A stretch of 64,000 bases of DNA from Sphingobacteriales bacterium 16-39-50 (GTDB taxonomy: Bacteria > Bacteroidota > Bacteroidia > Sphingobacteriales > Sphingobacteriaceae), in contig NCHA01000001.1 of the NCBI GenBank assembly GCA_002257025.1, forward strand, positions 558,001 to 622,000, in the 5' to 3' direction. How positions within the stretch are numbered: the first letter of the stretch is position 1; every line of letters begins with the position of its first letter. Under the pieces are notes generated by a model that was not told the DNA's origin, did not search any database, and saw only the letters and a list, made by a program, of their open reading frames with translations. Below, piece by piece: positions 1 to 64,000 of the stretch. The position numbers and the translations under genes were made by a program.

Positions 1-57
1 AAAGAACTTTCAGAATTAAAAGAGGCATTCAATAAACTCCTGTCTGAATTAACTTAG
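1..57 (+). CDS. C-terminal fragment of an unidentified protein
   Basis: An open frame enters from the left edge and ends at a TAG at 55-57, giving 18 residues rich in Lys, Glu and Leu that look like the end of an amphipathic helix. Too little is visible to name it. It lies 70 bases upstream of the exonuclease gene on the same strand. It may be chance, because any open frame at the edge could look like this. Confidence 0.35.
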   Translation, partial: KELSELKEAFNKLLSELT

Positions 58-127
58 CCGTTTTCTAAGCTTATTTTTATAAAAGCTTTATAATGTGTAA
101 TTTACTAATACTGATAAAGATTCATAT

Positions 128-844
128 ATGTTAGAAAACATTGATCTTCAACAGGTTTTAGTGCTCGATATTGAAACCGTTCCCCAATACCCTGCTTTTA
201 AGGAATTACCCGCAGAATATCAGCAATTATGGGATCAAAAGACCCGCTTTCAACGCCGTGATGGTGAAACAGCAGCAGAATTTTATTCCAGGGCTGGAAT
301 ACTGGCAGAATTTGGAAAAATCATTTGCATTTCAGTTGGAATCTTCTCAAAAAAGACAGAAACACTTTCCCTGCGTGTAAAATCCTTCTATGGCGATGAT
401 GAGAAGGAAGTGATTCAGTCATTTATTGATCTATTAAACAAACAGTCCGATTCCCTTATTTTATGTGCCCACAATGGCAAGGAATTCGATTTTCCCTATT
501 TATGTCGCAGGATGCTGATCAATGGACTGCAAATACCCGTTCAATTGAATATCCATGGAAAAAAGCCCTGGGAGATCATGCATCTGGATACGATGGATCT
601 CTGGAAATTCGGAGATTATAAAAACTATACCTCGCTGAACCTGCTTGCTGCGGTATTCAATATTCCAAGTCCGAAAGATGATATTGATGGAAGTATGGTA
701 CACAAAGTTTACTGGGAAGACAATGATCTTGAACGGATAAGGATTTATTGTGAGAAGGACGTGATTACTACTGCACAAATCCTGCTGAAATTTAAATCTT
801 TAGCTGCCCTATCCACAGATCAGATTACTATTGTGGAGCGCTGA
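128..844 (+). CDS. Predicted DEDDy 3'-5' exonuclease, PolB-type (PF10108-like)
   Basis: This 238-residue protein resembles the stand-alone 3'-5' exonucleases related to the proofreading domain of DNA polymerase B. The Exo I motif is DIE (D14, E16). Exo II is in HNGKEFDFPYL, with D121. Exo III is YCEKD, with Y207 and D211, so the four acidic residues and the Tyr of the DEDDy class all seem present. These enzymes use two metal ions to remove nucleotides from 3' ends; whether this one prefers DNA or RNA cannot be told. There is no polymerase domain, signal peptide or membrane segment. It sits just upstream of RNase R on the same strand with a 92-base gap, so the pair may be co-transcribed. The ATG start places the Exo I strand at the usual distance from the N-terminus. 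Confidence 0.85.
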   Translation: MLENIDLQQVLVLDIETVPQYPAFKELPAEYQQLWDQKTRFQRRDGETAAEFYSRAGILAEFGKIICISVGIFSKKTETLSLRVKSFYGDDEKEVIQSFIDLLNKQSDSLILCAHNGKEFDFPYLCRRMLINGLQIPVQLNIHGKKPWEIMHLDTMDLWKFGDYKNYTSLNLLAAVFNIPSPKDDIDGSMVHKVYWEDNDLERIRIYCEKDVITTAQILLKFKSLAALSTDQITIVER

Positions 845-936
845 ATGGCATTTCAATGATCATTTGAATGTTATCAAATGGTAAAGAAGCTTATTATTAG
901 CTGCTTAAGCCTTATCTTAGGGGAAATTAGTAAAAA

Positions 937-3066
937 ATGTCAAAAAAGAAATCAAACAACTTTAACCTGGTACTTACCAAACTCATTACTGATGTGTTTG
1001 AAAAATCAGGTAATAAGCCATTAAATTATAAACAGGTTGCATCAAAACTTAACCTCCATGATGATGAAACCAGAGTCTTAATACTGGAGGTTTTAAAGGA
1101 AGAAACCAGAAAAGGAATTCTTCAGGAGCCTGAAAAGGGTAAATTCATATTAAAACAGCTTAAAACATTCGTAACCGGCAAGGTAGATATGACCAGCGAT
1201 GGTTCAGCCTACATTGTCAGTGATGATGAATTTGAAGAAGATATTTATGTAGCACCGCGTAAACTGCGCAATGCCCTTCACGGTGATATTGTCAAGGTAT
1301 ATGTCTATGCCAAGAACAAGGGCCGCAAAAAGGACGGAGAAGTTGTGGAGATTCTACAAAGGGCCAAAATGGACTTTACAGGAATTATTAAGCTTTCTGA
1401 CCGCTTTGCCTTTTTTGTACCGGATGACCGGAAGATGCTGCATGATATTTTTATTCCTTTAGACGGACTCAATGGCGCTAAAGATGGTTATAAAGCTATA
1501 GCTAAAATTGTTGACTGGCCTGAAGATGCCAAAAACCCGATTGGTGAGATCACCCATGTGCTAGGTAAACAGGGTGAGAATAATGCTGAAATGAATGCCA
1601 TTTTAGCGGATTATGGTTTTCCTCTTGCTTTCCCTGATGAAGTGGAGAAACAAGCAGAATCTATCAGTGAGGACATTACTAAAGAAGAAATAGCCCGGCG
1701 CAGGGATTTCAGGGAAATCCTGACCTTTACAATTGATCCGGCAGATGCCAAAGATTTTGATGATGCCATTTCATTCCAGAAATTAAAAAATGGAAATATT
1801 GAAGTAGGCGTTCATATTGCTGATGTTTCCCATTATGTTAAACCTGGATCTGCACTTGATAAAGAAGCTTTTGAGAGGGGGACATCTGTTTACCTGGTCG
1901 ACAGAGTGATTCCTATGCTTCCTGAGCGATTATCTAATGGCTTATGCTCACTTAGGCCTAATGAAGATAAACTATGCTTCTCGGCCGTGTTTGAGCTCGA
2001 TAATGACGCCAATGTCGTTGAACAATGGTTTGGACGGACAATCATCCATTCGGATACCCGCTTCAGTTATGAAGATGCTCAGGAGGTACTTGAGAATAAA
2101 AGCGGCAAACATAGTGAAGAGCTTTTAAAGTTAAATGAGCTGGCCTATAAATTGCGGGAACGTAAATTTAAACATGGTGCAATCAGCTTTGAAAGTGTAG
2201 AAATAAAATTCCGTCTGGATGAACAGGGAAAACCGCTCGGGGTTTATGTTAAAGAACGTAAGGATGCCCATAAACTGATTGAGGATTTCATGCTTCTGGC
2301 TAATAAAAAGGTAGCCGAATTTGTCGCAAAAAAGGGCAAAGGAAAGCAGAAATTGACTTTTGTTTACCGTTCACATGATTCACCAAAAGAGGATGCCTTA
2401 TTGAGTTTCTCACAGTTTGCATCAAAGTTTGGCTATAAGATTGATATGAGTTCGGGACGGGAAACTGCCCGCTCGTTAAATTTTTTAATGGCTGATGTGG
2501 AAGGAAAGAAAGAGCAGAATGTATTGACACAACTCGCAATCCGATCAATGGCTAAAGCTGTTTATACGACTAAGAAACATAGTCACTACGGACTTGCATT
2601 CGATTATTATACCCACTTCACCTCTCCTATCCGCAGATATCCTGATGTGATGGTTCACCGTTTACTCGAATTATACCTGGCGGACGGAAAATCTGTAAAT
2701 GAAGAGGAATATGAAAAAATGTCTACCCACTCCTCCCAGATGGAGAAAAAAGCTGCAGATGCTGAACGTGCTTCAGTAAAGTATAAGCAGGCTGAATACC
2801 TTCAGAATAATATCGGGGAAGAGTTCAGCGGAATTATTTCCGGATTGACTGAATGGGGTATGTATGTTGAAATTATTGCCAATAAATGCGAGGGTATGAT
2901 TCGTTTACGTGATCTTAACGATGATTTTTACGTTTTAGACGAGAAGAACTACTGCATTATTGGTCAGCGCCGTAAAAAGAAATATCAACTGGGAGATGAA
3001 GTTAGAATACTTGTTAAAAAAGTTGATTTAAATAAGAGGCAAATAGATTTCACCTTAGTAAAATAA
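937..3066 (+). CDS. rnr: Ribonuclease R
   Basis: This 709-residue 3'-5' exoribonuclease of the RNase II/R family degrades structured RNA and helps in mRNA decay and rRNA quality control in the cytoplasm. In order it shows an N-terminal winged-helix-like region (about residues 10-65), cold-shock-type RNA-binding domains (about 70-230), the catalytic RNB domain starting near residue 250, and a C-terminal S1 domain (about 625-709). The metal-binding signature IDPADAKDFDDA lies near residue 267. The conserved HYGLAFDYYTHFTSPIRRYP segment lies near residue 550. The length is typical of Bacteroidota RNase R and the basic tail seen in Enterobacteria is absent. No terminator is visible after the stop. 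Confidence 0.97.
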   Translation: MSKKKSNNFNLVLTKLITDVFEKSGNKPLNYKQVASKLNLHDDETRVLILEVLKEETRKGILQEPEKGKFILKQLKTFVTGKVDMTSDGSAYIVSDDEFEEDIYVAPRKLRNALHGDIVKVYVYAKNKGRKKDGEVVEILQRAKMDFTGIIKLSDRFAFFVPDDRKMLHDIFIPLDGLNGAKDGYKAIAKIVDWPEDAKNPIGEITHVLGKQGENNAEMNAILADYGFPLAFPDEVEKQAESISEDITKEEIARRRDFREILTFTIDPADAKDFDDAISFQKLKNGNIEVGVHIADVSHYVKPGSALDKEAFERGTSVYLVDRVIPMLPERLSNGLCSLRPNEDKLCFSAVFELDNDANVVEQWFGRTIIHSDTRFSYEDAQEVLENKSGKHSEELLKLNELAYKLRERKFKHGAISFESVEIKFRLDEQGKPLGVYVKERKDAHKLIEDFMLLANKKVAEFVAKKGKGKQKLTFVYRSHDSPKEDALLSFSQFASKFGYKIDMSSGRETARSLNFLMADVEGKKEQNVLTQLAIRSMAKAVYTTKKHSHYGLAFDYYTHFTSPIRRYPDVMVHRLLELYLADGKSVNEEEYEKMSTHSSQMEKKAADAERASVKYKQAEYLQNNIGEEFSGIISGLTEWGMYVEIIANKCEGMIRLRDLNDDFYVLDEKNYCIIGQRRKKKYQLGDEVRILVKKVDLNKRQIDFTLVK

Positions 3067-3316
3067 CCTGAGTCCGATATAAAATGGAGATTAAGGGTTG
3101 TTTGAAATCTGGAAAAGGTATGGGGGTAAAAGTAGGGAATGGGGAATAGGAAATGGAAACCCGATCGGGTGAAATTCAATGCTTACATTCTTGTCTGCAG
3201 CTCAAAGCTGATACCTCATACCCAATTAAAACAGTCATTCAGGAATAAAACAGAATGTTCCTGAAGCTAAATTAATCAGTTTTGCTAATTTTGCTTCAGG
3301 CCATAGCTTAAATTAA

Positions 3317-4291
3317 ATGCATTCGATAGAACAGCTTCAAAACATTATTAATAAGGCTATAGCCGAAACTAAGTATACCGCAAAACCTGCAGAACTATAC
3401 GAACCTATCAGCTACCTGATGAAATTGGGTGGCAAAAGGATGCGACCGGTTCTGGTTCTTGTTTCAACTGAATTATTCGGAGGGGATGTTTTAAAAGCAT
3501 TGGATGCTGCAGTAGGCATAGAGCTGTTTCATAATTTCACGCTGATGCATGATGATATTATGGACAAAGCTCCCCTTAGAAGAGGAAATCCAACGGTACA
3601 TGTAAAATGGAACGAAAGTGCTGCGATTTTATCGGGTGATGTCATGTTTGTAGAAGCCTATAAACTCATGATCAGGGTAGATGATTCAATACTAAGGAAA
3701 GTTCTGGATATATTCTCTGATACCGCATCAGGTGTTTGTCAGGGGCAGCAGGCTGATATGAATTTCGAGAAAAGGGATCAGGTAAGTATTGAAGAATATA
3801 TTGAAATGATCAGGCTTAAAACTGCTGTCTTGCTGGCGGGAAGTATGCAGATCGGCGCCCTGATTGGTGGTGCAGAAAAAGATCAGGCCGATTTATTATA
3901 TGAATTTGGTGAAAACCTCGGACTTGCCTTTCAATTACAGGACGATATTCTTGATGTATATGGTGATCCTGAAAAATTCGGGAAACAGGTCGGAGGAGAT
4001 ATTCTGGCCGATAAAAAAACCTTTCTTCTGATCAAAGCAAGGGAACTCTCCAAAGGCGAAAGTGCTTCAGAACTTGATAAATGGCTGAATAAGCCGGATG
4101 CTTTACCTGACAATAAGGTAACTGCCATTACTTCTATCTATGATTCACTGGGAGTACGGAAGCTTGCAGAAGCTGAAATGGAAAATTATGTTGAGAAAGC
4201 GCTAAATGCCCTGGACAAAATCTCAGTGGAAAATTCAAGGAAAGAACTCCTTAGAGGATTTGCTGAGCAATTACTGATCAGAGAACATTAA
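3317..4291 (+). CDS. Polyprenyl diphosphate synthase (trans-IPPS)
   Basis: This 324-residue, all-helical prenyltransferase adds isopentenyl diphosphate units to an allylic primer, making the long chain used for menaquinone side chains. The first Asp-rich motif is HDDIMD (about residues 77-82) and the second is QDDILD (about 206-211). The GGKRMRP motif that binds isopentenyl diphosphate lies near residue 38. The motif set fits octaprenyl/solanesyl synthases (IspB type), but chain length cannot be read from sequence alone. It ends 5 bases before a strong hairpin that can terminate transcription from both sides, because rpmA converges from the right. The upstream 250 bases hold no gene. Confidence 0.92.
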   Translation: MHSIEQLQNIINKAIAETKYTAKPAELYEPISYLMKLGGKRMRPVLVLVSTELFGGDVLKALDAAVGIELFHNFTLMHDDIMDKAPLRRGNPTVHVKWNESAAILSGDVMFVEAYKLMIRVDDSILRKVLDIFSDTASGVCQGQQADMNFEKRDQVSIEEYIEMIRLKTAVLLAGSMQIGALIGGAEKDQADLLYEFGENLGLAFQLQDDILDVYGDPEKFGKQVGGDILADKKTFLLIKARELSKGESASELDKWLNKPDALPDNKVTAITSIYDSLGVRKLAEAEMENYVEKALNALDKISVENSRKELLRGFAEQLLIREH

Positions 4292-4320
4292 AAAAGCCCT
4301 GATTTTCATCAGGGCCTTTC
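4291..4320. terminator. Bidirectional intrinsic terminator
   Basis: A perfect 8-bp stem, GCCCTGAT/ATCAGGGC at 4296-4303 and 4308-4315, closes a TTTC loop. It has an A-run on the left and a T-rich tail on the right, so it can serve both the prenyl synthase gene (+) and the rplU-rpmA operon (-). Confidence 0.85.
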
Positions 4321-4346
4321 ATAATATTATTTCTTGTTTCTAAAAA

Positions 4347-4790
4347 TTAAGCTTCTGCAGCATCATCAGATGCTTCTTTCTTTGCAGGCGCTTTCTTAGC
4401 TGCTGGTTCTTTCTTAGCTGCAGGCTTTTTTGCTGCTGGCTTAGCCGCTACTTCTACTGCTTCTTCGATCACCTCAGCTTTAGGAGCTGCTGCTTTCTTT
4501 GCTTTTGGAGCAGCATCTTCAACTACTACCGCAGCTTCTCTTGGAAGAATAGAAACATATGATTTATTATCATATCTCTTTCTGAAAATTACTGTACCAT
4601 CAATCAGTGCAAAAAGGGTATGATCTTTACCAATACCAACATTTCTGTCAGGATGATGCTGAGTACCGCGCTGACGCACGATAATATTTCCTGCAATTGC
4701 TGCCTGACCACCGAAGATCTTAATACCTAAACGCTTGCTATGTGATTCGCGACCGTTTCTGGAACTACCGGCTCCTTTTTTATGTGCCAT
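4347..4790 (-). CDS. rpmA: Large-subunit ribosomal protein bL27 with Ala/Lys/Pro tail
   Basis: The first 85 or so residues are a normal bL27, beginning [16 protein letters not shown] and containing the GTQHHPD core. This protein reaches the peptidyl-transferase centre of the 50S subunit. The remaining 62 or so residues are not part of the family fold. They form a low-complexity tail of repeated AAKKPAAKK-type blocks, with a short acidic patch in the middle and an acidic end, resembling linker-histone tails. The N-terminus starts directly with AHKKG and has no cleavable presequence of the Firmicutes type. It lies 115 bases downstream of rplU in the same operon and ends before the shared terminator. 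See the finding on the tail. Confidence 0.97.
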
Positions 4791-4872
4791 GTTATTTTAT
4801 AATTTATGAATTGTAAACAATTCAGGATTTTAAACTTAAACTATTGTAATCGTTTTGAGTTAAGTAAGAGTT

Positions 4873-4912
4873 AAAACTTATAACCTACAACTTAAAACTT
4901 ATAACTTATAAA
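4873..4912. repeat. Short wordlike array (AACTTATAACCTACAACTT type)
   Basis: This is a run of near-repeats of AACTTATAAC and CCTACAACTTAAAACTT. The rplU stop codon (4906-4908, minus strand) lies inside it. Related arrays are at 16275-16309 and, inverted, at 60070-60118. Confidence 0.7.
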
Positions 4913-5217
4913 GAAATGCCTGTAATCTCAATCTTGGTGAACATCTGACGGTGTCCATTTTTCTTCTTGTAACCTTTACGACGTTTCTTTTTGAAAACGA
5001 TTACTTTTTCACCCTTTAAATGTGACAGTATTTTAGCACTTACTTTGGCTCCTTTCAATGCATCAGCACCAATTGAGAATTTACCATTGTTTTCAGCTAA
5101 TAATACGTTGTCAAATTCAATACTAGCGCCTTCTTCTCCCTGTAAACGGTGTACAAAAAGATATTGGTCTTTAGCAACTTTGAATTGCTGTCCGGCTATA
5201 TTTACTATTGCGTACAT
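4906..5217 (-). CDS. rplU: Large-subunit ribosomal protein bL21
   Basis: This 103-residue protein is the usual size for bL21, which binds 23S rRNA. The start MYAIVNIAGQQFKV and the basic KKKRRKGYKKKNGHRQ segment near residues 77-92 are typical of the family. It is the first gene of the rplU-rpmA operon, an arrangement conserved across bacteria. A near-consensus Bacteroidota promoter lies about 30 bases upstream, leaving a short leader. Its stop codon lies inside a wordlike repeat array. Confidence 0.98.
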   Translation of the reverse strand: MYAIVNIAGQQFKVAKDQYLFVHRLQGEEGASIEFDNVLLAENNGKFSIGADALKGAKVSAKILSHLKGEKVIVFKKKRRKGYKKKNGHRQMFTKIEITGISL

Positions 5218-5244
5218 TATTAATATATTTTTTTAAATGAGGTG

Positions 5245-5274
5245 CAAATATAAGAATATTTCTTTTGAAAGAAA
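5245..5274 (-). promoter_or_regulatory. Predicted promoter of rplU-rpmA
   Basis: On the minus strand TATATTTG (5252-5245) matches the -7 consensus TAnnTTTG. TTTC (5274-5271), close to the -33 TTTG, lies 18 bases upstream. The predicted transcript starts about 20 bases before the rplU ATG. Confidence 0.65.
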
Positions 5275-5839
5275 AACTAATTTGGAATAATTAGTCCGGA
5301 GGCAAATATCTTCAACACAATACCTTAATTACTTCCCTGGTAGATTTAAGATCGGATATCGGGTACTTAAATAAATTCAGCTTTAATTACAGGAGTAAAT
5401 TGAGATTAAATGGTTTTGATTTGTTAGATAAGGCTATTGAGCAATAATAATTTGATTTTGAAAATCAATACCTGTGCGTTAGAGGCTGGTTCAGCCCTTT
5501 CCTCCGGAGTAGTTCCGGCAAGAAATCACGTTATAATTCAAATACCCTTTGCCGGAAGCTACCTCCTACGGCAAGGTTTACTTTACCCGGGGCTGTATTT
5601 CATCGGGATGGGCAGCCCAGCAAAAGGACCAATTGCCATTTGAAATAAACCCGGGTGGCAGCTGTAGCTTTTTGCCAGGCAGAATTTTATGCTTCAAAGG
5701 AATCTATGGGCAAAAACTACGGCAGAACACGGGATTGCGGGAACCGAAGAACAGCAGACCCTGCTTTCCAAAAAGAAAATTTATTAAATCTAAACTTACT
5801 CCTGCATGAAAGATTAGCAGCCATATTAAAAACAATGGA
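5253..5839. other. Gene-free stretch with a hairpin-rich GC patch (about 5460-5800)
   Basis: No convincing gene is seen. The middle 340 bases are clearly richer in G and C than both flanks. They hold several inverted repeats, the clearest being TTCCGGCAA at 5513-5521 facing TTGCCGGAA at 5549-5557. Short overlapping open frames exist in all three forward frames, but none resembles a protein I know and no frame stays open throughout. It could be a structured RNA or a decayed gene. Confidence 0.4.
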
Positions 5840-6346
5840 TCAATCCTTATTCCTATCCCTCACATCCGATATCATATTGCTGATCTCGGTAATCAATGAT
5901 TTTGCCGCACCTGCAAGCTTAGGTTCCTTATCATAGCTGATGTCATAAACCACATGCTTGGTCTTATCCTTATACCTGAATTCAATATAATAAGTTGGAG
6001 AATTCCTCCCTTTAGCTGCCTCAGGATCTCCCTTAAGTTCATCGGGAAAGTTCCAGAATCCGAGTTCTGCTGCCTTACGGTGCAGATACAACAGATCATC
6101 CTTACGCATTTTAACTTTTGTCTTAATCAGGGAATCATCCTGATTAACATATTGAAAATCGCCGGTTTTAGAATAATACTGATTGACCAGACTATCCCCA
6201 AGTCCGTATTTAAAAGTGATGGAATCAAAATCAGAAAACCTGTAAGGGGCATTCTTCACCATTATCGAATAATAATAAACAGTGTATAACAGAAACGGGG
6301 TTATTATACAAATTGCTAAAAATATCTTTTTACCTCTATCACTCAT
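5840..6346 (-). CDS. Membrane-anchored protein of unknown function
   Basis: This 168-residue protein has one N-terminal hydrophobic segment (about residues 8-30) preceded by basic residues, so it is either an uncleaved anchor or a signal peptide. The rest (about 31-160) is a soluble mixed alpha/beta domain that should face the periplasm. It has a central LHRKAAELGFWNFPDEL stretch and a YYIEFRYKDK strand. I do not recognise the family with certainty. The N-terminus abuts a 45-base gap to the symporter gene upstream on the same strand, so the two may share a transcript. Its stop is followed by the GC-rich patch. Confidence 0.7.
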   Translation of the reverse strand: MSDRGKKIFLAICIITPFLLYTVYYYSIMVKNAPYRFSDFDSITFKYGLGDSLVNQYYSKTGDFQYVNQDDSLIKTKVKMRKDDLLYLHRKAAELGFWNFPDELKGDPEAAKGRNSPTYYIEFRYKDKTKHVVYDISYDKEPKLAGAAKSLITEISNMISDVRDRNKD

Positions 6347-6391
6347 AAATTTGATGTATTTACAGACATGGGTCTGATAAAACTAATTTCA

Positions 6392-7804
6392 TTAATGTTT
6401 TGCCTGGTCTTCCAGATTATGGATCCGGTTCTCATCCGGAGCACTTAATTCAGCCGGAGGATTAAATTCTCCCTCCCATTTTGCAATCACTACGGTAGCG
6501 AGGCAATTCCCAATCACATTAACTGATGTTCTGGCCATATCCATCAGTTCATCGATACCCAGGATTATAAAAATAGGCCATACCGGCATACCAAAAGATG
6601 CTGCAGTGCCCAGTAAAATGACCAAAGAAGCCCTTGGTACTCCAGCAACACCCTTACTGGTTAACATCAGGGTGAATACGATCAGCAATTGCTGACCAAA
6701 AGTCATGGGCATTCCGGCTGCCTGGGCGACAAAGATCGCGGCAAGCGACAAATATAAGGTTGTACCATCAAGATTAAAACTGTATCCGGTTGGCATTACA
6801 AATGCCACTATTTTACGTGGCACACCGATACGTTCCATTGCCTCCATCGCTCTTGGAAGAGCAGCTTCAGAGCTGGTGGTTGCAAAGGCGATTGAAACAG
6901 GCTCGGCAATAGCCTGCAGGAATTTTTTGATCGGAACACCCACAAAAAAAGCGATCGGAAGCAAAACTCCGAGAAGAAATATCAATAAGGCTACATATAA
7001 AGTAAGAAGCAACTGGAACAGATTCACCAGAATCCCAAGTCCCATATGCCCTACGGTATAAGCTATAGCCGCTCCTACTCCTATCGGAGCAAAATACATG
7101 ATGATATTGGTGAATTTAAACATCACTTCCGAAAGACTCTCTGTCGCACGCAGCATAGGCTGACGCTTATCTTCCCGAACCATTGCAAGTGCAATACCGA
7201 AGATAATACTGAAAACCACGATCTGTAAAACCTGGCCTTCGGCTATAGATTTGGCAATATTCTCAGGAAAGATATGGAGTATTATATCATTCAGGGTTTG
7301 TGGGGGAACCTTTTCAAGTTCCTCATGAGCCCCAGTCGGCATTGAAATGCCCATACCAGCCTTTGAAATATTGATAGCTGCAAGGCCGATGAACAGAGCA
7401 ATGGTAGTAACCGCCTCAAAATACAGAATTGACTTCCATCCCATCCTCCCTACTTGCTTCAGATCTGAATGACCTGCAATACCAAATACCAGTGTGGCAA
7501 AAAGCAATGGGGCAATAATAGTCTTGATCATCTTCAGGAAGACCTTGCTTAATACCTGAAGTTTAATTCCTATCTCCGGAAAATCATGACCAATTTCTGC
7601 TCCAACTACCATAGAGATTAAAATCCAGGTAGTGAGTGATTTCTTCTTAAACCCATACATAAACAATCCGGCGATGGCCAGCCACCTTGAAAACATCAGG
7701 ACTAATTCAGGAACACTCAAAAGGCTGTAATGGTCCAAAAAAGTAAGCAAGGCAGAAAATGAGATCGCTATGATTGCGATAATTCCGAGATTTGAAAACT
7801 TCAT
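6392..7804 (-). CDS. Dicarboxylate/amino acid:cation symporter (DAACS family)
   Basis: This 470-residue inner-membrane transporter belongs to the GltP/GltT/DctA family, which carries glutamate, aspartate or C4-dicarboxylates with Na+ or H+. The signature regions are visible. TTSSEAALPRAM marks the Ser-rich hairpin HP1, SFNLDGTTLY is the TM7 cation-binding segment, and LTSKGVAGVPRAS is hairpin HP2. The DELMDMARTSVNVIGNC stretch in TM8 carries the substrate-contacting Asp, Arg and Asn residues. An extra hydrophobic stretch at the N-terminus (about residues 5-55) precedes the usual TM1. Substrate preference cannot be assigned. It has a good promoter in the divergent region shared with the next gene. 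Confidence 0.93.
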   Translation of the reverse strand: MKFSNLGIIAIIAISFSALLTFLDHYSLLSVPELVLMFSRWLAIAGLFMYGFKKKSLTTWILISMVVGAEIGHDFPEIGIKLQVLSKVFLKMIKTIIAPLLFATLVFGIAGHSDLKQVGRMGWKSILYFEAVTTIALFIGLAAINISKAGMGISMPTGAHEELEKVPPQTLNDIILHIFPENIAKSIAEGQVLQIVVFSIIFGIALAMVREDKRQPMLRATESLSEVMFKFTNIIMYFAPIGVGAAIAYTVGHMGLGILVNLFQLLLTLYVALLIFLLGVLLPIAFFVGVPIKKFLQAIAEPVSIAFATTSSEAALPRAMEAMERIGVPRKIVAFVMPTGYSFNLDGTTLYLSLAAIFVAQAAGMPMTFGQQLLIVFTLMLTSKGVAGVPRASLVILLGTAASFGMPVWPIFIILGIDELMDMARTSVNVIGNCLATVVIAKWEGEFNPPAELSAPDENRIHNLEDQAKH

Positions 7805-7826
7805 AAATGCTGGTTAGTATATCGAA

Positions 7827-7857
7827 CAAAAGTAATTAATTAGATTTACCCCGCAAA
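7827..7857 (-). promoter_or_regulatory. Predicted promoter of the DAACS symporter gene
   Basis: On the minus strand TTTG (7857-7854) and TACTTTTG (7834-7827) are separated by 19 bases. This is a full match to the Bacteroidota TTTG-n19-TAnnTTTG promoter, about 20 bases upstream of the start codon. Confidence 0.7.
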
Positions 7858-7869
7858 TGAAAGCATAAG

Positions 7870-8388
7870 ATGAAGCCAGAGAAACTAAGTGATCTAAAAA
7901 AAGAGTTGTCAGGGCTTTCTGTGCACGAATTAACCGACATCTGCCTCCGTCTTGCTAAATACAAAAAGGAAAACAAAGAATTACTTACCTATCTCCTTTT
8001 TGATTCTGATAAGCCGATGAAGTATACAGAAGAGGTGAAAAATTTTCTGATTGAGGATTTTAAAACCATGCAAAAACATTATTATTACAGTACTAAAAGT
8101 ATGCGCAAAATTATCCGCCTGATTAACCGTTATGCTAAATATACCGGGTCTAAAGAGGTAGAAACTGAGCTCGCACTTTGGTTTTGCATTAATTTTTTAA
8201 AGTATGCGGATTTAAGGACCAGCCATAAACCTCTTCAGGGACTGCTTACCCGGCAATTTGAAAAAATCATTAAATTATTACCAAAACTACATGAAGACCT
8301 TCAGTTTGATTATCAGAAAGAATTCGAATCTGTGGTAATTAATGCCTCTGAACAAACCCGCTGGGTTAACAAAAGTCAATATTTGTAA
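7870..8388 (+). CDS. Conserved hypothetical helical protein
   Basis: This 172-residue, Lys/Leu-rich, probably all-helical cytoplasmic protein has no signal peptide or membrane segment. It begins MKPEKLSDLKKELSGL and has a central KHYYYSTKSMRKIIRLINRY stretch. I do not recognise a named domain; proteins of this look occur beside housekeeping genes in Bacteroidota. It is divergent from the symporter, with 65 bases between start codons, and lies 43 bases upstream of the ECF sigma gene, so it may share its transcript. Confidence 0.75.
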   Translation: MKPEKLSDLKKELSGLSVHELTDICLRLAKYKKENKELLTYLLFDSDKPMKYTEEVKNFLIEDFKTMQKHYYYSTKSMRKIIRLINRYAKYTGSKEVETELALWFCINFLKYADLRTSHKPLQGLLTRQFEKIIKLLPKLHEDLQFDYQKEFESVVINASEQTRWVNKSQYL

Positions 8389-8431
8389 CAATTCAGCAAT
8401 AACAAAGTCAAAAAGCCTAAACTGATTACTT

Positions 8432-8926
8432 TTGAGCAAGGAAGCGCAATTCAAGGAAATTTTCCAGGCCAATTCTAAAAAGATCTACCATTTGTGTTAT
8501 GGTTATACCGGGGATGATGAAACCGCGAACGACCTGATGCAGGAGACTTTTATGAAAGTCTGGCAGAACCTTGATAAATTCAGAAATCAAGCTTTAATAT
8601 CTACCTGGATCTATCGGATTGCTGTCAATACCTGTTTATCGTATCTGAGAGTGGAGAAACGACAGGCAAAAGATGAGCTTACCGATACCATTATTGAAAC
8701 CAGAGGTGAAGAGATTTCGGAGAAAAATGAGCAGGTTTCAACTCTTTATAAATGTATTGCCCAGCTTGAAGAAAATGAACGTATCATAATCACCATGGTA
8801 CTTGATGAATTACCCTATGCCGAAATAGCAGAAATTTCGGGTATCTCAGAAGGAAATTTGAGAGTAAAAATTCATCGAATTAAACAAAAACTGACTGAAT
8901 TATATAACAGACATGAAAGATTTTGA
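8432..8926 (+). CDS. ECF-type RNA polymerase sigma factor
   Basis: This 164-residue sigma-70 family factor has region 2 at about residues 8-80 (DLMQETFMKVWQNL, then STWIYRIAVNTCLSYLR). Region 4 spans about 105-160 (LDELPYAEIAEISGISEGNLRVKIHRIKQKL), the -35-binding helix-turn-helix. Between them is a short acidic linker, as in ECF factors. The only start that keeps region 2 whole is TTG at 8432; the first in-frame ATG would be codon 36, inside region 2. A TACTTTTG -7-like sequence (8427-8434) overlaps that TTG, so the start or the transcript may be unusual. The gene overlaps the following membrane-protein gene by 14 bases, which implies translational coupling. Confidence 0.93.
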   Translation: MSKEAQFKEIFQANSKKIYHLCYGYTGDDETANDLMQETFMKVWQNLDKFRNQALISTWIYRIAVNTCLSYLRVEKRQAKDELTDTIIETRGEEISEKNEQVSTLYKCIAQLEENERIIITMVLDELPYAEIAEISGISEGNLRVKIHRIKQKLTELYNRHERF

Positions 8927-9515
8927 AGCACTGAAGAGTATCTGGCACGACCAGGTTGCACTGCCGAAAGTCAGTCACGAAGATGTATTGAAGAACCTGC
9001 GAAAGACCAGGAATGGTCTTGCAAGTAAACTATTAATCGAAATGATAGGCATGGGGATTGCCGCTGCGGTACTCATCTATGTTTGGATAGCGAGTCCCTT
9101 TACCATGTGGACCACCCATCTTGCAATGATCATATTTATCTGTTGCTGTATTTACTATATACTGGCAATGATTAGCAATTACCGTAGAATAAATTATGAT
9201 AAACTGCTTGACAAGCCTGAATGTTATATTAATCACCTCAAAAAATATAAACACGACCGTTATATTTTCAATACCAGAAAGTATAAAGTATATTCAATTT
9301 TCTTTACCGCCGGATTTATACTCTATTTTATCGAAATTTCCTTTATGACTTCCCTTTGGATCACGGTTATGGGAATTTCATTCACCTTTCTTTGGATCGC
9401 CTTATGCTATTTTGTTCTGATGCGAATCTACATTAAACGCGAGGAAGCAAAACTGGAAGAAATGATCCAAAATCTCGAAAGGCTGCATAAACAATTCGAA
9501 GATACCGATCAATAA
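8913..9515 (+). CDS. Four-helix membrane protein coupled to the ECF sigma factor
   Basis: This 200-residue protein has a cytoplasmic N-terminal segment of about 38 residues starting MKDFEALKSIWHDQ. Two pairs of hydrophobic segments follow (about 41-62 and 66-90, then about 125-145 and 148-172), and the C-terminus is a charged coiled-coil-like helix (about 172-198). The 14-base overlap with the sigma gene makes it the best candidate for that factor's regulator. It shows no zinc-binding HxxxCxxC anti-sigma motif, so an anti-sigma role is inference from position only. The FEALKSIWHDQ start resembles short motifs seen in membrane proteins next to Bacteroidota ECF sigma genes. Confidence 0.8.
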   Translation: MKDFEALKSIWHDQVALPKVSHEDVLKNLRKTRNGLASKLLIEMIGMGIAAAVLIYVWIASPFTMWTTHLAMIIFICCCIYYILAMISNYRRINYDKLLDKPECYINHLKKYKHDRYIFNTRKYKVYSIFFTAGFILYFIEISFMTSLWITVMGISFTFLWIALCYFVLMRIYIKREEAKLEEMIQNLERLHKQFEDTDQ

Positions 9516-9517
9516 TC

Positions 9518-10156
9518 CTAAGGCTTTTTAGCTTCCCCCTCAGTTTCTTCCTTTATCTCTTTAAACTGCAGGCTATTGTTTTTTAGGGTGTACTCCAATT
9601 TTCTGGTAGCTGGTTTTTCTTTAGATGAAGAATCCTGATCCGCATGAAATGGAAATTCACGAAACAGTCTTCCATCTTTTACATACATCGAATCCTCGCC
9701 GCGATATCCCTCTTTTAAGGATGAGCTCAGCTCAGGAAATCGAATCTGCTGATTGGATCCGCCATCGCCAAATTCATAGATATACATATTCAGATAAGAA
9801 TCTTTTCCCTGCCCTACCGACTGTATGTAAAGCTCCGGATTCCCATCGGTATCAAGATCCATATTCCAGGCATCCGCCACCTTACCTTTCAGTTCGCCTG
9901 AAACGGAGCGGTAACTTAAACGAGTGGAATCTGATCTTAAAATGAGATATCCACCAATGGAATCTGATCCCCTGCCCCAGCTAACAATATCGAGGGTGAG
10001 TCCCGGTTTTACTTCTATAGCTTTATGAAAACGAAAGGGCTCCGGAATCTTCTTTGCTTCCTGCTTCAGAGGCATTGCCTGCTTTTCCTCTTCAGCCCCG
10101 CAGGAGAACAATAAACCAGTTAAACATAGCACAGAAATAAATTTAAAACTATTCAT
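9518..10156 (-). CDS. Putative lipoprotein of unknown function
   Basis: This 212-residue protein has a lipoprotein signal peptide with the lipobox LLFSC (Cys at about 19), followed by an acidic GAEEEK stretch. The mature part is mostly beta strand with many Ser, Asp and Gly. It includes a segment like an FG-GAP/VCBS strand (MDLDTDGNPELYIQS, about 115-130), which often coordinates calcium. No enzymatic motif is seen. It converges on the sigma/membrane-protein pair with only 2 bases between the stop codons. It probably sits in the outer membrane. Confidence 0.75.
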   Translation of the reverse strand: MNSFKFISVLCLTGLLFSCGAEEEKQAMPLKQEAKKIPEPFRFHKAIEVKPGLTLDIVSWGRGSDSIGGYLILRSDSTRLSYRSVSGELKGKVADAWNMDLDTDGNPELYIQSVGQGKDSYLNMYIYEFGDGGSNQQIRFPELSSSLKEGYRGEDSMYVKDGRLFREFPFHADQDSSSKEKPATRKLEYTLKNNSLQFKEIKEETEGEAKKP

Positions 10157-10296
10157 ATCAGGAGATTGCCAATAAAGGTGTAATTAGAATTGTTTGCTCT
10201 TCTCAAATTTAATAAATAAATGCAGGCATTTCATAAGCTTGATTAACAATAAATTATGTACCCGATCTTAAGGAATAAGCAACCTGAATCAAAAAA

Positions 10297-10322
10297 AAAG
10301 CCTCCGTATGAAGGAGGCTTTA
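10297..10322. terminator. Intrinsic terminator downstream of trxB
   Basis: An 8-bp stem AAGCCTCC/GGAGGCTT (10298-10305 and 10313-10320) closes a 7-base loop. A run of A on its left becomes the T-run for minus-strand transcripts leaving trxB. Confidence 0.85.
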
Positions 10323-10342
10323 ATATCTAATTTATCCGATAA

Positions 10343-11296
10343 TCAATGACTGCCGTGTTCTGCAGCTGCCAGGTATCTTTCAGCTTCCAGTGCTGCCATA
10401 CAGCCAGTTCCTGCTGCAGTTACAGCCTGACGCCATAACTTATCCTGCGCATCGCCACAAGCGAATACTCCGGGAATATTAGTCTTAGTACTATCAGGTT
10501 CTGTAATTAGATATCCGGTTTCATCCATATCAAGTATTCCTTTGAATATCTCTGTGTTTGGATTATGACCGATTGCAACAAAGAATCCCGTTACATCTAA
10601 AACTTTAGTTTCTTTAGTCAGGTTATTTGAGACCCTTATACCGGTAACATTTTTGCCGTCACCAAGAATTTCTTCTGTATTTGTATTGTAATGGATCTCG
10701 ATATTCGGAGTATTTAAAACCCTGTTTTGCATTGCCTTGGAAGCTCTGAATTCATCCCTTCTGACCAGCATATGCACCTTCTTACAAAGCTTGGCAAGAT
10801 AGGTCGCTTCTTCTGCCGCTGTATCGCCTGCACCTACTATTGCAACATCCTGACCCTTAAAAAAGAAGCCATCGCATACTGCACAGGCAGAAACACCAAA
10901 TCCGTTATATTTTTGTTCGCTTTCCAGTCCGAGCCATTTAGCACTCGCTCCCGTAGCAATAATTACTGTATCAGCAGTTATCGTCTTTTCCTCATCAATG
11001 ATTACTTTATGAGGAGTTGAAGAAAAATCGACTTTAGTTACATACCCAAAGCGAATCTGTGTTCCGAAACGCTCAGCTTGTTTTCTGAAATCTTCCATCA
11101 TCTCAGGACCCATAATTCCATCCGGATAGCCAGGGAAATTTTCCACATCGGTAGTTTGGGTCAACTGCCCTCCAGGAACCATTCCGGTATACATTACTGG
11201 TTTCAAATCAGCACGGGCTGCATAAATAGCTGCAGTATAACCTGCGGGACCTGATCCTATGATCAGGCATTGTACGTGTTCAGTTTCTTGAGACAT
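10343..11296 (-). CDS. trxB: Thioredoxin-disulfide reductase
   Basis: This 317-residue FAD/NADPH enzyme reduces thioredoxin in the cytoplasm. The N-terminal FAD-binding motif GSGPAGYTAAIYAARA (from about residue 14) and the redox CAVC pair (C138, C141, in ACAVCDGFF) are visible. So are the NADPH-binding GAGDTAAEEA and the C-terminal FAD motif GVFACGDAQD. An in-frame start 21 bases further upstream (11317) is rejected because the predicted promoter -7 box (TAAATTTG, 11322-11315) covers it, and because family members begin close to the MSQETEH start used here. It is a single-gene unit with its own terminator. Confidence 0.96.
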   Translation of the reverse strand: MSQETEHVQCLIIGSGPAGYTAAIYAARADLKPVMYTGMVPGGQLTQTTDVENFPGYPDGIMGPEMMEDFRKQAERFGTQIRFGYVTKVDFSSTPHKVIIDEEKTITADTVIIATGASAKWLGLESEQKYNGFGVSACAVCDGFFFKGQDVAIVGAGDTAAEEATYLAKLCKKVHMLVRRDEFRASKAMQNRVLNTPNIEIHYNTNTEEILGDGKNVTGIRVSNNLTKETKVLDVTGFFVAIGHNPNTEIFKGILDMDETGYLITEPDSTKTNIPGVFACGDAQDKLWRQAVTAAGTGCMAALEAERYLAAAEHGSH

Positions 11297-11314
11297 TTCT
11301 GTAAGTAATTTATA

Positions 11315-11345
11315 CAAATTTAAGGTTTTGATGGCGGATGGACAA
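11315..11345 (-). promoter_or_regulatory. Predicted promoter of trxB
   Basis: TAAATTTG (11322-11315, minus strand) matches TAnnTTTG, and TTG (11345-11343) lies 20 bases upstream of it. Its position excludes the longer trxB start at 11317. Confidence 0.6.
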
Positions 11346-11598
11346 CATGGAAATGTCAGTTAAATCTGTTCACTCAGGATCATATCATATTTATTTAAAA
11401 GAGAGATTATATAGTTTTAAGATTCAGATCTATAGATGGTATCAATCTGTTGACTACAACTGGTAAAGCCAGAAATCACCCAAAAAACTATACAAAAATT
11501 ATCATTTTATGATCAATATATCTATTTTTTAGGTGCAAAAGGGCCATTGTTCTTATAATTATGAAGAATACCTATGCATACCTGGGTTTCCGCGATTA

Positions 11599-13833
11599 AT
11601 GTCATTAAAGTTTAAGTTTAAAAATATCTGCCTGCCAGAATTTTATTTAAAGAATTTACAATTACGCACTATTTCAAACAAATGCATTGTTATTCTGATC
11701 TTCCTTAGCTCAACCCTATTTGCACAGAAAAAAAACGATTCCTATGAACTAAAGATCCGACCAGCAAGCTCTTTAATCAAGATTGACGGAATCATGGATG
11801 AGGCTGCATGGAAAGATGCCGATCTTGCCAATAACTTCCACCTTGTAGAGCCTATGGACACAAGTTTTGCTAAAGTAAAAACAGATGTAAAGATGGCCTA
11901 TGATAAAGATAATCTTTACATTATTGCCATTTGCTATCATGAACCAGGGCCATATTTTGTTGAATCACTGAGAAGGGATTTTGCTTTTAATAAGAATGAT
12001 AATTTCTTACTGTTCATGGATCCATTCAATGATTTGAACAGCGGATATTCATTTGGAGCAAACGCAGCTGGTGCCCAATGGGACGGTCTGATCTCTGATG
12101 GAAGTATCGTAGGTCTCAGCTGGGATAATAAATGGACTTCAAGCGTTAAGAATTACCGGGATCATTGGATATTTGAAGCAGCAATCCCTTTTAAATCAAT
12201 CCGTTATAGGCCTGAAACCACTAAATGGAGCATTAATTTTGGACGAATGGAACTCAAGACCTCTGAAAAATCGAGTTGGGCTCCCGTTCCGCGGCAATTT
12301 GGAACAGCCACACTGGCCTATTCAGGAAATTTGGTTTGGGATCAGCCCCCTCCTCTGCCTGGTCAGAATATTTCAATAATTCCATATACACTTGGAGGTA
12401 TTTTCAATGATCATTCCAATAAACCGATTATAAGGAATTACCGCAAAGGTATCGGGACTGATGCAAAAATTGCTGTTAACTCATCCCTGAATCTGGACCT
12501 GACTGTAAACCCGGATTATTCACAGGTTGAGGTCGATCGCCAGGTTGCTAACCTCGACAGGTTTGAACTATTCTTTCCAGAGAGAAGACAATACTTTCTT
12601 GAAAACGGAGATCTGTTTTCAAATTTCGGATACCAGAACACCAGACCCTTTTTTTCCAGAAGAATTGGCCTTGGCGTTCCCATTCAATATGGTGCCCGCC
12701 TGAGCGGTAAACTTAATCCAGACTTAAGGATAGGCCTGATGAATATGCAAACATCAGACTCGGGTCCGGACCAGCCATCACAAAATTTTACTGTATTGGC
12801 AGCACAGCAAAAAGTATTCGCAAGATCAAGCATTGGGATACTGGCGATAAACAAAGCATCCCTTAATTTTAGTCCTGAAAATGCTATTAAAGGAGTATCC
12901 CGATACAACCGGGTCGCAGGACTGGAATATAATTTGGCCTCTGCTAATAATACCTGGACAGGTAAGATGCTGGCTATGAAATCATTCAGTCCTGATGAAA
13001 AAGGAAACGGAATGATGCAGGCAGCTAACCTGCAGTATATCAGCCGGCATTGGAATATAAATTGGCAACATGAAATTGTAGGTGAAAATTACAATGCTGA
13101 GGTAGGTTATGTCCCCCGCCGTGCTTATATCAATTTAAGTCCGCATGCCGGATATCTCTTCCTCCCTAAAAAAGGACCTTTTGTGAGTCATGGTCCCAGA
13201 ATCTCTACTTCATTTTTTTATAATGAATCATTTAAAAGTACTGATCATACTAATTCTTTGTCCTATAATCTCAATTACAGAAACCGGGCAACCATAACCA
13301 CTAGATTAACAAATGACTACGTCAAACTTCTCAAGCCATTTGATCCTACAAACCGTAGCGGAGACACGCTGGCAGTTGGATCAGAGCATCGCTGGAACTC
13401 CTTTAGCGCAGGTTTTGTATCAAGACCTCAAAGCCTGTACACCATTTCTTTATCAGGCCGGTATGGGGGATACTATCAGCGGGGAACGTTATTGAACGTG
13501 ACCAGCGAATTTGGCTATCGCTTCCAGCCTTATGTCAGTCTGGCCCTGAGTTCAAGTTACAACGATATCCATCTGCCAAAACCATGGAGTAATACCCAAT
13601 TCTGGCTTGTCGGTCCCCGCTTAGATGTAACCATGAGCAATAAGCTGTATTTTACAGGTTTTGTACAGTACAATGAACAAAGTGAGAACATTAACGTAAA
13701 CACCCGTCTGCAATGGCGCTATAAGCCAGCATCTGACCTTTTCATAGTGTATACAGATAATTACCTGCCCGCTCCTTTTTCAGTCAAGAACAGATTTCTG
13801 GTGCTGAAACTAACTTATTGGTGGAACATATAA
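11599..13833 (+). CDS. DUF5916/CBM9-like outer-membrane protein, copy 1
   Basis: This 744-residue exported protein has a long basic N-region, a hydrophobic core (CIVILIFLSSTLF) and a likely cleavage after LFAQ. Next comes a family-9 carbohydrate-binding-like beta-sandwich (about 55-250 of the mature region, with IDGIMDEAAWKDAD at its start). The DUF5916 region that follows is rich in amphipathic strands and carries LDLTVNPDYSQVEVDRQ and FFPERRQYFLENG. The end, LKLTYWWNI, looks like the last strand of an outer-membrane barrel. Sugar binding has not been shown for this class, so the role is unknown; an outer-membrane barrel with a periplasmic sandwich is inferred. An in-frame GTG at 11533 exists, but ATG 11599 gives a more normal signal peptide. 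A close paralogue follows. Confidence 0.88.
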   Translation: MSLKFKFKNICLPEFYLKNLQLRTISNKCIVILIFLSSTLFAQKKNDSYELKIRPASSLIKIDGIMDEAAWKDADLANNFHLVEPMDTSFAKVKTDVKMAYDKDNLYIIAICYHEPGPYFVESLRRDFAFNKNDNFLLFMDPFNDLNSGYSFGANAAGAQWDGLISDGSIVGLSWDNKWTSSVKNYRDHWIFEAAIPFKSIRYRPETTKWSINFGRMELKTSEKSSWAPVPRQFGTATLAYSGNLVWDQPPPLPGQNISIIPYTLGGIFNDHSNKPIIRNYRKGIGTDAKIAVNSSLNLDLTVNPDYSQVEVDRQVANLDRFELFFPERRQYFLENGDLFSNFGYQNTRPFFSRRIGLGVPIQYGARLSGKLNPDLRIGLMNMQTSDSGPDQPSQNFTVLAAQQKVFARSSIGILAINKASLNFSPENAIKGVSRYNRVAGLEYNLASANNTWTGKMLAMKSFSPDEKGNGMMQAANLQYISRHWNINWQHEIVGENYNAEVGYVPRRAYINLSPHAGYLFLPKKGPFVSHGPRISTSFFYNESFKSTDHTNSLSYNLNYRNRATITTRLTNDYVKLLKPFDPTNRSGDTLAVGSEHRWNSFSAGFVSRPQSLYTISLSGRYGGYYQRGTLLNVTSEFGYRFQPYVSLALSSSYNDIHLPKPWSNTQFWLVGPRLDVTMSNKLYFTGFVQYNEQSENINVNTRLQWRYKPASDLFIVYTDNYLPAPFSVKNRFLVLKLTYWWNI

Positions 13834-13926
13834 TTAATTTAACAAACCATATTCTAAACTCTGATATATTATTCTGCACTAATCATGCATTGTTAATATA
13901 TTACACCCTCAAACTGTCTTAAACTT

Positions 13927-16164
13927 ATGTTTCAATTTCTAAATTCCGGAGATAAAAAAAATGGTGCTATTCTCCATATAAAATGTTTAAAAAAATGGAC
14001 TCCTTCGGTCTTGATCATACTTCTGCTCAGTATTCTGAATCTTAATGCCCTGGCCCAAAAGATAAACGCCAAATACGAACTAAATATCAAACCCGCAACC
14101 TCAGAAATTAAAATTGATGGGGATGTGAGTGAGCAAGCATGGAATGATGCAGAACTGGCGAGTAATTTCTTCATGGTACAACCCATGGATACGAGCTTTG
14201 CAAAGCTCAGGACCGATGTAAAAATGACCTATGACAAAGATCATCTCTACATTATTGCTATTTGTTATCACGAACCAGGTCCCTATTTCGTAGAATCATT
14301 ACGCAGGGATTTTGCCTTTGGAAAGAACGATAACTTCCTGATATTCATGGATCCTTTCAATGACCTGACCAATGGATTTTCATTCGGAACAAATGCGGCC
14401 GGTGCTCAATGGGATGGTATAATGTATGATGGCAGTAAAGTTGACCTGAGTTGGGATAACAAATGGACTTCTGCAGTAAAAAACTACCCTGACCGCTATG
14501 TTTTTGAAGCTGCCATACCCTTCAAGTCTATCCGCTATAAACAGGGAATTACCCGTTGGGGGATCAATTTCAGTCGCATGGACCTTAAATCGAGCGAAAA
14601 ATCAAGCTGGACTCCTATTCCAAGACAGTTTGCAACCGCTTCTCTGGGCTATACCGGATCATTGGTCTGGGATCAGCCACCTCCAGTACCCGGACAAAAT
14701 ATTTCGGTGATCCCTTACGTACTGGGCGGCATTTCCAATAATCACCTTACTTCCCCTATTCACCGGGATGATCGTGGTGAGATTGGTGGAGACATTAAAA
14801 TAGCCATCAATTCTTCGCTTAATCTGGACCTGACTGTAAACCCTGATTACTCACAGGTGGAAGTCGATAGGCAGGTTCCCAACCTCGACCGTTTTGAACT
14901 TTTCTTCCCTGAACGAAGACAATACTTCCTTGAAAACGGAGACCTCTTTGCGAATTTCGGATACCAAAATATTCGCCCATTTTTCTCCAGACGTATTGGA
15001 CTAGGTGTACCGATTCAGTACGGTGCCCGCCTAAGTGGAAAATTAAATAAAGATCTGAGAATCAGCTTAATGAATATGCAGACTGAAAATACTGGTGCAA
15101 GTGATCCAGCTCAGAATTTCGGGGTAATCGCGTTACAGCGAAGGGTGTTTGCAAGATCCAGTATCAGTGCAATTGTAATCAATAAGCAATCCCTGAATTT
15201 TAGTGCAGCCAATTCAGCTGCTGGGGTTTCAAGATACAACAGGGTGGCAGGATTAGAGTACAATCTGGCCTCGGCCAATAACACCTGGACCGGCAAGGCG
15301 GTGAGTATGAAATCCTTCAGTCCGAACAGGCGCGGTAAGGATATGATGCAGGCAGCAAACCTTCGTTACTGGACTGGAAACTGGGATCTGAACTGGCAGC
15401 ATGAATATGTTGGAATAAATTACAATGCCGAAGTCGGTTATGTTCCCAGACGAGGCTATGTCCATCTGAATCCTTCTGCTTCTTATCTCTTTTTTCCAAA
15501 AGCTGGTAAACTGGTTAGCCACGGACCAAAATTCTTCAGCAGTAATTACCTTAATGAATCGTTTAAACCGACTGATAACACTAACTATGTTGCCTATAGT
15601 TTGAATTTTAGAACAAGGGCAACCTTTACTGCCTGGACTGCCCATGACTATGTGAAGCTTTTACAACCATTTGATCCAACCAATGCCGGCATTGCGACTT
15701 TACCTACAGGAAGCGAGCATAGCTGGAACTCATTTGGTACCGAATTCGTTTCAAGGCCACAAAGTCTCTATACTTTCTCCTTTTCAACGCGCTATGGCGG
15801 CTATTATGCTGATGGAACCCGTTTGAATGTCACCACGGAGTTTGGATACCGCTTCCAGCCTTATGTCAGTTTTGCTCTGAGTTCAAGTTATAATGACATC
15901 AAACTGCCTAATCCCTGGAATAACAGAAAATTCTGGCTGGTGGGTCCTCGTCTGGATGTAACCATGACTAATAAACTATTTTTTACAGGATTTGTTCAGT
16001 ATAATGAGCAAAGCGATAATATCAATGTGAATACCCGCGTTCAATGGCGTTATAAGCCCGCCTCCGACATCTTTATCGTGTATACCGACAATTACATCCC
16101 CACACCCTTTTCTGTCAAGAACAGGTTCCTGGTGCTTAAGATGACATATTGGTGGAACATTTAA
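13927..16164 (+). CDS. DUF5916/CBM9-like outer-membrane protein, copy 2
   Basis: This 745-residue paralogue of the preceding gene has the same order: signal peptide (ending NLNALAQ), CBM9-like sandwich (IDGDVSEQAWNDAE) and DUF5916 barrel ending LKMTYWWNI. The two proteins align along their whole length almost without gaps. Long identical runs include LDLTVNPDYSQVEVDRQV and NNTWTG. They differ most in the signal peptide and in the loop around the second third. The 93-base spacer between them has no terminator, so they may be co-transcribed. The stop codon is followed within 3 bases by a wordlike array (TTGACAGTTGACAATTG). Function is unknown, as for copy 1. Confidence 0.9.
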   Translation: MFQFLNSGDKKNGAILHIKCLKKWTPSVLIILLLSILNLNALAQKINAKYELNIKPATSEIKIDGDVSEQAWNDAELASNFFMVQPMDTSFAKLRTDVKMTYDKDHLYIIAICYHEPGPYFVESLRRDFAFGKNDNFLIFMDPFNDLTNGFSFGTNAAGAQWDGIMYDGSKVDLSWDNKWTSAVKNYPDRYVFEAAIPFKSIRYKQGITRWGINFSRMDLKSSEKSSWTPIPRQFATASLGYTGSLVWDQPPPVPGQNISVIPYVLGGISNNHLTSPIHRDDRGEIGGDIKIAINSSLNLDLTVNPDYSQVEVDRQVPNLDRFELFFPERRQYFLENGDLFANFGYQNIRPFFSRRIGLGVPIQYGARLSGKLNKDLRISLMNMQTENTGASDPAQNFGVIALQRRVFARSSISAIVINKQSLNFSAANSAAGVSRYNRVAGLEYNLASANNTWTGKAVSMKSFSPNRRGKDMMQAANLRYWTGNWDLNWQHEYVGINYNAEVGYVPRRGYVHLNPSASYLFFPKAGKLVSHGPKFFSSNYLNESFKPTDNTNYVAYSLNFRTRATFTAWTAHDYVKLLQPFDPTNAGIATLPTGSEHSWNSFGTEFVSRPQSLYTFSFSTRYGGYYADGTRLNVTTEFGYRFQPYVSFALSSSYNDIKLPNPWNNRKFWLVGPRLDVTMTNKLFFTGFVQYNEQSDNINVNTRVQWRYKPASDIFIVYTDNYIPTPFSVKNRFLVLKMTYWWNI

Positions 16165-16166
16165 TT

Positions 16167-16200
16167 AGTTGATAATTGACAGTTGACAATTGAAAATTAA
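16167..16200. repeat. Short wordlike array (TTGACAGTTGACAATTG type)
   Basis: Near-repeats of GATAATTGACAGTTGACAATTG begin three bases after the stop of DUF5916 copy 2. Related arrays in the opposite orientation lie at 29201-29237 and 30681-30718. Confidence 0.65.
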
Positions 16201-16274
16201 GAACAGATTGTGCACCAAAGCAGGATGTCAGGGATGACACCGCCAAAAAGATAAATATCATATTCAGCAGCCCT

Positions 16275-16309
16275 AAAACTTATAACTTATAACCTACAAC
16301 TTATAACTC
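16275..16309. repeat. Short wordlike array (AACTTATAACCTACAACTT type)
   Basis: AAAACTTATAACTTATAACC followed by TACAACTTATAACT is nearly the same string as at 4873-4912. The stop codon of the M19 dipeptidase (16301-16303, minus strand) is inside it. Confidence 0.7.
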
Positions 16310-17452
16310 CAAAAGTCTAACAAAATTCCCCCCCAATATCTTCCTCACATCCTTACCTGAATAACCCCTTTGCAATAATGCTTCGGTTATCAGCGGATAT
16401 TTGGAAACATCATCCAGGCCTTTAGGGTAAGATTCTGCGCCGTCGTAATCAGCGCCTAATCCAACATGATCAGCTCCAACAAGTTTGACCATATGATCGA
16501 TATGATCAATAAGCAAAGACAATGGGGCACGCATATCCTCAATTTCCTGTCGGTATTTAGTATTGATCTCTTCTGATGCCCTGGCCCGACTATTATATTT
16601 TGTAGCCAATGAACTTAGTTCAGCTTTATGTCTGTCATTGTATTGCTTTTGCTTGCCGGTATAGGTACTATCCAAAAAACCGGTATAGAAATTCACAAAC
16701 ACCACCCCACCTGTCTTCGCGATAGCTTTGATCTGATCATCCTTCAAATTACGCTGATGCGCATTAAACACATAAGCTGAGCTATGTGAGGCCATTACTG
16801 GCTTTGTAGAAGCCTTAATTGCATCGTAAAAAGTAGTCTCACCCACATGCGAAAGATCTACAATTACCCCCAGCTCGTTCATGCGTTTGACGATCTGTTT
16901 TCCCAGATCACTGAGACCAATTTGCTTTAAACTATCCTTTTTAAAAGTCTCTTCATAGGCCGAACTCGACCATAGGGTACTGTTATTCCAGGTCAGGGTC
17001 ATATAAATCATCCCGCGTTTGGCAAGCGCTTCAAGGTTTTCGATCTTGTTCTCAATCATATGTCCGCCCTCAACACCAAACAAAGCTGCCATTTTCCCTT
17101 GTTTAACCGCTGATTTCAATTCTGAAACAGTTCTTACCTTAGCAATCTTATCCGGGTGACGACTGATTAGTGCATCCAGCGAATCAATCTGCCGGTTTGC
17201 CAATGCAAACCCTCCGGTATAATCACTCCAGACCGAAAACACCTGTACATCCAATCCGCCTTCCTTAGCACGTACTAAATCAAAATTTCCACCCTTCTGG
17301 CGAACACCAACATCAATACCCGTTTTGATTTGATCAGATAAAATATCTCCATGGGTATCCACTACAATAGCTTTTTTATGGAGTTTTGCCCCGGTTTGGG
17401 CACTGGCACCAAGCGCCGCCAATAAAAATATGCCGAGAAATAAATGCTTCAT
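16301..17452 (-). CDS. Membrane dipeptidase, peptidase family M19
   Basis: This 383-residue zinc dipeptidase of the renal-dipeptidase type cleaves dipeptides, including ones with a D-residue at the C-terminal side. An N-terminal signal peptide (about 1-19, ending GASAQ) sends it to the periplasm or outside. The metal ligands are visible: H34 and D36 in DTHGD, a Glu in GVEGGHMIEN, a His in VDLSHVGE, a His in ASHSSAY, and an Asp in GLGADYDG. It starts 9 bases after the acyl-CoA carboxylase gene and is the last of a four-gene minus-strand run. The C-terminus GGNFVRLLEL is typical. Its stop codon lies inside a wordlike array. Confidence 0.94.
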   Translation of the reverse strand: MKHLFLGIFLLAALGASAQTGAKLHKKAIVVDTHGDILSDQIKTGIDVGVRQKGGNFDLVRAKEGGLDVQVFSVWSDYTGGFALANRQIDSLDALISRHPDKIAKVRTVSELKSAVKQGKMAALFGVEGGHMIENKIENLEALAKRGMIYMTLTWNNSTLWSSSAYEETFKKDSLKQIGLSDLGKQIVKRMNELGVIVDLSHVGETTFYDAIKASTKPVMASHSSAYVFNAHQRNLKDDQIKAIAKTGGVVFVNFYTGFLDSTYTGKQKQYNDRHKAELSSLATKYNSRARASEEINTKYRQEIEDMRAPLSLLIDHIDHMVKLVGADHVGLGADYDGAESYPKGLDDVSKYPLITEALLQRGYSGKDVRKILGGNFVRLLEL

Positions 17453-17461
17453 CTGTTTTCT

Positions 17462-19090
17462 TTAAGTCTGTAAAATACCTGCGTTAAAGGACTTCTCTAT
17501 GGGCGACTGATTCGCTGCCTCTATCCCCATCGAAATCACCTTACGGGTCTCAAGCGGATCTATAATTCCATCGACCCATAAACGTGATGCAGCATAATAA
17601 GGTGTGGTCTGCGCATCATAACGGTCTTTAATCTCATTTAACAATTCATCCTCTTTCTCCTGGGTAATAACCTCCCCTTTTGCTTTTAAAGAAGCTTCCT
17701 GAATCTGAAGCAATACTTTAGCAGCCTGCTGTCCACCCATTACTGCGATCTTTGCAGAAGGCCAGGCATAGATCAGGCGCGGATCATAGGCCTTACCACA
17801 CATCGCATAATTGCCTGCACCATAGGAGTTTCCAATCACTATGGTAAACTTCGGAACCACCGAATTGGCAACTACATTCACCATTTTAGCACCATCCTTT
17901 ATGATTCCTCCCTGCTCCGAGCGACTCCCAACCATGAAACCGGTCACATCCTGCAAAAACACCAGGGGTATCTTCTTCTGGTTGCAATTCATGATGAAGC
18001 GGGCAGACTTATCTGCAGAATCAGAGTAAATCACCCCACCGAACTGCATTTCACCCTTTTTACTCTTCACTACCTTACGCTGATTGGCCACAATACCGAC
18101 CGCCCAGCCATCAATCCGCCCTAAACCACAAATAATACTCTGTCCGTATAAAGCTTTATACTCTTCAAACTCTGAATTGTCCAGCAAACGAAGAATGATC
18201 TCCCGCATATCGTAGGGATTCTCCCTGCTTTCAGGTAAAAATCCGTAAATCTCCTCTTCATTCAATTTAGGTGCAGCAGGCTTAATCCGGTCAAAACCAG
18301 CGTTCTGTGGACTCCCCAGCATGCTCATAACCTTACGAATCGAATCCAGACAAGCCGCATCATTGGGGTGTTTATAATCGGTCACGCCGGATATTTCACA
18401 ATGAGTGCTCGCACCACCGAGGGTTTCATTATCAATATCTTCTCCGATCGCTGATTTAACAAGATAACTCCCTGCCAGAAATACCGAGCCGGTACCTTCC
18501 ACGATCATAGCCTCATCGCTCATGATCGGTAAATAAGCCCCTCCTGCGACACAAGATCCCATAATTGCAGAAATCTGTACGATTCCCATGCCACTCATGA
18601 TCGCATTATTGCGAAAAATCCTTCCAAAATGCTCCTTATCCGGAAATATCTCATCCTGCATTGGTAAAAACACCCCTGCCGAATCTACCAGGTAGATCAC
18701 AGGTAAACGGTTCTCCATCGCAATCTCCTGCGCCCTGAGGTTCTTTTTAGCGGTCATCGGGAACCAGGCACCGGCTTTTACAGTCGCATCGTTCGCAACA
18801 ATCATACACTGCCTGCCCGAAACATAACCTATGCCTGTAACCACTCCCGCCGAAGGGCAGCCTCCAACTTCCTGATACATATCATCAGCGGCAAAGGCCC
18901 CGATCTCCAACCATTGGCTATCCGGATCGAGTAAATAACTAATCCGCTCACGTGCCAGCATCTTTCCCTTCTCCTTCTGCTTCGCTGCAGCCTTCTCACC
19001 ACCACCGGCATAAATTTTCTTTAAGCGGGTTTTCACTTCATAGACCAGCTGCTTATTGCTGTCCTCATTTTTATTGAATTCAAGATTCAT
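17462..19090 (-). CDS. Acyl-CoA carboxylase, carboxyltransferase (beta) subunit, methylcrotonoyl-CoA type
   Basis: This 542-residue biotin-dependent carboxyltransferase has two crotonase-like halves (about 25-275 and 290-540). It transfers CO2 from biotin to an acyl-CoA. Segments such as IMGSCVAGGAYLPIMSDE, LGGASTHCEISGVTDY and NPYDMREIILRLLD are closer to methylcrotonoyl- or geranyl-CoA carboxylases (leucine or terpenoid breakdown) than to propionyl-CoA carboxylase; this is my judgement and was not searched. The partner biotin-carboxylase/BCCP subunit is not in the window. An ATG at 19162 would overlap the upstream gene by 35 bases and add a non-family leader, so ATG 19090 is chosen, 37 bases after that gene. 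Confidence 0.92.
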   Translation of the reverse strand: MNLEFNKNEDSNKQLVYEVKTRLKKIYAGGGEKAAAKQKEKGKMLARERISYLLDPDSQWLEIGAFAADDMYQEVGGCPSAGVVTGIGYVSGRQCMIVANDATVKAGAWFPMTAKKNLRAQEIAMENRLPVIYLVDSAGVFLPMQDEIFPDKEHFGRIFRNNAIMSGMGIVQISAIMGSCVAGGAYLPIMSDEAMIVEGTGSVFLAGSYLVKSAIGEDIDNETLGGASTHCEISGVTDYKHPNDAACLDSIRKVMSMLGSPQNAGFDRIKPAAPKLNEEEIYGFLPESRENPYDMREIILRLLDNSEFEEYKALYGQSIICGLGRIDGWAVGIVANQRKVVKSKKGEMQFGGVIYSDSADKSARFIMNCNQKKIPLVFLQDVTGFMVGSRSEQGGIIKDGAKMVNVVANSVVPKFTIVIGNSYGAGNYAMCGKAYDPRLIYAWPSAKIAVMGGQQAAKVLLQIQEASLKAKGEVITQEKEDELLNEIKDRYDAQTTPYYAASRLWVDGIIDPLETRKVISMGIEAANQSPIEKSFNAGILQT

Positions 19091-19127
19091 AGTAGCATTT
19101 ATTCTTAAAATTGAATAGCAAAACCCT

Positions 19128-20144
19128 TCAGTCTTGATAAATAGCAATACGCCCGTTTCCACCTGTCAGTAATACCAGATCGCCTGATTTTGCCTTTCTG
19201 ACCGTATGAAAACCCTGATCAGACAGTTTAATCCAGGTTTTACCGCCATCTGCAGAAAGATCAGTACCCTTAGGCCCCGTAGCAATTAATTCATTTTTTG
19301 ATAAATATTCTATAGCAGAACGATAACCGAATAATGTATTCTGTGGTTTCATCCAGGCCCGACCCCCGTTTTTTGACAATACCAAATTGTTCATCCTTGA
19401 AGTATCCGAAAGAAAATCACCCCCGGCAGCTACTCCTGCTTTATTCTTATAAAATGCAATGGAAAATGGCCCGGTACTATTTTTACCCTGAATAATCGGT
19501 AATTCTGTGGTTTCCCAGTTCAATCCATAATCATTCGATCTGAATAGTCTTGATTGCAGGCCACCTGTTGCAATCCAGACCTTGCCTCCCTTTCCCGTGC
19601 GAATATTTGTCCCGCTCGCCGCGAAACTTGCTTCTCCGTTTATCAAAGGAATTTTATTCTGAGCACTGATATTCTGCCAGCTCATTCCCCCGTCACTTGT
19701 TTCCAATAAGACCATTTGTCCCTTAATCGGATCACCATAAATAATCCCTCTATCAGCATCCCAGAAATCCATACCATCCAGAAAGATATCTACAGATTCG
19801 TTCCGGTAGACTTCCTTCCAGGATTGGCCACCATCAATTGTTAATAAGATCACAGCAGGTGTGCCGGCACTAACCATAATAGCTTTGCTTTCCGAAAAGC
19901 CCTCAATATCCCTGAAATCAAGGTTCTCATAGCCTTTTAGTTGCTTCCAGTCCCAGTTTTTGCCCCCATCTTTACTGACTGCAGTCCAGCCTTTGCTGCC
20001 ACTTACCCAGACAACAGAATCATCCACAACAGATAATCCCCGCAGACTTGTATCCTTACCATTCTGTAAAAGCTGTATAGATTGGGCACTCAATCCGGAA
20101 ACAGAAAGAATAAAAAGCAAAATTAAACTGATAAAATACCTCAT
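19128..20144 (-). CDS. Exported YCF48-like beta-propeller protein
   Basis: This 338-residue protein has a signal peptide (about 1-20, ending SGLSAQ) followed by repeated BNR/YCF48-type blades. Each blade has a sxDGGksW motif: VSKDGGKNWDW, TIDGGQSWKEV, TSDGGMSWQN, KNGGRAWMKP and SADGGKTWIKL. The protein should fold as a periplasmic or surface beta-propeller. YCF48/HCF136 relatives assist photosystem II assembly in phototrophs, but that role cannot apply here and the function is unknown. It overlaps the DUF2147 gene upstream by 4 bases (ATGA), so it is translationally coupled to it. It precedes the carboxylase gene. Confidence 0.87.
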   Translation of the reverse strand: MRYFISLILLFILSVSGLSAQSIQLLQNGKDTSLRGLSVVDDSVVWVSGSKGWTAVSKDGGKNWDWKQLKGYENLDFRDIEGFSESKAIMVSAGTPAVILLTIDGGQSWKEVYRNESVDIFLDGMDFWDADRGIIYGDPIKGQMVLLETSDGGMSWQNISAQNKIPLINGEASFAASGTNIRTGKGGKVWIATGGLQSRLFRSNDYGLNWETTELPIIQGKNSTGPFSIAFYKNKAGVAAGGDFLSDTSRMNNLVLSKNGGRAWMKPQNTLFGYRSAIEYLSKNELIATGPKGTDLSADGGKTWIKLSDQGFHTVRKAKSGDLVLLTGGNGRIAIYQD

Positions 20145-20572
20145 TCTACCCGGGTCCAGGTTTCAGTCCGCCCAAGCAATGAAAAGCCCACAAAACCGCG
20201 TACATTGATCTTATTCTTGCCTTCTGCGCTGATTTTACAACTATATGTTTTGCCCGTTTTAGGATCGTAAATAGTGCCACCCTCCCATATTCCTTCTTTG
20301 TAGATAAAATCTTTAAGAAAAACTAAACCCAGAATCGGACGTTTATTCAATTCATTCTGCGGATTTTCTTTATCCAGTTTAGGTTTCCCATAGGCATCCA
20401 AAGGCTCTTTAAGCCAGGCAAGCTTGCCAAAGAATTTGTTTCCATTGGCGTAAATCTGAATATGTGCCTCTCCGGTCGCATTAAGCCATTTCCCAAGGAT
20501 CAGATCTTTATTTTGCGAAAAGCCATTCATGCTGCAAAAAAGCAGCAGAACAATAAAAAGATATTTCTGCAT
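20141..20572 (-). CDS. Exported DUF2147 protein
   Basis: This 143-residue protein has a signal peptide (about 1-19, ending NGFSQ) and one DUF2147 domain. The domain begins with the conserved GKWLNATGEAHIQIYANG and ends with GRTETWTRVE. The lipocalin-like strands WxxGTIYDPKTGKTYSCKI match the family. DUF2147 proteins are small periplasmic beta-barrel-like proteins of unknown ligand. It is the first gene of the minus-strand run that continues through the YCF48-like protein, the acyl-CoA carboxylase subunit and the M19 dipeptidase. Confidence 0.9.
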   Translation of the reverse strand: MQKYLFIVLLLFCSMNGFSQNKDLILGKWLNATGEAHIQIYANGNKFFGKLAWLKEPLDAYGKPKLDKENPQNELNKRPILGLVFLKDFIYKEGIWEGGTIYDPKTGKTYSCKISAEGKNKINVRGFVGFSLLGRTETWTRVE

Positions 20573-20654
20573 GGTTAGCTAATTGATTAGCTATAAAAAT
20601 ATGGATAATTTCAAATTAAGAGGGTAAAGGGGGAATAAAAATCATTAGGAAATT
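20573..20654. other. Upstream region of the DUF2147 operon
   Basis: This AT-rich stretch should hold the promoter of the four-gene minus-strand operon. No clear TAnnTTTG match was found. Confidence 0.3.
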
Positions 20655-21240
20655 AGGATTGGTAGGATTAAGGTGATTCGTAGGATTGGGATAGTGCTTA
20701 AGAACAACCATTTCCATTGAACTCCAATTCCTTAGGCATTATGTCTCCCTCTCCTTTGGAGAGGGTTGGGGTGAGGCTGGTATGAATTAGGATTAGTAGG
20801 ATTAAGGTGATTCGTAGGATTGGGATAGTGCTTAAGAACAACCATTTCCATCGGACTCAAATTCTTAGGCATCATGCCTCCCTCTCCTTTGGAGAGGGTT
20901 GGGGTGAGGCCGGTATGAATTAGGATTGGTAGGATTAAGGTGATTCGTAGGATTAGGATAGTGCTTAAGAACAACCATTCCCATTGAACTCCAATTCCTT
21001 AGGCATCATGCCTCCCTCTCCTTTGGAGAGAGTTGGGGTGAGGCTGGTATGAATTAGGATTATTAGGATTAAGGTGGTTCGTAGGATTAGGATAGTGCTT
21101 AAGAACAACCATTTCTATTGAACTCCAATTCCTTAGGCATCATGCCTCCCTCTCCTTTGGAGAGGGTTGGGGTGAGGCTGGTATGAATTAGGATTAGTAG
21201 GATTAAGGTGATTAGTAGGATTAGGATAGTGCTTAAGATT
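20655..21240. repeat. 134-bp tandem repeat array, about four and a half units
   Basis: The marker GATAGTGCTTAAG recurs with its GTG at 20694, 20828, 20961, 21094 and 21229, a period of 133-135 bases. Each unit has a GGATTAGTAGGATTAAGGTG block, then CAACCATTTCCATTGAACTC, then the palindrome CCCTCTCCTTTGGAGAGGG followed by TTGGGGTGAGGCTGGTATG. Units differ at a few positions only. There is no coding potential; a short open frame across it is only repeat translation. The array lies between the DUF2147 operon and the end of purL. Confidence 0.92.
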
Positions 21241-21261
21241 ACCTTTTATGCAATGAACCCC

Positions 21262-21308
21262 AATTTCAGCTTTAAGCTTTCTACTTTTAGCTTTAAGCTT
21301 TCTTCTTT
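21262..21308. repeat. Short wordlike array (AGCTTTAAGCTTT type) overlapping the purL stop
   Basis: AGCTTTAAGCTTTCTACTTT is followed by TAGCTTTAAGCTTTCTTC. The purL stop codon (21293-21295) lies inside, so the last Lys-rich codons of PurL are array-derived. Confidence 0.6.
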
Positions 21309-24300
21309 AGGCTTCCTTCAACCCATTTCCTTGCATTCACAAATGCCTCAAGCCATGGAGAAACTTCGTCTTTTTGACCTCTGTCTGGGTAATTCGCCCA
21401 GTTCCATGGGAAGGTTGAACGCTCAATATGTGGCATCATGACCAAATGTCTTCCTGTTGCATCACACATCATAGCCGTATTGAAATCAGAACCATTCGGA
21501 TTTGCAGGATAGCTTTCATATCCGTATTTAGCCACAATATTGTACTGTTCTTCGGCATAAGGCAAATTGAATTTACCCTCTCCGTGCGAGATCCAGACAC
21601 CCAAAGTGGCGCCTTCCAACGAAGAAAGCATCACCGAATTATTTTTCTGGATTTTTACGGATGTAAACCCACTTTCATGCTTATGCGAGGTATTATGGTG
21701 CAGCTTTCCATGAACTTCATGATCCGGATTGATCAGTTCAAGCTCCATAAACAACTGACAGCCATTACAAATACCAACTGATAAAGTATCATCACGCTTA
21801 AAAAAGTTTTTCAGGACTGTATTAGCCTTCTCATTGTACAAAAACGCACCAGCCCATCCTTTTGCAGATCCCAGAACATCCGAATTGGAGAATCCTCCTA
21901 CAGCTCCGATAAACTGAATATCCTCTAAGTTTTCCCTTCCCGAAATCAGATCGGTCATGTGGATATCTTTCACATCAAAACCTGCCAGATACATCGCATT
22001 CGCCATTTCGCGTTCAGAATTACTTCCTTTCTCGCGAATGATCGCTGCTTTTGGTCGCGCTGCTCCCTTCGCAATGACAGGTAATTTACCATCAAAATTC
22101 GCCGGGAAAGTAAATTGTAATGGCTGATTCTTATAATTTTGATAACGCTCCTGCGCCATTCCATTTTTCGATTGCTTTGAATCTAAAAGGAATGAGGTTT
22201 TGTACCAGATATCCCTCGTTTCAGACACATTGAAAGTGAATGAATCGCTGTTATTCTTAATGCTTATTGAATTACCTTCGGCAACCCTACCTATTTTAAA
22301 GATTTCAATCCCATTCTGGGCAAATACACCTTCCACAGATGCATCAGCCTGGAAAACTACTGCAATGTTCTCATTAAAGAATGCTTTTACGGTATCCTGT
22401 TCATTTAATGAACTCAGATCATAATCAGCACCTAAATTTACTTCCGCAAAGCTCAACTCCAATAAAGTGGTGATCAAACCACCGCTGCCTACATCATGCC
22501 CGGCATTGATGTTACGGTCTTTAATCAGATCTTGCAGCACATTAAAAGCTTTTTTGAAATAAGCTGAGTCTTTAATTGTCGGGACTTCGGCCCCCACCTT
22601 ATTTAAGATCTGAGCAAAAGAAGAGCCACCCAGCTTGAAGCTATCCTGAGATAAATTGAGGTAATAAATATTCCCGCCATTACGCTTCAGAACCGGCTCA
22701 ACCACCTTAGTGATATTTGAGCAATTTCCCGCTGCCGAAATAATAACAGTACCCGGGGCAATCACCTCATCATTCGGGTATTTCTGTTTCATTGACAGCG
22801 AGTCTTTACCTGTCGGGATATTGATTCCCAGTTCAATAGCAAAATCTGAACAAGCCTTTACAGCTTCGTATAAACGGGCATCCTCTCCTTCATTCTTACA
22901 AGCCCACATCCAATTCGCTGAAAGGGATACCGAAGCTAAACCATCCTTTAAAGGAGCCCAGACTAAATTGGAGAGTGCCTCTCCGATGGCAGTCCGAGAA
23001 CCCGCTCCCGGATCAACCAGAGCCGAAACCGGCGAATGCCCGATGGAAGTCGCAATCCCCTCTTTACCTTTAAAGTCAAGGGCCATTACTCCTGCATTGT
23101 TTAGAGGCAATTGCAGCGGACCGGCACATTGCTGTTTAGCCACCCTGCCACCGACGCAGCGGTCTACTTTATTAGTCAGCCAATCTTTGCAAGCCACTGC
23201 TTCCAATTGCAATAACTGATTCAGGTAAGCTGGAATATCTGAAGTACTATAACTCAGATCAGCATAGTCCCGCTGAACCGTTTTATCAGCCATGATGGTT
23301 TTAGGAGAACTTCCAAAGAAATCCTCTAAAGCATAATCCATTGGCTTTAAACCTGTCGATTTTGATTCGAAGGTAAAACGATGATCATTGGTTACATCTC
23401 CCACCTCGTACATTGGAGAACGCTCACGCTCGGCAATGCGTTGTAAAGTCGCTATATCATTCTGGCCGATCACCAGACCCATACGTTCCTGTGACTCGTT
23501 ACCAATAATTTCTTTTGCTGATAAGGTAGGATCGCCCACAGGCAATTTATCCAGATCAATAAGTCCTCCGGTAGCTTCCACCAGTTCCGAAAGACAGTTT
23601 AAATGACCTCCTGCTCCATGATCGTGAATGGAAACAATCGGGTTATGATCACTTTCCACCAATGCACGGATCGCATTGGCAGCACGCTTCTGCATTTCAG
23701 GATTGGAACGCTGGATTGCATTCAGCTCAATCCCTGAACCAAAAGCACCGGTATCTGCAGAAGAAACCGCAGCACCACCCATTCCAATACGGTAGTTCTC
23801 TCCGCCAAGGATCACAATTTTATCACCTGCCTTCGGACTATGTTTAATCGCCTGATCCAGTTTACCATACCCCACACCACCTGCCTGCATAATTACTTTG
23901 TCGTAACCCGTTTTACGGCCACTTTCCTCATGTTCAAAGGTCAAAACAGAACCAGCAATTAAAGGCTGACCGAACTTATTTCCAAAATCAGAAGCTCCGT
24001 TCGAAGCCTTGATCAGGATATCCATTGGGGTTTGGTAGAGCCATGGGCGTTCGGGCATGGCGTTCTCCCAGGTGCGGCCCAGTTTGTCATCCCGATGAAA
24101 ATCTGGACGAGAGTACGCGGTCATATAAACAGCCGTTCCTGCGAGCGGCAATGAACCTTGTCCGCCTGCCAGACGGTCGCGAATCTCCCCTCCCGAACCG
24201 GTTGCTGCCCCGTTAAAAGGCTCAACGGTTGTAGGGAAATTATGGGTTTCAGCTTTTAATGAAAGAACAGAATCAAATTCCTTCTCTTCATAGAAATCAG

Positions 24301-24988
24301 CCTTATCGGCAGTCTTAGGTGCAAACTGCACCAGCTTCGGACCTTTTACAAAGGCCACATTATCCTTATAAGCCGAAACAATATCATTAGGATTCGTTTC
24401 AGAGGTTTTACGGATCAGTTTGAACAATGAAGTCGGCTTTTCTTCCCCATCAATCACAAAAGTCCCGTTGAAGATCTTATGACGGCAATGCTCTGAATTG
24501 GCCTGCGAGAAGGCGAAAATCTCAGAATCTGTTAATTTCCTTCCCAGTTTGGTAGCCAGATTATTCAAATAATCAACTTCCTCAGTGCTTAAGGCAAGTC
24601 CTTCAGATTGATTATAAGCCGCAATATCGCTGATATCCAGAATAGGCTCAGGCTTAATATGGATAGTATAGATCTCCTGATTCAGTTCTGCATATTTCTG
24701 CGAAAGCATCGGATCAAAATCATTGAAATCAGCAGGAACCTTTTCAAATTCCTCGATGCGTATAATACCAGGAATACCCATATTCTGTGTGATTTCGACT
24801 GCATTAGTACTCCATGGAGTAATCATTGCAGCCCTCGGACCCACATGATAGCCCGGCATGACCAATTGATCTGATTTATGCGCTTCCCCAAAGAGCCAGT
24901 TTAGTTTCTTTATATCATCCTGAGCGATCTCAGCAGGTGTTTGAACAGCAAAAACTTTGTTTATTGGGGAGACAAAAAAATGGATCAT
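21293..24988 (-). CDS. purL: Phosphoribosylformylglycinamidine synthase, single-chain
   Basis: This 1231-residue enzyme converts FGAR, glutamine and ATP to FGAM in purine synthesis. It is the large one-chain type, combining the PurS-like N-terminus, two AIR-synthetase-like halves and the C-terminal class I glutamine amidotransferase. The N-terminal part includes [18 protein letters not shown]. The ATP-binding halves include [20 protein letters not shown] and [20 protein letters not shown]. The amidotransferase nucleophile Cys is in [10 protein letters not shown] near residue 1074, with the His/Glu pair in [12 protein letters not shown] near the end. It has its own promoter. Its 3' end merges into a repeat array, and no terminator was found. 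Confidence 0.97.
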
Positions 24989-25022
24989 TGAACGTTTTCT
25001 TTGGGTGCCTGTATTAGAATTG

Positions 25023-25030
25023 CAAAGTTA
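25023..25030 (-). promoter_or_regulatory. Predicted -7 box of the purL promoter
   Basis: TAACTTTG (minus strand) matches TAnnTTTG about 35 bases upstream of the purL ATG. No clear -33 TTTG is present, so the call rests on one box. Confidence 0.45.
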
Positions 25031-25278
25031 ATTTTTTTATGGGAATTTGGGTGATGGAATGTGATTATGATTTAATAATCCAGATAAATTATACCCCGGA
25101 TTTCCTGCTCCTGAAGAGCGCATTATTAAATTAGAACCTGTAACAGATATTTAGCATATTTAAACAAGCCAATTCCATTACCTGAGTTCATGCATATCCG
25201 GAAAACGAATTAAAAAATGATTAAAATGGTTCACCAGGGCCTATTTTTCAAACACAGCAGATCATCGAACCCTAAAAA

Positions 25279-26220
25279 ATGAAAACAGCATATAAAATTT
25301 CCTTCCTTTTTGCAGTATTGATCTGCTATGCAATCACTGGCTTTAGCCAGATCATCGGGAAAATAGAAATTGCAAGTGAAAAGCTAAACCAATTTCAAAA
25401 TGTAAGGGATTTCTGCATTTCTCAGAACAATGATGAAATCTATTTTACGCTGCAAAGCCCTTTTCAGGAGATTTCACAAATCCTGCACATAAAAAAACTG
25501 AACGGGAAATGGTCGGACCCGACTTTAATGCCGTTCTCCGATAAATTCTCTGACCTGGAGCCATTTCTTTCGCCCGACCAGACCAAACTGTATTTTGCTT
25601 CAAACAGACCTATGAACGATTCTTCAATTACTGCCAAAGATTATGATATCTGGTATGTCAAAAGAGAAAACAAAAACAGTCCATGGTCAGCTCCCATCAA
25701 TATGGGTAAACCAGTAAATTCCAAAAACGACGAATTCTTTCCCTCAGTTGCAGCAAATAATAATTTGTATTTCACATCCGATGCTCCGGGCGGGATCGGT
25801 AAAGACGATATTTATTTATGTGAATACCGCAATGGCGCTTATCAGGGACCTAAATTATTGGGATCCGAAATCAATAGTCCCGGCTACGAATTCAATGCCT
25901 TCATCTCTAAAAATGAAGATTTCCTGATTTATACAAAATACAATAGCGAAGGGGGCCTGGGTAGCGGCGATTTGTACATTTCCAAAAAAGACAAAGCCAA
26001 TCGATGGAGCAAAGCAGAAAACATGGGAAACATCATCAACACAAAATTCATGGAATACTGCCCCTATTATGATGAAGCCAATGAAACCTTATACTTTACA
26101 AGTAAAAGGAATAGCATTCAAACTAAAAAATTTGAAAGTGTTGCAAAGCTCAATCAATATCTTGCTGAGAGTGAGAATGGGCTAAGTAAAGTTTATAAGG
26201 TTAAGTTTAAGATAAAATAA
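25279..26220 (+). CDS. Exported PD40/WD40-like beta-propeller protein
   Basis: This 313-residue protein has a signal peptide (about 1-23, ending TGFSQ) and repeated PD40 motifs. Examples are EPFLSPDQTKLYFASNRP, FPSVAANNNLYFTSDAP and YCPYYDEANETLYFTSKR. These are the TolB-like blades often found before OmpA domains in Bacteroidota, but here there is no OmpA domain and the protein ends after the propeller. It should act in the periplasm or on the surface; the partner is unknown. It begins a 3.5-kb accessory-looking stretch between purL and the tRNA-Leu genes and is flanked by AT-rich gaps. Confidence 0.85.
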   Translation: MKTAYKISFLFAVLICYAITGFSQIIGKIEIASEKLNQFQNVRDFCISQNNDEIYFTLQSPFQEISQILHIKKLNGKWSDPTLMPFSDKFSDLEPFLSPDQTKLYFASNRPMNDSSITAKDYDIWYVKRENKNSPWSAPINMGKPVNSKNDEFFPSVAANNNLYFTSDAPGGIGKDDIYLCEYRNGAYQGPKLLGSEINSPGYEFNAFISKNEDFLIYTKYNSEGGLGSGDLYISKKDKANRWSKAENMGNIINTKFMEYCPYYDEANETLYFTSKRNSIQTKKFESVAKLNQYLAESENGLSKVYKVKFKIK

Positions 26221-26623
26221 ACTTTCACATGCAGAATTACGAAGCACAAATTAGTAATCATAAACTGGAAATAAACTAATCCATTCATTATTCACCTGAC
26301 AATGAGTAGTCTTTTTTTAAACTTTAATTTCACAGTTGGATATCTTGTTGATAATAAGGATATTTAATGAATGATGACAGGAATTGGCCAAATTTATCTG
26401 AATTGAGAGGCTTGGAATGGTTTTCCCATCGTTATATACCAATTATGAGTCAGTTTAACGCCTCTATAACATGCTCAGACAAACTAGATAAGCGCCAACA
26501 ATTTGGTTTGGCAGCTCCAACGAAGTATAACGAAAAGTGGAGACCAGCGACCACTTAAAAAACGGGGAGAAACCGAAAATCCAAACGAGTAGGAAATATT
26601 TTAAACAATAAAAAGTTAAGGCA
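26221..26623. other. Gene-free stretch of 403 bases
   Basis: The stretch is AT-rich. A 63-codon open frame (26367-26558) exists, but its product looks like no protein and it lacks clear coding character. I see no promoter, hairpin or repeat that I can support. Confidence 0.4.
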
Positions 26624-26896
26624 ATGCCAAAGTATATGATTGAAAGAGAAATTTCTGGAGCAGGTAAGTTAACTGCCGAGCAATTAAAAGGAATTTCACA
26701 AACCTCTTGTGGGGTTTTAAGCAAACTGGGGTCTCAAATCCAATGGGTTCAAAGCTACGTAACTGATGACAAAATTTATTGTGTATACAATGCACCAAAT
26801 GAAGAAATGGTACGAGAGCATGCTTTACTAGGTGGGTTTCCTGCTAATTCAGTTAGTAAAGTTTCGATAATAATAGACCCGACAACTGCTGAATAA
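26624..26896 (+). CDS. DUF4242 domain protein
   Basis: This 90-residue single-domain protein begins MPKYMIEREISGAGKLTAEQL and continues with the conserved IQWVQSYVTDDKIYCVYNAPNEEMVREHA. This is the ferredoxin-like DUF4242 fold, in which some members bind nickel. The family's role is unclear. There is no signal peptide, so it is cytoplasmic. It stands alone, with gaps of more than 300 bases on both sides, as a mobile single-gene cassette might. Confidence 0.88.
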   Translation: MPKYMIEREISGAGKLTAEQLKGISQTSCGVLSKLGSQIQWVQSYVTDDKIYCVYNAPNEEMVREHALLGGFPANSVSKVSIIIDPTTAE

Positions 26897-27214
26897 TTAA
26901 TATTAAGTAATAGGGCTTAATTTATAATAATGCTTCCCTATTACTTCAACTTGATTGAAGAACTATAAAAGGGTAAAACCATTTTAACATGAAATATTAA
27001 TCGCATAAAGCATTTATTTACAATTTATAAAAAAAACCAGCCACTTTCTTTAAAGAAGGTCATAGGAAGTCTTGGCTTTGTCTTACCAGCGATGAATTTG
27101 CCAAGATGAAAATTGAAGGAATTACTAACAAGTTCATTTGCTGCAGACAGTTTAGTGTTTCAAACACTCCAACTTTTTTTGCCGCAAAACGTTACAAATA
27201 TTTTAAAAAAAACC
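26897..27214. other. Gene-free stretch of 318 bases
   Basis: The sequence is very AT-rich, with an A-run near 27030. A reading frame upstream of the next gene stays open from 27113, but the protein is better started at 27215. I see no terminator or promoter that I can support. Confidence 0.35.
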
Positions 27215-28402
27215 ATGATAAAAACCAAAAACTTACTTTTATTAGCTATGGTATACTCCATTTTGATATCATGTTCCAAGTCAAAAGATAGTACAATCAG
27301 CCCCAATTCACCAAAATCAAAGATTTCCCCTTCCTCAAATGCCGATGCAAAGAGTTCATATAGCAACTCAAAAACTAATATTCGTATTGATTACTATTCC
27401 ATCCCTTTCAGTGGAAATTCAGGTTCACTTAGAGACGCCATCGCTTATATTGATGCTAATGGTGATGGTATTACTGATGTTTTTATGGCAACTGGAGATT
27501 ATCTTTTACAAGGAGAAGTAAAATCTATTTTAGCTATAAATAATGGAAGCCAAAAATTCAATTCATCAACTACTGAATTTAACAACAATTTGCCACCGGC
27601 GACCCATGCTAGAAAATCTATTGTGAGTGATTTTAACAACGATAATTTAAAAGATATTTTTGTATTTGACCACGGATATGATGCAAACCCCTTCCCTGGC
27701 AGCCAATGTAAATTAGTCATTCAAAATTCCAAGGGGGCTTTTTCATGGTCAAAACTCCCGGAAGTTGGATTTTTTCATGGTGGTGCTGCTGCAGATATCG
27801 ACAACGATGGCGACATAGATATTTTTGTGGGAGGATTCGAGCCTTTTTTTTACATTAACGATGGTACGGGTAATTTTCAAGCAACAAGAGATAGATTAGA
27901 CAGTAATATTACTGGTATAGCAAAAGTGTTTACCGCAGAATTGATCGATGTGGATAAAGATGGGTATCTGGATTTATTAGTAGGTGCCCATGAACACGAA
28001 GGAAACAAAACCACAATTTTTTGGGGCAACAACACCGGGGTTTATCTTGAGTCAAAGAAAACCATACTTCCTTCAGTTAACAATTATGGAGTAATCTTAG
28101 ATTTTGATGCAGAGGATTTAGATGGGGATGGAGACAGAGACCTAGTAATAAACAGAACCGGAGGTGGAAACAGTAATTTTTATATTGGCAGAAGGAGTCA
28201 ACTACTAATTAATAATGGTAACCGGAGTTTTACCGACAAAACATCTCAAATAGACAATCCAGGAGTGGATAATGAAACCTGGTTTCCATGGATAAGAATT
28301 CAAGATGCGGATAATGATGGCGACCTGGACATTCTTTCTGATGATCTAGCTGATGAATTTTTCCTTAAAAACGACGGGTCTGCAAAATTTACTAGGATAT
28401 AA
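27215..28402 (+). CDS. Lipoprotein with FG-GAP/VCBS calcium-binding repeats
   Basis: This 395-residue protein has a lipoprotein signal peptide starting MIKTKNLLLL, with lipobox SILISC (Cys 20) and a Ser/Lys-rich linker to about residue 60. At least five FG-GAP/VCBS repeats with Asp-rich loops follow, including DANGDGITDV, DIDNDGDIDI, DVDKDGYLDL, DLDGDGDRDL and DADNDGDLDI. They should form a calcium-stabilised seven-bladed propeller exposed outside the outer membrane. An open frame extends 34 codons upstream, but the lipobox fixes the start at ATG 27215. An attC-like hairpin follows 22 bases after the stop. No enzymatic domain is present. Confidence 0.87.
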   Translation: MIKTKNLLLLAMVYSILISCSKSKDSTISPNSPKSKISPSSNADAKSSYSNSKTNIRIDYYSIPFSGNSGSLRDAIAYIDANGDGITDVFMATGDYLLQGEVKSILAINNGSQKFNSSTTEFNNNLPPATHARKSIVSDFNNDNLKDIFVFDHGYDANPFPGSQCKLVIQNSKGAFSWSKLPEVGFFHGGAAADIDNDGDIDIFVGGFEPFFYINDGTGNFQATRDRLDSNITGIAKVFTAELIDVDKDGYLDLLVGAHEHEGNKTTIFWGNNTGVYLESKKTILPSVNNYGVILDFDAEDLDGDGDRDLVINRTGGGNSNFYIGRRSQLLINNGNRSFTDKTSQIDNPGVDNETWFPWIRIQDADNDGDLDILSDDLADEFFLKNDGSAKFTRI

Positions 28403-28420
28403 GTTGAAATAATATGTATC

Positions 28421-28545
28421 ATCGGTTATGGGCAATTGTTGGTTCTCGCCAACCTATTAAAATTATTGCAAATTTTTAGCCCGCTTTGCACTTGTAAAGT
28501 TATATGCTTTCCCGGGCAACTCCTCATAGCCGGACTGTTATCTGC
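28421..28545. repeat. attC-like imperfect inverted repeat downstream of the VCBS lipoprotein
   Basis: GGTTATGGGCAATTG (28424-28438) pairs with CAACTCCTCATAGCC (28517-28531) across 15 positions, with two mismatches and two G-T pairs. An inner hairpin GTTGG/CCAAC lies at 28438-28453. CGGACTGTTATCTGC follows the right arm. An arrangement of imperfect arms, spacer and GTTAT end is reminiscent of integron attC sites. Only one copy was found here. Confidence 0.5.
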
Positions 28546-28671
28546 ATATGTAGGATGAAACAAACAAGGGCAATCAATTTGGAAATTGACTTTAGAATTT
28601 GGAATTTAAGCCTTGCAGTTGAGAGATTAATATAGCTTAAAATCATTTTCAAATTTCTTTAAGTTATAGCC

Positions 28672-28698
28672 TTGAATACACATAAACTTCTATATTTG
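28672..28698 (+). promoter_or_regulatory. Predicted promoter of the tRNA-Leu pair
   Basis: TATATTTG (28691-28698) matches TAnnTTTG exactly. TTG at 28672-28674 lies 16 bases upstream, a little close for a -33 box. The first tRNA begins 80 bases downstream. Confidence 0.5.
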
Positions 28699-28778
28699 CA
28701 CACGTTTTCACAGTTTAATCACCAAGTGCTCATAAATATATGAGACTTAACCGTGTTTAAATACGAGGAAAAAGCATT

Positions 28779-28862
28779 GCCCGGATGGCGAAATTGGTAA
28801 ACGTTGCGGTCTCAGAAGCCGTTGGAGTTATATCCTTGAGAGTTCGAGTCTCTCTTCGGGCA
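28779..28862 (+). tRNA. tRNA-Leu (anticodon CAG)
   Basis: This 84-base gene has a 7-bp acceptor stem GCCCGGA/TTCGGGC (one G-T pair), the D-arm GCGAAATTGGTAAACG, and a long variable arm as expected for class II tRNA. The T-arm contains GAGTTCGAGTCTC. The anticodon stem encloses the loop CTCAGAA, giving anticodon CAG. Position 37 is A and not the more usual G of leucine tRNAs. CCA is not encoded. Confidence 0.93.
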
Positions 28863-28867
28863 CGAGT

Positions 28868-28948
28868 AAATGTGTTATCAGTTATCTGTTATCAGTAAAT
28901 CACTCCTGAGAACAAACATCTGGTAACTGGAAACAGGTAACTGACAAC
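28868..28948. repeat. Short wordlike array (GTTATCAGTTATCTG type) between the tRNAs
   Basis: GTTATCAGTTATCTGTTATC is followed by a roughly inverted set of words (CTGGTAACTGGAAACAGGTA). A related array, in one orientation only, lies at 60118-60166. Confidence 0.6.
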
Positions 28949-28957
28949 AATAAAAAT

Positions 28958-29041
28958 GCCCAGGTGGCGAAATTGGTAGACGCACCACTTTGAGGGGGTG
29001 GCGCCCTAACGGGTGTGGCAGTTCGAATCTGCTCCTGGGCA
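28958..29041 (+). tRNA. tRNA-Leu (anticodon GAG)
   Basis: This 84-base gene has the acceptor stem GCCCAGG/CCTGGGC, D-arm GCGAAATTGGTAGACGC and anticodon stem CCACT/GGTGG around TTGAGGG, giving anticodon GAG. A long variable arm (CGCCCTAACGGGTG) and a T-arm with CAGTTCGAATCTG follow. CCA is not encoded. It lies 95 bases after the CAG tRNA and is probably in the same transcript. Confidence 0.95.
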
Positions 29042-29129
29042 CAAAAAAAAAGTTATATGTTGTCGATTAGCTCTTACCTGGCTAGCGACGGGGACGGAAA
29101 TTTTAAATTGAAATTTCTACTAATCTTCA

Positions 29130-29190
29130 GGAGATCCCTCTCAGCGAAGGGCTGATCGGGATGACGGTCTCTAATGGCGGATTCATTCTC
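29130..29190 (+). repeat. 61-bp dispersed element, copy 1
   Basis: The sequence starts GGAGATCCCTCTCAGCGAAG and ends CTAATGGCGGATTCATTCTC. It differs from the copy at 30611-30671 at only a few positions. It is followed within 15 bases by a TCAACTGTCAA array, as is copy 2. Confidence 0.85.
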
Positions 29191-29200
29191 AACCCAATAG

Positions 29201-29237
29201 CTATCAGTTCTCAACTGTCAACTGTCAATTCTCAGGC
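29201..29237. repeat. Short wordlike array (TCAACTGTCAATTCTCA type)
   Basis: CTATCAGTTCTCAACTGTCA is followed by ACTGTCAATTCTCAG. The stop codon of the sulfide:quinone oxidoreductase gene (29232-29234, minus strand) is inside it. Confidence 0.65.
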
Positions 29238-30434
29238 CGTTCCTTTTAAAATCTTATTCCAGTACAGCCAGGGCAAAATCTTAGTTTTTAAAATCCACAT
29301 TGTCCAGCGTGGCTTGGTCTGATCAACAGGGAAGGTCATGGTCGGTTTGTTCGTATAATCAAACTCTGCCAACATTAATTTGCCGTACTCTGTAGGAATT
29401 GGGCAGGCACTATAACCGGTATATTCAGCAGTCATTTGCTGATCAGCTAATACAGCCAATACATTTTGCACAACCACAGGTGCCTGTTTACGAATAGCTG
29501 CACCGGTCTTACTGCAGGGAGCATTCGTACAATCGCCTAATGCAAATACATTTGGATAGCGGCTATGCTGCAGCGTGCTTTTATTTACTTCTACATAGCC
29601 GTAAGGGTTATTTGGATCTGCCAGTGGACTGCTCTTAATAAAATCAGGAGCCGACTGTGGTGGCACAGCATGACACATATCAAATTTCATTTCCTTCTTT
29701 AGAACAAGTCCTTCAGCGTTTTTCTCTTCAAAATGAACTTTTTTATTGGGTCCGTCGAGTTCAGTGACATTCACACCAAAATGGGGTTTTATATTATAGT
29801 TCTGAACTACTTCAGTTAAGGTGTCTGCATACTCTTTTACAGCAAATATGGCACCTGCCCCTGACAAATAATGCACATCACACTTTTCTAATATGCCCTG
29901 TTTTTGCCAATAGTCGCAAGCCAGATACATTATTTTATGAGGAGCACCACCACATTTTATCGGACTAACCGGATTGGTGAACACAGCAGTACCTCCTTTA
30001 AAGTTTTTTATTAATTCCCATGTATAGGGAGCAATATCAAACGAATAATTACTACTGACATTATTTTGACCCAATGTTTCTTTTAATCCTGCTATTTTTT
30101 GCCAGTCTAATTGTATACCCGGACAGACAACCATTGCATCGTAATCAAAGGATGCACCGCTCTTACAAATAACTTTGTTTTCTTCAGGCAAAAATGTTGA
30201 AACGGCATCCTTAATCCAAGTTGTTCCTTTAGGAATATAGTCAGCCTGGTTCCTGACGGTTTTCTTAATGTCGAAAATGCCAGCACCCACCAGCGTCCAT
30301 GCAGGTTGATAATAGTGTTTTAAAGAAGGGTCAATGATACTTATCTGCAAACTTTTATCTTTTTTTAAAAGTTGAGCAGCAACTGAAAGTCCGGCATTGC
30401 CGCCTCCAACAATAACTATTTTTTTAGCAGTCAT
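29232..30434 (-). CDS. sqr: Sulfide:quinone oxidoreductase, mitochondrial-like type
   Basis: This 400-residue FAD protein has the dinucleotide-binding motif GGGNAGLSVAAQL near residue 10 and the second FAD motif FALGDCTNAP near 297. Two redox cysteines seen in the animal/mitochondrial-like SQR group are present: C161 in PIKCGGAPHKIMYL and C344 in YSACPIPTEYGK, followed by LAEFDY. Such enzymes oxidise sulfide to sulfane sulfur and pass electrons to the quinone pool at the inner membrane, here presumably menaquinone. No persulfide dioxygenase, rhodanese or sulfide-sensing regulator is beside it, so detoxification is inferred. A related flavocytochrome or NADH dehydrogenase role is less likely given both cysteines. 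It is bracketed by two copies of a 61-bp element. Confidence 0.88.
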   Translation of the reverse strand: MTAKKIVIVGGGNAGLSVAAQLLKKDKSLQISIIDPSLKHYYQPAWTLVGAGIFDIKKTVRNQADYIPKGTTWIKDAVSTFLPEENKVICKSGASFDYDAMVVCPGIQLDWQKIAGLKETLGQNNVSSNYSFDIAPYTWELIKNFKGGTAVFTNPVSPIKCGGAPHKIMYLACDYWQKQGILEKCDVHYLSGAGAIFAVKEYADTLTEVVQNYNIKPHFGVNVTELDGPNKKVHFEEKNAEGLVLKKEMKFDMCHAVPPQSAPDFIKSSPLADPNNPYGYVEVNKSTLQHSRYPNVFALGDCTNAPCSKTGAAIRKQAPVVVQNVLAVLADQQMTAEYTGYSACPIPTEYGKLMLAEFDYTNKPTMTFPVDQTKPRWTMWILKTKILPWLYWNKILKGTA

Positions 30435-30610
30435 CTCGTTTTGTTTAATTACTAAAACAAGTTAGATATTATGTATTGACATGAACGTAACTTTTGTTAC
30501 ATAGTCCTGATTTACTGAGGAATAGCATAGATGTTGGGGAGATTCTGGTCTTAGCTTTCTGAATTAGGATTCGTCCGGGTGAATGGAAAGTTTAATTCTG
30601 CTTCATTTGA

Positions 30611-30671
30611 GGAGATCCCTCTCCGCGAAGGGCGGATCGGGATGACGGTCTCTAATGGCGGATTCATTCTC
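30611..30671 (+). repeat. 61-bp dispersed element, copy 2
   Basis: GGAGATCCCTCTCCGCGAAG to CTAATGGCGGATTCATTCTC, in the same orientation as copy 1. The inner CTCCGCGAAGGGCGGA can form a small hairpin. Confidence 0.85.
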
Positions 30672-30680
30672 CATTTAATA

Positions 30681-30718
30681 ATTCTCAACTGTCAATTGTC
30701 AACTGTCAACTATCAATT
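30681..30718. repeat. Short wordlike array (TCAACTGTCAATTGTCAACTG type)
   Basis: Four tandem TCAACTG/TCAATTG words precede CTATCAATTA. The stop codon of the MBL-fold hydrolase gene (30706-30708, minus strand) is inside. Confidence 0.7.
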
Positions 30719-31476
30719 AAAAGCTCCAGTCCATCATAAGCCAGAAAAACACCTTCAGGCAGTTCTTTTGACACTTCGCGGTGGGTGCCCATATTGTGGC
30801 TGATGTGGGTGATATAGGTTTTTTTTGCTCCGATCTCGGCTGCGAGTTGCAGGGCTTCATCAAGAGTGAAATGTGAAATATGCTTTGTTTTCTGCAGGGC
30901 ATTGATTACCAGCAGTTCTGAACCCTTTATTTTGAGCTTTTCCTCTTCTGAAATCGAATTCGCATCAGTGATATAGGTAAACCCTCCTATCCTGAAACCA
31001 AAAACAGGTAATTTGAAATGCATCACAGAAATGGGCATCACAGAAATTCCGGAAACATCAAAAGTCTGGTTCTCTTCGATCGTATTCAGACTTAATCGGG
31101 GTATACCGGGGTAATTATTCCCGGAGAAAATATAATGGAACTCCTTCCTCAGAGCCTCCTGGACCCTGATATGGGCATAAATATCAATTTCAGATTGTTG
31201 CTTATGATTAAATGCCCGCACATCATCCAGCCCTGCGACATGATCTTTGTGTTCATGAGTAAACAGAATGGCATCGAGATGCTTCACCCCTGCCCTGAGC
31301 ATCTGGTAGCGGAAATCAGGCCCTGCATCGATCACCAGTGCTTTTCCCTGATCCTCAATAAGAACAGATACCCTTAAACGCTTGTCATGCTTGCTTTTTG
31401 AGCTGCACACCGCGCAATCACAGGCAATGACCGGTACGCCCTGGGATGTTCCTGTTCCTAAAAATGTGATCTTCAA
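30706..31476 (-). CDS. PhnP-like MBL-fold metallo-hydrolase
   Basis: This 256-residue metallo-beta-lactamase-fold protein has the core motif THEHKDHVAGLDD (about 74-86), further His ligands (MHFK near 154, THISHNMGTH near 224) and GTGTSQGVPVIACDCAVCSS near the start. The extra Cys cluster after the first strand is a feature of PhnP-type phosphodiesterases, where it binds a second zinc. PhnP itself acts on cyclic ribose phosphate in phosphonate breakdown, but no phn genes are near, so the substrate is open. It overlaps the small upstream gene by 4 bases (ATGA). The last residues are encoded by a wordlike array. Confidence 0.9.
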   Translation of the reverse strand: MKITFLGTGTSQGVPVIACDCAVCSSKSKHDKRLRVSVLIEDQGKALVIDAGPDFRYQMLRAGVKHLDAILFTHEHKDHVAGLDDVRAFNHKQQSEIDIYAHIRVQEALRKEFHYIFSGNNYPGIPRLSLNTIEENQTFDVSGISVMPISVMHFKLPVFGFRIGGFTYITDANSISEEEKLKIKGSELLVINALQKTKHISHFTLDEALQLAAEIGAKKTYITHISHNMGTHREVSKELPEGVFLAYDGLELLIDS

Positions 31477-31748
31477 AACTCTATTTTTGTTTGTTTCAAT
31501 ACGTAAAGGAATGCTTTTTGCTTCTCATCAAGCAGGTTTTCATCAGTTTCTGATCGCTGAAGCAGATCAGCAAGTGAATTGATTTTACTTTCGAGGTTCG
31601 AAAATTTATTCACGATCACTATCCGGTCCTTCTCCAGAACACAGGAGCCGGTCTTAAAATTGCCCTTTTCATAACGCAGTTTGAATCCGAGAGTTCTAAT
31701 CAGGGCTTCGAGCTTATCAAGTGTATGCTGGGTATAAGTTAGGGCCAT
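31473..31748 (-). CDS. Small conserved hypothetical protein coupled to the MBL hydrolase
   Basis: This 91-residue cytoplasmic protein (MALTYTQHTLDKLEALIRTL) has a predicted helix, a short beta hairpin (FKTGSCVLEKDRIVIVNKFS) and a C-terminal helical part. I do not recognise the family. Its stop overlaps the start of the MBL-fold gene by 4 bases, so the two are translated together and may work in the same process. It begins after the terminator of the lolA-like gene. Confidence 0.78.
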   Translation of the reverse strand: MALTYTQHTLDKLEALIRTLGFKLRYEKGNFKTGSCVLEKDRIVIVNKFSNLESKINSLADLLQRSETDENLLDEKQKAFLYVLKQTKIEF

Positions 31749-31766
31749 TGCATTTCAAAAATAACA

Positions 31767-31800
31767 AAAAAGGCTTCAAACAATTGTCTGAAGCCTTTAA
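31767..31800. terminator. Intrinsic terminator downstream of the lolA-like gene
   Basis: A 10-bp perfect stem, AAAGGCTTCA/TGAAGCCTTT (31769-31778 and 31789-31798), closes a 10-base loop with A and T runs on the two sides. It ends minus-strand transcription from ftsK-lolA. Confidence 0.88.
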
Positions 31801-31816
31801 ATAATTATTATTAGCC

Positions 31817-32467
31817 TTATCGCAGATCTACAACTTCTACGCCCGGATAAAGCTTAGAATCAAATGCAAATATTGATTCAGACACCTTAATATTCGGGGT
31901 GAAAGTCTTGATACTATAGGTATAACGGTTACCATTTTTGTCAAAGATTACCGCATTTACAATTTGCTTACTCAATTTATCAATCTGCAGTTTTACTTTG
32001 AAAAAACTACGTTTGGTATCTGTCGGACTCAAATCAATGTTATGCACCATTTTTCCGTTCAATTTGGTATCATTTGTATAAAGTGATTTAAAGCCCTTTT
32101 CATAGATCGTAAACAATTTTGCAGGATTTAAGGCATCTGCCGAATTATCAACCTCACTCAACTGAACCTCTTTATCCGCTTTCAAATAGGTCCACTGATT
32201 TTTACCATCACTGATCAGTTCCTGCCCTTTCAATACAACCTTGTACTTATTCACCTTCGATTTCACAAACAAGGTCCCACTCTGGGTTTCTTTGATCTTT
32301 GCCTCCGGATTTTCAAGGGTGTAAGAAAATTCTGTCTTGATCACGTCATAACTGCGGTACTTTTTGGAAACTTCTGCCAAAATTGCCTTTGCTTTCACTT
32401 CACTCTGCGCCATCACACTTATTCCGGAACCTAAAACAAGAAACGCAGCTATAAATAACTTCTTCAT
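31817..32467 (-). CDS. lolA: LolA-like outer-membrane lipoprotein carrier
   Basis: This 216-residue periplasmic protein has a signal peptide (about 1-20, ending VMAQ) followed by the LolA/LppX half-barrel fold. Recognisable segments are KYRSYDVIKTEFSYTLENPE, ETQSGTLFVKSKVNKYKV and SDGKNQWTYLKADKEVQLSEV. LolA proteins carry lipoproteins from the inner to the outer membrane. It begins 16 bases after the ftsK stop, a gene order common in Bacteroidota, and it ends at a strong terminator. No LolB is seen, as expected for this phylum. Confidence 0.9.
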   Translation of the reverse strand: MKKLFIAAFLVLGSGISVMAQSEVKAKAILAEVSKKYRSYDVIKTEFSYTLENPEAKIKETQSGTLFVKSKVNKYKVVLKGQELISDGKNQWTYLKADKEVQLSEVDNSADALNPAKLFTIYEKGFKSLYTNDTKLNGKMVHNIDLSPTDTKRSFFKVKLQIDKLSKQIVNAVIFDKNGNRYTYSIKTFTPNIKVSESIFAFDSKLYPGVEVVDLR

Positions 32468-32483
32468 TTGATTTATTCTTTAA

Positions 32484-35030
32484 TTAATCATTGTTATCTA
32501 ATGTATTCAAGAACTGTTCCAAAGAATATTCGTCAGGTATAAGAACTTCTCTGGCCTTGCTCCCTTCAAATGGTCCGACGATATTTGCGGCCTCCAATTG
32601 ATCGATAATACGGCCTGCCCTGTTATATCCTAATTTCAGCTTTCGCTGGATTAAAGAGGTAGAACCCTGCTGATGCATCACAATCAAACGTGCAGCTTCT
32701 TCAAACATCGGATCCCGGTCGGAAGCATCAAAGTCTTTTGCCGATGAATCAGCATTTTCATCCAGATATTCAGGCAGCATCCATGCCGAAGGATACCCGC
32801 GTTGTGAACCGATAAATTCTGACACTTTTTCCACTTCCGGAGTATCTACAAAGGCACATTGTATCCTGATCAGGTCACTTCCTGTAGATAAAAGCATGTC
32901 CCCGCGACCAATCAACTGATCTGCCCCTCCACTATCAAGGATCGTTCTCGAGTCAATTTTAGATAATACCCTGAAAGCCAGTCGCGCCGGGAAATTCGCT
33001 TTGATTGTACCGGTAATAATATTTACTGAAGGACGCTGGGTTGCAATTACAAGGTGTATTCCAACAGCACGGGCCAATTGGGCAATCCTTGCAATCGGTG
33101 TTTCCACTTCCTTACCGGCTGTCATCATCAGATCGGCAAACTCATCTATGATCAGCACGATAAAAGGTAGAAAACGATGCCCTTCATTAGGATTAAGCTT
33201 CCTGCTGATGAATTTCTGGTTATACTCTTTCAAATTACGAACATGTCCGTTTTTCAACAGGTCATAACGCATATCCATTTCAATACACAGGGAATTTAAA
33301 GTTGTGATTACCTTTTTGGTATCAGTAATGATCGCATCTGCTTCGCCTGGTAATTTGGCAAGAAAATGCCTTTCAATCTTCCTGAAAAGCGTTAATTCTA
33401 CTTTTTTGGGATCTACCAGCACAAACTTCAATTGTGATGGGTGCATTTTGTACAGTAAGGAGATCAAAATTGCATTGATACCAACCGATTTCCCTTGACC
33501 GGTAGCACCTGCGACCAGCAAATGCGGCATTTTTGACAGGTCGGCAATATAAACCTCATTTGAAATCGTTTTACCCAATGCTATAGGCAGATCCATAGTT
33601 GTATTCTGGAACTTCTCTGTGGCAAGCACAGAACGCATCGATACCATTTCCGGATGCTGATTCGGCACCTCAATACCAATAGTCCCCTTTCCGGGCATTG
33701 GTGCAATGATACGAATACCTAAGGCAGCAAGACTCAAAGCTATATCATCTTCAAGGTTCTTTATCTTCGAAATTCTCACTCCAGGTGCAGGAATAATCTC
33801 ATACAAAGTTACCGTCGGACCGATAGTTGCCTTGATCTTATCAATCTCTATATTATAATGGTTGAGTGTCTCAACAATTTTATTCTTGTTGGCTTCAAGT
33901 TCTTCGGCATTTACAGCAATCTTATTGGAACCGTAATTTTCGAGAAGATCCAGGGTTGGATATTTGTAGCTCGACAGATCCAGGGTTGGATCATACATAC
34001 CAAATTGTTCAACCAGTTCTGTAGATTTCTTCTCCTCTTCTGTTTTCTCGATGGTAAGCGGCGGAGAATCTTTAAGTTCATCAGATACTGCCTGGGAAGT
34101 TTCAAAAGGCACATTTTTAGCAGGACTAAGCACAACCGGCCTGTGCTCCTCGGGTTCAGGCTCATCTGCAACTTCAACCGGCGGAAGATTCTGACTCAGC
34201 TTTTGTGTATTTCCGTTCGTAGTTTCCTGACCGGGGCGATTAGGCAAATTAAATTCCACCGGGGCATACAAGACTTCATCCTCCAGTTCAACTTCATCGC
34301 TGGTTTCAGGAACAATGTATTTAGGTTTAGCACTGCGTTCCGGTAATTTAAAGTCAATATTATAAGCGATGATCAATACGCTTAAACCTGCAAATGCCAG
34401 CAATCCCGCAGTACCGGCATCTCCAATCTGGGCTTGCAGGAGGCGATTGGTCCAGAACCCGAACTCACCTTCCAGAAAATGCGGGTAATCATTGATGAAA
34501 GCATGGAAAAATGCAAAAGTTACTGAAGTAAAAATCAGTAAAAAGAAGGAATAAGCAAGTGTTTTAGTTATGGATAAAACCTTGATTTTAAATAACATGC
34601 GGTATCCTATGATAAAAAAGACACCAATAAATAGGAAGGAAGCGACGCCAAACCATTCATAAATGAACTGATGGGATAAGAGCGCACCTAATTTACCCAG
34701 CCAGTTTTGAACAGCGGGCTGATTAAGTCCCATTTCGGTCAGTTCCTGCTGGGTTTTCATCAAATTACTCCAGCCACCGTTTGCGTCGATCACATAACTC
34801 TGATCATCCTGCCAGGTGAACAAATAAGAAGTGAAGGCCACCATGAAATAAAGCGAAATGATCAGAAAGAACAGACCGATGATCTTAATTGTCCGGTCGT
34901 CATTCAACTTGAACTTCGGCAGATCCTCAGCTGTTTCTTTCGGAACCCGCTGTTTTGGGGCAGGCTTAGACTTTGGCTCATCGCGAAAAGAATTGGCACT
35001 CCTGAATTGGTTTCCTTTTAGTAAGGGCAT
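32484..35030 (-). CDS. ftsK: DNA translocase FtsK
   Basis: This 848-residue septal DNA pump helps resolve and clear chromosomes at division. The N-terminal part has four or so membrane segments (about 50-70, 110-145, 155-180, 205-225). A Pro/Glu-rich linker runs to about residue 350. The motor follows, with alpha/beta domains, Walker A GATGQGKSVGINAILIS near 515, and Walker B LIIDEFADLMMTAG near 640. The C-terminal winged-helix gamma domain (about 775-840, with STSLIQRKLKLGYNRAGRI) recognises oriented DNA motifs. It leads the ftsK-lolA transcript. Confidence 0.97.
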   Translation of the reverse strand: MPLLKGNQFRSANSFRDEPKSKPAPKQRVPKETAEDLPKFKLNDDRTIKIIGLFFLIISLYFMVAFTSYLFTWQDDQSYVIDANGGWSNLMKTQQELTEMGLNQPAVQNWLGKLGALLSHQFIYEWFGVASFLFIGVFFIIGYRMLFKIKVLSITKTLAYSFFLLIFTSVTFAFFHAFINDYPHFLEGEFGFWTNRLLQAQIGDAGTAGLLAFAGLSVLIIAYNIDFKLPERSAKPKYIVPETSDEVELEDEVLYAPVEFNLPNRPGQETTNGNTQKLSQNLPPVEVADEPEPEEHRPVVLSPAKNVPFETSQAVSDELKDSPPLTIEKTEEEKKSTELVEQFGMYDPTLDLSSYKYPTLDLLENYGSNKIAVNAEELEANKNKIVETLNHYNIEIDKIKATIGPTVTLYEIIPAPGVRISKIKNLEDDIALSLAALGIRIIAPMPGKGTIGIEVPNQHPEMVSMRSVLATEKFQNTTMDLPIALGKTISNEVYIADLSKMPHLLVAGATGQGKSVGINAILISLLYKMHPSQLKFVLVDPKKVELTLFRKIERHFLAKLPGEADAIITDTKKVITTLNSLCIEMDMRYDLLKNGHVRNLKEYNQKFISRKLNPNEGHRFLPFIVLIIDEFADLMMTAGKEVETPIARIAQLARAVGIHLVIATQRPSVNIITGTIKANFPARLAFRVLSKIDSRTILDSGGADQLIGRGDMLLSTGSDLIRIQCAFVDTPEVEKVSEFIGSQRGYPSAWMLPEYLDENADSSAKDFDASDRDPMFEEAARLIVMHQQGSTSLIQRKLKLGYNRAGRIIDQLEAANIVGPFEGSKAREVLIPDEYSLEQFLNTLDNND

Positions 35031-35052
35031 TCGAAAATTTGCTAAATATTGA

Positions 35053-35060
35053 CAAATATA
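35053..35060 (-). promoter_or_regulatory. Predicted -7 box of the ftsK promoter
   Basis: TATATTTG (minus strand) matches TAnnTTTG about 25 bases upstream of the ftsK ATG. No good -33 box is seen. Confidence 0.5.
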
Positions 35061-35162
35061 ATGTTATAAAGAATATCTGAGATAGCCTAAATCTGCTGCA
35101 TTTTTTATTTAATTTTCTTAATATTGATAAACAGATGTTTAGTTCATTTAATACCTTATAAA

Positions 35163-35810
35163 ATGGATCAGGATTTACTGGAGGAATACATTGTTACAGG
35201 CAATGCAATTGAATTATATGCACTTCTAAACTCTAATCCGAAACTTGCTATTCAAAAAACGAGTCAGCAGATTTCTCCCGTACTACTTTGCTGTTACTAT
35301 AAAAAGCCTGAATTAGCTGATATTATTTTAAAGCATGTTCCCGAAATCAGCATTTTTGAGGCTGCTGCCTTAGGCAAGAACGATCATATTACAAACATTG
35401 TCGCGGAAAATCCCGGCCTGGTTCATGAATTTTCTGATGATGGATTTACACCACTCAGTCTGGCGGCCTATTTCGGTAACGAGGATATAGTCCGGATCCT
35501 GCTTCTTAGTGGTGCCGATCCTAATATCCCTTCAAAAAACGGTTTTAGCGTATACCCTATTCACTCTGCAGTAGCTTCAAATTACACCATGATTGCCAAA
35601 ATGCTTCTGGAAGCAGGAGCTGACATCAATGTGGTACAAAAATCGGGAGCAACCCCGCTTCATTCTGCTGCCCATAATGGCAATATCGAACTCCTGATCG
35701 TTTTACTGGAGGCCGGGGCTATTGTTGATGCTAAAATGGAAGACGGTAAAACTGCTGCTGATAAGGCATTTGAGAAGGGTTTTCTTGAAATTGCAAAGAT
35801 TCTTTCCTGA
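35163..35810 (+). CDS. Ankyrin-repeat protein
   Basis: This 215-residue cytoplasmic protein is built of about five ankyrin repeats. The clearest are DGFTPLSLAAYFGNEDIVRILLLSG-type units near 95-130, then SVYPIHSAVASNYTMIAKML and GATPLHSAAHNGNIELL. The first third is more divergent. Ankyrin repeats mediate protein-protein contacts, and the partner is unknown. A TTG 39 bases upstream would extend the frame, but ATG 35163 (MDQDLLEEY) gives a normal start. It diverges from ftsK, and the CHRD protein follows after 78 bases. Confidence 0.9.
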   Translation: MDQDLLEEYIVTGNAIELYALLNSNPKLAIQKTSQQISPVLLCCYYKKPELADIILKHVPEISIFEAAALGKNDHITNIVAENPGLVHEFSDDGFTPLSLAAYFGNEDIVRILLLSGADPNIPSKNGFSVYPIHSAVASNYTMIAKMLLEAGADINVVQKSGATPLHSAAHNGNIELLIVLLEAGAIVDAKMEDGKTAADKAFEKGFLEIAKILS

Positions 35811-35888
35811 CAAACCGCTTTATTTCTTTCCTGAAAACAACCAGACGCGTCTTCTTTGCGTAGGTACTTCAAACTAAATAAATAATTT

Positions 35889-36377
35889 ATGAAAAAGTCC
35901 CTACTCATTGGTTCAATTAAATCAATTTCCCTGATCATGCTGTCTCTACTTGTACTATCAGGCTGCAAAAAGGATGAAGTGGAAGAACCTGTCAGCCTGA
36001 TTAAAAAGGCCAACGTTACATTAAGTGGTGCTCAGGAAGTTCCCGCAGTGAATACTACAGGGACCGGCACCGCAGAGATCTCTTATGATCCCACTATGAA
36101 AATGATCACTTACAAAATCACCTGGCAATTAGGAAGTGCATCTGCAACAACAACCAACATGCATTTCCATGGTTCTGATACCGGCAGTGATGCAGTAAGT
36201 TCAGGTGTTGCGCTCGGTATAACCGGATTCGCAATCGGAAGCAGTGGAACTTTGAGTGGAATGACCGTTGCCCTTACCAGTGCACAGGAAGCACAGTTAT
36301 TGGCTGGTAAATGGTATGTAAATATTCACAGTTCAACAGTAGGTTCTGGCGAATTAAGAGGGAATATAAAATTCTAG
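35889..36377 (+). CDS. CHRD-domain lipoprotein
   Basis: This 162-residue protein has a lipoprotein signal peptide, with lipobox LVLSGC (Cys 26) followed by KKDEVEE. The Lys/Asp/Glu run right after the Cys resembles the export signal that sends lipoproteins to the cell surface in Bacteroidota, so surface exposure is inferred. The rest is one CHRD domain, an immunoglobulin-like beta fold first named in chordin. It runs from VTLSGAQEVPAVNTTGTGTA through THMHFHG-type strands (NMHFHGSDTGSDA) to WYVNIHSSTVGSGELRGNI. The function in bacteria is unknown. An inverted repeat follows the stop and may terminate the transcript. Confidence 0.92.
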   Translation: MKKSLLIGSIKSISLIMLSLLVLSGCKKDEVEEPVSLIKKANVTLSGAQEVPAVNTTGTGTAEISYDPTMKMITYKITWQLGSASATTTNMHFHGSDTGSDAVSSGVALGITGFAIGSSGTLSGMTVALTSAQEAQLLAGKWYVNIHSSTVGSGELRGNIKF

Positions 36378-36387
36378 TGAATGGTTT

Positions 36388-36423
36388 GTCAAGCCGGGCT
36401 TGTGATCTGGGTCCGGGCTTGAC
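36388..36423. terminator. Hairpin downstream of the CHRD gene, possible terminator
   Basis: GTCAAGCCGGG pairs with CCGGGCTTGAC with one mismatch around a 14-base loop. There is no T-run after it, so termination is uncertain. Confidence 0.4.
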
Positions 36424-36518
36424 TCATTCCCCTGTGTTAAGTATTTTTACCGACCATGTGATGTGAGAATGCTTGTGGATCACTGAGAGCACCGAACAGA
36501 GGAAAAAATGAAATAAAT

Positions 36519-36611
36519 CTCTCGCTAAGACGCAGAGACGCAAAATTTCCATCTAAAATGAATGATTTTATACAAGCTGTAGCCTTTTGCGTCTTCGCGT
36601 CTTTGCGAGAG
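36519..36611. repeat. Dispersed-type inverted repeat with GACGC words
   Basis: The left arm CTCTCGCTAAGACGCAGAGA (on to 36545) and the right arm ending CGTCTTCGCGTCTTTGCGAG (36585-36611) are inverted copies over 27 bases, with three mismatches and a 39-base spacer. The AAAGACGCGAAGACGC wording resembles intergenic elements seen in many bacterial genomes. Confidence 0.8.
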
Positions 36612-36767
36612 TAATACTTTGAGAAGTACTAATGAATAATGATAAGCCTCTATAAGATGCCAAGGATAATGAAGCGAACAATCTGATTTAGATCAAAAAT
36701 AGACACCTCAACCCCTGTTAATGATGGTTGCCAAAGCTTAAGTAATGGCATTAGTGTCGGCCAAAGT

Positions 36768-36992
36768 TCAAAAATCCCAAACACTACTTGCCCTGATTCT
36801 TTTGATATAATGCCTCACATCTAAAACAATGGCTGCAAATACATAAAATATCAGTGGAAAGCCTACTGCCAGGAAAGAGGAATAAATAAAAAACAGTCTG
36901 ATCTTGGAAATGGATATATTAAATCGCTCTCCAAGATAGGTACATACCCCAAAAGAACGTTTTTCGAAAAATGTAAGAAACTGCTGAAACAT
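36768..36992 (-). CDS. PspC-domain membrane protein
   Basis: This 74-residue protein with one PspC domain has an N-terminal FGVCTYLGERFNISISKIRLFF stretch and one membrane segment (about 33-57, FFIYSSFLAVGFPLIFYVF). PspC-domain proteins take part in envelope-stress responses in some bacteria, but here there is no pspA or pspB nearby. It starts 1 base after the DUF2851 stop, so the two genes form an operon and may be functionally linked. Confidence 0.88.
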   Translation of the reverse strand: MFQQFLTFFEKRSFGVCTYLGERFNISISKIRLFFIYSSFLAVGFPLIFYVFAAIVLDVRHYIKRIRASSVWDF

Positions 36993-36993
36993 T

Positions 36994-38274
36994 TTACTTG
37001 CTCAAAAATTTGATTCCAATCCCGCAAGATAAGCATTTCTTTTGATCACAATATGATTTTTTTAATTGTATAAGTGCCTGACTTATTGCAGAATTACTTG
37101 AATTTACCCCAATATCATTAAACTTTCTGATAATTGCATTTCTTTCAGGCTTGAGGCTTTCAAGCAACATCAAACCCCTTTCCCTGTGTATTACACTTCC
37201 TGTTCTGATACCAAATGCGAACAAAAAAACTGACACTGTATTAATCAGGATATTACTTATGGCCTCTTCTCCGAATGAAACAGCAGAATATTTACATTCC
37301 TGATCAAAGCGATAATGGGTATTCCAATACTCACTGAGCTTTAACTTATTAAACATCGCAGTAATGACAATAATATCATTTTCATCAATGATCTTAGAGA
37401 ATAAATGGTTTGAACGGATAATCAGTGCAGCAAACTGAGCGAGCCGGACTGACGGAAAATTACGTGGTCTTAATCGCATATATTTCCATAAGTATTTATC
37501 TATTGGCCTCAAACCGTGCTTCTTCCTCAGAAATAAATACTCCTTTCTTAGCAATTGTGGATATGGATCTTTTAGTTTATTGTCCAGGAAGCCTGCCTGT
37601 CCGAAGATAAGAGCTTCAATCTGAAAGGAACGATCCTTATATCTTGCAAGTAAAGACTGAGGCAGGGATCGGGCAAGCATCTCAAATGGTAAGGCATTGG
37701 TCTTAAAACCAAAATTCCGGGCCAGACTAATATAAAAGGCATCATTCCAGCTGCCTTTTACTTCAATGAGCAGCGCATCGATCAGCTCGCTTTTTTCCTC
37801 AAGACGCTCTATCAAAACCCTTGTAAGGCAAGTGTTTATAAAAAATTTATCAACCTGCTTAATTTTCCTTTCACAGGGAATCCAGTTCAATCCTGCCATA
37901 AGGTCCTCATAATTTTGAGCGATCTCTTCAGGAATCAGATTTCCAATTTCCAAAACAGCGATCTCTGTCCCGTCAGCCCTGAAAATTTCCTGATCATGAT
38001 AAGCCACCACATGCAGGATCACATTGTCATAGGCTTTGTCGAACTGATGCTGATGCCGGTACCAATCTGAAGAGCGGATATGAATTTCGACGTTTCCTGC
38101 CCATAAAGTATCTCCAATCCGGATTTTTGCATTGGAGAAATCGGGACCGGCATGTTGGTTATGATGTCCGGGACGGATTATATCCAGGCTCTCACCTGAG
38201 GTACTTTTTAGATCTGATAAATGGTAAAGCCTGAATTTCCAGATATAATGCAGTAAATCTTCATTGAGAATCAT
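36994..38274 (-). CDS. DUF2851 family protein
   Basis: This 426-residue cytoplasmic protein is typical of Bacteroidota. It begins MILNEDLLHYIWKFRLY and carries the conserved IIRPGHHNQHAGPDFSNAKI and WAGNVEIHIRSSDWYRHQH blocks (about 30-75). A long helical part follows, and a Cys-rich end (KSYCDQKKCLSCGIG) could bind a metal. The N-terminal part resembles a nuclease-like fold by its His/Asp/Glu spacing, but that is speculation and the family has no assigned role to my knowledge. It is the first gene of a pair with the PspC protein. Confidence 0.92.
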   Translation of the reverse strand: MILNEDLLHYIWKFRLYHLSDLKSTSGESLDIIRPGHHNQHAGPDFSNAKIRIGDTLWAGNVEIHIRSSDWYRHQHQFDKAYDNVILHVVAYHDQEIFRADGTEIAVLEIGNLIPEEIAQNYEDLMAGLNWIPCERKIKQVDKFFINTCLTRVLIERLEEKSELIDALLIEVKGSWNDAFYISLARNFGFKTNALPFEMLARSLPQSLLARYKDRSFQIEALIFGQAGFLDNKLKDPYPQLLRKEYLFLRKKHGLRPIDKYLWKYMRLRPRNFPSVRLAQFAALIIRSNHLFSKIIDENDIIVITAMFNKLKLSEYWNTHYRFDQECKYSAVSFGEEAISNILINTVSVFLFAFGIRTGSVIHRERGLMLLESLKPERNAIIRKFNDIGVNSSNSAISQALIQLKKSYCDQKKCLSCGIGIKFLSK

Positions 38275-38381
38275 AAATTAAGATGCCGAAAATAATTAGG
38301 GCAGTGAAAAAATATGATTAAACGGTATTAAGAATTGTTTAAGTGGTTGAATTAAGAAATTGATGTGCAGGGAATGTGTTG
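38275..38381. other. Upstream region of DUF2851-pspC
   Basis: About 100 AT-rich bases between the DUF2851 start and the 100-bp repeat array. No clear promoter box was found. Confidence 0.3.
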
Positions 38382-38782
38382 TCTGGATTAGGATTATTAG
38401 GATTTTAGGATTAGTAGGATTTTTTAAATCAGATTAATCAATGAAATCACCAGAATCATGGTTCAGACAAATAGCATAATATCTGGATTAGGATTAGTAG
38501 GATTTTAGGATTAGTAGGATTTTTTAAATCAGATTAATCAATGAAATCACCAGAATCATGGTTCAGACAAATAGCATAATATCTGGATTAGGATTATTAG
38601 GATTTTAGGATTAGTAGGATTTCCCATATCATGTAAATCATATAAATCACTGGAATCACGGTTCAGACAAACAGAATAATATTAGGATTATTAGGATTTT
38701 AAGATGGGTAGGATTTTCTAAATCATAGTAATCAAGTCAATCACCTTAATCCTAAAATCCTTGAATCCTATAATCCTAATTC
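38382..38782. repeat. 100-bp tandem repeat array with TTAGGA words, four units
   Basis: Units starting TCTGGATTAGGATTATTAGG lie at 38382, 38482 and 38582, exactly 100 bases apart. A fourth, more divergent unit starts near 38680. Units have a block of GGATT words, then an AATCAATGAAATCACCAGAA-type block, ending GGTTCAGACAA. The left end begins TTGTCTGGATT, so TTGTCTG and CAGACAA form terminal inverted repeats. The array closes with inverted GGATT words (AATCCTAAAATCCTTGAATC). A single related copy is at 42275-42380. Confidence 0.92.
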
Positions 38783-38800
38783 TGGGTGGAAGATTCCCAA

Positions 38801-39628
38801 TTAAAACCCGATACCCTCAAGCAATGGTTCCATTTCAGATTGAAGTTTCTTTGCTTCTTCCCTTGCGCGCTCCGCGAAATCCTCACCTGATGAGGCATAG
38901 ATTATTGATCGCGAGGAATTTACAAGCAATCCACAACTTTTGGATAAGCCGTATTTACAAACTTCTTGTAAGCTTCCTCCCTGTGCTCCTACTCCGGGAA
39001 CCAGAAGAAAGTGATCAGGTGCATACTTACGGATATTCAGGAATTCTTCTCCGCGGGTCGCACCTACCACATACATCAGACGATCATTTCCAGCCCAGGT
39101 ATTTGCCCTTTGAATCACATTTTCAAACAAACGACCGTTTCCGGTTTCTATAAACTGAAAATCCTTCCCTCCTTCATTGGATGTTAATGCGAGTAAAATG
39201 ACCCATTTATCCTGAAATGCAAGAAAAGGTTTCACCGAATCACTTCCCATATAAGGAGCAATGGTGATTGCATCAAAGTTCATCCCTGAAGAGGCCGGAT
39301 CAAAAAAAGCTTTGGCATACATGGATGAGGTGTTTCCAATATCGCCACGTTTAGCATCTATGATCCCAAGACAAGTAGAAGGTATATGTTTAGAAGTCTC
39401 GATTAAACTTTTCCAGCCAACAATTCCCCGGCTTTCGTAGAATGCACTGTTTGGCTTATAAGCAACGCATAGATCATGAGTGGCGTCGATGATCCGCTTA
39501 TTAAATTCGAGAACAGGATCTTCGTAATCCAGTAAAAACCTGGGAATGAGTGTTATATCGGTATCCAGACCAACACAAAGGAAGGATTTCTTGATTTTTA
39601 TCTGTTCAATTAACTGTTCTCTGTTCAT
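38801..39628 (-). CDS. pyrF: Orotidine 5'-phosphate decarboxylase, type 2
   Basis: This 275-residue enzyme makes UMP from OMP in pyrimidine synthesis. The catalytic Lys/Asp segment is [25 protein letters not shown] at the N-terminus and [12 protein letters not shown] near the C-terminus fit the type 2 (longer) subfamily. ATG 39628 (MNREQL) is preferred over ATG 39640, because family members start close to that point; the difference is four residues. The gene stands alone, and its stop lies 18 bases from the end of the 100-bp repeat array. Confidence 0.96.
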
Positions 39629-39640
39629 TATTTCATGCAA

Positions 39641-39869
39641 TATTGGAGCGAAAATAATTAAAGCTGAGTTCAGAGCATTAAAAAAATAAATAAAGTTTTG
39701 TTTTATTTGATATTATTGCATAGAATTGTGTCATAATCTCAATTTATCCCTGAATTCAGGAAATCACAAAAATTCTCTCAAAGCATTTCTTTTGCAAGAA
39801 TTCTTGTGTCGTCGATTTCCAGGATAGATGTTTTGAACTAAAATCCCAAAAACATATAAACCAAATTTA
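39641..39869. other. Divergent region between pyrF and rho
   Basis: The 229 bases should contain the promoters of both genes. No convincing TAnnTTTG box was found on either strand, and I cannot define a leader structure for rho. Confidence 0.3.
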
Positions 39870-41474
39870 ATGCTGGATAGTAATAAATTGAACGATAAGC
39901 TCGTTTCTGAGCTACGTGAAATTGCTCAAACCCTAGGTGTTCAGGATACTGATACCCTACGCAAACAGGATCTGATATCCAAGATTCTTGAATTTGCAGA
40001 AACCTCCCCTGCGACCGAAAATAATGAAGCAGTAACCGAGAGTGTTAATGCAGCTGAACCTTCTGATTCGGGTGCAAGACCACGGAAACGTCTTCGCAGC
40101 ACTAAACCTGTTGCTGAAAGCAAACAACATAAGGAAGTCCCACTGGATAATACCCGCACATTTGATTTCCCTGAGGATGATGATATCCCCGCAATTGATC
40201 CTGTTCAGAATGTAAGTGATTCTGAAAGCCCTGCTGATACATTACAGGAGAGTAAAGAGGCTAAACATGCAGAACATGCAGAGCCAAGAAAATTTGAACG
40301 CAGGCAAAATCAAAATCAAAATCCAAGAAGTCAGGAAGCCCCTGTAATCAATATGGATTTTGACAATGTTATTGTCAATGAGGGAATTTTGGAGATCATG
40401 CCGGATGGTTATGGTTTTTTAAGATCATCTGATTATAATTATCTTTCATCACCTGATGATATTTATGTCTCCCAATCACAAATAAAGCTTTTCGGACTTA
40501 AAACCGGTGATACTGTAAGAGGTAGCATCCGTCCGCCGAAAGAAGGTGAAAAATATTTTCCTTTAGTAAGAGTTGAAGCAATCAATGGTCGTATTCCTGC
40601 AGAGGTACGCGATAGAGTACCATTTGATTACCTTACTCCATTATTTCCAACCGAAAAACTCAATCTGTTTGTAGATACAGCTAATCACTCCACACGAATC
40701 ATTGATTTGTTTACGCCAATAGGTAAAGGACAACGAGGATTGATCGTGGCACAGCCTAAAACAGGTAAAACCATGCTTCTTAAGGATGTGGCGAATGCCA
40801 TTGCTAAAAACCATCCTGAAGTATATCTGATCATTTTGTTGATTGATGAGCGTCCGGAAGAGGTTACAGACATGGCCAGAAGCGTACGTGCTGAGGTAGT
40901 TTCGTCTACCTTCGACGAACCTGCAGAACGCCACGTTAAAATAGCCAACATTGTGCTTGAAAAAGCCAAACGTATGGTCGAATGCGGACATGATGTGGTT
41001 ATTCTTCTCGATTCCATTACTCGTCTGGCAAGAGCATACAATACTGTAGCACCTGCTTCAGGTAAAATATTATCCGGGGGTGTGGATGCTAATGCATTAC
41101 ATAAACCTAAACGCTTTTTCGGTGCGGCCAGAAACATTGAGGATGGCGGTTCATTAACTATTCTTGCGACAGCTCTTACCGAGACAGGTTCCAAGATGGA
41201 TGAAGTAATCTTTGAAGAATTCAAGGGAACAGGTAATATGGAACTTCAGTTAGACCGGAAACTTTCTAACAAGCGTATTTTCCCTGCAATCGACCTTACC
41301 GCTTCAAGTACGCGTCGTGATGATTTGCTGCTTGATAAGGATACATTACAAAGAATCTGGATCTTGCGTAATCACCTGGCGGACATGAATTCTCAGGAAT
41401 CTATGGAGTTTTTGCAATCACAAATGCGTGGTACAAAAACAAATGAGGAATTCCTGATATCTATGAACTCCTGA
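39870..41474 (+). CDS. rho: Transcription termination factor Rho with long linker
   Basis: This 534-residue hexameric RNA helicase ends transcription of untranslated RNA. It has an N-terminal Rho_N helical domain (about 1-47) and a charged, low-complexity linker (about 48-165, ending in an Arg/Asn/Gln-rich stretch [11 protein letters not shown]). An OB-fold RNA-binding domain (about 170-245, with [13 protein letters not shown]) follows, then the RecA-like motor. Walker A is AQPKTGKT (near 295) and Walker B is [17 protein letters not shown]. coli Rho is 419 residues, so the linker adds about 110. A disordered Rho insert is a known trait of Bacteroidota and has been linked to phase separation in Bacteroides. 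pssA follows 65 bases later. Confidence 0.97.
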
Positions 41475-41539
41475 TCTGATTAGATCACAGTTTATTATAT
41501 TGGATTAAACGCATCGGGCTGAACCAAATTTAATTTCAG

Positions 41540-42256
41540 ATGAAGAAGCATATCCCTAATTCTGTAACCTGTCTGAACCTGTTCAGCGGCTGTCTTGGGA
41601 TTGTTTTTGCCTTTCAGGGAAATCTGATCTGGGCGTCTTATGCGATAGTAATTGCGGCAGTTTTCGATTTTTTTGATGGGATGCTGGCAAGGTTATTAAA
41701 AGCCTACTCAGACATCGGCAAGGAATTGGATTCCCTTGCAGATATGGTAAGTTTTGGGGTTTTACCCTCGGTAATTATCTACCAACTCTTTGCCCTTTCT
41801 CCACAAATAGATTTTGGAGCTGATTGGTTGAGCTTTTCGGCTTTCATAATTGCTGTATTTTCGGCTTTAAGACTTGCCAAGTTTAATATAGACACCCGGC
41901 AATCCGAAAATTTTATAGGCCTTCCTACTCCCGCAAATGCACTTTTAATCGCCTCTTTCCCATTAATTATTGCTGATAGCAATACCTATTTTGCCGGTTT
42001 TATCCTGAATCAATGGTTTCTGGCACTCTTCAGTATAACTATGAGCTTGCTATTAGTTGCAGAAGTGCCATTGATTTCACTGAAATTTAAGTCATTAAAA
42101 TTTAAGGAGAATCTGCTTCGCTATATTCTGATCATTTCCTCTGTGCTCCTCTTATTGTTTTTAAAATTTGAAGCAGTTCCGATCATTATTATTATTTATT
42201 TTCTGGTATCCCTGGTTCAATTTAGAACCGCAGACAAAAATATATCGCAGGAATAA
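41540..42256 (+). CDS. pssA: CDP-diacylglycerol--serine O-phosphatidyltransferase
   Basis: This 238-residue integral-membrane enzyme makes phosphatidylserine, the precursor of phosphatidylethanolamine. It carries the CDP-alcohol phosphatidyltransferase signature, with DFFDGMLAR followed by G and the two Asp residues in DIGKELDSLAD (about 40-70). About six to seven hydrophobic segments are visible. It begins MKKHIPNSVTCLNLFSGC, typical of the Bacteroidota type. No phosphatidylserine decarboxylase is in the window. It may be read from the rho promoter. Confidence 0.95.
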   Translation: MKKHIPNSVTCLNLFSGCLGIVFAFQGNLIWASYAIVIAAVFDFFDGMLARLLKAYSDIGKELDSLADMVSFGVLPSVIIYQLFALSPQIDFGADWLSFSAFIIAVFSALRLAKFNIDTRQSENFIGLPTPANALLIASFPLIIADSNTYFAGFILNQWFLALFSITMSLLLVAEVPLISLKFKSLKFKENLLRYILIISSVLLLLFLKFEAVPIIIIIYFLVSLVQFRTADKNISQE

Positions 42257-42274
42257 ACATTATTAAAGCAATTC

Positions 42275-42380
42275 ATCTGTATTAGGATTAGTAGGATTTT
42301 AGGATTGGTAGGATTTTCTAATCATAGTAATCAAATAAATCACCTGAATCACAGTTCAGACAAACAGAATGTTGTCTGAA
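42275..42380. repeat. Single copy of the TTAGGA/TTCAGACAA repeat
   Basis: TATTAGGATTAGTAGGATTT, then ATCATAGTAATCAAATAAAT, then CACAGTTCAGACAAACAGAA and TTGTCTGAA. It is closely related to the 100-bp unit at 38382-38782 and carries the same terminal TTCAGACAA. The space between TTCAGACAA and TTGTCTGAA can form a hairpin. Confidence 0.85.
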
Positions 42381-42389
42381 AATATAAAT

Positions 42390-42758
42390 TTATGAAGGAT
42401 TCTGCAAACTTGCTTTCACCTCTTCTAATTGCTTATAAAGGTGTACAGACATCTCCTTAAGTAGTTGAAATGCCGGGGATATCGTCTCCAGATTTATTAA
42501 ATTTCGGGCATTCTGCTCAATTTCGGCCATGCTTTCTCTGGCAGAATCGACTCCCATAAAAGCCAGGGTTGGTTTAATTTTATGTGCTATATCTGCCACT
42601 TTAGACCAGTCTTCTTCAGTAATAAACTGTTCCATTTGCTCGAAATAAGCAGGGGTTTGATCAAGGAAGAGATCAATCATATCAATCATAAATTCATCGC
42701 TGCCACTTGCAACATCCTTCAGGTATGATAAATCCAACTTGAAACCAGCATTATCCAT
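42390..42758 (-). CDS. Histidine phosphotransfer (Hpt) domain protein
   Basis: This 122-residue four-helix-bundle protein is made of one Hpt domain. The phospho-accepting His is in VADIAHKIKPTLAFMG (near residue 66), in place of the more usual AHxLKG. Hpt proteins relay phosphate from hybrid sensor kinases to response regulators. No kinase or regulator gene is near, so it is an orphan relay protein. It follows folK on the same strand after a 35-base gap and may be co-transcribed with it. Confidence 0.88.
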   Translation of the reverse strand: MDNAGFKLDLSYLKDVASGSDEFMIDMIDLFLDQTPAYFEQMEQFITEEDWSKVADIAHKIKPTLAFMGVDSARESMAEIEQNARNLINLETISPAFQLLKEMSVHLYKQLEEVKASLQNPS

Positions 42759-42793
42759 CTTTAATCTTTAATTTTTAGTTTGAAAACAATCTT

Positions 42794-43276
42794 CTAAGAT
42801 AGCCTTTTTACAAATAAATCATCAGACAATTCAAGCAGCAATTCCTGAATATTTTTTTTCAAGACAGGATGAATGAATTCGGGAGCGATTTCAAACAATG
42901 GCATCAGACAAAATCTTCTGAAGGCCAGGTAAGGATGAGGGATAATCAGTTCAGCTTCATTAATTACCTGGTCTTCGTAGAGTAAAATATCAATATCAAT
43001 GATCCTGGAACCCCACTTTTCCACGCGCTTACGACCCAAATCGGCTTCAATACTCAAGATTCCTGACAACAAATCCTGGGGTTTTAGAATCGTTTTAAGT
43101 TCAATAACCTGATTTAAAAAATCAGGCTGATCGTGCTTCCCCCATGAGGCTGTCTGATAAATGGAAGAGCGCTGAGCAATACTTCCGAGCTTTGCTTCTA
43201 TCTCAGAAATAGCAGATTTAATGTACTTCCTCCTGTTACCAAGATTACTTCCAAGTAATAAATAAGTGATATACAT
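42794..43276 (-). CDS. folK: 2-amino-4-hydroxy-6-hydroxymethyldihydropteridine pyrophosphokinase
   Basis: This 160-residue enzyme transfers pyrophosphate from ATP to 6-hydroxymethyl-dihydropterin in folate synthesis. The start YLLLGSNLGNR and the metal-binding RIIDIDILLYED with IPHPYL downstream are diagnostic. The length matches E. coli FolK. It is divergent from sppA, with 87 bases between start codons. Other folate genes (folA, thyA) are 17 kb away in this window. Confidence 0.96.
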   Translation of the reverse strand: MYITYLLLGSNLGNRRKYIKSAISEIEAKLGSIAQRSSIYQTASWGKHDQPDFLNQVIELKTILKPQDLLSGILSIEADLGRKRVEKWGSRIIDIDILLYEDQVINEAELIIPHPYLAFRRFCLMPLFEIAPEFIHPVLKKNIQELLLELSDDLFVKRLS

Positions 43277-43346
43277 CTAATTAAGTAATTCCATGTAACA
43301 AATAGCCAAATACTGAATCTGTAAATTAGTATACTTGCATAGATAA

Positions 43347-43354
43347 TATATTTG
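43347..43354 (+). promoter_or_regulatory. Predicted -7 box of the sppA promoter
   Basis: TATATTTG matches TAnnTTTG 10 bases before the sppA ATG (43364). It covers the alternative TTG start at 43352, which is therefore rejected. No clear -33 box is seen. Confidence 0.5.
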
Positions 43355-43363
43355 TTTCTGAAT

Positions 43364-45133
43364 ATGAAAGAGTTTTTCAAATTTGTTTTCGCTTCAATGA
43401 TAGGCTTTATCCTGTCGTTTTTCCTTGTTTTCATACTTCTGATTGCCTTGATTGTTGGCATGGTTTCCTCAGCAGGCAGTGATGGTAAAGTGACTCCAAC
43501 ATCCAATAGTATAATGCATATCAGTCTGGATTACCCAATCAAAGAGCGGACAGATAAGAATCCATTTTCTGAATTCAGTTTCATGGGTTTTGACAACAAA
43601 AAAACTCTTGGTCTTAACGAGATTCTTTTAAGTCTGGAAGAAGCGAAGAAAGATGATCATATCGAAGGTATTTATCTTGATGTTTCGTCTCTAGCTGCAG
43701 GTTTTGCCACAATTGAAGAGATTAGAAATGCTCTTATCGATTTCAAAAAGAGCGGAAAATTCATTTTAGCTTACAGTGAAGTTTACACTCAGGGGGCATA
43801 TTACCTCGCCTCTGTCGCAGATAAAGTATACCTAAATCCTGAAGGGATGATAGATTTCAGGGGATTGAGCTCAGAAATGATGTTTTTTAAAGGTTCACTA
43901 GAGAAGCTGGAAATTGAAGCTCAGATCATCAAAGTTGGAACCTTTAAAAGTGCTGTTGAACCATTTATTCTGGATAAGATGAGTGAGCCCAACCGTCTGC
44001 AGGTAAATTCTTTCCTTGGATCTATGTATGACCATTTCCTCAGCGAAATTTCAAAAAGCAGAAAAGTACCGAAAAGTACACTTTTCTCTCTCGCAGACAG
44101 TGCTAAAGTCAGGAATCCAAAAGACGCCCTGGTTTACAAGATGGTCGATGGCCTTAAATATAAAGATGAGGTACTTGATGAGTTAAAATCCCGTACCGGA
44201 ACAGACAAGAAAAAGGACCTCAAATCGGTAAGTATTGAAGAATATGCTCCGGCTCCTGATGAAAAGAAAGCATCCGCATCAGATCGAATTGCCCTGATTT
44301 ATGCCAATGGTGATATAATAAGCGGTGAAGGAAATGATGAATCAATCGGTTCTGATAGGATTTCAAGGGCCATCCGAAAAGCTAGGATGGATACTAAAGT
44401 TAAAGCTATTGTATTAAGAGTAAACTCTCCCGGTGGCAGTGCCCTTGCGTCAGATGTTATTTGGCGCGAAATGGTTCTGACTAAAAAATCAAAGCCGGTA
44501 ATCGTTTCTATGGGAGATGTAGCAGCATCAGGGGGCTATTATATCGCCTGTGCAGCTGATTCAATCTTTGCACAGCCCAATACAATTACAGGCTCAATTG
44601 GAGTTTTTGGTATCATTCCCAATATGCAGAATTTCTTTAAAAACAAGCTGGGAATTACTTTTGATGGAGTTAAAACAGGAAAATTTGCTGATTTGGGTAC
44701 CGTAAGCCGCCCCTTGACAGATGCTGAAAGAATTATCATTCAGCAGGAAGTAAATAAAGTCTACAGTACCTTTACCCAAAAGGTAGCTGATGGGCGTAAA
44801 AAATCACAATCATATATTGACAGCATTGGTCAGGGAAGAGTTTGGAGTGGCACCGAAGCCTTGCAGAACGGTCTGGTTGACAGATTAGGGAATATTGATG
44901 ATGCTATAGCTTCTGCAGCAAAAAAAGCCAAAATAACTGATTATAAACTTGTAAGTTACCCTGATCAGGTTGATCCTCTTAAATCACTGTTTGAGAATAC
45001 CGGCGATAAAGTAAAGACTTATTTTATGAAACAGGAATTAGGTGATCAGTTTATTTATTATGAGCAAATGAAGTCCGCAATTAACCTTTCTGGTGTCCAG
45101 GCTCGTATACCGTACAATATTCAGGTGAAATAA
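43364..45133 (+). CDS. sppA: Signal peptide peptidase SppA, double-domain type
   Basis: This 589-residue inner-membrane protease degrades leftover signal peptides. One N-terminal membrane segment (about 8-32) is followed by two S49/ClpP-like halves. The catalytic Lys is in GTFKSAVEPF near residue 200, in the first half. The nucleophile Ser is in MGDVAASGGYYIA near residue 390, in the second half, as expected for the long 67-kDa class. The start is ATG 43364, not the upstream TTG in the promoter box. It ends before a strong terminator. Confidence 0.95.
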   Translation: MKEFFKFVFASMIGFILSFFLVFILLIALIVGMVSSAGSDGKVTPTSNSIMHISLDYPIKERTDKNPFSEFSFMGFDNKKTLGLNEILLSLEEAKKDDHIEGIYLDVSSLAAGFATIEEIRNALIDFKKSGKFILAYSEVYTQGAYYLASVADKVYLNPEGMIDFRGLSSEMMFFKGSLEKLEIEAQIIKVGTFKSAVEPFILDKMSEPNRLQVNSFLGSMYDHFLSEISKSRKVPKSTLFSLADSAKVRNPKDALVYKMVDGLKYKDEVLDELKSRTGTDKKKDLKSVSIEEYAPAPDEKKASASDRIALIYANGDIISGEGNDESIGSDRISRAIRKARMDTKVKAIVLRVNSPGGSALASDVIWREMVLTKKSKPVIVSMGDVAASGGYYIACAADSIFAQPNTITGSIGVFGIIPNMQNFFKNKLGITFDGVKTGKFADLGTVSRPLTDAERIIIQQEVNKVYSTFTQKVADGRKKSQSYIDSIGQGRVWSGTEALQNGLVDRLGNIDDAIASAAKKAKITDYKLVSYPDQVDPLKSLFENTGDKVKTYFMKQELGDQFIYYEQMKSAINLSGVQARIPYNIQVK

Positions 45134-45170
45134 TTCAATTAAAGAACAAATTCTCCTTAAAAATTAATCA

Positions 45171-45200
45171 AACCCTTCCCTTTTCAGGGAAGGGTTGTTT
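45171..45200 (+). terminator. Intrinsic terminator downstream of sppA
   Basis: AACCCTTCCC (45171-45180) pairs perfectly over 10 bp with GGGAAGGGTT (45187-45196) around a 6-base loop and is followed by GTTTATTTTT. Confidence 0.9.
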
Positions 45201-45207
45201 ATTTTTG
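45200..45207 (+). promoter_or_regulatory. Predicted -7 box of the polX operon promoter
   Basis: TATTTTTG matches TAnnTTTG, directly after the sppA terminator and 13 bases before the polX ATG. The terminator's T-tract and the box overlap, and the -33 region would lie in the hairpin. Confidence 0.45.
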
Positions 45208-45220
45208 AGCTTTTAGCTGT

Positions 45221-46903
45221 ATGGAAAACAAAACAATTGCCCGGACTTTAAGACTTTTAAGTCAATTGATGGAACTTCATAATGAAAATCCCTTCAAGGT
45301 GAAGTCGGTTGCAAATGCTGCGTTTAAAGTTGATAAACTTCCTTATCCCATTGCGCCTAAATCATTAGATGAAATAGAACAGGTTGATGGACTTGGCAAA
45401 AGCATTGCTTCTAAAATCTGGGAACTTGTGCATTCAAATACCATTGAGGATCTCTCCGATCTTCTCAAACAAACGCCTCCGGGAATAGTGGAAATGATGA
45501 AAATAAAAGGCCTGGGTCCTAAAAAGATCCTGGTCATCTGGAAGGATCTTGGTATTGAGAGCGTGGGAGAGTTGTATTATGCCTGTAATGAAAACCGCCT
45601 GATTGAGGCCAAGGGCTTCGGACTCAAAACTCAGGAAGAAATAAAGAAGACCATCGAATTTAATATGGCCAGCAATGGCCGCTTTCTCTATGCACAGGTT
45701 GAAAGCTTTGCTGAAGCCATCCTGGAAAGAATTAAAGCCGAGATCCAACCTGAATTCGCTTGTCTGACAGGGCAATACCGCCGGAGAGCTGAAATCATTG
45801 ATAGCATTGACCTGCTGTTGGTTAAAGAACTTAACAATACTATCTTAGCTAAGCTGGAAAGCTGGGACCTTAAAGACCTCCAGGTCCTTGAAAACCAAAT
45901 AAATTGCCAGACGGAACAGGGAATAAAAATTAAATTAAGTTTTGTCAAAAAAGCTGAACTGGGATGGGAACTAATCTCCCAAACCGGAAACCCGGAGCAT
46001 GTTGAAACTCTGAGAGCTATGCTTAAAGGATCTGATGTGTCCGGTAAGTCAGAAGAAGAAATTTATGAACTGGCCGGCCTTCCTTTCATTGAACCTGAAC
46101 TAAGAGAAGGCAATGGTGAATTTAAACTCGCAGAATCCAATTCCTTACCCGATCTAATTCAATATTCTGACCTTAAGGGAAGTCTGCACAACCATAGCAC
46201 CTGGAGTGATGGCATCCATACTTTGGAGGAAATGGCGCTTTTCTGTAAAAATGACTTAAAACTGGAGTATTTTGGGATTTGCGATCACTCCAAATCGGCT
46301 TTTTATGCAAATGGCCTTAATGAAACGAGGCTTGCCGCCCAGCAACGTGAAATTGACGAGCTGAATAAAAAGCTTTCCCCATTTCGGATATTTAAAGGAA
46401 TTGAATCTGATATCTTGTATGATGGCTCTCTCGACTATTCAAATGATGTTCTGGCTAGCTTCGACTTTGTTGTCGCATCTGTACATTCAATTTTGAATAT
46501 GAATGAGGAAAAAGCAACTGAGCGCTTGATAAAAGCAATTGAAAACCCATACACTACGATTCTGGGACATCCAACCGGCAGGTTATTGCTCAGCAGAAGC
46601 GGATATCCTATTGATCATAAAAAAGTTATTGATGCCTGTGCCGAAAATCAGGTAATCATTGAGATCAATGCAAATCCACTCAGACTCGATCTGGACTGGA
46701 GATGGCATCAATATGCGATATCAAAGGGTGTGCTTTTGTCGATAAATCCGGATGCTCACAGGAAAGAGGGATTTAATGACATGAAATACGGGACTTTTGT
46801 CGCAAGAAAAGGAGGATTAAGTAAAGAAAATTGTCTCAATGCAATGAATCTTGATCAAATCAGCATCCTGTTTGAACAGAAAAAAAAGAAACAAAAGCTG
46901 TGA
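45221..46903 (+). CDS. polX: PolX-family protein: degenerate X-family polymerase domain with intact PHP domain
   Basis: This 560-residue protein has the bacterial PolX order: 8-kDa-like and helix-hairpin-helix region (about 1-150, with VDGLGKSIASKI and IKGLGPKKI), X-family polymerase core (about 150-300), and C-terminal PHP phosphoesterase (about 318-555). The PHP ligands are all visible: HNH at 323-325, D355-H356, E395, H422, H450 and D511-H513. This supports a 3'-5' exonuclease or AP-endonuclease role in base-excision repair. In the polymerase core the GSYRRG...DID motif reads GQYRRRAEIIDSID, so the first catalytic Asp becomes S195. The third Asp position reads GIKIKL, Lys at 238. It is therefore probably polymerase-dead. 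The GT9 gene begins with GTG overlapping its stop. Confidence 0.92.
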   Translation: MENKTIARTLRLLSQLMELHNENPFKVKSVANAAFKVDKLPYPIAPKSLDEIEQVDGLGKSIASKIWELVHSNTIEDLSDLLKQTPPGIVEMMKIKGLGPKKILVIWKDLGIESVGELYYACNENRLIEAKGFGLKTQEEIKKTIEFNMASNGRFLYAQVESFAEAILERIKAEIQPEFACLTGQYRRRAEIIDSIDLLLVKELNNTILAKLESWDLKDLQVLENQINCQTEQGIKIKLSFVKKAELGWELISQTGNPEHVETLRAMLKGSDVSGKSEEEIYELAGLPFIEPELREGNGEFKLAESNSLPDLIQYSDLKGSLHNHSTWSDGIHTLEEMALFCKNDLKLEYFGICDHSKSAFYANGLNETRLAAQQREIDELNKKLSPFRIFKGIESDILYDGSLDYSNDVLASFDFVVASVHSILNMNEEKATERLIKAIENPYTTILGHPTGRLLLSRSGYPIDHKKVIDACAENQVIIEINANPLRLDLDWRWHQYAISKGVLLSINPDAHRKEGFNDMKYGTFVARKGGLSKENCLNAMNLDQISILFEQKKKKQKL

Positions 46904-47877
46904 AAGACAAGAATCTGAAAATACTGATCATCCGCTTTAGTTCAATTGGAGATATTGTACTTACCAGTCCGGTAATAAGATGCCTGAAAGATCAGCTGGA
47001 AGGCCTAGAACTGCATTATTTAACCAAGAAGTCCTATGAAACTGTATTGGCTGGAAATCCACACATCGATAAAATCCATTACCTTGAGAAATCCCTTTCT
47101 GATTGTATTACAGAACTGAAAAAGGAGAAGTTTGACTATGTAATTGATCTGCACCATAATTTGAGAACATTATGGATCAAGACAAAATTGGGCATAAGAT
47201 CAAGATCTTTTGACAAATTAAACAGGAAAAAGTGGCTTTTGGTCAATTTTAAGATGAATGTCCTCCCTCCTGTTCATATTGTTGACCGCTATCTTCAGAC
47301 TGTAGAATTTCTTGGTGTAAAAAATGACTCTAAAGGACTTGATTACTTTTTATTGAAGCAATATGACCTGACTGAACTGTTACCAGCTTCACATCAAAGA
47401 TTCATTGCAGTTGTTATTGGTGCCCAGCATGCAACAAAACGGCTTCCTGTTGATAAACTGGCCGAACTTTGCAGGAATATTAAAGGCTCTGTGGTTTTAC
47501 TTGGAGGACCTGAGGATAAAGAACGCGCTGAAGAAATTACTAATGCAGCCGGCATTCATGTACTAAATGGCTGTGGCCGATTTAAACTTGATGAATCTGC
47601 ATTCCTTATCAGCAAGGCTGAGAAAGTTGTCACACATGATACCGGGCTCATGCATATCGCAGCAGCCTTCAATAAGCCTATTATATCCGTTTGGGGAAAT
47701 ACAGTTCCTGAGTTTGGAATGTATCCATACAAAGCAGATCATTCACAAATGATTCAGGTTAATGGTCTAAGCTGCCGTCCATGCTCAAAAATTGGGTTTA
47801 ATACGTGCCCAAAGGGTCATTTTAAGTGCATGAATCTTATCAATCTGAATCAAATCATCAAAGAAAGCAATGCCTAA
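46900..47877 (+). CDS. Glycosyltransferase family 9 (heptosyltransferase-like)
   Basis: This 325-residue GT-B fold enzyme of the ADP-heptose:LPS heptosyltransferase family acts in lipopolysaccharide core assembly at the inner membrane. The N-terminus ILIIRFSSIGDIVLTSPVIR and the C-terminal VVTHDTGLMHIAAAFNKPIISVWG are the family's hallmark segments. The sugar and acceptor are not clear. It starts at a GTG whose last two bases begin the TGA stop of polX, a GTGA overlap that indicates translational coupling, and it overlaps sixA by 8 bases. The three genes form one operon with no evident shared function. Confidence 0.93.
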   Translation: MKDKNLKILIIRFSSIGDIVLTSPVIRCLKDQLEGLELHYLTKKSYETVLAGNPHIDKIHYLEKSLSDCITELKKEKFDYVIDLHHNLRTLWIKTKLGIRSRSFDKLNRKKWLLVNFKMNVLPPVHIVDRYLQTVEFLGVKNDSKGLDYFLLKQYDLTELLPASHQRFIAVVIGAQHATKRLPVDKLAELCRNIKGSVVLLGGPEDKERAEEITNAAGIHVLNGCGRFKLDESAFLISKAEKVVTHDTGLMHIAAAFNKPIISVWGNTVPEFGMYPYKADHSQMIQVNGLSCRPCSKIGFNTCPKGHFKCMNLINLNQIIKESNA

Positions 47878-48367
47878 ACAATTACTGATTATTCGCCACG
47901 CAAAAGCAGAAGAAGCCGATTTCAAAAAACCGGATTTCAAAAGAGCATTAAGTCACCGGGGTGAAAAAAATGCTCAGGAAATGGCCAAAAGGTTAAAAAC
48001 AAAAAAATTACACCCTCAAATACTGTATAGTAGTCCGGCATTACGTGCCATTTCAACCACCAGATATTTTGCTCATGAATTAGGAATAGCACAATCAGAT
48101 ATCATTCAGGATCCTGAAATATATGATGCGCTGACCGATACCCTGCTCAATTGTATTAACAGAATGGATGATCAGGCAGATTTTGTTGCACTTTTTGGGC
48201 ATAATCCCTCAATCACTGATCTTGTCAATAAATTCTGCGGAGCAGAAATTTACAATATTCCAACCTGTGGCATCGCGTTGATCCAATTCCCTTTTGACAG
48301 CTGGAAAATGCTAAGTGCGGGGACTGGGGAATTGATTCTCTATGATTATCCGAAAAATGAGCATTAA
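47870..48367 (+). CDS. sixA: SixA-like histidine phosphatase
   Basis: This 165-residue phosphohistidine phosphatase of the histidine-acid-phosphatase superfamily starts with the RHAKAEEAD motif (R9, H10). The second His is in ALFGHNPSITDL. SixA in E. coli removes phosphate from phosphohistidine proteins. An Hpt protein encoded 5 kb to the left is a conceivable substrate, but that is speculation. It is the last gene of the polX-GT9-sixA unit and its end overlaps the convergent dprA by 4 bases. Confidence 0.92.
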   Translation: MPKQLLIIRHAKAEEADFKKPDFKRALSHRGEKNAQEMAKRLKTKKLHPQILYSSPALRAISTTRYFAHELGIAQSDIIQDPEIYDALTDTLLNCINRMDDQADFVALFGHNPSITDLVNKFCGAEIYNIPTCGIALIQFPFDSWKMLSAGTGELILYDYPKNEH

Positions 48368-49458
48368 GTCATTTTATAAACCTTTCCTGGTAATGAAATG
48401 ATACTTCCCTGCATTTCCATGCCTAGAATAACCATGACCAGCTTACTTTGCTGAAAACCGCTTAAAATAGCAAGATCATCAACTCCAAGACTTCCTTTTT
48501 CATATAGAATATTTGCAATGATCTGCTCGTCAGCTGTCAGATTAATTGGCAGACTAAGTTGAGGTTTTAACGGTAACGCCTGATCTCTGGTCCATCCCAT
48601 CAGATATTCAATATCAGCCACTCTGTTCATCAGATTTGCTCTGTTGGTTTTGATCAGAAAATTACATCCCTGACTAAATTCATCATTAATCCTCCCCGGA
48701 TAAGCAAATACATCCCTGTTATAGGAATTGGCCAGTTCAGCGGTAATTAATGCCCCTCCTTTGATATTAGCCTCCACGACTATGGTCAGGTCGGCCAATC
48801 CGGCAATGATCCGGTTCCGCTTAGGAAAATTCTCCCTGTCTGGAATGGTACCCGACATAAATTCAGTGATTAATCCGCCACAATCAAGAATTTTCTCAGC
48901 CATAGTCCGGTGTTGGGCCGGATAGATACGGTCGAGCCCATGTGCAAGAACAGCCACATTCGGAATATTGTTTTTAAGAGCTTCTTTATGAGCCGCTCCA
49001 TCAATCCCATAGGCAAGTCCACTGATAATCAATGGCTGATGAATCTTCAAGTCTTCTACCAGCGTTCTGCATATCTCCTTACCATAATCCGTTGCATTTC
49101 TGGTACCTACAATACTGATTACCTTGCTGGCATTCAGGTCGGCATTTCCTTTAAAATATACTATAATAGGTGCATCTGCACAATTTCTAAGACGCTTCGG
49201 GTAATCATCATCAGTTAGAAAAAAGGCTTTGATCCTGAACTTATCAATAAATTTAAGCTCCTGTTCAGCCCGTTTTAATGCAGAATGTTCTTTTAGAAAT
49301 TCCAGTGTTTTAGGACCAATCCCCGGGATGTGGGCAAGATTCTTAGCTTTTGCTTTAAACACTTCCTCGGCATCACCACAATAACTAAGTAGATTTCTGG
49401 CAAGTACTGAGCCTATACCAGGGATACATGATAATGCCAACTGATGAAGCAATGCCAT
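48364..49458 (-). CDS. dprA: DNA-processing protein DprA
   Basis: This 364-residue protein loads RecA on incoming single-stranded DNA during natural transformation. It has an N-terminal helix-hairpin-helix/SAM-like part (about 1-60, SCIPGIGSVLARNLL and IPGIGPKTL). The Rossmann-type DprA domain follows, with ISIVGTRNATDYGKE and ISGLAYGIDGAAHKEAL (about 110-170). A C-terminal winged-helix (about 300-360, NILYEKGSLGVDDLAILSGF) is also present. No other competence genes are in the window. It converges on sixA with a 4-base overlap of the stop codons. Confidence 0.96.
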   Translation of the reverse strand: MALLHQLALSCIPGIGSVLARNLLSYCGDAEEVFKAKAKNLAHIPGIGPKTLEFLKEHSALKRAEQELKFIDKFRIKAFFLTDDDYPKRLRNCADAPIIVYFKGNADLNASKVISIVGTRNATDYGKEICRTLVEDLKIHQPLIISGLAYGIDGAAHKEALKNNIPNVAVLAHGLDRIYPAQHRTMAEKILDCGGLITEFMSGTIPDRENFPKRNRIIAGLADLTIVVEANIKGGALITAELANSYNRDVFAYPGRINDEFSQGCNFLIKTNRANLMNRVADIEYLMGWTRDQALPLKPQLSLPINLTADEQIIANILYEKGSLGVDDLAILSGFQQSKLVMVILGMEMQGSIISLPGKVYKMT

Positions 49459-49551
49459 ATTCTAAGAATTTTAACGAAAGAATAAAAAACCAGAGCAAAA
49501 AACAGAAAGGACATTTGGGGATGTCGCATTCAGTCGAAATAATATTAAAAC

Positions 49552-50178
49552 TTATTGAGGGATATAAACAACAAATTTAGAATCAAAATAATCTTCTTTA
49601 AAATACTTTGAAAGAGGTATAAGTTCTGTTTTTAAGCCTGATTCTTTAATTTCCTCAGCCAGATCACCACCCTTCAGGTACAATATACCATTTTGAAGAG
49701 TATTCATCGATTTTTTCTCAAATTTTCCCTTTACCCAGGGATAAAATTCAGATAATCGGGTTACAGCTCTGGAAACCACAAAATGGAATTTCTCATCAAT
49801 CTGTTCTGCTCTTGCATGACTTGCCCGCACATTTGTCAAACCACATCCCAAAGCAACCTCCTGTACAACCTTTATCTTCTTTCCAATAGAATCTACCAGA
49901 TGAAAATCAGTTTCCGGAAACATAATTGCAAGTGGAATTCCGGGAAATCCCCCACCAGTACCCACATCCAGCACTTTTTCACCGGGCAAAAATGATATAA
50001 TTTTTGCAATAGCCAATGAGTGAAGAATGTGATGAAGATATAGCATATCGATATCCTTCCTTGAGATCAGATTGATTCTGGCATTCCAGAAACGATAGAG
50101 CTCATCAAGCTCGGCGAACTGCTCCTTCTGCTTCGGGCTAAGTTCAGGGAAATAATATGATATAATATCAGAAGTCAC
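49552..50178 (-). CDS. rsmG: 16S rRNA (guanine(527)-N7)-methyltransferase RsmG
   Basis: This 208-residue SAM-dependent methyltransferase modifies G527 of 16S rRNA, whose loss gives low-level streptomycin resistance in several bacteria. The SAM-binding motif VLDVGTGGGFPGIPLAI near residue 66 and HILHSLAI before it are typical, as is VSRAVTRLSEFYPW near 133. It overlaps the upstream ECF sigma gene by 11 bases, so expression of the two is coupled. It is the last gene of a GT2-sigma-rsmG run. Confidence 0.95.
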   Translation of the reverse strand: MTSDIISYYFPELSPKQKEQFAELDELYRFWNARINLISRKDIDMLYLHHILHSLAIAKIISFLPGEKVLDVGTGGGFPGIPLAIMFPETDFHLVDSIGKKIKVVQEVALGCGLTNVRASHARAEQIDEKFHFVVSRAVTRLSEFYPWVKGKFEKKSMNTLQNGILYLKGGDLAEEIKESGLKTELIPLSKYFKEDYFDSKFVVYIPQ

Positions 50179-50782
50179 TTCTCAAATTTTTCTTTCTACG
50201 GTTCATTATATTCGACATCAGATCCCGGGCCCTAAAAAGCTGTGCCTTTACCGTACCCAAAGGCAGATCAAGCTGCTGAGCGATTTCTTCATAGGATTGT
50301 TCATCATAATACCTCAAAATTATCAGGGTTCTGTACCTTTGAGGTAGTTGCTCTACAATACTCTTTAGTTTCTCACTTTCCTGCTTCTTTATTGATGTTT
50401 GTTCGGGGTTTAAGGCATCAGATGCAATCTGCAATTGCTTCTCATCCTTATCCTCATCAGATAAAGATTGCAGTGAAACCACATTTAGTCTCTTCTTCCT
50501 GATGAAATCTATACAATTATTAGTTGCTATTCTGAATAACCAGGTACTAAAAGCAAAATCAGGTTTATACTTCTCAATATTCTCAAATGCTTTTCCAAAT
50601 GTTTCAACAGTAAGATCCATTGCATCGTCTTTATGGTTGACCATTTTAAGGGCCATAAAGTAAATAGAATCCTTGTATCGCTGCATCAATTCGGCATAAG
50701 CCTTCTGATCCCCATCCCTTGCTCTGATGACCAGCATGAAATCGTTTTTGGCATTTGCCGAAAAATTAGGATTTATTTCCAT
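50168..50782 (-). CDS. ECF-type RNA polymerase sigma factor
   Basis: This 204-residue sigma factor has region 2 at about 22-90, with AMDLTVETFGKAFENIEKYK and FSTWLFRIATNNCIDFIRKK. Region 4 is at about 130-190, with LPQRYRTLIILRYYDEQSYEEIAQQLDLPLGTVKAQLFRAR. The acidic linker between them is long. It is a group of RpoE-like factors common in Bacteroidota and has no anti-sigma gene next to it. It overlaps the GT2 gene upstream by 10 bases and rsmG downstream by 11 bases. Both overlaps imply that it is translated with an envelope glycosyltransferase and an rRNA methylase. Confidence 0.95.
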   Translation of the reverse strand: MEINPNFSANAKNDFMLVIRARDGDQKAYAELMQRYKDSIYFMALKMVNHKDDAMDLTVETFGKAFENIEKYKPDFAFSTWLFRIATNNCIDFIRKKRLNVVSLQSLSDEDKDEKQLQIASDALNPEQTSIKKQESEKLKSIVEQLPQRYRTLIILRYYDEQSYEEIAQQLDLPLGTVKAQLFRARDLMSNIMNRRKKNLRSDF

Positions 50783-51888
50783 TCAACCCTCTTCCTGAAT
50801 AAGGCTATAAAGTTTAAAAGCACTATATAAATGTAATAAATGAAATCAAATACTGGTACCCACCAAATCAGATCAATATACTTTAATTTCTTTAAAACAG
50901 GGATATAAACCAGAATTTGCGCCAGTAATCTGATAGAATAAAATGCAGCAATAATCCACCAATCGGCTTTTATTACAATTAAAGCAATTAGGAATACATA
51001 AAACAGAAAACCTGATAGCACCTGCAGTCCCAGCATTTTTTTATGGCTGCTTTTGTATGCTTTTCCGGCACCTTGATGACGAAATTTTTGTGAAAAATAG
51101 CTGGAAAGCGAATTTTTGGGCTCAGACCAGATATGAGAATCAAAATCGATTTCAATTCTTGTGTTAGCATTAGTGGCGTTCTGGTTTACAAACAGGTCAT
51201 CGTCCCCCGATAAAATGTGCATATGTGATGCAAAGCCCTTACCTCTAAAAAACAGGGATTTCTTATAGGCCATATTTCTTCCTACTCCCATATAGGGATT
51301 ACCTTTTAAAGCATAGGAAAGATAATTAAGGGCAGTAATGAATGTTTCATAACGTATAAAGCGATTAAGCAAACCCCCTTTAAATTCATATGGTGAATAA
51401 GCCAGAACAATTTCGGTTTGCTCATTGAAATTTCGCTGAATACATTTTAGCCATTGGTTTGATGCAGGTCTGCAATCTGCATCGGTAAAGACCAGATTTT
51501 CATTTTTTGCTGCCTTTATTCCGAGAGTTACTGCAAACTTCTTTCCATGCTTAAAACGGGGATGATCATTAATGGTAACGATCTTAAGATTTTTATGCTG
51601 CAGGGATAAGTCGCGTAAAAACCAGTCGGACCCATCATTTGAACAATCATTTACAATTATTACCTCAAAATCAGGGTAATCCTGTTCAAGAAATGGTAAG
51701 AGATTTTGCTTTAAATTCTCCAGCTCATTTTTTGCACAAATGATGACCGAGATCGGCTCCAAAAACTGATTATTATCTTCATAACCTTTATAAACCGCTA
51801 ATTTTCTATGAATTGCAAGAGTATAATATAACTGCAGGATCAAACAAATCAGTAGGGAAATTGAAATCGAAATAACTAAATAATCCAC
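50773..51888 (-). CDS. Glycosyltransferase family 2, membrane-bound
   Basis: This 371-residue protein has one N-terminal membrane segment (about 1-22), a GT-A catalytic domain (about 40-260) and two to three C-terminal membrane segments (about 285-360). The catalytic features are PISVIICAKNELENL and the nucleotide-binding VIIVNDCSNDGS. The metal-binding FTDADC (the DxD motif) and the QNATNANTRI region precede the acceptor-side QKFRHQGAGK, in place of the more usual QxxRW. The sugar and acceptor are unknown, and the membrane layout suggests polysaccharide or lipid-linked sugar synthesis. It is the first gene of the GT2-sigma-rsmG overlap cluster. Confidence 0.93.
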   Translation of the reverse strand: MDYLVISISISLLICLILQLYYTLAIHRKLAVYKGYEDNNQFLEPISVIICAKNELENLKQNLLPFLEQDYPDFEVIIVNDCSNDGSDWFLRDLSLQHKNLKIVTINDHPRFKHGKKFAVTLGIKAAKNENLVFTDADCRPASNQWLKCIQRNFNEQTEIVLAYSPYEFKGGLLNRFIRYETFITALNYLSYALKGNPYMGVGRNMAYKKSLFFRGKGFASHMHILSGDDDLFVNQNATNANTRIEIDFDSHIWSEPKNSLSSYFSQKFRHQGAGKAYKSSHKKMLGLQVLSGFLFYVFLIALIVIKADWWIIAAFYSIRLLAQILVYIPVLKKLKYIDLIWWVPVFDFIYYIYIVLLNFIALFRKRVEWK

Positions 51889-52015
51889 GCGTTAGAATGA
51901 GCTTTAAATAGCGGGTAAATTTCTGATTTTTCAGCTAACTATTGTCATTTTTAAAAAATAAAAGAAATAATCCGGGCATATTTCCGGCTCTCCCCGGCTA
52001 CAGTTTATATTTTGC

Positions 52016-52023
52016 TATTTTTG
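52016..52023 (+). promoter_or_regulatory. Predicted -7 box of the tgt operon promoter
   Basis: TATTTTTG matches TAnnTTTG 21 bases before the tgt ATG. No clear -33 TTTG is present upstream. Confidence 0.5.
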
Positions 52024-52044
52024 CGGCTAATATTTTGCAATTGA

Positions 52045-53175
52045 ATGAAATTTAAATTAGAGGCTTCAGATAAATCTTCAAAAGCAAGGGCAGGTGAAAT
52101 AATTACTGACCATGGCATCATCAAAACCCCCATTTTTATGCCTGTGGGTACTGCAGGTTCGGTAAAGGCCGTGCACCAGCATGAACTTTCGGAAGATATT
52201 AAGGCCCAGATCATTCTTGGCAACACCTACCATTTATACCTCAGGCCGGGTCTGGAAACCCTCCAGCTTGCTGGCGGATTGCATAAATTTAATGGTTGGG
52301 ATAAACCCCTGCTGACTGACAGCGGCGGTTATCAGGTCTATTCTCTTTCGGGAGTTCGGAAAATCAAGGAGGAGGGTGTGACCTTCAGATCACATATAGA
52401 CGGTTCAAAACATCTTTTTACCCCTGAATCGGTAATGGATACCCAGAGGGTTATTGGTGCTGATATTATAATGGCCTTCGATGAATGTACACCCTATCCC
52501 TGCGAATATGGCTATGCCCGACGTTCAATGGAAATGACTCATCGATGGCTGAAGCGCTGCTGCGAACGCTTTGATACGACTCTTCCCCTCTATGGATTTG
52601 ATCAAACCCTGTTCCCAATCGTTCAGGGATCGGTATATAAAGATCTTCGTAAGCAATCTGCAGAAGTTATCGCCTCTTTTGAAAGGGAGGGAAACGCAAT
52701 CGGCGGACTCTCAGTTGGAGAACCTGCTGAAGAGATGTATGAAATGACAGATATCGTTACTGATATACTTCCAAAAGACAAGCCACGCTACCTTATGGGT
52801 GTAGGTACTCCTGTAAATATCCTCGAAAATATCGCATTGGGAATAGATATGTTCGACTGTGTAATGCCAACCCGAAATGCCAGAAACGGGATGTTATTTA
52901 CCAAAAATGGGATCATTAATATTCGTAATGAGCGCTGGAAGAACGATTTCTCTCCACTGGAAGAAGATAGTGATCTTTTTGCAGACAGAAATTATTCAAA
53001 GGCGTATCTTAGACATCTGGCTCATTCAAAAGAGATACTGGGTGCTCAGATTGCAACCTTACATAACCTGCACTTTTACTTATGGCTGGTGAATGAGGCC
53101 AGAGAGAAAATTATAGCCGGTGATTTTTACGATTGGAAAAACAAAATGGTCGTTCAATTAGCACAACGCTTATAG
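52045..53175 (+). CDS. tgt: Queuine tRNA-ribosyltransferase
   Basis: This 376-residue enzyme exchanges guanine at wobble position 34 of GUN-anticodon tRNAs for preQ1. The catalytic Asp is in MPTRNARNGMLFT-adjacent segments, and LTDSGGYQVYSL carries the substrate-binding Asp/Ser pair. VGTPVNILENIALGIDMFDCVMPT fits the conserved active-site stretch. The usual zinc-binding C-x-C-x2-C cluster near residue 300 of bacterial Tgt is not visible in this sequence; the region reads NERWKNDFSPLEED. That absence is worth checking. It leads a three-gene run with lptFG and an EamA transporter. Confidence 0.93.
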   Translation: MKFKLEASDKSSKARAGEIITDHGIIKTPIFMPVGTAGSVKAVHQHELSEDIKAQIILGNTYHLYLRPGLETLQLAGGLHKFNGWDKPLLTDSGGYQVYSLSGVRKIKEEGVTFRSHIDGSKHLFTPESVMDTQRVIGADIIMAFDECTPYPCEYGYARRSMEMTHRWLKRCCERFDTTLPLYGFDQTLFPIVQGSVYKDLRKQSAEVIASFEREGNAIGGLSVGEPAEEMYEMTDIVTDILPKDKPRYLMGVGTPVNILENIALGIDMFDCVMPTRNARNGMLFTKNGIINIRNERWKNDFSPLEEDSDLFADRNYSKAYLRHLAHSKEILGAQIATLHNLHFYLWLVNEAREKIIAGDFYDWKNKMVVQLAQRL

Positions 53176-53184
53176 AATTAGAAT

Positions 53185-54264
53185 ATGATCGGAATTATCG
53201 ACTGGTACATCATAAAGAAATATCTGGGGACATTTGCCTTTACCCTGACAATTTTCACTGTGATTATTGTAATTTTCGATGTTTCCGAAAAACTTGATGA
53301 CTTTTTAAGACATCAGGCACCAATGAAAGAGATTATTTTCAGTTATTATGTCGGTTTTATCCCATTTTATCTCAATTTTCTATCACCCTTAATAAATTTC
53401 ATAGCTGTTATTTTCTTTACAGCTAAAATGGCCGATCAGACAGAAATTGTACCAATACTTAGCAGCGGGGTCAGTTTTAAACGATTTCTATGGCCTTACC
53501 TGATCTCATCTACAGTCATTTTCCTGGTTACACTGATCTTTAATCTCTTCATCATTCCTGAAACTAACCGGCTGAAGATTGATTTTGAGAATGTTTATGT
53601 GAATCCGAAATCAGATAATTCCAAGATGTATACCCATATGCAGATTGATAAAAACACGCTGGTATACATTGAAAATTTCGACAATAATTTAAAAACCGGT
53701 TATAAATTCACGCTTGAAAAGTTCTCAGGAATGGATTTGAAAGAAAAGCTCGTTGCCGACAGGATCAGCTGGGATTCAGTTAAAACAAAATGGAAAATTG
53801 AAAACTATTCCATTCGGAAAATTGATGGTTTGAAGGAGTCTATGAGCGCAGGTTTACAAATGGATACCACACTGGATATGCGCCCGAAAGACTTCGAAAT
53901 TTATGATAATATTTACCAGGCAATGAATATGGGGGAATTAAATGATCGCATTAAGAAGGAAGAAATACGAGGCACCGGGGTGATGGCGGATTTAAAACTT
54001 GAAAAATACCAGCGCTTCATCTACCCACTGTCGGCTTTTGTTTTAACCTTAATGGGCGTTTCCCTCTCTTCAAGAAAGGTACGTGGTGGTGTTGGCCTTC
54101 CACTTGGAATAGGTATATTTTTAAGCTTCACCTATATCCTATTCATCAGATTCTCAAGCATGTTTGCCTTAAAAGGCGGACTACCCCCTATGATTGCCGT
54201 TTTAATCCCCAATATAGTTTTTGGAATTCTGGGCATCTATTTATTGATGAAAGCACCAAAATAA
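53185..54264 (+). CDS. LptF/LptG family permease
   Basis: This 359-residue inner-membrane protein of the lipopolysaccharide export ABC transporter has three membrane segments near the N-terminus (about 10-35, 55-80, 100-120), a periplasmic beta-jellyroll domain (about 135-270) and three near the C-terminus (about 283-355). It begins MIGIIDWYIIKKYLGTFAFT, typical of the family. LptF and LptG cannot be told apart with confidence here. It starts 9 bases after tgt, and the EamA gene follows 6 bases later. No other lpt genes are in the window. Confidence 0.94.
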   Translation: MIGIIDWYIIKKYLGTFAFTLTIFTVIIVIFDVSEKLDDFLRHQAPMKEIIFSYYVGFIPFYLNFLSPLINFIAVIFFTAKMADQTEIVPILSSGVSFKRFLWPYLISSTVIFLVTLIFNLFIIPETNRLKIDFENVYVNPKSDNSKMYTHMQIDKNTLVYIENFDNNLKTGYKFTLEKFSGMDLKEKLVADRISWDSVKTKWKIENYSIRKIDGLKESMSAGLQMDTTLDMRPKDFEIYDNIYQAMNMGELNDRIKKEEIRGTGVMADLKLEKYQRFIYPLSAFVLTLMGVSLSSRKVRGGVGLPLGIGIFLSFTYILFIRFSSMFALKGGLPPMIAVLIPNIVFGILGIYLLMKAPK

Positions 54265-54270
54265 ACCATC

Positions 54271-55179
54271 ATGCCTTTTCAAAAACCTGAGATCAGTAAA
54301 AATCTGATCATTCTTCACATCACAGTCTTCGTATGGGGATTTACCGGAATCCTGGGTGCCTTGATCTCTATCGATGCCGCGCATCTCGTTTGGTACAGGG
54401 TTCTTATCGCCTTTATTAGTTTGTATGGATATTTCCTTTTTAAGAAAATATCGATCAGGGTATCCAGAGAAACTTTTTTGAAATTATTCTTTACCGGAGC
54501 TATTGTAGCAGCCCACTGGATTCTGTTCTTTCAATCAATTAAACTGTCTACTGTTTCGGTAGCTCTGGTAAGTCTTTCTTCCCTCACCCTATTCACAGCG
54601 ATATTAGAACCTTTGTTAAAAAGACAAAAAATATCAGGTCTTGAAATATTCACAGGCTTGATGATCATCTCCGGAATCTATATGATCTTTAAATTTGAAT
54701 CGCGTTATTCTATAGGAATTATCAGTGGTTTGTTAAGTGCATTATGTGCCAGTATATTCTCAATCATAAATTCTAAACAAATCCAAAATCGTCCTGCACC
54801 GATTATAAGCTTCTATGAGCTCATTGGAGCATGGGTGTGGGTTTCACTCTATTTATTAATTTCAGAAGGCCTGAAGGCCCCTGTGAGCCTCAATCCTTCA
54901 GATCTGTTCTTTTTATTGATCCTTGGAACCGTTTGTACCTCGCTTGCATACGTTGCTGGGGTGGCTGTCATGAAAGAATTATCTGCTTTCAGGGTTGCTC
55001 TTATCACGAATCTGGAGCCTGTTTATGGCATCATTTTGGCCTTCATGTTCTTTGGAAAGAAGGAACAAATGACTCCTGGATTTTATGCCGGAGCGATAAT
55101 TGTGCTTGGAACGATCTTCCTGTATCCCTATCTAAAAAACATAAAAAGAAAGCCAATTCCCAAAACCCCCATCGGGTAG
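54271..55179 (+). CDS. EamA/DMT-family transporter
   Basis: This 302-residue protein has about ten membrane segments in two repeated EamA halves (about 10-140 and 150-290). The second half includes SPDLFFLLILGTVCTSLAYVAGV-like and NLEPVYGIILAFMFFGKKE segments that are typical. DMT proteins export or import small metabolites such as amino acids; the substrate here is unknown. It follows the LptF/G gene closely and shares the tgt operon. Its stop codon lies in the loop of a possible terminator hairpin. Confidence 0.9.
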   Translation: MPFQKPEISKNLIILHITVFVWGFTGILGALISIDAAHLVWYRVLIAFISLYGYFLFKKISIRVSRETFLKLFFTGAIVAAHWILFFQSIKLSTVSVALVSLSSLTLFTAILEPLLKRQKISGLEIFTGLMIISGIYMIFKFESRYSIGIISGLLSALCASIFSIINSKQIQNRPAPIISFYELIGAWVWVSLYLLISEGLKAPVSLNPSDLFFLLILGTVCTSLAYVAGVAVMKELSAFRVALITNLEPVYGIILAFMFFGKKEQMTPGFYAGAIIVLGTIFLYPYLKNIKRKPIPKTPIG

Positions 55180-55194
55180 GGGAGGAGTTTTTTA
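55165..55194 (+). terminator. Possible terminator overlapping the EamA stop codon
   Basis: CCCC (55167-55170) and GGGG (55179-55182) can pair around the stop codon, followed by AGGAGTTTTTT. The stem is short, so the call is weak. Confidence 0.35.
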
Positions 55195-55815
55195 CACTAA
55201 GCCTGCTTTAAAACAAACTTTAAGTATTGAAAATAATGGTGCTTTACGTCATAGATATTAGCTTTTGGTAGTTCTTTTTATTTCTGAAGATTTCAGGAAA
55301 GCGGCGTTGCGAATTTGTCCTTATTGCCCTCTTTAAAATTCTTTTCGGGATGCAGAAATTAGCATAAATAAAAATTGATGAAAGGTGGAAGAGAGCTTCC
55401 TTAAAAGAGCAGATTCAACTAGCAAAAACAAAAAATTGACAGACTGTTCATGCTATTAAAAATGGGCTAGCATGGTACCGAATAAAATCAGTGTCCCGTT
55501 TCGAAATTTGAAGAATATTAAAGTGGTAATTGAAGGAAAACCTGAAAGCCAGCTATTATCGTAATTCATTAAAAAGGGAATGTCCAATTTCCCTTTCGCC
55601 CGGAAAACAAGTATTTTTTTCAATTACACAAAAATCTCATGGAGAGGACATATTTTTTCATTAATTATTAAATTTAACAGAAATAAAGACAAAAAAATAT
55701 TAATCATAAATAATTAATAATCAGCATTTTAAATTAGTATATTTAATAAAAAGTTTATATAAAAATCTCTTGAAGTTTCTCCTAAAACTAAAATCATTAG
55801 CAAAGCATAAAATAG
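55180..55815. other. Gene-free stretch of 636 bases, very AT-rich towards the right
   Basis: No gene is supported. A 30-codon frame (55472-55564) begins MVPNKISVPFRNLKNI, but it is too short to trust and could be a remnant of a lost gene. The last 200 bases before the protease-like gene are extremely AT-rich and may hold its promoter. I see no repeat or hairpin of note. Confidence 0.4.
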
Positions 55816-58650
55816 ATGAAAATATCAATATTTAATAGTCTGTATATCAGTATATTTATATCGTTTATATTATGTTTAAATATAGTAACCGTTTTTGCTC
55901 AGTTTTTTGATGCTGAACAGAACCCGCCCGGTGTAAAATGGATGCAGATCAGGACAGAAAATTTTCAGATCATCTACTCCGGTGAGCTGTCAGATGAAGC
56001 TAAAAGAATGGCAAATACCCTGGAACATCTGATAGACGGGGTTAGCAAATCCCTTAACAAAAGGCCCCGGCCGATAACGATTATTCTGCAAAATCAAGGT
56101 GTCATTTCGAATGGTTTTGTACAGCTTGCACCCAGGCGTTCGGAGTTCTACACTACCCCACCCCAGAACCTCGACTTCCAGGATTGGCTCAATGGAATGG
56201 CTATCCATGAACTCAGACATGTAGTTCAATTTGATAAATTAAGCGGCGGACTTAAAGCTCCTTTCTTTGAAGAATTAGCCCTTGCCATTTTCGGCATCAC
56301 CCTCCCCCCCTGGTTCTATGAAGGGGATGCTGTCGGTATCGAAACAGCATTGAGTCACGCTGGTCGTGGAAGGCTTCCTGACTGGGAGTTAATTTTCAAA
56401 ACAAATACACTAAGTACCCATCCTTACTCCTACTCAAAGAATTATTTTGGTTCACTCAGGGATCTGACACCCGGCTATTATCAGCTAGGTTATTTTATGA
56501 CCACGAAACTAAAAAGGGACTATGGCAAAGAAATAATCGACAGCATCATGACAAGGATTAAGCGAAATCCTTTGAGACCTTACAGTCTTAGCAATTCGAT
56601 TAAAAAATTTACCGGACTTAACAGCAGAATGCTTCATGACTCTACTATTGCCGAATTGAAGACACTCTGGCAAAAACAATCCGCTAATATGGTGCAGGTA
56701 ATTTATACTCCAATTAACAAAAGAAGGGATTCAATACCTGCCGACTACCTGCTGCCGGTAAGTACACCCAATGGTGAGATTATTGCTTTAAGGCAAAACC
56801 TGACTCATACACCTGCGCTAATCCTTATCGATTCGGCAGGTAGGGAGCGCATACTTCGCAAAATCGGCTATCAAACGGAATATAACTTCAGGTACGCTGC
56901 AGGAAAAATTGTTTGGGATGAACTCAGATTTGACAAACGCTATCGAAAACGCTCTTATAGTGTGATCAATATTTTTGATTTAGCGACCGACCAGGTTAAA
57001 CAAATCAGTCATAAAAGCCGTTTATTCTCCCCCAGCCTCTCGGCTGATGGCAAAACGATTGTGGCTGTAAAAATCAGTACATCAAATCTGTTCTCATTAA
57101 TTGAGCTGAATGCTGAAAACGGAAGTATTCTCCGGGAATATCCGGTTAAAGATGGCTTCAGTTTACAAAATCCATCATACAATGAACATGGAGATCAAAT
57201 TATCTGTGTGGTGATGAGCCAAGATGGTGCTGCCTTAATGGAATTCAAGCATGCAGACAGAAGCAATAGAATCATCACCCCATTTCAAAGACAACAGCTT
57301 ATGCGTCCGGCTTATGCAGGCCAAAATATTTTGTTCAGGGCTCATTACAAAGGCCTGAACAATATTTACTGCCTCACACCTGAATACAAGACCATACCGC
57401 TTACTTCGGTAGCCTATGGGGCTACAAATCCGTCCTATGACCAAAAGAGGAACAGGGTGCTATTCAATAACTATCAGCTTAAAGGATATGATATAGTCAG
57501 CATACCCTTTGAATTACAGAATAACAAACAAGAAGGTGCTGACAAATTCATTAATTATGCATCACCACTGGTTAGACAGGAGGCAAACGCCAATCTTCTC
57601 GACTCAATACCTCAAAAAAAATTTCCATCCAAACCTTACAGAGAATTCAGTAATCTGCTCAATTTCCATAGTCTGTCACCTGTTGCTGAAAACAACGGTA
57701 CTAATGATGACCTGAGCATTGGTCTAAAGCTCAAATCGAACAATCAGCTAAACACCCTGGATCTGTATGGCGGCTACCAATTTAATACAGGACTTAGGAA
57801 AAGTGAATACCTCGCTGGTTTTAGATATAAGCGCTTCTTTCCTATTCTGGATGTTAGCTATTCAAACAGAGCCAATTTGACCTATTCCCGGCAAAATAAT
57901 CGTCTGGTTCCGGTAAGCTGGCGCGAGAACATAACTGAAGCTGAAATCAGCCTCCCCTTTACATTTAATCGCCTCAATCAGAACTACAGCATGGGTATAA
58001 GAAGTTCAAGCAGCTTCACCTCAAGGTATGAAATTCAGAATAGGCCCAGTAATTTTATTGAAAAATTGAAATTCCCGATGAAATATCAGTTTTACTTTAG
58101 CCGGAATGCCCGTCGTAGTGCCAGAGATCTCGCTCCAGGCTGGGGACAAAACTTTTCATTTTCCTATTTTCATCTCCCATTCCAGAATTTGCTGAATGGC
58201 TCCCTCCTATCATTCAGAAGTGTCATTTATACTCCCGGACTTTTAAAAAATCATTCATTTCAGGCAAGCTTCAATTATCAGGAAAGCAGCGGAGCCTATG
58301 ATTTTAGTGTAGAGATTCCAAGAATCAGCGGATACAGAAATTTAAGTTTAAATACCCGCCTTCGAAACACTTTGTTACTTGATTATCGTTTTCCATTATT
58401 CTATCCAGATGCCGAGTTAGGCCCCATTGCTTATATTAAAAGATTGAAAGGTGGTTTTTTCGCTGATTTTGAGAATATCGGAAAAGGAAATCCGATCCAG
58501 CCACGAACTTTCGGACTCGAGTTAAGCACAGATATGAATATTATGCGATTTATGCTTCCGAATTTTGAACTTGCCGGTAAGCTGATCTTTGCAAGAGAGA
58601 ATGCACTAAACAAGCCGATCTTTGAGCTTGGATTTACATATGATTTCTAG
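55816..58650 (+). CDS. Zincin-like protease / PD40 propeller / outer-membrane barrel protein
   Basis: This 944-residue exported protein has a signal peptide (about 1-29, ending TVFAQ) and a gluzincin-like protease domain (about 40-290). The zinc motif HELRH (131-135) is followed 34 residues later by WFYEGDA (E169), the usual third ligand, so the zinc site looks complete. A PD40/TolB-like propeller spans about 330-600 (FSPSLSADGKTIVAVK and RPAYAGQNILFRAHYKG are blades). The last 300 residues have alternating amphipathic strands ending FELGFTYDF, with a C-terminal Phe, as in outer-membrane barrels. A surface or periplasmic protease held by a barrel is inferred, and substrate and partners are unknown. 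It stands alone, with AT-rich gaps on both sides. Confidence 0.88.
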   Translation: MKISIFNSLYISIFISFILCLNIVTVFAQFFDAEQNPPGVKWMQIRTENFQIIYSGELSDEAKRMANTLEHLIDGVSKSLNKRPRPITIILQNQGVISNGFVQLAPRRSEFYTTPPQNLDFQDWLNGMAIHELRHVVQFDKLSGGLKAPFFEELALAIFGITLPPWFYEGDAVGIETALSHAGRGRLPDWELIFKTNTLSTHPYSYSKNYFGSLRDLTPGYYQLGYFMTTKLKRDYGKEIIDSIMTRIKRNPLRPYSLSNSIKKFTGLNSRMLHDSTIAELKTLWQKQSANMVQVIYTPINKRRDSIPADYLLPVSTPNGEIIALRQNLTHTPALILIDSAGRERILRKIGYQTEYNFRYAAGKIVWDELRFDKRYRKRSYSVINIFDLATDQVKQISHKSRLFSPSLSADGKTIVAVKISTSNLFSLIELNAENGSILREYPVKDGFSLQNPSYNEHGDQIICVVMSQDGAALMEFKHADRSNRIITPFQRQQLMRPAYAGQNILFRAHYKGLNNIYCLTPEYKTIPLTSVAYGATNPSYDQKRNRVLFNNYQLKGYDIVSIPFELQNNKQEGADKFINYASPLVRQEANANLLDSIPQKKFPSKPYREFSNLLNFHSLSPVAENNGTNDDLSIGLKLKSNNQLNTLDLYGGYQFNTGLRKSEYLAGFRYKRFFPILDVSYSNRANLTYSRQNNRLVPVSWRENITEAEISLPFTFNRLNQNYSMGIRSSSSFTSRYEIQNRPSNFIEKLKFPMKYQFYFSRNARRSARDLAPGWGQNFSFSYFHLPFQNLLNGSLLSFRSVIYTPGLLKNHSFQASFNYQESSGAYDFSVEIPRISGYRNLSLNTRLRNTLLLDYRFPLFYPDAELGPIAYIKRLKGGFFADFENIGKGNPIQPRTFGLELSTDMNIMRFMLPNFELAGKLIFARENALNKPIFELGFTYDF

Positions 58651-58799
58651 GAATCAGGATAGATAATCAGACTAAACAAAATACTGGTATAAATTTTGAA
58701 TCATAATACTCATGAGATTTTTCTAATACTCGGAGGACAGAGATAATTTTATTAATTTCACTTGCAATTCCGATATTCACATAAATAAATATTCAATGT

Positions 58800-59096
58800 A
58801 TGACCTTTAAAACTATCTTCATAATCGTTGTCACGGTACTTGTGACTATCATACTCATGAATAATACCGATGAAGTTAGTTTTTGGATTTTCGGTGATGT
58901 GAGATTATCTAAACTGGCTGTACTGGGCGTGATGTTCGGTCTGGGCTTGATCATAGGTTTCATTGCGGGAAGACCACGGAAGAAAATCCAACCTGATTCT
59001 TTCAACTCAGAAGAACTTCTACAGGATAAAGATCATGATTATATCAGAAATGATGCCGATCAGTTGAGCGATGAGGATCGTGATTATATCAGATAG
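58800..59096 (+). CDS. LapA-like (DUF1049) membrane protein
   Basis: This 98-residue protein has two membrane segments (about 5-22 and 36-58) joined by NNTDEVSFWIFGDVRLSK, the classic LapA/DUF1049 layout, followed by GFIAGRPRKK. LapA (YciS) works with LapB in controlling lipopolysaccharide synthesis in E. coli; no LapB is in the window. The acidic C-terminal tail carries two near-copies of a (D/E)(K/D)(D/R)xDYIR motif (residues about 76-82 and 91-98). That duplicated ending is unusual. It converges on ispE. Confidence 0.85.
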   Translation: MTFKTIFIIVVTVLVTIILMNNTDEVSFWIFGDVRLSKLAVLGVMFGLGLIIGFIAGRPRKKIQPDSFNSEELLQDKDHDYIRNDADQLSDEDRDYIR

Positions 59097-59188
59097 AAGC
59101 AAAATGTTTTTATCTCAAATGCAAAAGCATCGACAAATAGACAAATTATCTCATCGACAAATAAAATCATTTATAAATTTTCAAGCTG

Positions 59189-59998
59189 TCAGTCAATTAC
59201 ATAATAAACCTTGTTTTCCTTCTCCAGTTGCGGTAATTTCAGCGCCTCCTTGAATATTCCGTAAACTGATGAACCGCTCCCACTCATTGAGGCGTAAAGG
59301 GCACCGGCCCCATACAATTCAGCCTTTATTCGGGCAATCGCAGGATATTTTGAAAAGACTGATGGTTCAAAGTCGTTTTTGACATGTAATTTCCAGTCCT
59401 CGATTGGAAGTTTGATTAGCTCGGTTAAGGGAGCAGAAACCGGGGAAGCACGGACTCCCTGATAAGCTTCTGCGGTCGACACCTGCACATCCGGCATTAC
59501 CAATACAAAGAAATAATTGCTCAGATCCAGATCCAGGGGACTCAACTGATCTCCCTTTTCAATTGCATAAGCCGGCTTATTCTGAATAAAAAAAGCACAA
59601 TCAGAACCAATTTTAGAAGCATAACTCTCCATTTGAGAGTTTTCCATGCCCAGACCGAATTTTTGATTCAGCAACCTGATGAAATATGAAGCATCGGAAG
59701 ACCCGCCTCCCAATCCGGCACCAATTGGAATATGTTTGTGTAAATGAATACTGACAGGAGGCAGCTCAATGAAATCTTTTTTAAGCAAATGATAGGCTTT
59801 CAGACAAAGATTATCTTCTGCATTCCCCGGAATATTTATGCCAGATGAACTAAACTTTAGCTCATCAGCCTCAATCACCTCTAGGGCATCTTTGATTGCG
59901 AGGGGATAAAAGATCGATTCCAGATTGTGGTAACCATCTGGACGCTTACTGACAATATTTAAGCCTATATTGATCTTAGCATTCGGAAAAAGAATCAT
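59189..59998 (-). CDS. ispE: 4-diphosphocytidyl-2-C-methyl-D-erythritol kinase
   Basis: This 269-residue GHMP-family kinase phosphorylates CDP-methylerythritol in the MEP isoprenoid pathway. It starts MILFPNAKINIGLNIVSKR, with the ATP-binding motif PIGAGLGGGSSDASYFI near residue 90 and the C-terminal GALYASMSGSGSSVYGIF loop. The length and motifs are typical of bacterial IspE. The other MEP genes are not in the window. A -7 box lies about 45 bases upstream. Confidence 0.96.
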   Translation of the reverse strand: MILFPNAKINIGLNIVSKRPDGYHNLESIFYPLAIKDALEVIEADELKFSSSGINIPGNAEDNLCLKAYHLLKKDFIELPPVSIHLHKHIPIGAGLGGGSSDASYFIRLLNQKFGLGMENSQMESYASKIGSDCAFFIQNKPAYAIEKGDQLSPLDLDLSNYFFVLVMPDVQVSTAEAYQGVRASPVSAPLTELIKLPIEDWKLHVKNDFEPSVFSKYPAIARIKAELYGAGALYASMSGSGSSVYGIFKEALKLPQLEKENKVYYVID

Positions 59999-60040
59999 AT
60001 TGTGAACATACTGATATATTTATGAACAATTTTAGGATGC

Positions 60041-60048
60041 CAAAATTA
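60041..60048 (-). promoter_or_regulatory. Predicted -7 box of the ispE promoter
   Basis: TAATTTTG (minus strand) matches TAnnTTTG about 45 bases before the ispE ATG. No -33 box was found at the expected distance. Confidence 0.4.
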
Positions 60049-60069
60049 CATTTATTTTATTTGCACTTA

Positions 60070-60118
60070 ATAAGTTGTAAGTTTTAAGTTATAGGTTGTA
60101 AGTATTGAACTTTACAAC
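60070..60118. repeat. Short wordlike array (inverted AACTTATAACCTACAACTT type)
   Basis: AATAAGTTGTAAGTTTTAAG followed by TTATAGGTTGTAAGTATT is the inverse of the arrays at 4873-4912 and 16275-16309. It lies in the ispE-thyA divergent region. Confidence 0.65.
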
Positions 60119-60166
60119 TCCAGACAACAGATAACAGACAACTGGTAACAGACAACAGATAACCAA
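60118..60166. repeat. Short wordlike array (ACAACAGATAACAGACAACTGGT type)
   Basis: CAGACAACAGATAACAGACA, then ACTGGTAACAGACAACAGAT, directly before the thyA start codon region. It is related to the array between the tRNA-Leu genes. Confidence 0.65.
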
Positions 60167-60169
60167 ATC

Positions 60170-60964
60170 ATGAAACAATATCACGAGTTGATGCAGCATG
60201 TTCTGCAAAACGGAACCCAAAAGCAAGATCGCACAGGAACCGGCACGATCAGTGTATTTGGCTACCAGATGCGTTTCAATCTTCAGGAAGGATTTCCGCT
60301 GGTAACCACCAAGAAAGTGCACCTGAGGTCTATTATTCACGAATTGATCTGGTTTTTGAAGGGTGAAACCAATATTAAATACTTAAAAGATAATGGGGTT
60401 AGTATTTGGGATGAATGGGCTGATGAAAATGGTGAACTTGGACCGGTATATGGCTCCCAATGGCGCTCATGGCCTACACCTGATGGCGGACATATTGATC
60501 AAATTACACAAGTAATCAAACAGATCCGTAATAATCCGGATTCAAGACGCTTAATTGTGTCTGCATGGAATGTTGCAGAAATTGAAAATATGGCTCTTCC
60601 ACCCTGCCATAGTTTCTTTCAATTCTATGTTGCAGATGGTAAGTTAAGCTGCCAGCTTTATCAGCGCAGTGCCGACATATTTTTGGGGGTTCCATTTAAT
60701 ATTGCCTCATACGCCCTGCTGACCATGATGGTAGCACAGGTTTGCGGATTGGAAGCCGGGGATTTTGTACACACTTTTGGAGATGCACATCTTTACAATA
60801 ACCATCTGGAGCAAACCAGGCTACAATTAAGCCGGGAATGCAAACCGCTTCCTGTAATGGAGCTAAATCCGGAGATCAGGGATATTTTTGATTTTAAGTT
60901 TGAAGACTTCAGTCTGGAGAACTATGACCCGCATCCCCATATAAAGGGAGCTGTAGCTATCTAA
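60170..60964 (+). CDS. thyA: Thymidylate synthase
   Basis: This 264-residue enzyme makes dTMP from dUMP with methylene-tetrahydrofolate and matches the length of E. coli ThyA. It carries [15 protein letters not shown], the catalytic Cys in [14 protein letters not shown] (near residue 146), the RRLIVSAWN Arg pair, and [18 protein letters not shown]. The ATG is 4 bases after a wordlike array. folA follows 9 bases later, a common pairing because ThyA oxidises the folate that DHFR reduces. Confidence 0.97.
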
Positions 60965-60973
60965 TCAAAGCAT

Positions 60974-61459
60974 ATGAATATTAATCTGATTGTTGCCATT
61001 GACGAAAAGAATGGAATTGGCAAAAACAATCTCCTACCCTGGCATCTGCCGGCAGATCTGAAACATTTTAAAACGATCACTACCGGGCATCCTATTATTA
61101 TGGGAAGAAAGACCTTTGATTCTATCGGGAAAGCCCTGCCAAACAGAAGAAATATCGTAATAAGCAGACAATCCAGACTGAAAATACCAGGAGTTGAATT
61201 ATGCAGTTCGTTGAATAATGCAATTGAATTATGTAAAGACGAGAATGATGTATTTGTAATTGGAGGAGCGCAAATATTTGAGCAGGCACTTCCTCTAGCT
61301 AATGTACTTTACCTTACTATTATTCATGAGGATTTTGATAGTGATGTATTTTTCCCGTTGATTAACATGAATGAATGGACTGAGAAAGAAAAAACTCTTC
61401 ATCAACCTGATGAAAAGAACTTATATTCTTATAGTTTTATCAAATACAAAAAAGCCTGA
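60974..61459 (+). CDS. folA: Dihydrofolate reductase
   Basis: This 161-residue NADPH enzyme regenerates tetrahydrofolate. It starts MNINLIVAIDEKNGIGKNN and shows LPWHLPADLKHFK (active-site acid Asp), GHPIIMGRKTFDSIG and VFVIGGAQIFEQAL. The length is the same as E. coli DHFR. It forms an operon with thyA. There is a 115-base gap and a likely separate promoter before secDF. Confidence 0.97.
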   Translation: MNINLIVAIDEKNGIGKNNLLPWHLPADLKHFKTITTGHPIIMGRKTFDSIGKALPNRRNIVISRQSRLKIPGVELCSSLNNAIELCKDENDVFVIGGAQIFEQALPLANVLYLTIIHEDFDSDVFFPLINMNEWTEKEKTLHQPDEKNLYSYSFIKYKKA

Positions 61460-61514
61460 ATTTCTTCTGTAATTTTCTGTGTTAAAGAATTATTCCAAAA
61501 AACAAAAATTTAGT

Positions 61515-61522
61515 TAGCTTTG
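61515..61522 (+). promoter_or_regulatory. Predicted -7 box of the secDF promoter
   Basis: TAGCTTTG matches TAnnTTTG about 52 bases before the secDF ATG. The -33 region is unclear. Confidence 0.4.
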
Positions 61523-61574
61523 GCGTCTTAACCAAAATAGGCTTAAATCAACATTAATAGACAATTAAAATAAA

Positions 61575-64000
61575 ATGCAAGGTAAAGGATTAGTTAAATT
61601 CGCAGCAATAGCGCTCACTATAGCGTGTTTGTATTCCCTCTCGTTTACGTGGATAGCGAATAAAGTTGAAAAAGATGCACAGGAATTTGCAAAAGGTGAT
61701 GCTGTAAAAGAGAAAGTTTATCTTGATTCAGTAGCCTCATTACCAGTGTATAGCAGCCTGAGTTATATTACCTATCAGTACGCTAAAGAACGCGAAATTC
61801 CACTTGGACTTGACTTAAAAGGTGGTATGAACGTTACCATGGAGATCGCATTGAGTGATATGGTTCGTAACCTTGCAAATAATAGTACTGATGCAAATTT
61901 CAATGCGGCAATCAAAAATGCTGAAGTTGCCATGGCAACAGGTGAAAGTGATTTCATTGGTGTTTTTGGTAAAGAGTTCGAAAAAATTAGTCCGAACAGT
62001 AAATTATCTCCATTATTTGCAACAAAAGAGAATTCTGCAAACCTGAAGATTGATGCCAGCAATGAGGATGTTTTAAATTTCCTGAGAAAATCTGCAGATG
62101 GTGCAATCGACCTTTCATTCAATATTCTTCGTACCCGTATTGATAAGTTTGGAGTAACCTCCCCTAACATTCAAAAACAACAGGGAACCAACCGTATTCT
62201 GATTGAACTTCCTGGTGTAACAGATCCGGATCGTGTACGTAAATTACTTCAGGGATCAGCAAAACTTGAATTTTGGGAGACCTATGATAATGCTGAGATC
62301 TTTAGTTTACTTCAGAATGTTAACAGTATTCTGGCATCAACTATTAAATCAACAGATACTTCAAGCGCTTCTGTCGCTCAGGATACAACTAAAAGTAAAC
62401 TTGCAGCTTTAGGTAAGAAAGACAGTTCTGCTGTTGACAGTGCTGCTGCTCTAAGTAAAGTACAAGCCGAGCAGGCAAAACAAAATCCATTGTTTGCACT
62501 TCTAAATCCTGCAACATATCAGGGTCAGGACGGTCAGGTTAATTTACGCCCTGGACCAGTTGTTGGATATGCCGCTCTAAAAGATACTGCAAAAGTAAAC
62601 TCTTACCTTTCTTCAGCAGCTGTCAGAGCTGTTATCCCGCAGAATATCAGATTGTTCTGGGGAGTGAAGCCTATGTCAGAAGAGAGCAAGGTATTTGAAC
62701 TTTATGCTCTTAAAACCAGCAATTTAGGTGGTGGACCGGCATTGGAGGGAGATGTGATTTCTGACGCCCGTTCTGATTACGACCAAAAAGGAAATCCGGA
62801 AGTTGTAATGGTTATGAATGCAGATGGAGCACGTGCTTGGCGTTCAATTACTGCTGCTGCATCAGCTGATCCAAATAATAAAAAAAGTGTTGCTATTGTA
62901 CTTGATAATCTGGTTTACTCTGCCCCTACAGTTCAGGGAGAAATTCCAAACGGAATTTCATCAATTAGTGGAAGCTTTAAAGTTGAAGACACCCAGGATC
63001 TTGCAAACGTTTTGAAAGCAGGAAGATTACCTGCTCCAGCGAAAATTGTCAGTGATTATGTTGTTGGTCCATCCTTAGGAGCAGCTTCAATCTCAGCAGG
63101 TTTAATTTCTACCATTGCTGGTGTCATCTTTATTCTACTATTCATGGCAATGTATTATAGTACAGCCGGATTAGTTGCTAACATTGCCTTACTGGTAAAC
63201 TTATTCTTCCTGATGGGCGTACTAGCATCTTTAGGTGCTGTATTAACTTTACCGGGTATTGCAGGTATTGTCCTTTCGCTGGGTATGTCTGTTGATGCAA
63301 ACGTTTTGATCTATGAAAGGATCAGGGAAGAGCTCGCAGAGGGAAAATCTGCAAGATTAGCAATCACTGAGGGCTTCAAGAAAGCAATGCCTTCTATCCT
63401 TGACTCAAATATCACAACTTTCTTAACAGGTGTAATTCTGTACATATTCGGACAGGGACCAATTGTGGGTTTTGCTACTACATTGATGATCGGTATTATC
63501 ACTTCCCTGTTTGCAGCAATATTCATTTCCAGACTGGTATTTGAATGGTTGCTTGACAGAAAAAAGCCTATCAGCTTCTCAATTAAAGCAACACAAAATT
63601 TATTCAAAGATTCCAAATTTGACTTCATCACCGGCAGAAAACGTTTTTATATCCTTTCATCTGCAATAATCGTTGCCGGAATCATCTCTGCCTTTACTCA
63701 GGGATTCAGCCTTGGAGTAGATTTCCAGGGTGGAAGAGCTTATTTTGTTGCATTTGATAAACCTGTTGAAGTTGAAAATGTTCGTTCTGTTTTAATTGAT
63801 GAATTTGGAACAGCGGTTGAAGTAAAAACCTTTGGTTCTTCCAATCAGGTTAAGATCACTACTGCTTACCTTATCAACGACAACTCAGATCAGGCAAACG
63901 ACCAGGTTAGCTCAAAATTGGCATCCGGTCTTAAGAAAATTAATCCTGTTTATGAGATAAAGGATTCACAGAAAGTGACACCTACAATAGCCGAAGACAT
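61575..64000 (+). CDS. secDF: Fused protein translocase subunit SecDF (3' end outside window)
   Basis: 808 codons and two bases are visible, and the frame is still open at the right edge, so the gene is partial. SecDF uses the proton gradient to help the SecYEG channel move proteins across the inner membrane. After an N-terminal membrane segment (about 6-26) comes REIPLGLDLKGGMNVTMEI, the start of the SecD periplasmic domain. The first membrane bundle is near residues 510-660, with GIVLSLGMSVDANVLIYERI. The SecF part then starts in the same frame (KFDFITGRKRFYILSS, then GFSLGVDFQGGRAYF near 712). One continuous frame through both parts supports a true fusion, which is usual in Bacteroidota. 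The start is ATG 61575. Confidence 0.96.
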   Translation, partial: MQGKGLVKFAAIALTIACLYSLSFTWIANKVEKDAQEFAKGDAVKEKVYLDSVASLPVYSSLSYITYQYAKEREIPLGLDLKGGMNVTMEIALSDMVRNLANNSTDANFNAAIKNAEVAMATGESDFIGVFGKEFEKISPNSKLSPLFATKENSANLKIDASNEDVLNFLRKSADGAIDLSFNILRTRIDKFGVTSPNIQKQQGTNRILIELPGVTDPDRVRKLLQGSAKLEFWETYDNAEIFSLLQNVNSILASTIKSTDTSSASVAQDTTKSKLAALGKKDSSAVDSAAALSKVQAEQAKQNPLFALLNPATYQGQDGQVNLRPGPVVGYAALKDTAKVNSYLSSAAVRAVIPQNIRLFWGVKPMSEESKVFELYALKTSNLGGGPALEGDVISDARSDYDQKGNPEVVMVMNADGARAWRSITAAASADPNNKKSVAIVLDNLVYSAPTVQGEIPNGISSISGSFKVEDTQDLANVLKAGRLPAPAKIVSDYVVGPSLGAASISAGLISTIAGVIFILLFMAMYYSTAGLVANIALLVNLFFLMGVLASLGAVLTLPGIAGIVLSLGMSVDANVLIYERIREELAEGKSARLAITEGFKKAMPSILDSNITTFLTGVILYIFGQGPIVGFATTLMIGIITSLFAAIFISRLVFEWLLDRKKPISFSIKATQNLFKDSKFDFITGRKRFYILSSAIIVAGIISAFTQGFSLGVDFQGGRAYFVAFDKPVEVENVRSVLIDEFGTAVEVKTFGSSNQVKITTAYLINDNSDQANDQVSSKLASGLKKINPVYEIKDSQKVTPTIAED

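Follow-up and report, generated by a model that had tools for sequence, protein, structure and literature searches.

Omp85 proteins are the builders of the outer membrane, and according to the available text of Heinz and Lithgow 2014 (PMC4104836) the superfamily is defined by its barrel. The closest described kind to the protein reported here is WD40-Omp85, in which a TolB-like propeller precedes an Omp85 barrel, the order that the ORF 55816-58650 protein also follows. In section 10 of that paper WD40-Omp85 is presented without a protease, and the comparison made here is by description only (PMC4104836). The same available text joins a so-called metalloprotease domain to an Omp85 barrel in the 'Metallo' Omp85 subfamily (PMC4104836). 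However, this subfamily is defined by PF00149, a calcineurin-like phosphoesterase in Pfam, which is absent from the ORF 55816-58650 protein. Two proteins of relatives combine Metallophos with Omp85, and neither has a peptidase match. PlpD likewise carries an enzyme domain N-terminal to its Omp85 barrel; this patatin domain, once thought to be secreted, is found only in the periplasm in the accessible part of PMC11116518. PlpD differs in being a lipase with a POTRA domain, and no propeller is mentioned in that part of the source (PMC11116518).

On the peptidase side, the combination of HExxH and a downstream glutamate is shared with Peptidase_MA_2 (PF13485) and with gluzincins such as collagenase G, but the ORF 55816-58650 protein itself matches no Pfam family. 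BepA (M48) is a zinc peptidase at BAM, as stated in the available passages of PMC13067283 and PMC8423444. By analogy, the protein described here may, like BepA, use a zinc peptidase against outer-membrane proteins at the inner face, although the two belong to different peptidase families. To our knowledge, BepA has no barrel of its own. In a search that reached little of the subscription literature, we found no report of a metalloprotease-propeller-Omp85 protein, nor of Peptidase MA with Omp85.

Gene architecture, selection and neighbourhood

The window (the whole stretch of 64,000 nucleotides that was analysed, from a Daejeonella-like member of the Bacteroidota) contains the gene and features listed in Table 1. 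The earlier note had described HELRH with E169, a propeller and a strand-rich C-terminal third within a single ORF, and the reading frame, conservation over 59 aligned rows and profile comparisons all bear this out. That a single chain combines protease, propeller and C-terminal barrel is further upheld by a sister clade (clade C) and by another protein of this genome with the same layout. The ORF 55816-58650 chain ends in Phe.

Table 1. Features of the ORF 55816-58650 locus (positions in the window)
Feature	Position	Strand	Basis
Whole gene, 944 aa: signal peptide, predicted zinc metallopeptidase, TolB-like propeller, Omp85-like barrel	55816..58650	+	open frame
Putative signal peptide, residues 1-28	55816..55899	+	hydrophobic N-terminus ending FA|Q
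Peptidase domain, residues ~30-305	55903..56730	+	alignment A5 over three clades
HELRH zinc motif, residues 131-135	56206..56220	+	H, E, R, H identical in 59/59 clade A rows
WFYEGDA, residues 166-172, putative third zinc ligand E169	56311..56331	+	E169, G170, D171, A172 in 59/59 clade A rows
Tyr222, candidate transition-state residue	56479..56481	+	invariant in 28/28 A5 rows
TolB/PD40-type propeller, residues ~310-600, six blades by eye	56743..57615	+	profile A1 vs TolB structures
Omp85-like outer-membrane barrel, residues ~605-944	57628..58647	+	hhalign vs Omp85; strand heuristic
ISGY (837-840), place of Omp85 (V/I)RG(Y/F) in loop L6	58324..58335	+	59-row alignment
FADFE (882-886), place of Omp85 strand-13 motif (F/G)xDxG	58459..58473	+	D884 in 52/59 rows
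LapA/DUF1049-like 98-aa membrane protein, persistent downstream neighbour	58800..59096	+	PF06305 E 0.012, below cut-off

Cleavage of the predicted signal peptide probably occurs before Q29, which is invariant in all 24 rows of alignment A1. Per-domain dN/dS between the gene and four close relatives was 0.06-0.13 where computable, two comparisons with L033 being saturated, and reached ~0.04-0.17 for the pair L034/L035. As judged from these ratios, all three domains are under purifying selection. Direct searches with the single sequence returned little: no family in the Pfam scan and none above cut-off in the NCBIfam scan, hence no match of its own to a curated peptidase family, no usable phmmer match in the PDB, and itself as sole match in its own genome.

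The flanks are AT-rich, as the earlier note had reported (636 bp upstream at 29% GC, 149 bp downstream at 26% GC). Its statement that the gene stands alone holds only in part: in many close relatives tgt, an LptF/G permease gene and EamA lie upstream and the LapA-like ORF lies downstream in conserved synteny. Of 32 loci where the gene is intact, 16 have the LapA-like ORF as immediate downstream neighbour, and all of these belong to family f1. None of these neighbours names a substrate, in line with the earlier reading. A promoter consensus of Bacteroidota had a single match in the window, far from the gene, against 3.96 expected from shuffles, and Rfam gave no match between 52000 and 62000. 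The gene is decayed in at least two relatives (G002 and G009), so it is dispensable there, and probably also in a third (G016); overall, the protein is conserved, yet some lineages can do without it.

Zinc site, propeller and sister clades

Of 395 sampled Bacteroidota genomes, 244 have a match to the peptidase profile, and relatives are widespread in the phylum; none was found in viral contigs and plasmids. The tree gives three separate groups, A, B and C, and clade C was accordingly set aside as an orthologue of clade A, to which the ORF 55816-58650 protein belongs. In the clade A alignment (59 rows representing 58 genes including this one, as L021 and L039 are one gene), H131, E132, R134, H135, Q138, E169, G170, D171 and A172 are identical in every row. 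The H, E and H of HELRH and the E, G and A of WFYEGDA are aligned in 16/16 clade B and 16/16 clade C rows, and H131, E132, H135, E169 and Y222 are kept throughout the 28 rows of A5, which spans the three clades at 19-24% identity to the ORF 55816-58650 peptidase domain. Profile-profile comparison of the peptidase domains between clades gave 99.4-100%, and the peptidase profile weakly matches collagenase G (E 0.0045), which we take to be a gluzincin. HExxH with a downstream Glu ligand, the gluzincin hallmark, is present in 59/59 rows. The zinc-site residues that the earlier note had read from HELRH and WFYEGDA are thus present, and the N-terminal domain is predicted to hold a gluzincin-type zinc metallopeptidase site.

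The PD40 propeller placed behind this site is missed by Pfam in the protein alone, and only 10 of 24 clade A members match PD40 (best E 0.0038). The family profile A1, however, matches solved TolB propellers, with a best E of 1.2e-12 (7mx5), which sustains the assignment. The six repeats were counted only by eye in the sequence, and the structure model is of low confidence.

In clade C, Pfam recognises the domains themselves. Peptidase_MA_2 (best 3.3e-14) and PD40 are each matched by all 16 members at E 0.01 or better, and Omp85 (PF01103; best 3.6e-8) by two of them; the three members with scores shown lie below the PF13485 family cut-off. The pairing of a peptidase MA-like domain with PD40, for which a domain-database search had been proposed, is recovered in clade C and not in the protein itself. 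Neither Omp85 nor Peptidase_MA_2 was matched by the 24 clade A members at E 1 or better, or by the 16 clade B members at E 0.01. Clade C genes are adjoined by a protein named inactivated M6-like metalloprotease in NCBIfam. That the clade C neighbour NF052323 might also be present in close relatives of ORF 55816-58650 was rejected, with 0 of 41 genomes above cut-off; the weak matches among those listed mostly involve the C-terminal sorting-tail part.

The other protein of this genome that shares the layout has 1039 aa, with HELVH and WMVEGMA at its putative zinc site. It matches PD40 (E 5.2e-24) and Peptidase_MA_2 (E 2.3e-7; 31.3 bits against a cut-off of 32.4), and the Omp85 signatures are present in exact form as IRGY and FFDMG. 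Against Omp85 its C-terminal part reaches 70.5% locally but, as a single sequence, has no direct match to the clade A barrels (0.2%).

The C-terminal third and its likeness to Omp85

An Omp85 barrel has 16 strands, with L6 between strands 11 and 12. In the C-terminal third, a heuristic in which 4 of 20 peaks were dropped after the fact allows a reading of ~16 amphipathic strands (11 + 5). Against 30 Omp85 sequences it scored 87.8% in global mode and only 30.1% in local mode (hhalign), whereas controls comprising reversed profiles, column shuffles and two other barrel sets gave at most 2.2%. Some profile signal is common to different barrels, as Omp85 against Toluene_X gave 12.5% locally; the Toluene_X control consists mostly of weak matches, with three of 22 sequences (L202, L203 and L204) above the family cut-off. 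Sister clade C, by profile comparison, bridges the gap between the clade A C-terminal third and Omp85: its barrel scores 97.2% locally against Omp85 and 90.5% against that of clade A. The clade B barrel gave 13.1% locally and only 1.5% globally against Omp85, and 1.7-6.4% against clade C barrels. Pfam detects neither Omp85 nor POTRA in the ORF 55816-58650 protein, residues 30-605 being peptidase and propeller, and PDB profile searches matched no barrel. A homologous Omp85 barrel domain is hence indicated by profile comparison and the clade C bridge, not by the direct Pfam scan. The C-terminal barrel of the earlier note is upheld in this form. That note had raised neither the Omp85 type of the barrel nor the spread of the relatives.

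Two Omp85 signature sites were compared at residue level. The L6 motif is defined as (V/I)RG(Y/F) in the available text of PMC4490367. At this place RG(Y/F) occurs in 19/59 clade A rows and the strict motif in none; position 838 is R in 27 rows and S in 20, and the subclade of ORF 55816-58650 has, by its alignment, lost the lid-lock (L6) arginine. At the strand-13 site FxD is present in 51/59 rows and the full FxDxG in 7/59, FADFE of the present protein retaining the F and D of (F/G)xDxG and not the G. D884 is kept in all 27 rows with R838 and in 25 of 32 without it (Fisher p 0.012, relatedness not accounted for), and the putative lid-lock pair R838 and D884 goes together in the alignment.

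Both structure models were of too low confidence to decide the structural check proposed in the earlier note. AlphaFold gave a mean pLDDT of 35 for the full-length protein, modelled with five sequences 77-91% identical, and a pLDDT of 39 with 18 strand elements for the barrel alone. Foldseek with the latter low-confidence model returned no match at E 0.001; CdiB came first at a non-significant E of 0.071, and TamA and FhaC stood among the first ten alongside fluorescent proteins, leukocidins and BtuB. None of these is counted as evidence.

Proposed function and alternatives

We consider it fairly likely that the protein is a secreted zinc metallopeptidase whose Omp85-class barrel, lacking POTRA domains, anchors it in the outer membrane. 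It would be exported by Sec and released into the periplasm by signal peptidase I, and the C-terminal third would insert as the POTRA-less barrel, a step that homology supports. The TolB-like propeller, observed directly before the barrel, would stand in place of POTRA domains. The gluzincin-type site would face the periplasm, with H131, H135 and E169 as zinc ligands and E132 as the base. Envelope proteins would probably be cut there, on the periplasmic side of the outer membrane, by what amounts to an in-built protease for processing or quality control. More tentatively, a single chain may do the job that BepA does beside BAM in E. coli, cutting envelope proteins.

The earlier note had left the location as surface or periplasmic. 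The N-terminal domains are probably periplasmic, because whatever precedes an Omp85 barrel in the chain is expected on that side of the membrane and because PlpD, supposedly a precedent for secretion, has a periplasmic patatin domain in the accessible part of PMC11116518; the surface half of the claim is less likely. It would require the peptidase and propeller, ~575 residues in two folded domains, to be passed outside to act on external proteins. Bacteroidota do send many proteins to the cell surface, and barrel-anchored surface proteases exist elsewhere, but given the domain order such a surface protease is unlikely.

Alternatively, the protein could foremost be an assembly factor. As a BamA/BamB-like fusion it would insert or stabilise a client outer-membrane protein, its barrel engaging clients and its peptidase clearing failures. 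The Omp85 homology of the barrel, R838 with D884 in 27/59 rows and the retention of IRGY and FFDMG in the second same-plan protein speak for it, as does the propeller before the barrel, an arrangement likened to a BamA-BamB fusion for WD40-Omp85 in the available text of PMC4104836. Yet POTRA is missing, the L6 arginine is lost in the subclade, the gene is decayed in relatives, and the Bacteroidota BAM has neither a barrel-fused propeller nor a protease subunit in the available parts of PMC12611786 and PMC12578637. We regard this reading as rather improbable. Identity with a BAM subunit was set aside on the basis of those parts of the two papers (PMC12611786, PMC12578637); the only propeller subunit shown in those parts, BamI, lies in the extracellular part of the complex.

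A zinc site serving structure or binding only, in a sensor or scaffold domain that does not cut, would be in keeping with the inactivated M6-like neighbour of clade C, since pseudo-proteases evidently occur in that context. It appears quite improbable, as a pseudo-enzyme would be expected to have lost some zinc-site residues, whereas both His, the catalytic Glu, the third-ligand Glu and Tyr222 persist in all three of the divergent clades. That the C-terminal third is an unrelated barrel with only general barrel similarity, as the low local score, the Toluene_X signal and the lack of a strict L6 motif might suggest, is very improbable in view of the global score against its controls, the RG(Y/F) and FxD residues at matching places and the two direct PF01103 matches in clade C.

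Extending the favoured reading of a barrel-anchored periplasmic metallopeptidase, one could picture a machine, widespread in Bacteroidota, that handles outer-membrane quality control on its own: the barrel would directly engage outer-membrane proteins that are stalled or misfolded, the propeller would keep hold of them and the fused gluzincin would cut them. We think this improbable as a whole; on this extension, the adjoining T9SS-dependent inactivated M6 protease of clade C may be a substrate or regulator.

By the Pfam description of PF00149, the published 'metalloprotease' Omp85 group is a phosphoesterase group, and the true fusions of a metalloprotease with Omp85 may be proteins like that of ORF 55816-58650. 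Replacement of the POTRA arms by a metalloprotease and a propeller would be a distinct use of the Omp85 scaffold, beside the patatin and phosphoesterase fusions. If this is true, Bacteroidota would have a protease fixed at the place where outer-membrane proteins are assembled.

Zinc site, propeller and selection

The window protein is composed of a candidate zinc peptidase, a TolB-like propeller and a strand-rich C-terminal part, in this order. Relatives were gathered from whole genomes, and a tree of 91 peptidase domains resolves three groups, each forming one side of a branch: clade A (59 rows from 58 genes, including the window protein), clade B (16) and clade C (16). The residues of the complete zinc site that the earlier note had read from HELRH and E169 are conserved across the family. 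H131, E132, R134, H135, Q138 and E169 are identical in all 59 clade A rows, and all 16 rows of B and all 16 of C retain both histidines and both glutamates of the site. Invariant residues in a 28-row alignment of the three clades include N99, G100, W124, H131, E132, H135, P164, E169, G170, A172, Y222 and G225. Of 395 sampled Bacteroidota genomes, 244 contain a match to the peptidase profile (E 0.001), 210 of them with E better than 1e-20; both counts refer to the peptidase domain, not to the whole architecture. Against the PDB, the profile's best matches are weak and to collagenase G entries (E 0.0045 to 0.021), followed by one unrelated chain (E 0.84).

The proposed pairing of a peptidase MA-like domain with PD40 was recovered by Pfam for clade C, not for the window protein itself, which matches no Pfam family and no NCBIfam model above cut-off. 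Direct Pfam scans detect both Peptidase_MA_2 (best 3.3e-14) and PD40 in 16/16 clade C members, and Peptidase_MA_2 in 0/24 clade A members at E 1 and 0/16 clade B members at E 0.01. The propeller is homologous to TolB: TolB structures are matched by the family profile (best E 1.2e-12) and by the clade C profile alone (E 4.5e-19). Repeats of ~46 residues between residues 310 and 600 were read by eye as six blades.

Among relatives that carry a name, the closest lie on MAG contigs with the labels Daejeonella, Bacteroidetes bacterium and Sphingobacterium. Selection acts on the gene, with dN/dS of 0.06-0.13, where computable, against four close relatives and about 0.04-0.17 between loci L034 and L035. 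The gene has also decayed in some relatives and is dispensable there. In genomes G002 and G009 (L162, L163), its place holds only remnants with stops (~residues 5-70 and 166-203), the flanking genes are present on both sides, and the gap from EamA to the LapA-like ORF is 1.0 kb versus 3.6 kb with an intact gene. In G016 (L164), the first remnant, with stops, is followed soon after by the contig end. G017 (87% complete) gave no match. Separately, G002 has a weak match on a different contig (residues 723-772, E 3e-4).

Features of the window protein, its neighbourhood and its relatives (L, locus; G000, the window's genome; C42, contig)
Feature	Position	Strand	Remarks
Protease ORF	window 55816-58650	+	944 residues, open frame
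Signal peptide	N-terminus of window protein		
Zinc motif HELRH	residues 131-135		
WFYEGDA	residues 166-172		
Propeller-like section	middle of window protein		
Strand-rich part	C-terminal third		last residue Phe
LapA/DUF1049-like small membrane protein	window 58800-59096	+	
1039-aa ORF	G000:C42:15747-18866 = L230 1248-4367	- (in L230)	outside window
Clade C gene	L089 5138-7942	-	downstream of NF052323 ORF
Further clade C loci	L090, L092, L097, L098, L104		NF052323 ORF just upstream
Metallophos (PF00149) + Omp85 barrel	L225 56-3556	+	relative's protein
Metallophos (PF00149) + Omp85 barrel	L226 200-3658	+	relative's protein

Relationship of the putative C-terminal barrel to Omp85

Profile comparisons support homology of the putative barrel to Omp85. 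Using hhalign scores and 30 Omp85 references (from 32 loci, two short ones being left out), the C-terminal part of clade C scores 97.2% local and 98.3% global against Omp85, and that of clade A 90.5% against C (92.2% in reverse), 99.0% against B, and 30.1% local and 87.8% global (314 columns) against Omp85. Restricting clade A to the 30 rows that carry an RG motif brought no gain over the full set (28.8% against Omp85, 78.5% against C). Clade B scores 13.1% local and 1.5% global against Omp85; the comparison of B with C gives 1.7% and 6.4%. Against the three clades, PorP/SprF (30 sequences) and Toluene_X (22, mostly under that family's own cut-off) stay at ≤2.2%, reversed profiles at ≤1.3% and column shuffles at ≤0.7%. 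Omp85 and Toluene_X reach 12.5% local, so weak local scores are not persuasive by themselves. Direct Pfam scans detect Omp85 in 2/16 clade C members (best 3.6e-8), 0/24 clade A members at E 1 and 0/16 clade B members at E 0.01.

In Omp85 proteins, the arginine of L6 (V/I)RG(Y/F) pairs with the aspartate of strand-13 (F/G)xDxG as a lid lock, according to PMC4490367. At the aligned L6 position, clade A has R838 in 27/59 rows, RG(Y/F) in 19/59 and the strict (V/I)RG(Y/F) in none of the 59. D884 accompanies R838 in 27/27 rows and occurs in 25/32 rows without it (Fisher p 0.012, relatedness of rows not accounted for). The window protein and its subclade carry SGY and FADFE or near-variants; the L6 arginine is gone there and the aspartate mostly kept. 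One genome carries, besides the orthologue, a second, divergent clade A copy (L027, G013:C18) with ARGY and FYDMG.

A heuristic strand scan gave 20 peaks, which fit 11 strands before L6 and 5 after it when four are omitted. AlphaFold pLDDT was 35 for the full-length protein and 39 for the barrel alone, and Foldseek with the latter model found no match at E 0.001.

A second protein in the same genome

A search of the genome with the window protein returned only itself; the peptidase profile gave a weaker match (E 1.0e-5) in a 1039-aa protein. This protein has HELVH at 147, WMVEGMA at 175, PD40 (E 5.2e-24), Peptidase_MA_2 (E 2.3e-7, 31.3 bits, cut-off 32.4) and BSP peptidase (PF04450, E 1e-5), and it matches the Omp85 signatures exactly with IRGY (902) and FFDMG (965). 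Its peptidase part scores 87.4%, 97.5% and 96.6% against A, B and C, and its C-terminal part, as a single sequence, 70.5% local against Omp85, 30.0% against C and 0.2% against A. BLASTP aligns it with the window protein from HELRH onwards (21% identity, 433 columns, E 1e-6). Judged by these domains and signatures, this genome encodes at least two proteins of the protease-propeller-Omp85 plan, one with the canonical barrel signatures and one lacking them. Among 61 sampled genomes, 56 match the 1039-aa protein (E 0.001), many in the propeller only; near start-to-end matches comprise eight rows, including its own.

Gene neighbourhood and comparison with known systems

Upstream of the protease gene lie dprA, rsmG, an ECF sigma factor, a glycosyltransferase, then tgt, an LptF/G permease and EamA; downstream follow the LapA-like ORF, ispE, thyA and folA. 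Both flanks are syntenic in many genomes of family f1, where the LapA-like ORF is the gene's most persistent neighbour: it directly follows in 16/32 loci with an intact copy, all 16 in f1, and is retained in two genomes with other upstream neighbours and two with a decayed protease gene. Elsewhere in the window, two closely spaced tRNA-Leu genes (cag, gag) occupy 28779-28863 and 28958-29042 (+). Clade C genes have a long same-strand ORF within ~0.7 kb upstream, ending in KIAV or similar, at 12/16 loci. All six tested match NF052323, 'T9SS-dependent M6-like inactivated metalloprotease', four above cut-off and two below, probably cut by the locus edge.

Section 10 of Heinz and Lithgow (PMC4104836) describes WD40-Omp85 proteins, mentioning no protease in them, and an 'Omp85-metalloprotease' group defined by PF00149, which is a calcineurin-like phosphoesterase according to Pfam. 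Our literature search, incomplete in coverage, found no account of a metallopeptidase-propeller-Omp85 protein. The window protein would be exported, and Omp85 topology together with the PlpD precedent (PMC11116518) suggests that its peptidase and propeller would face the periplasm. With its predicted peptidase activity, it may process envelope proteins or serve in their quality control.
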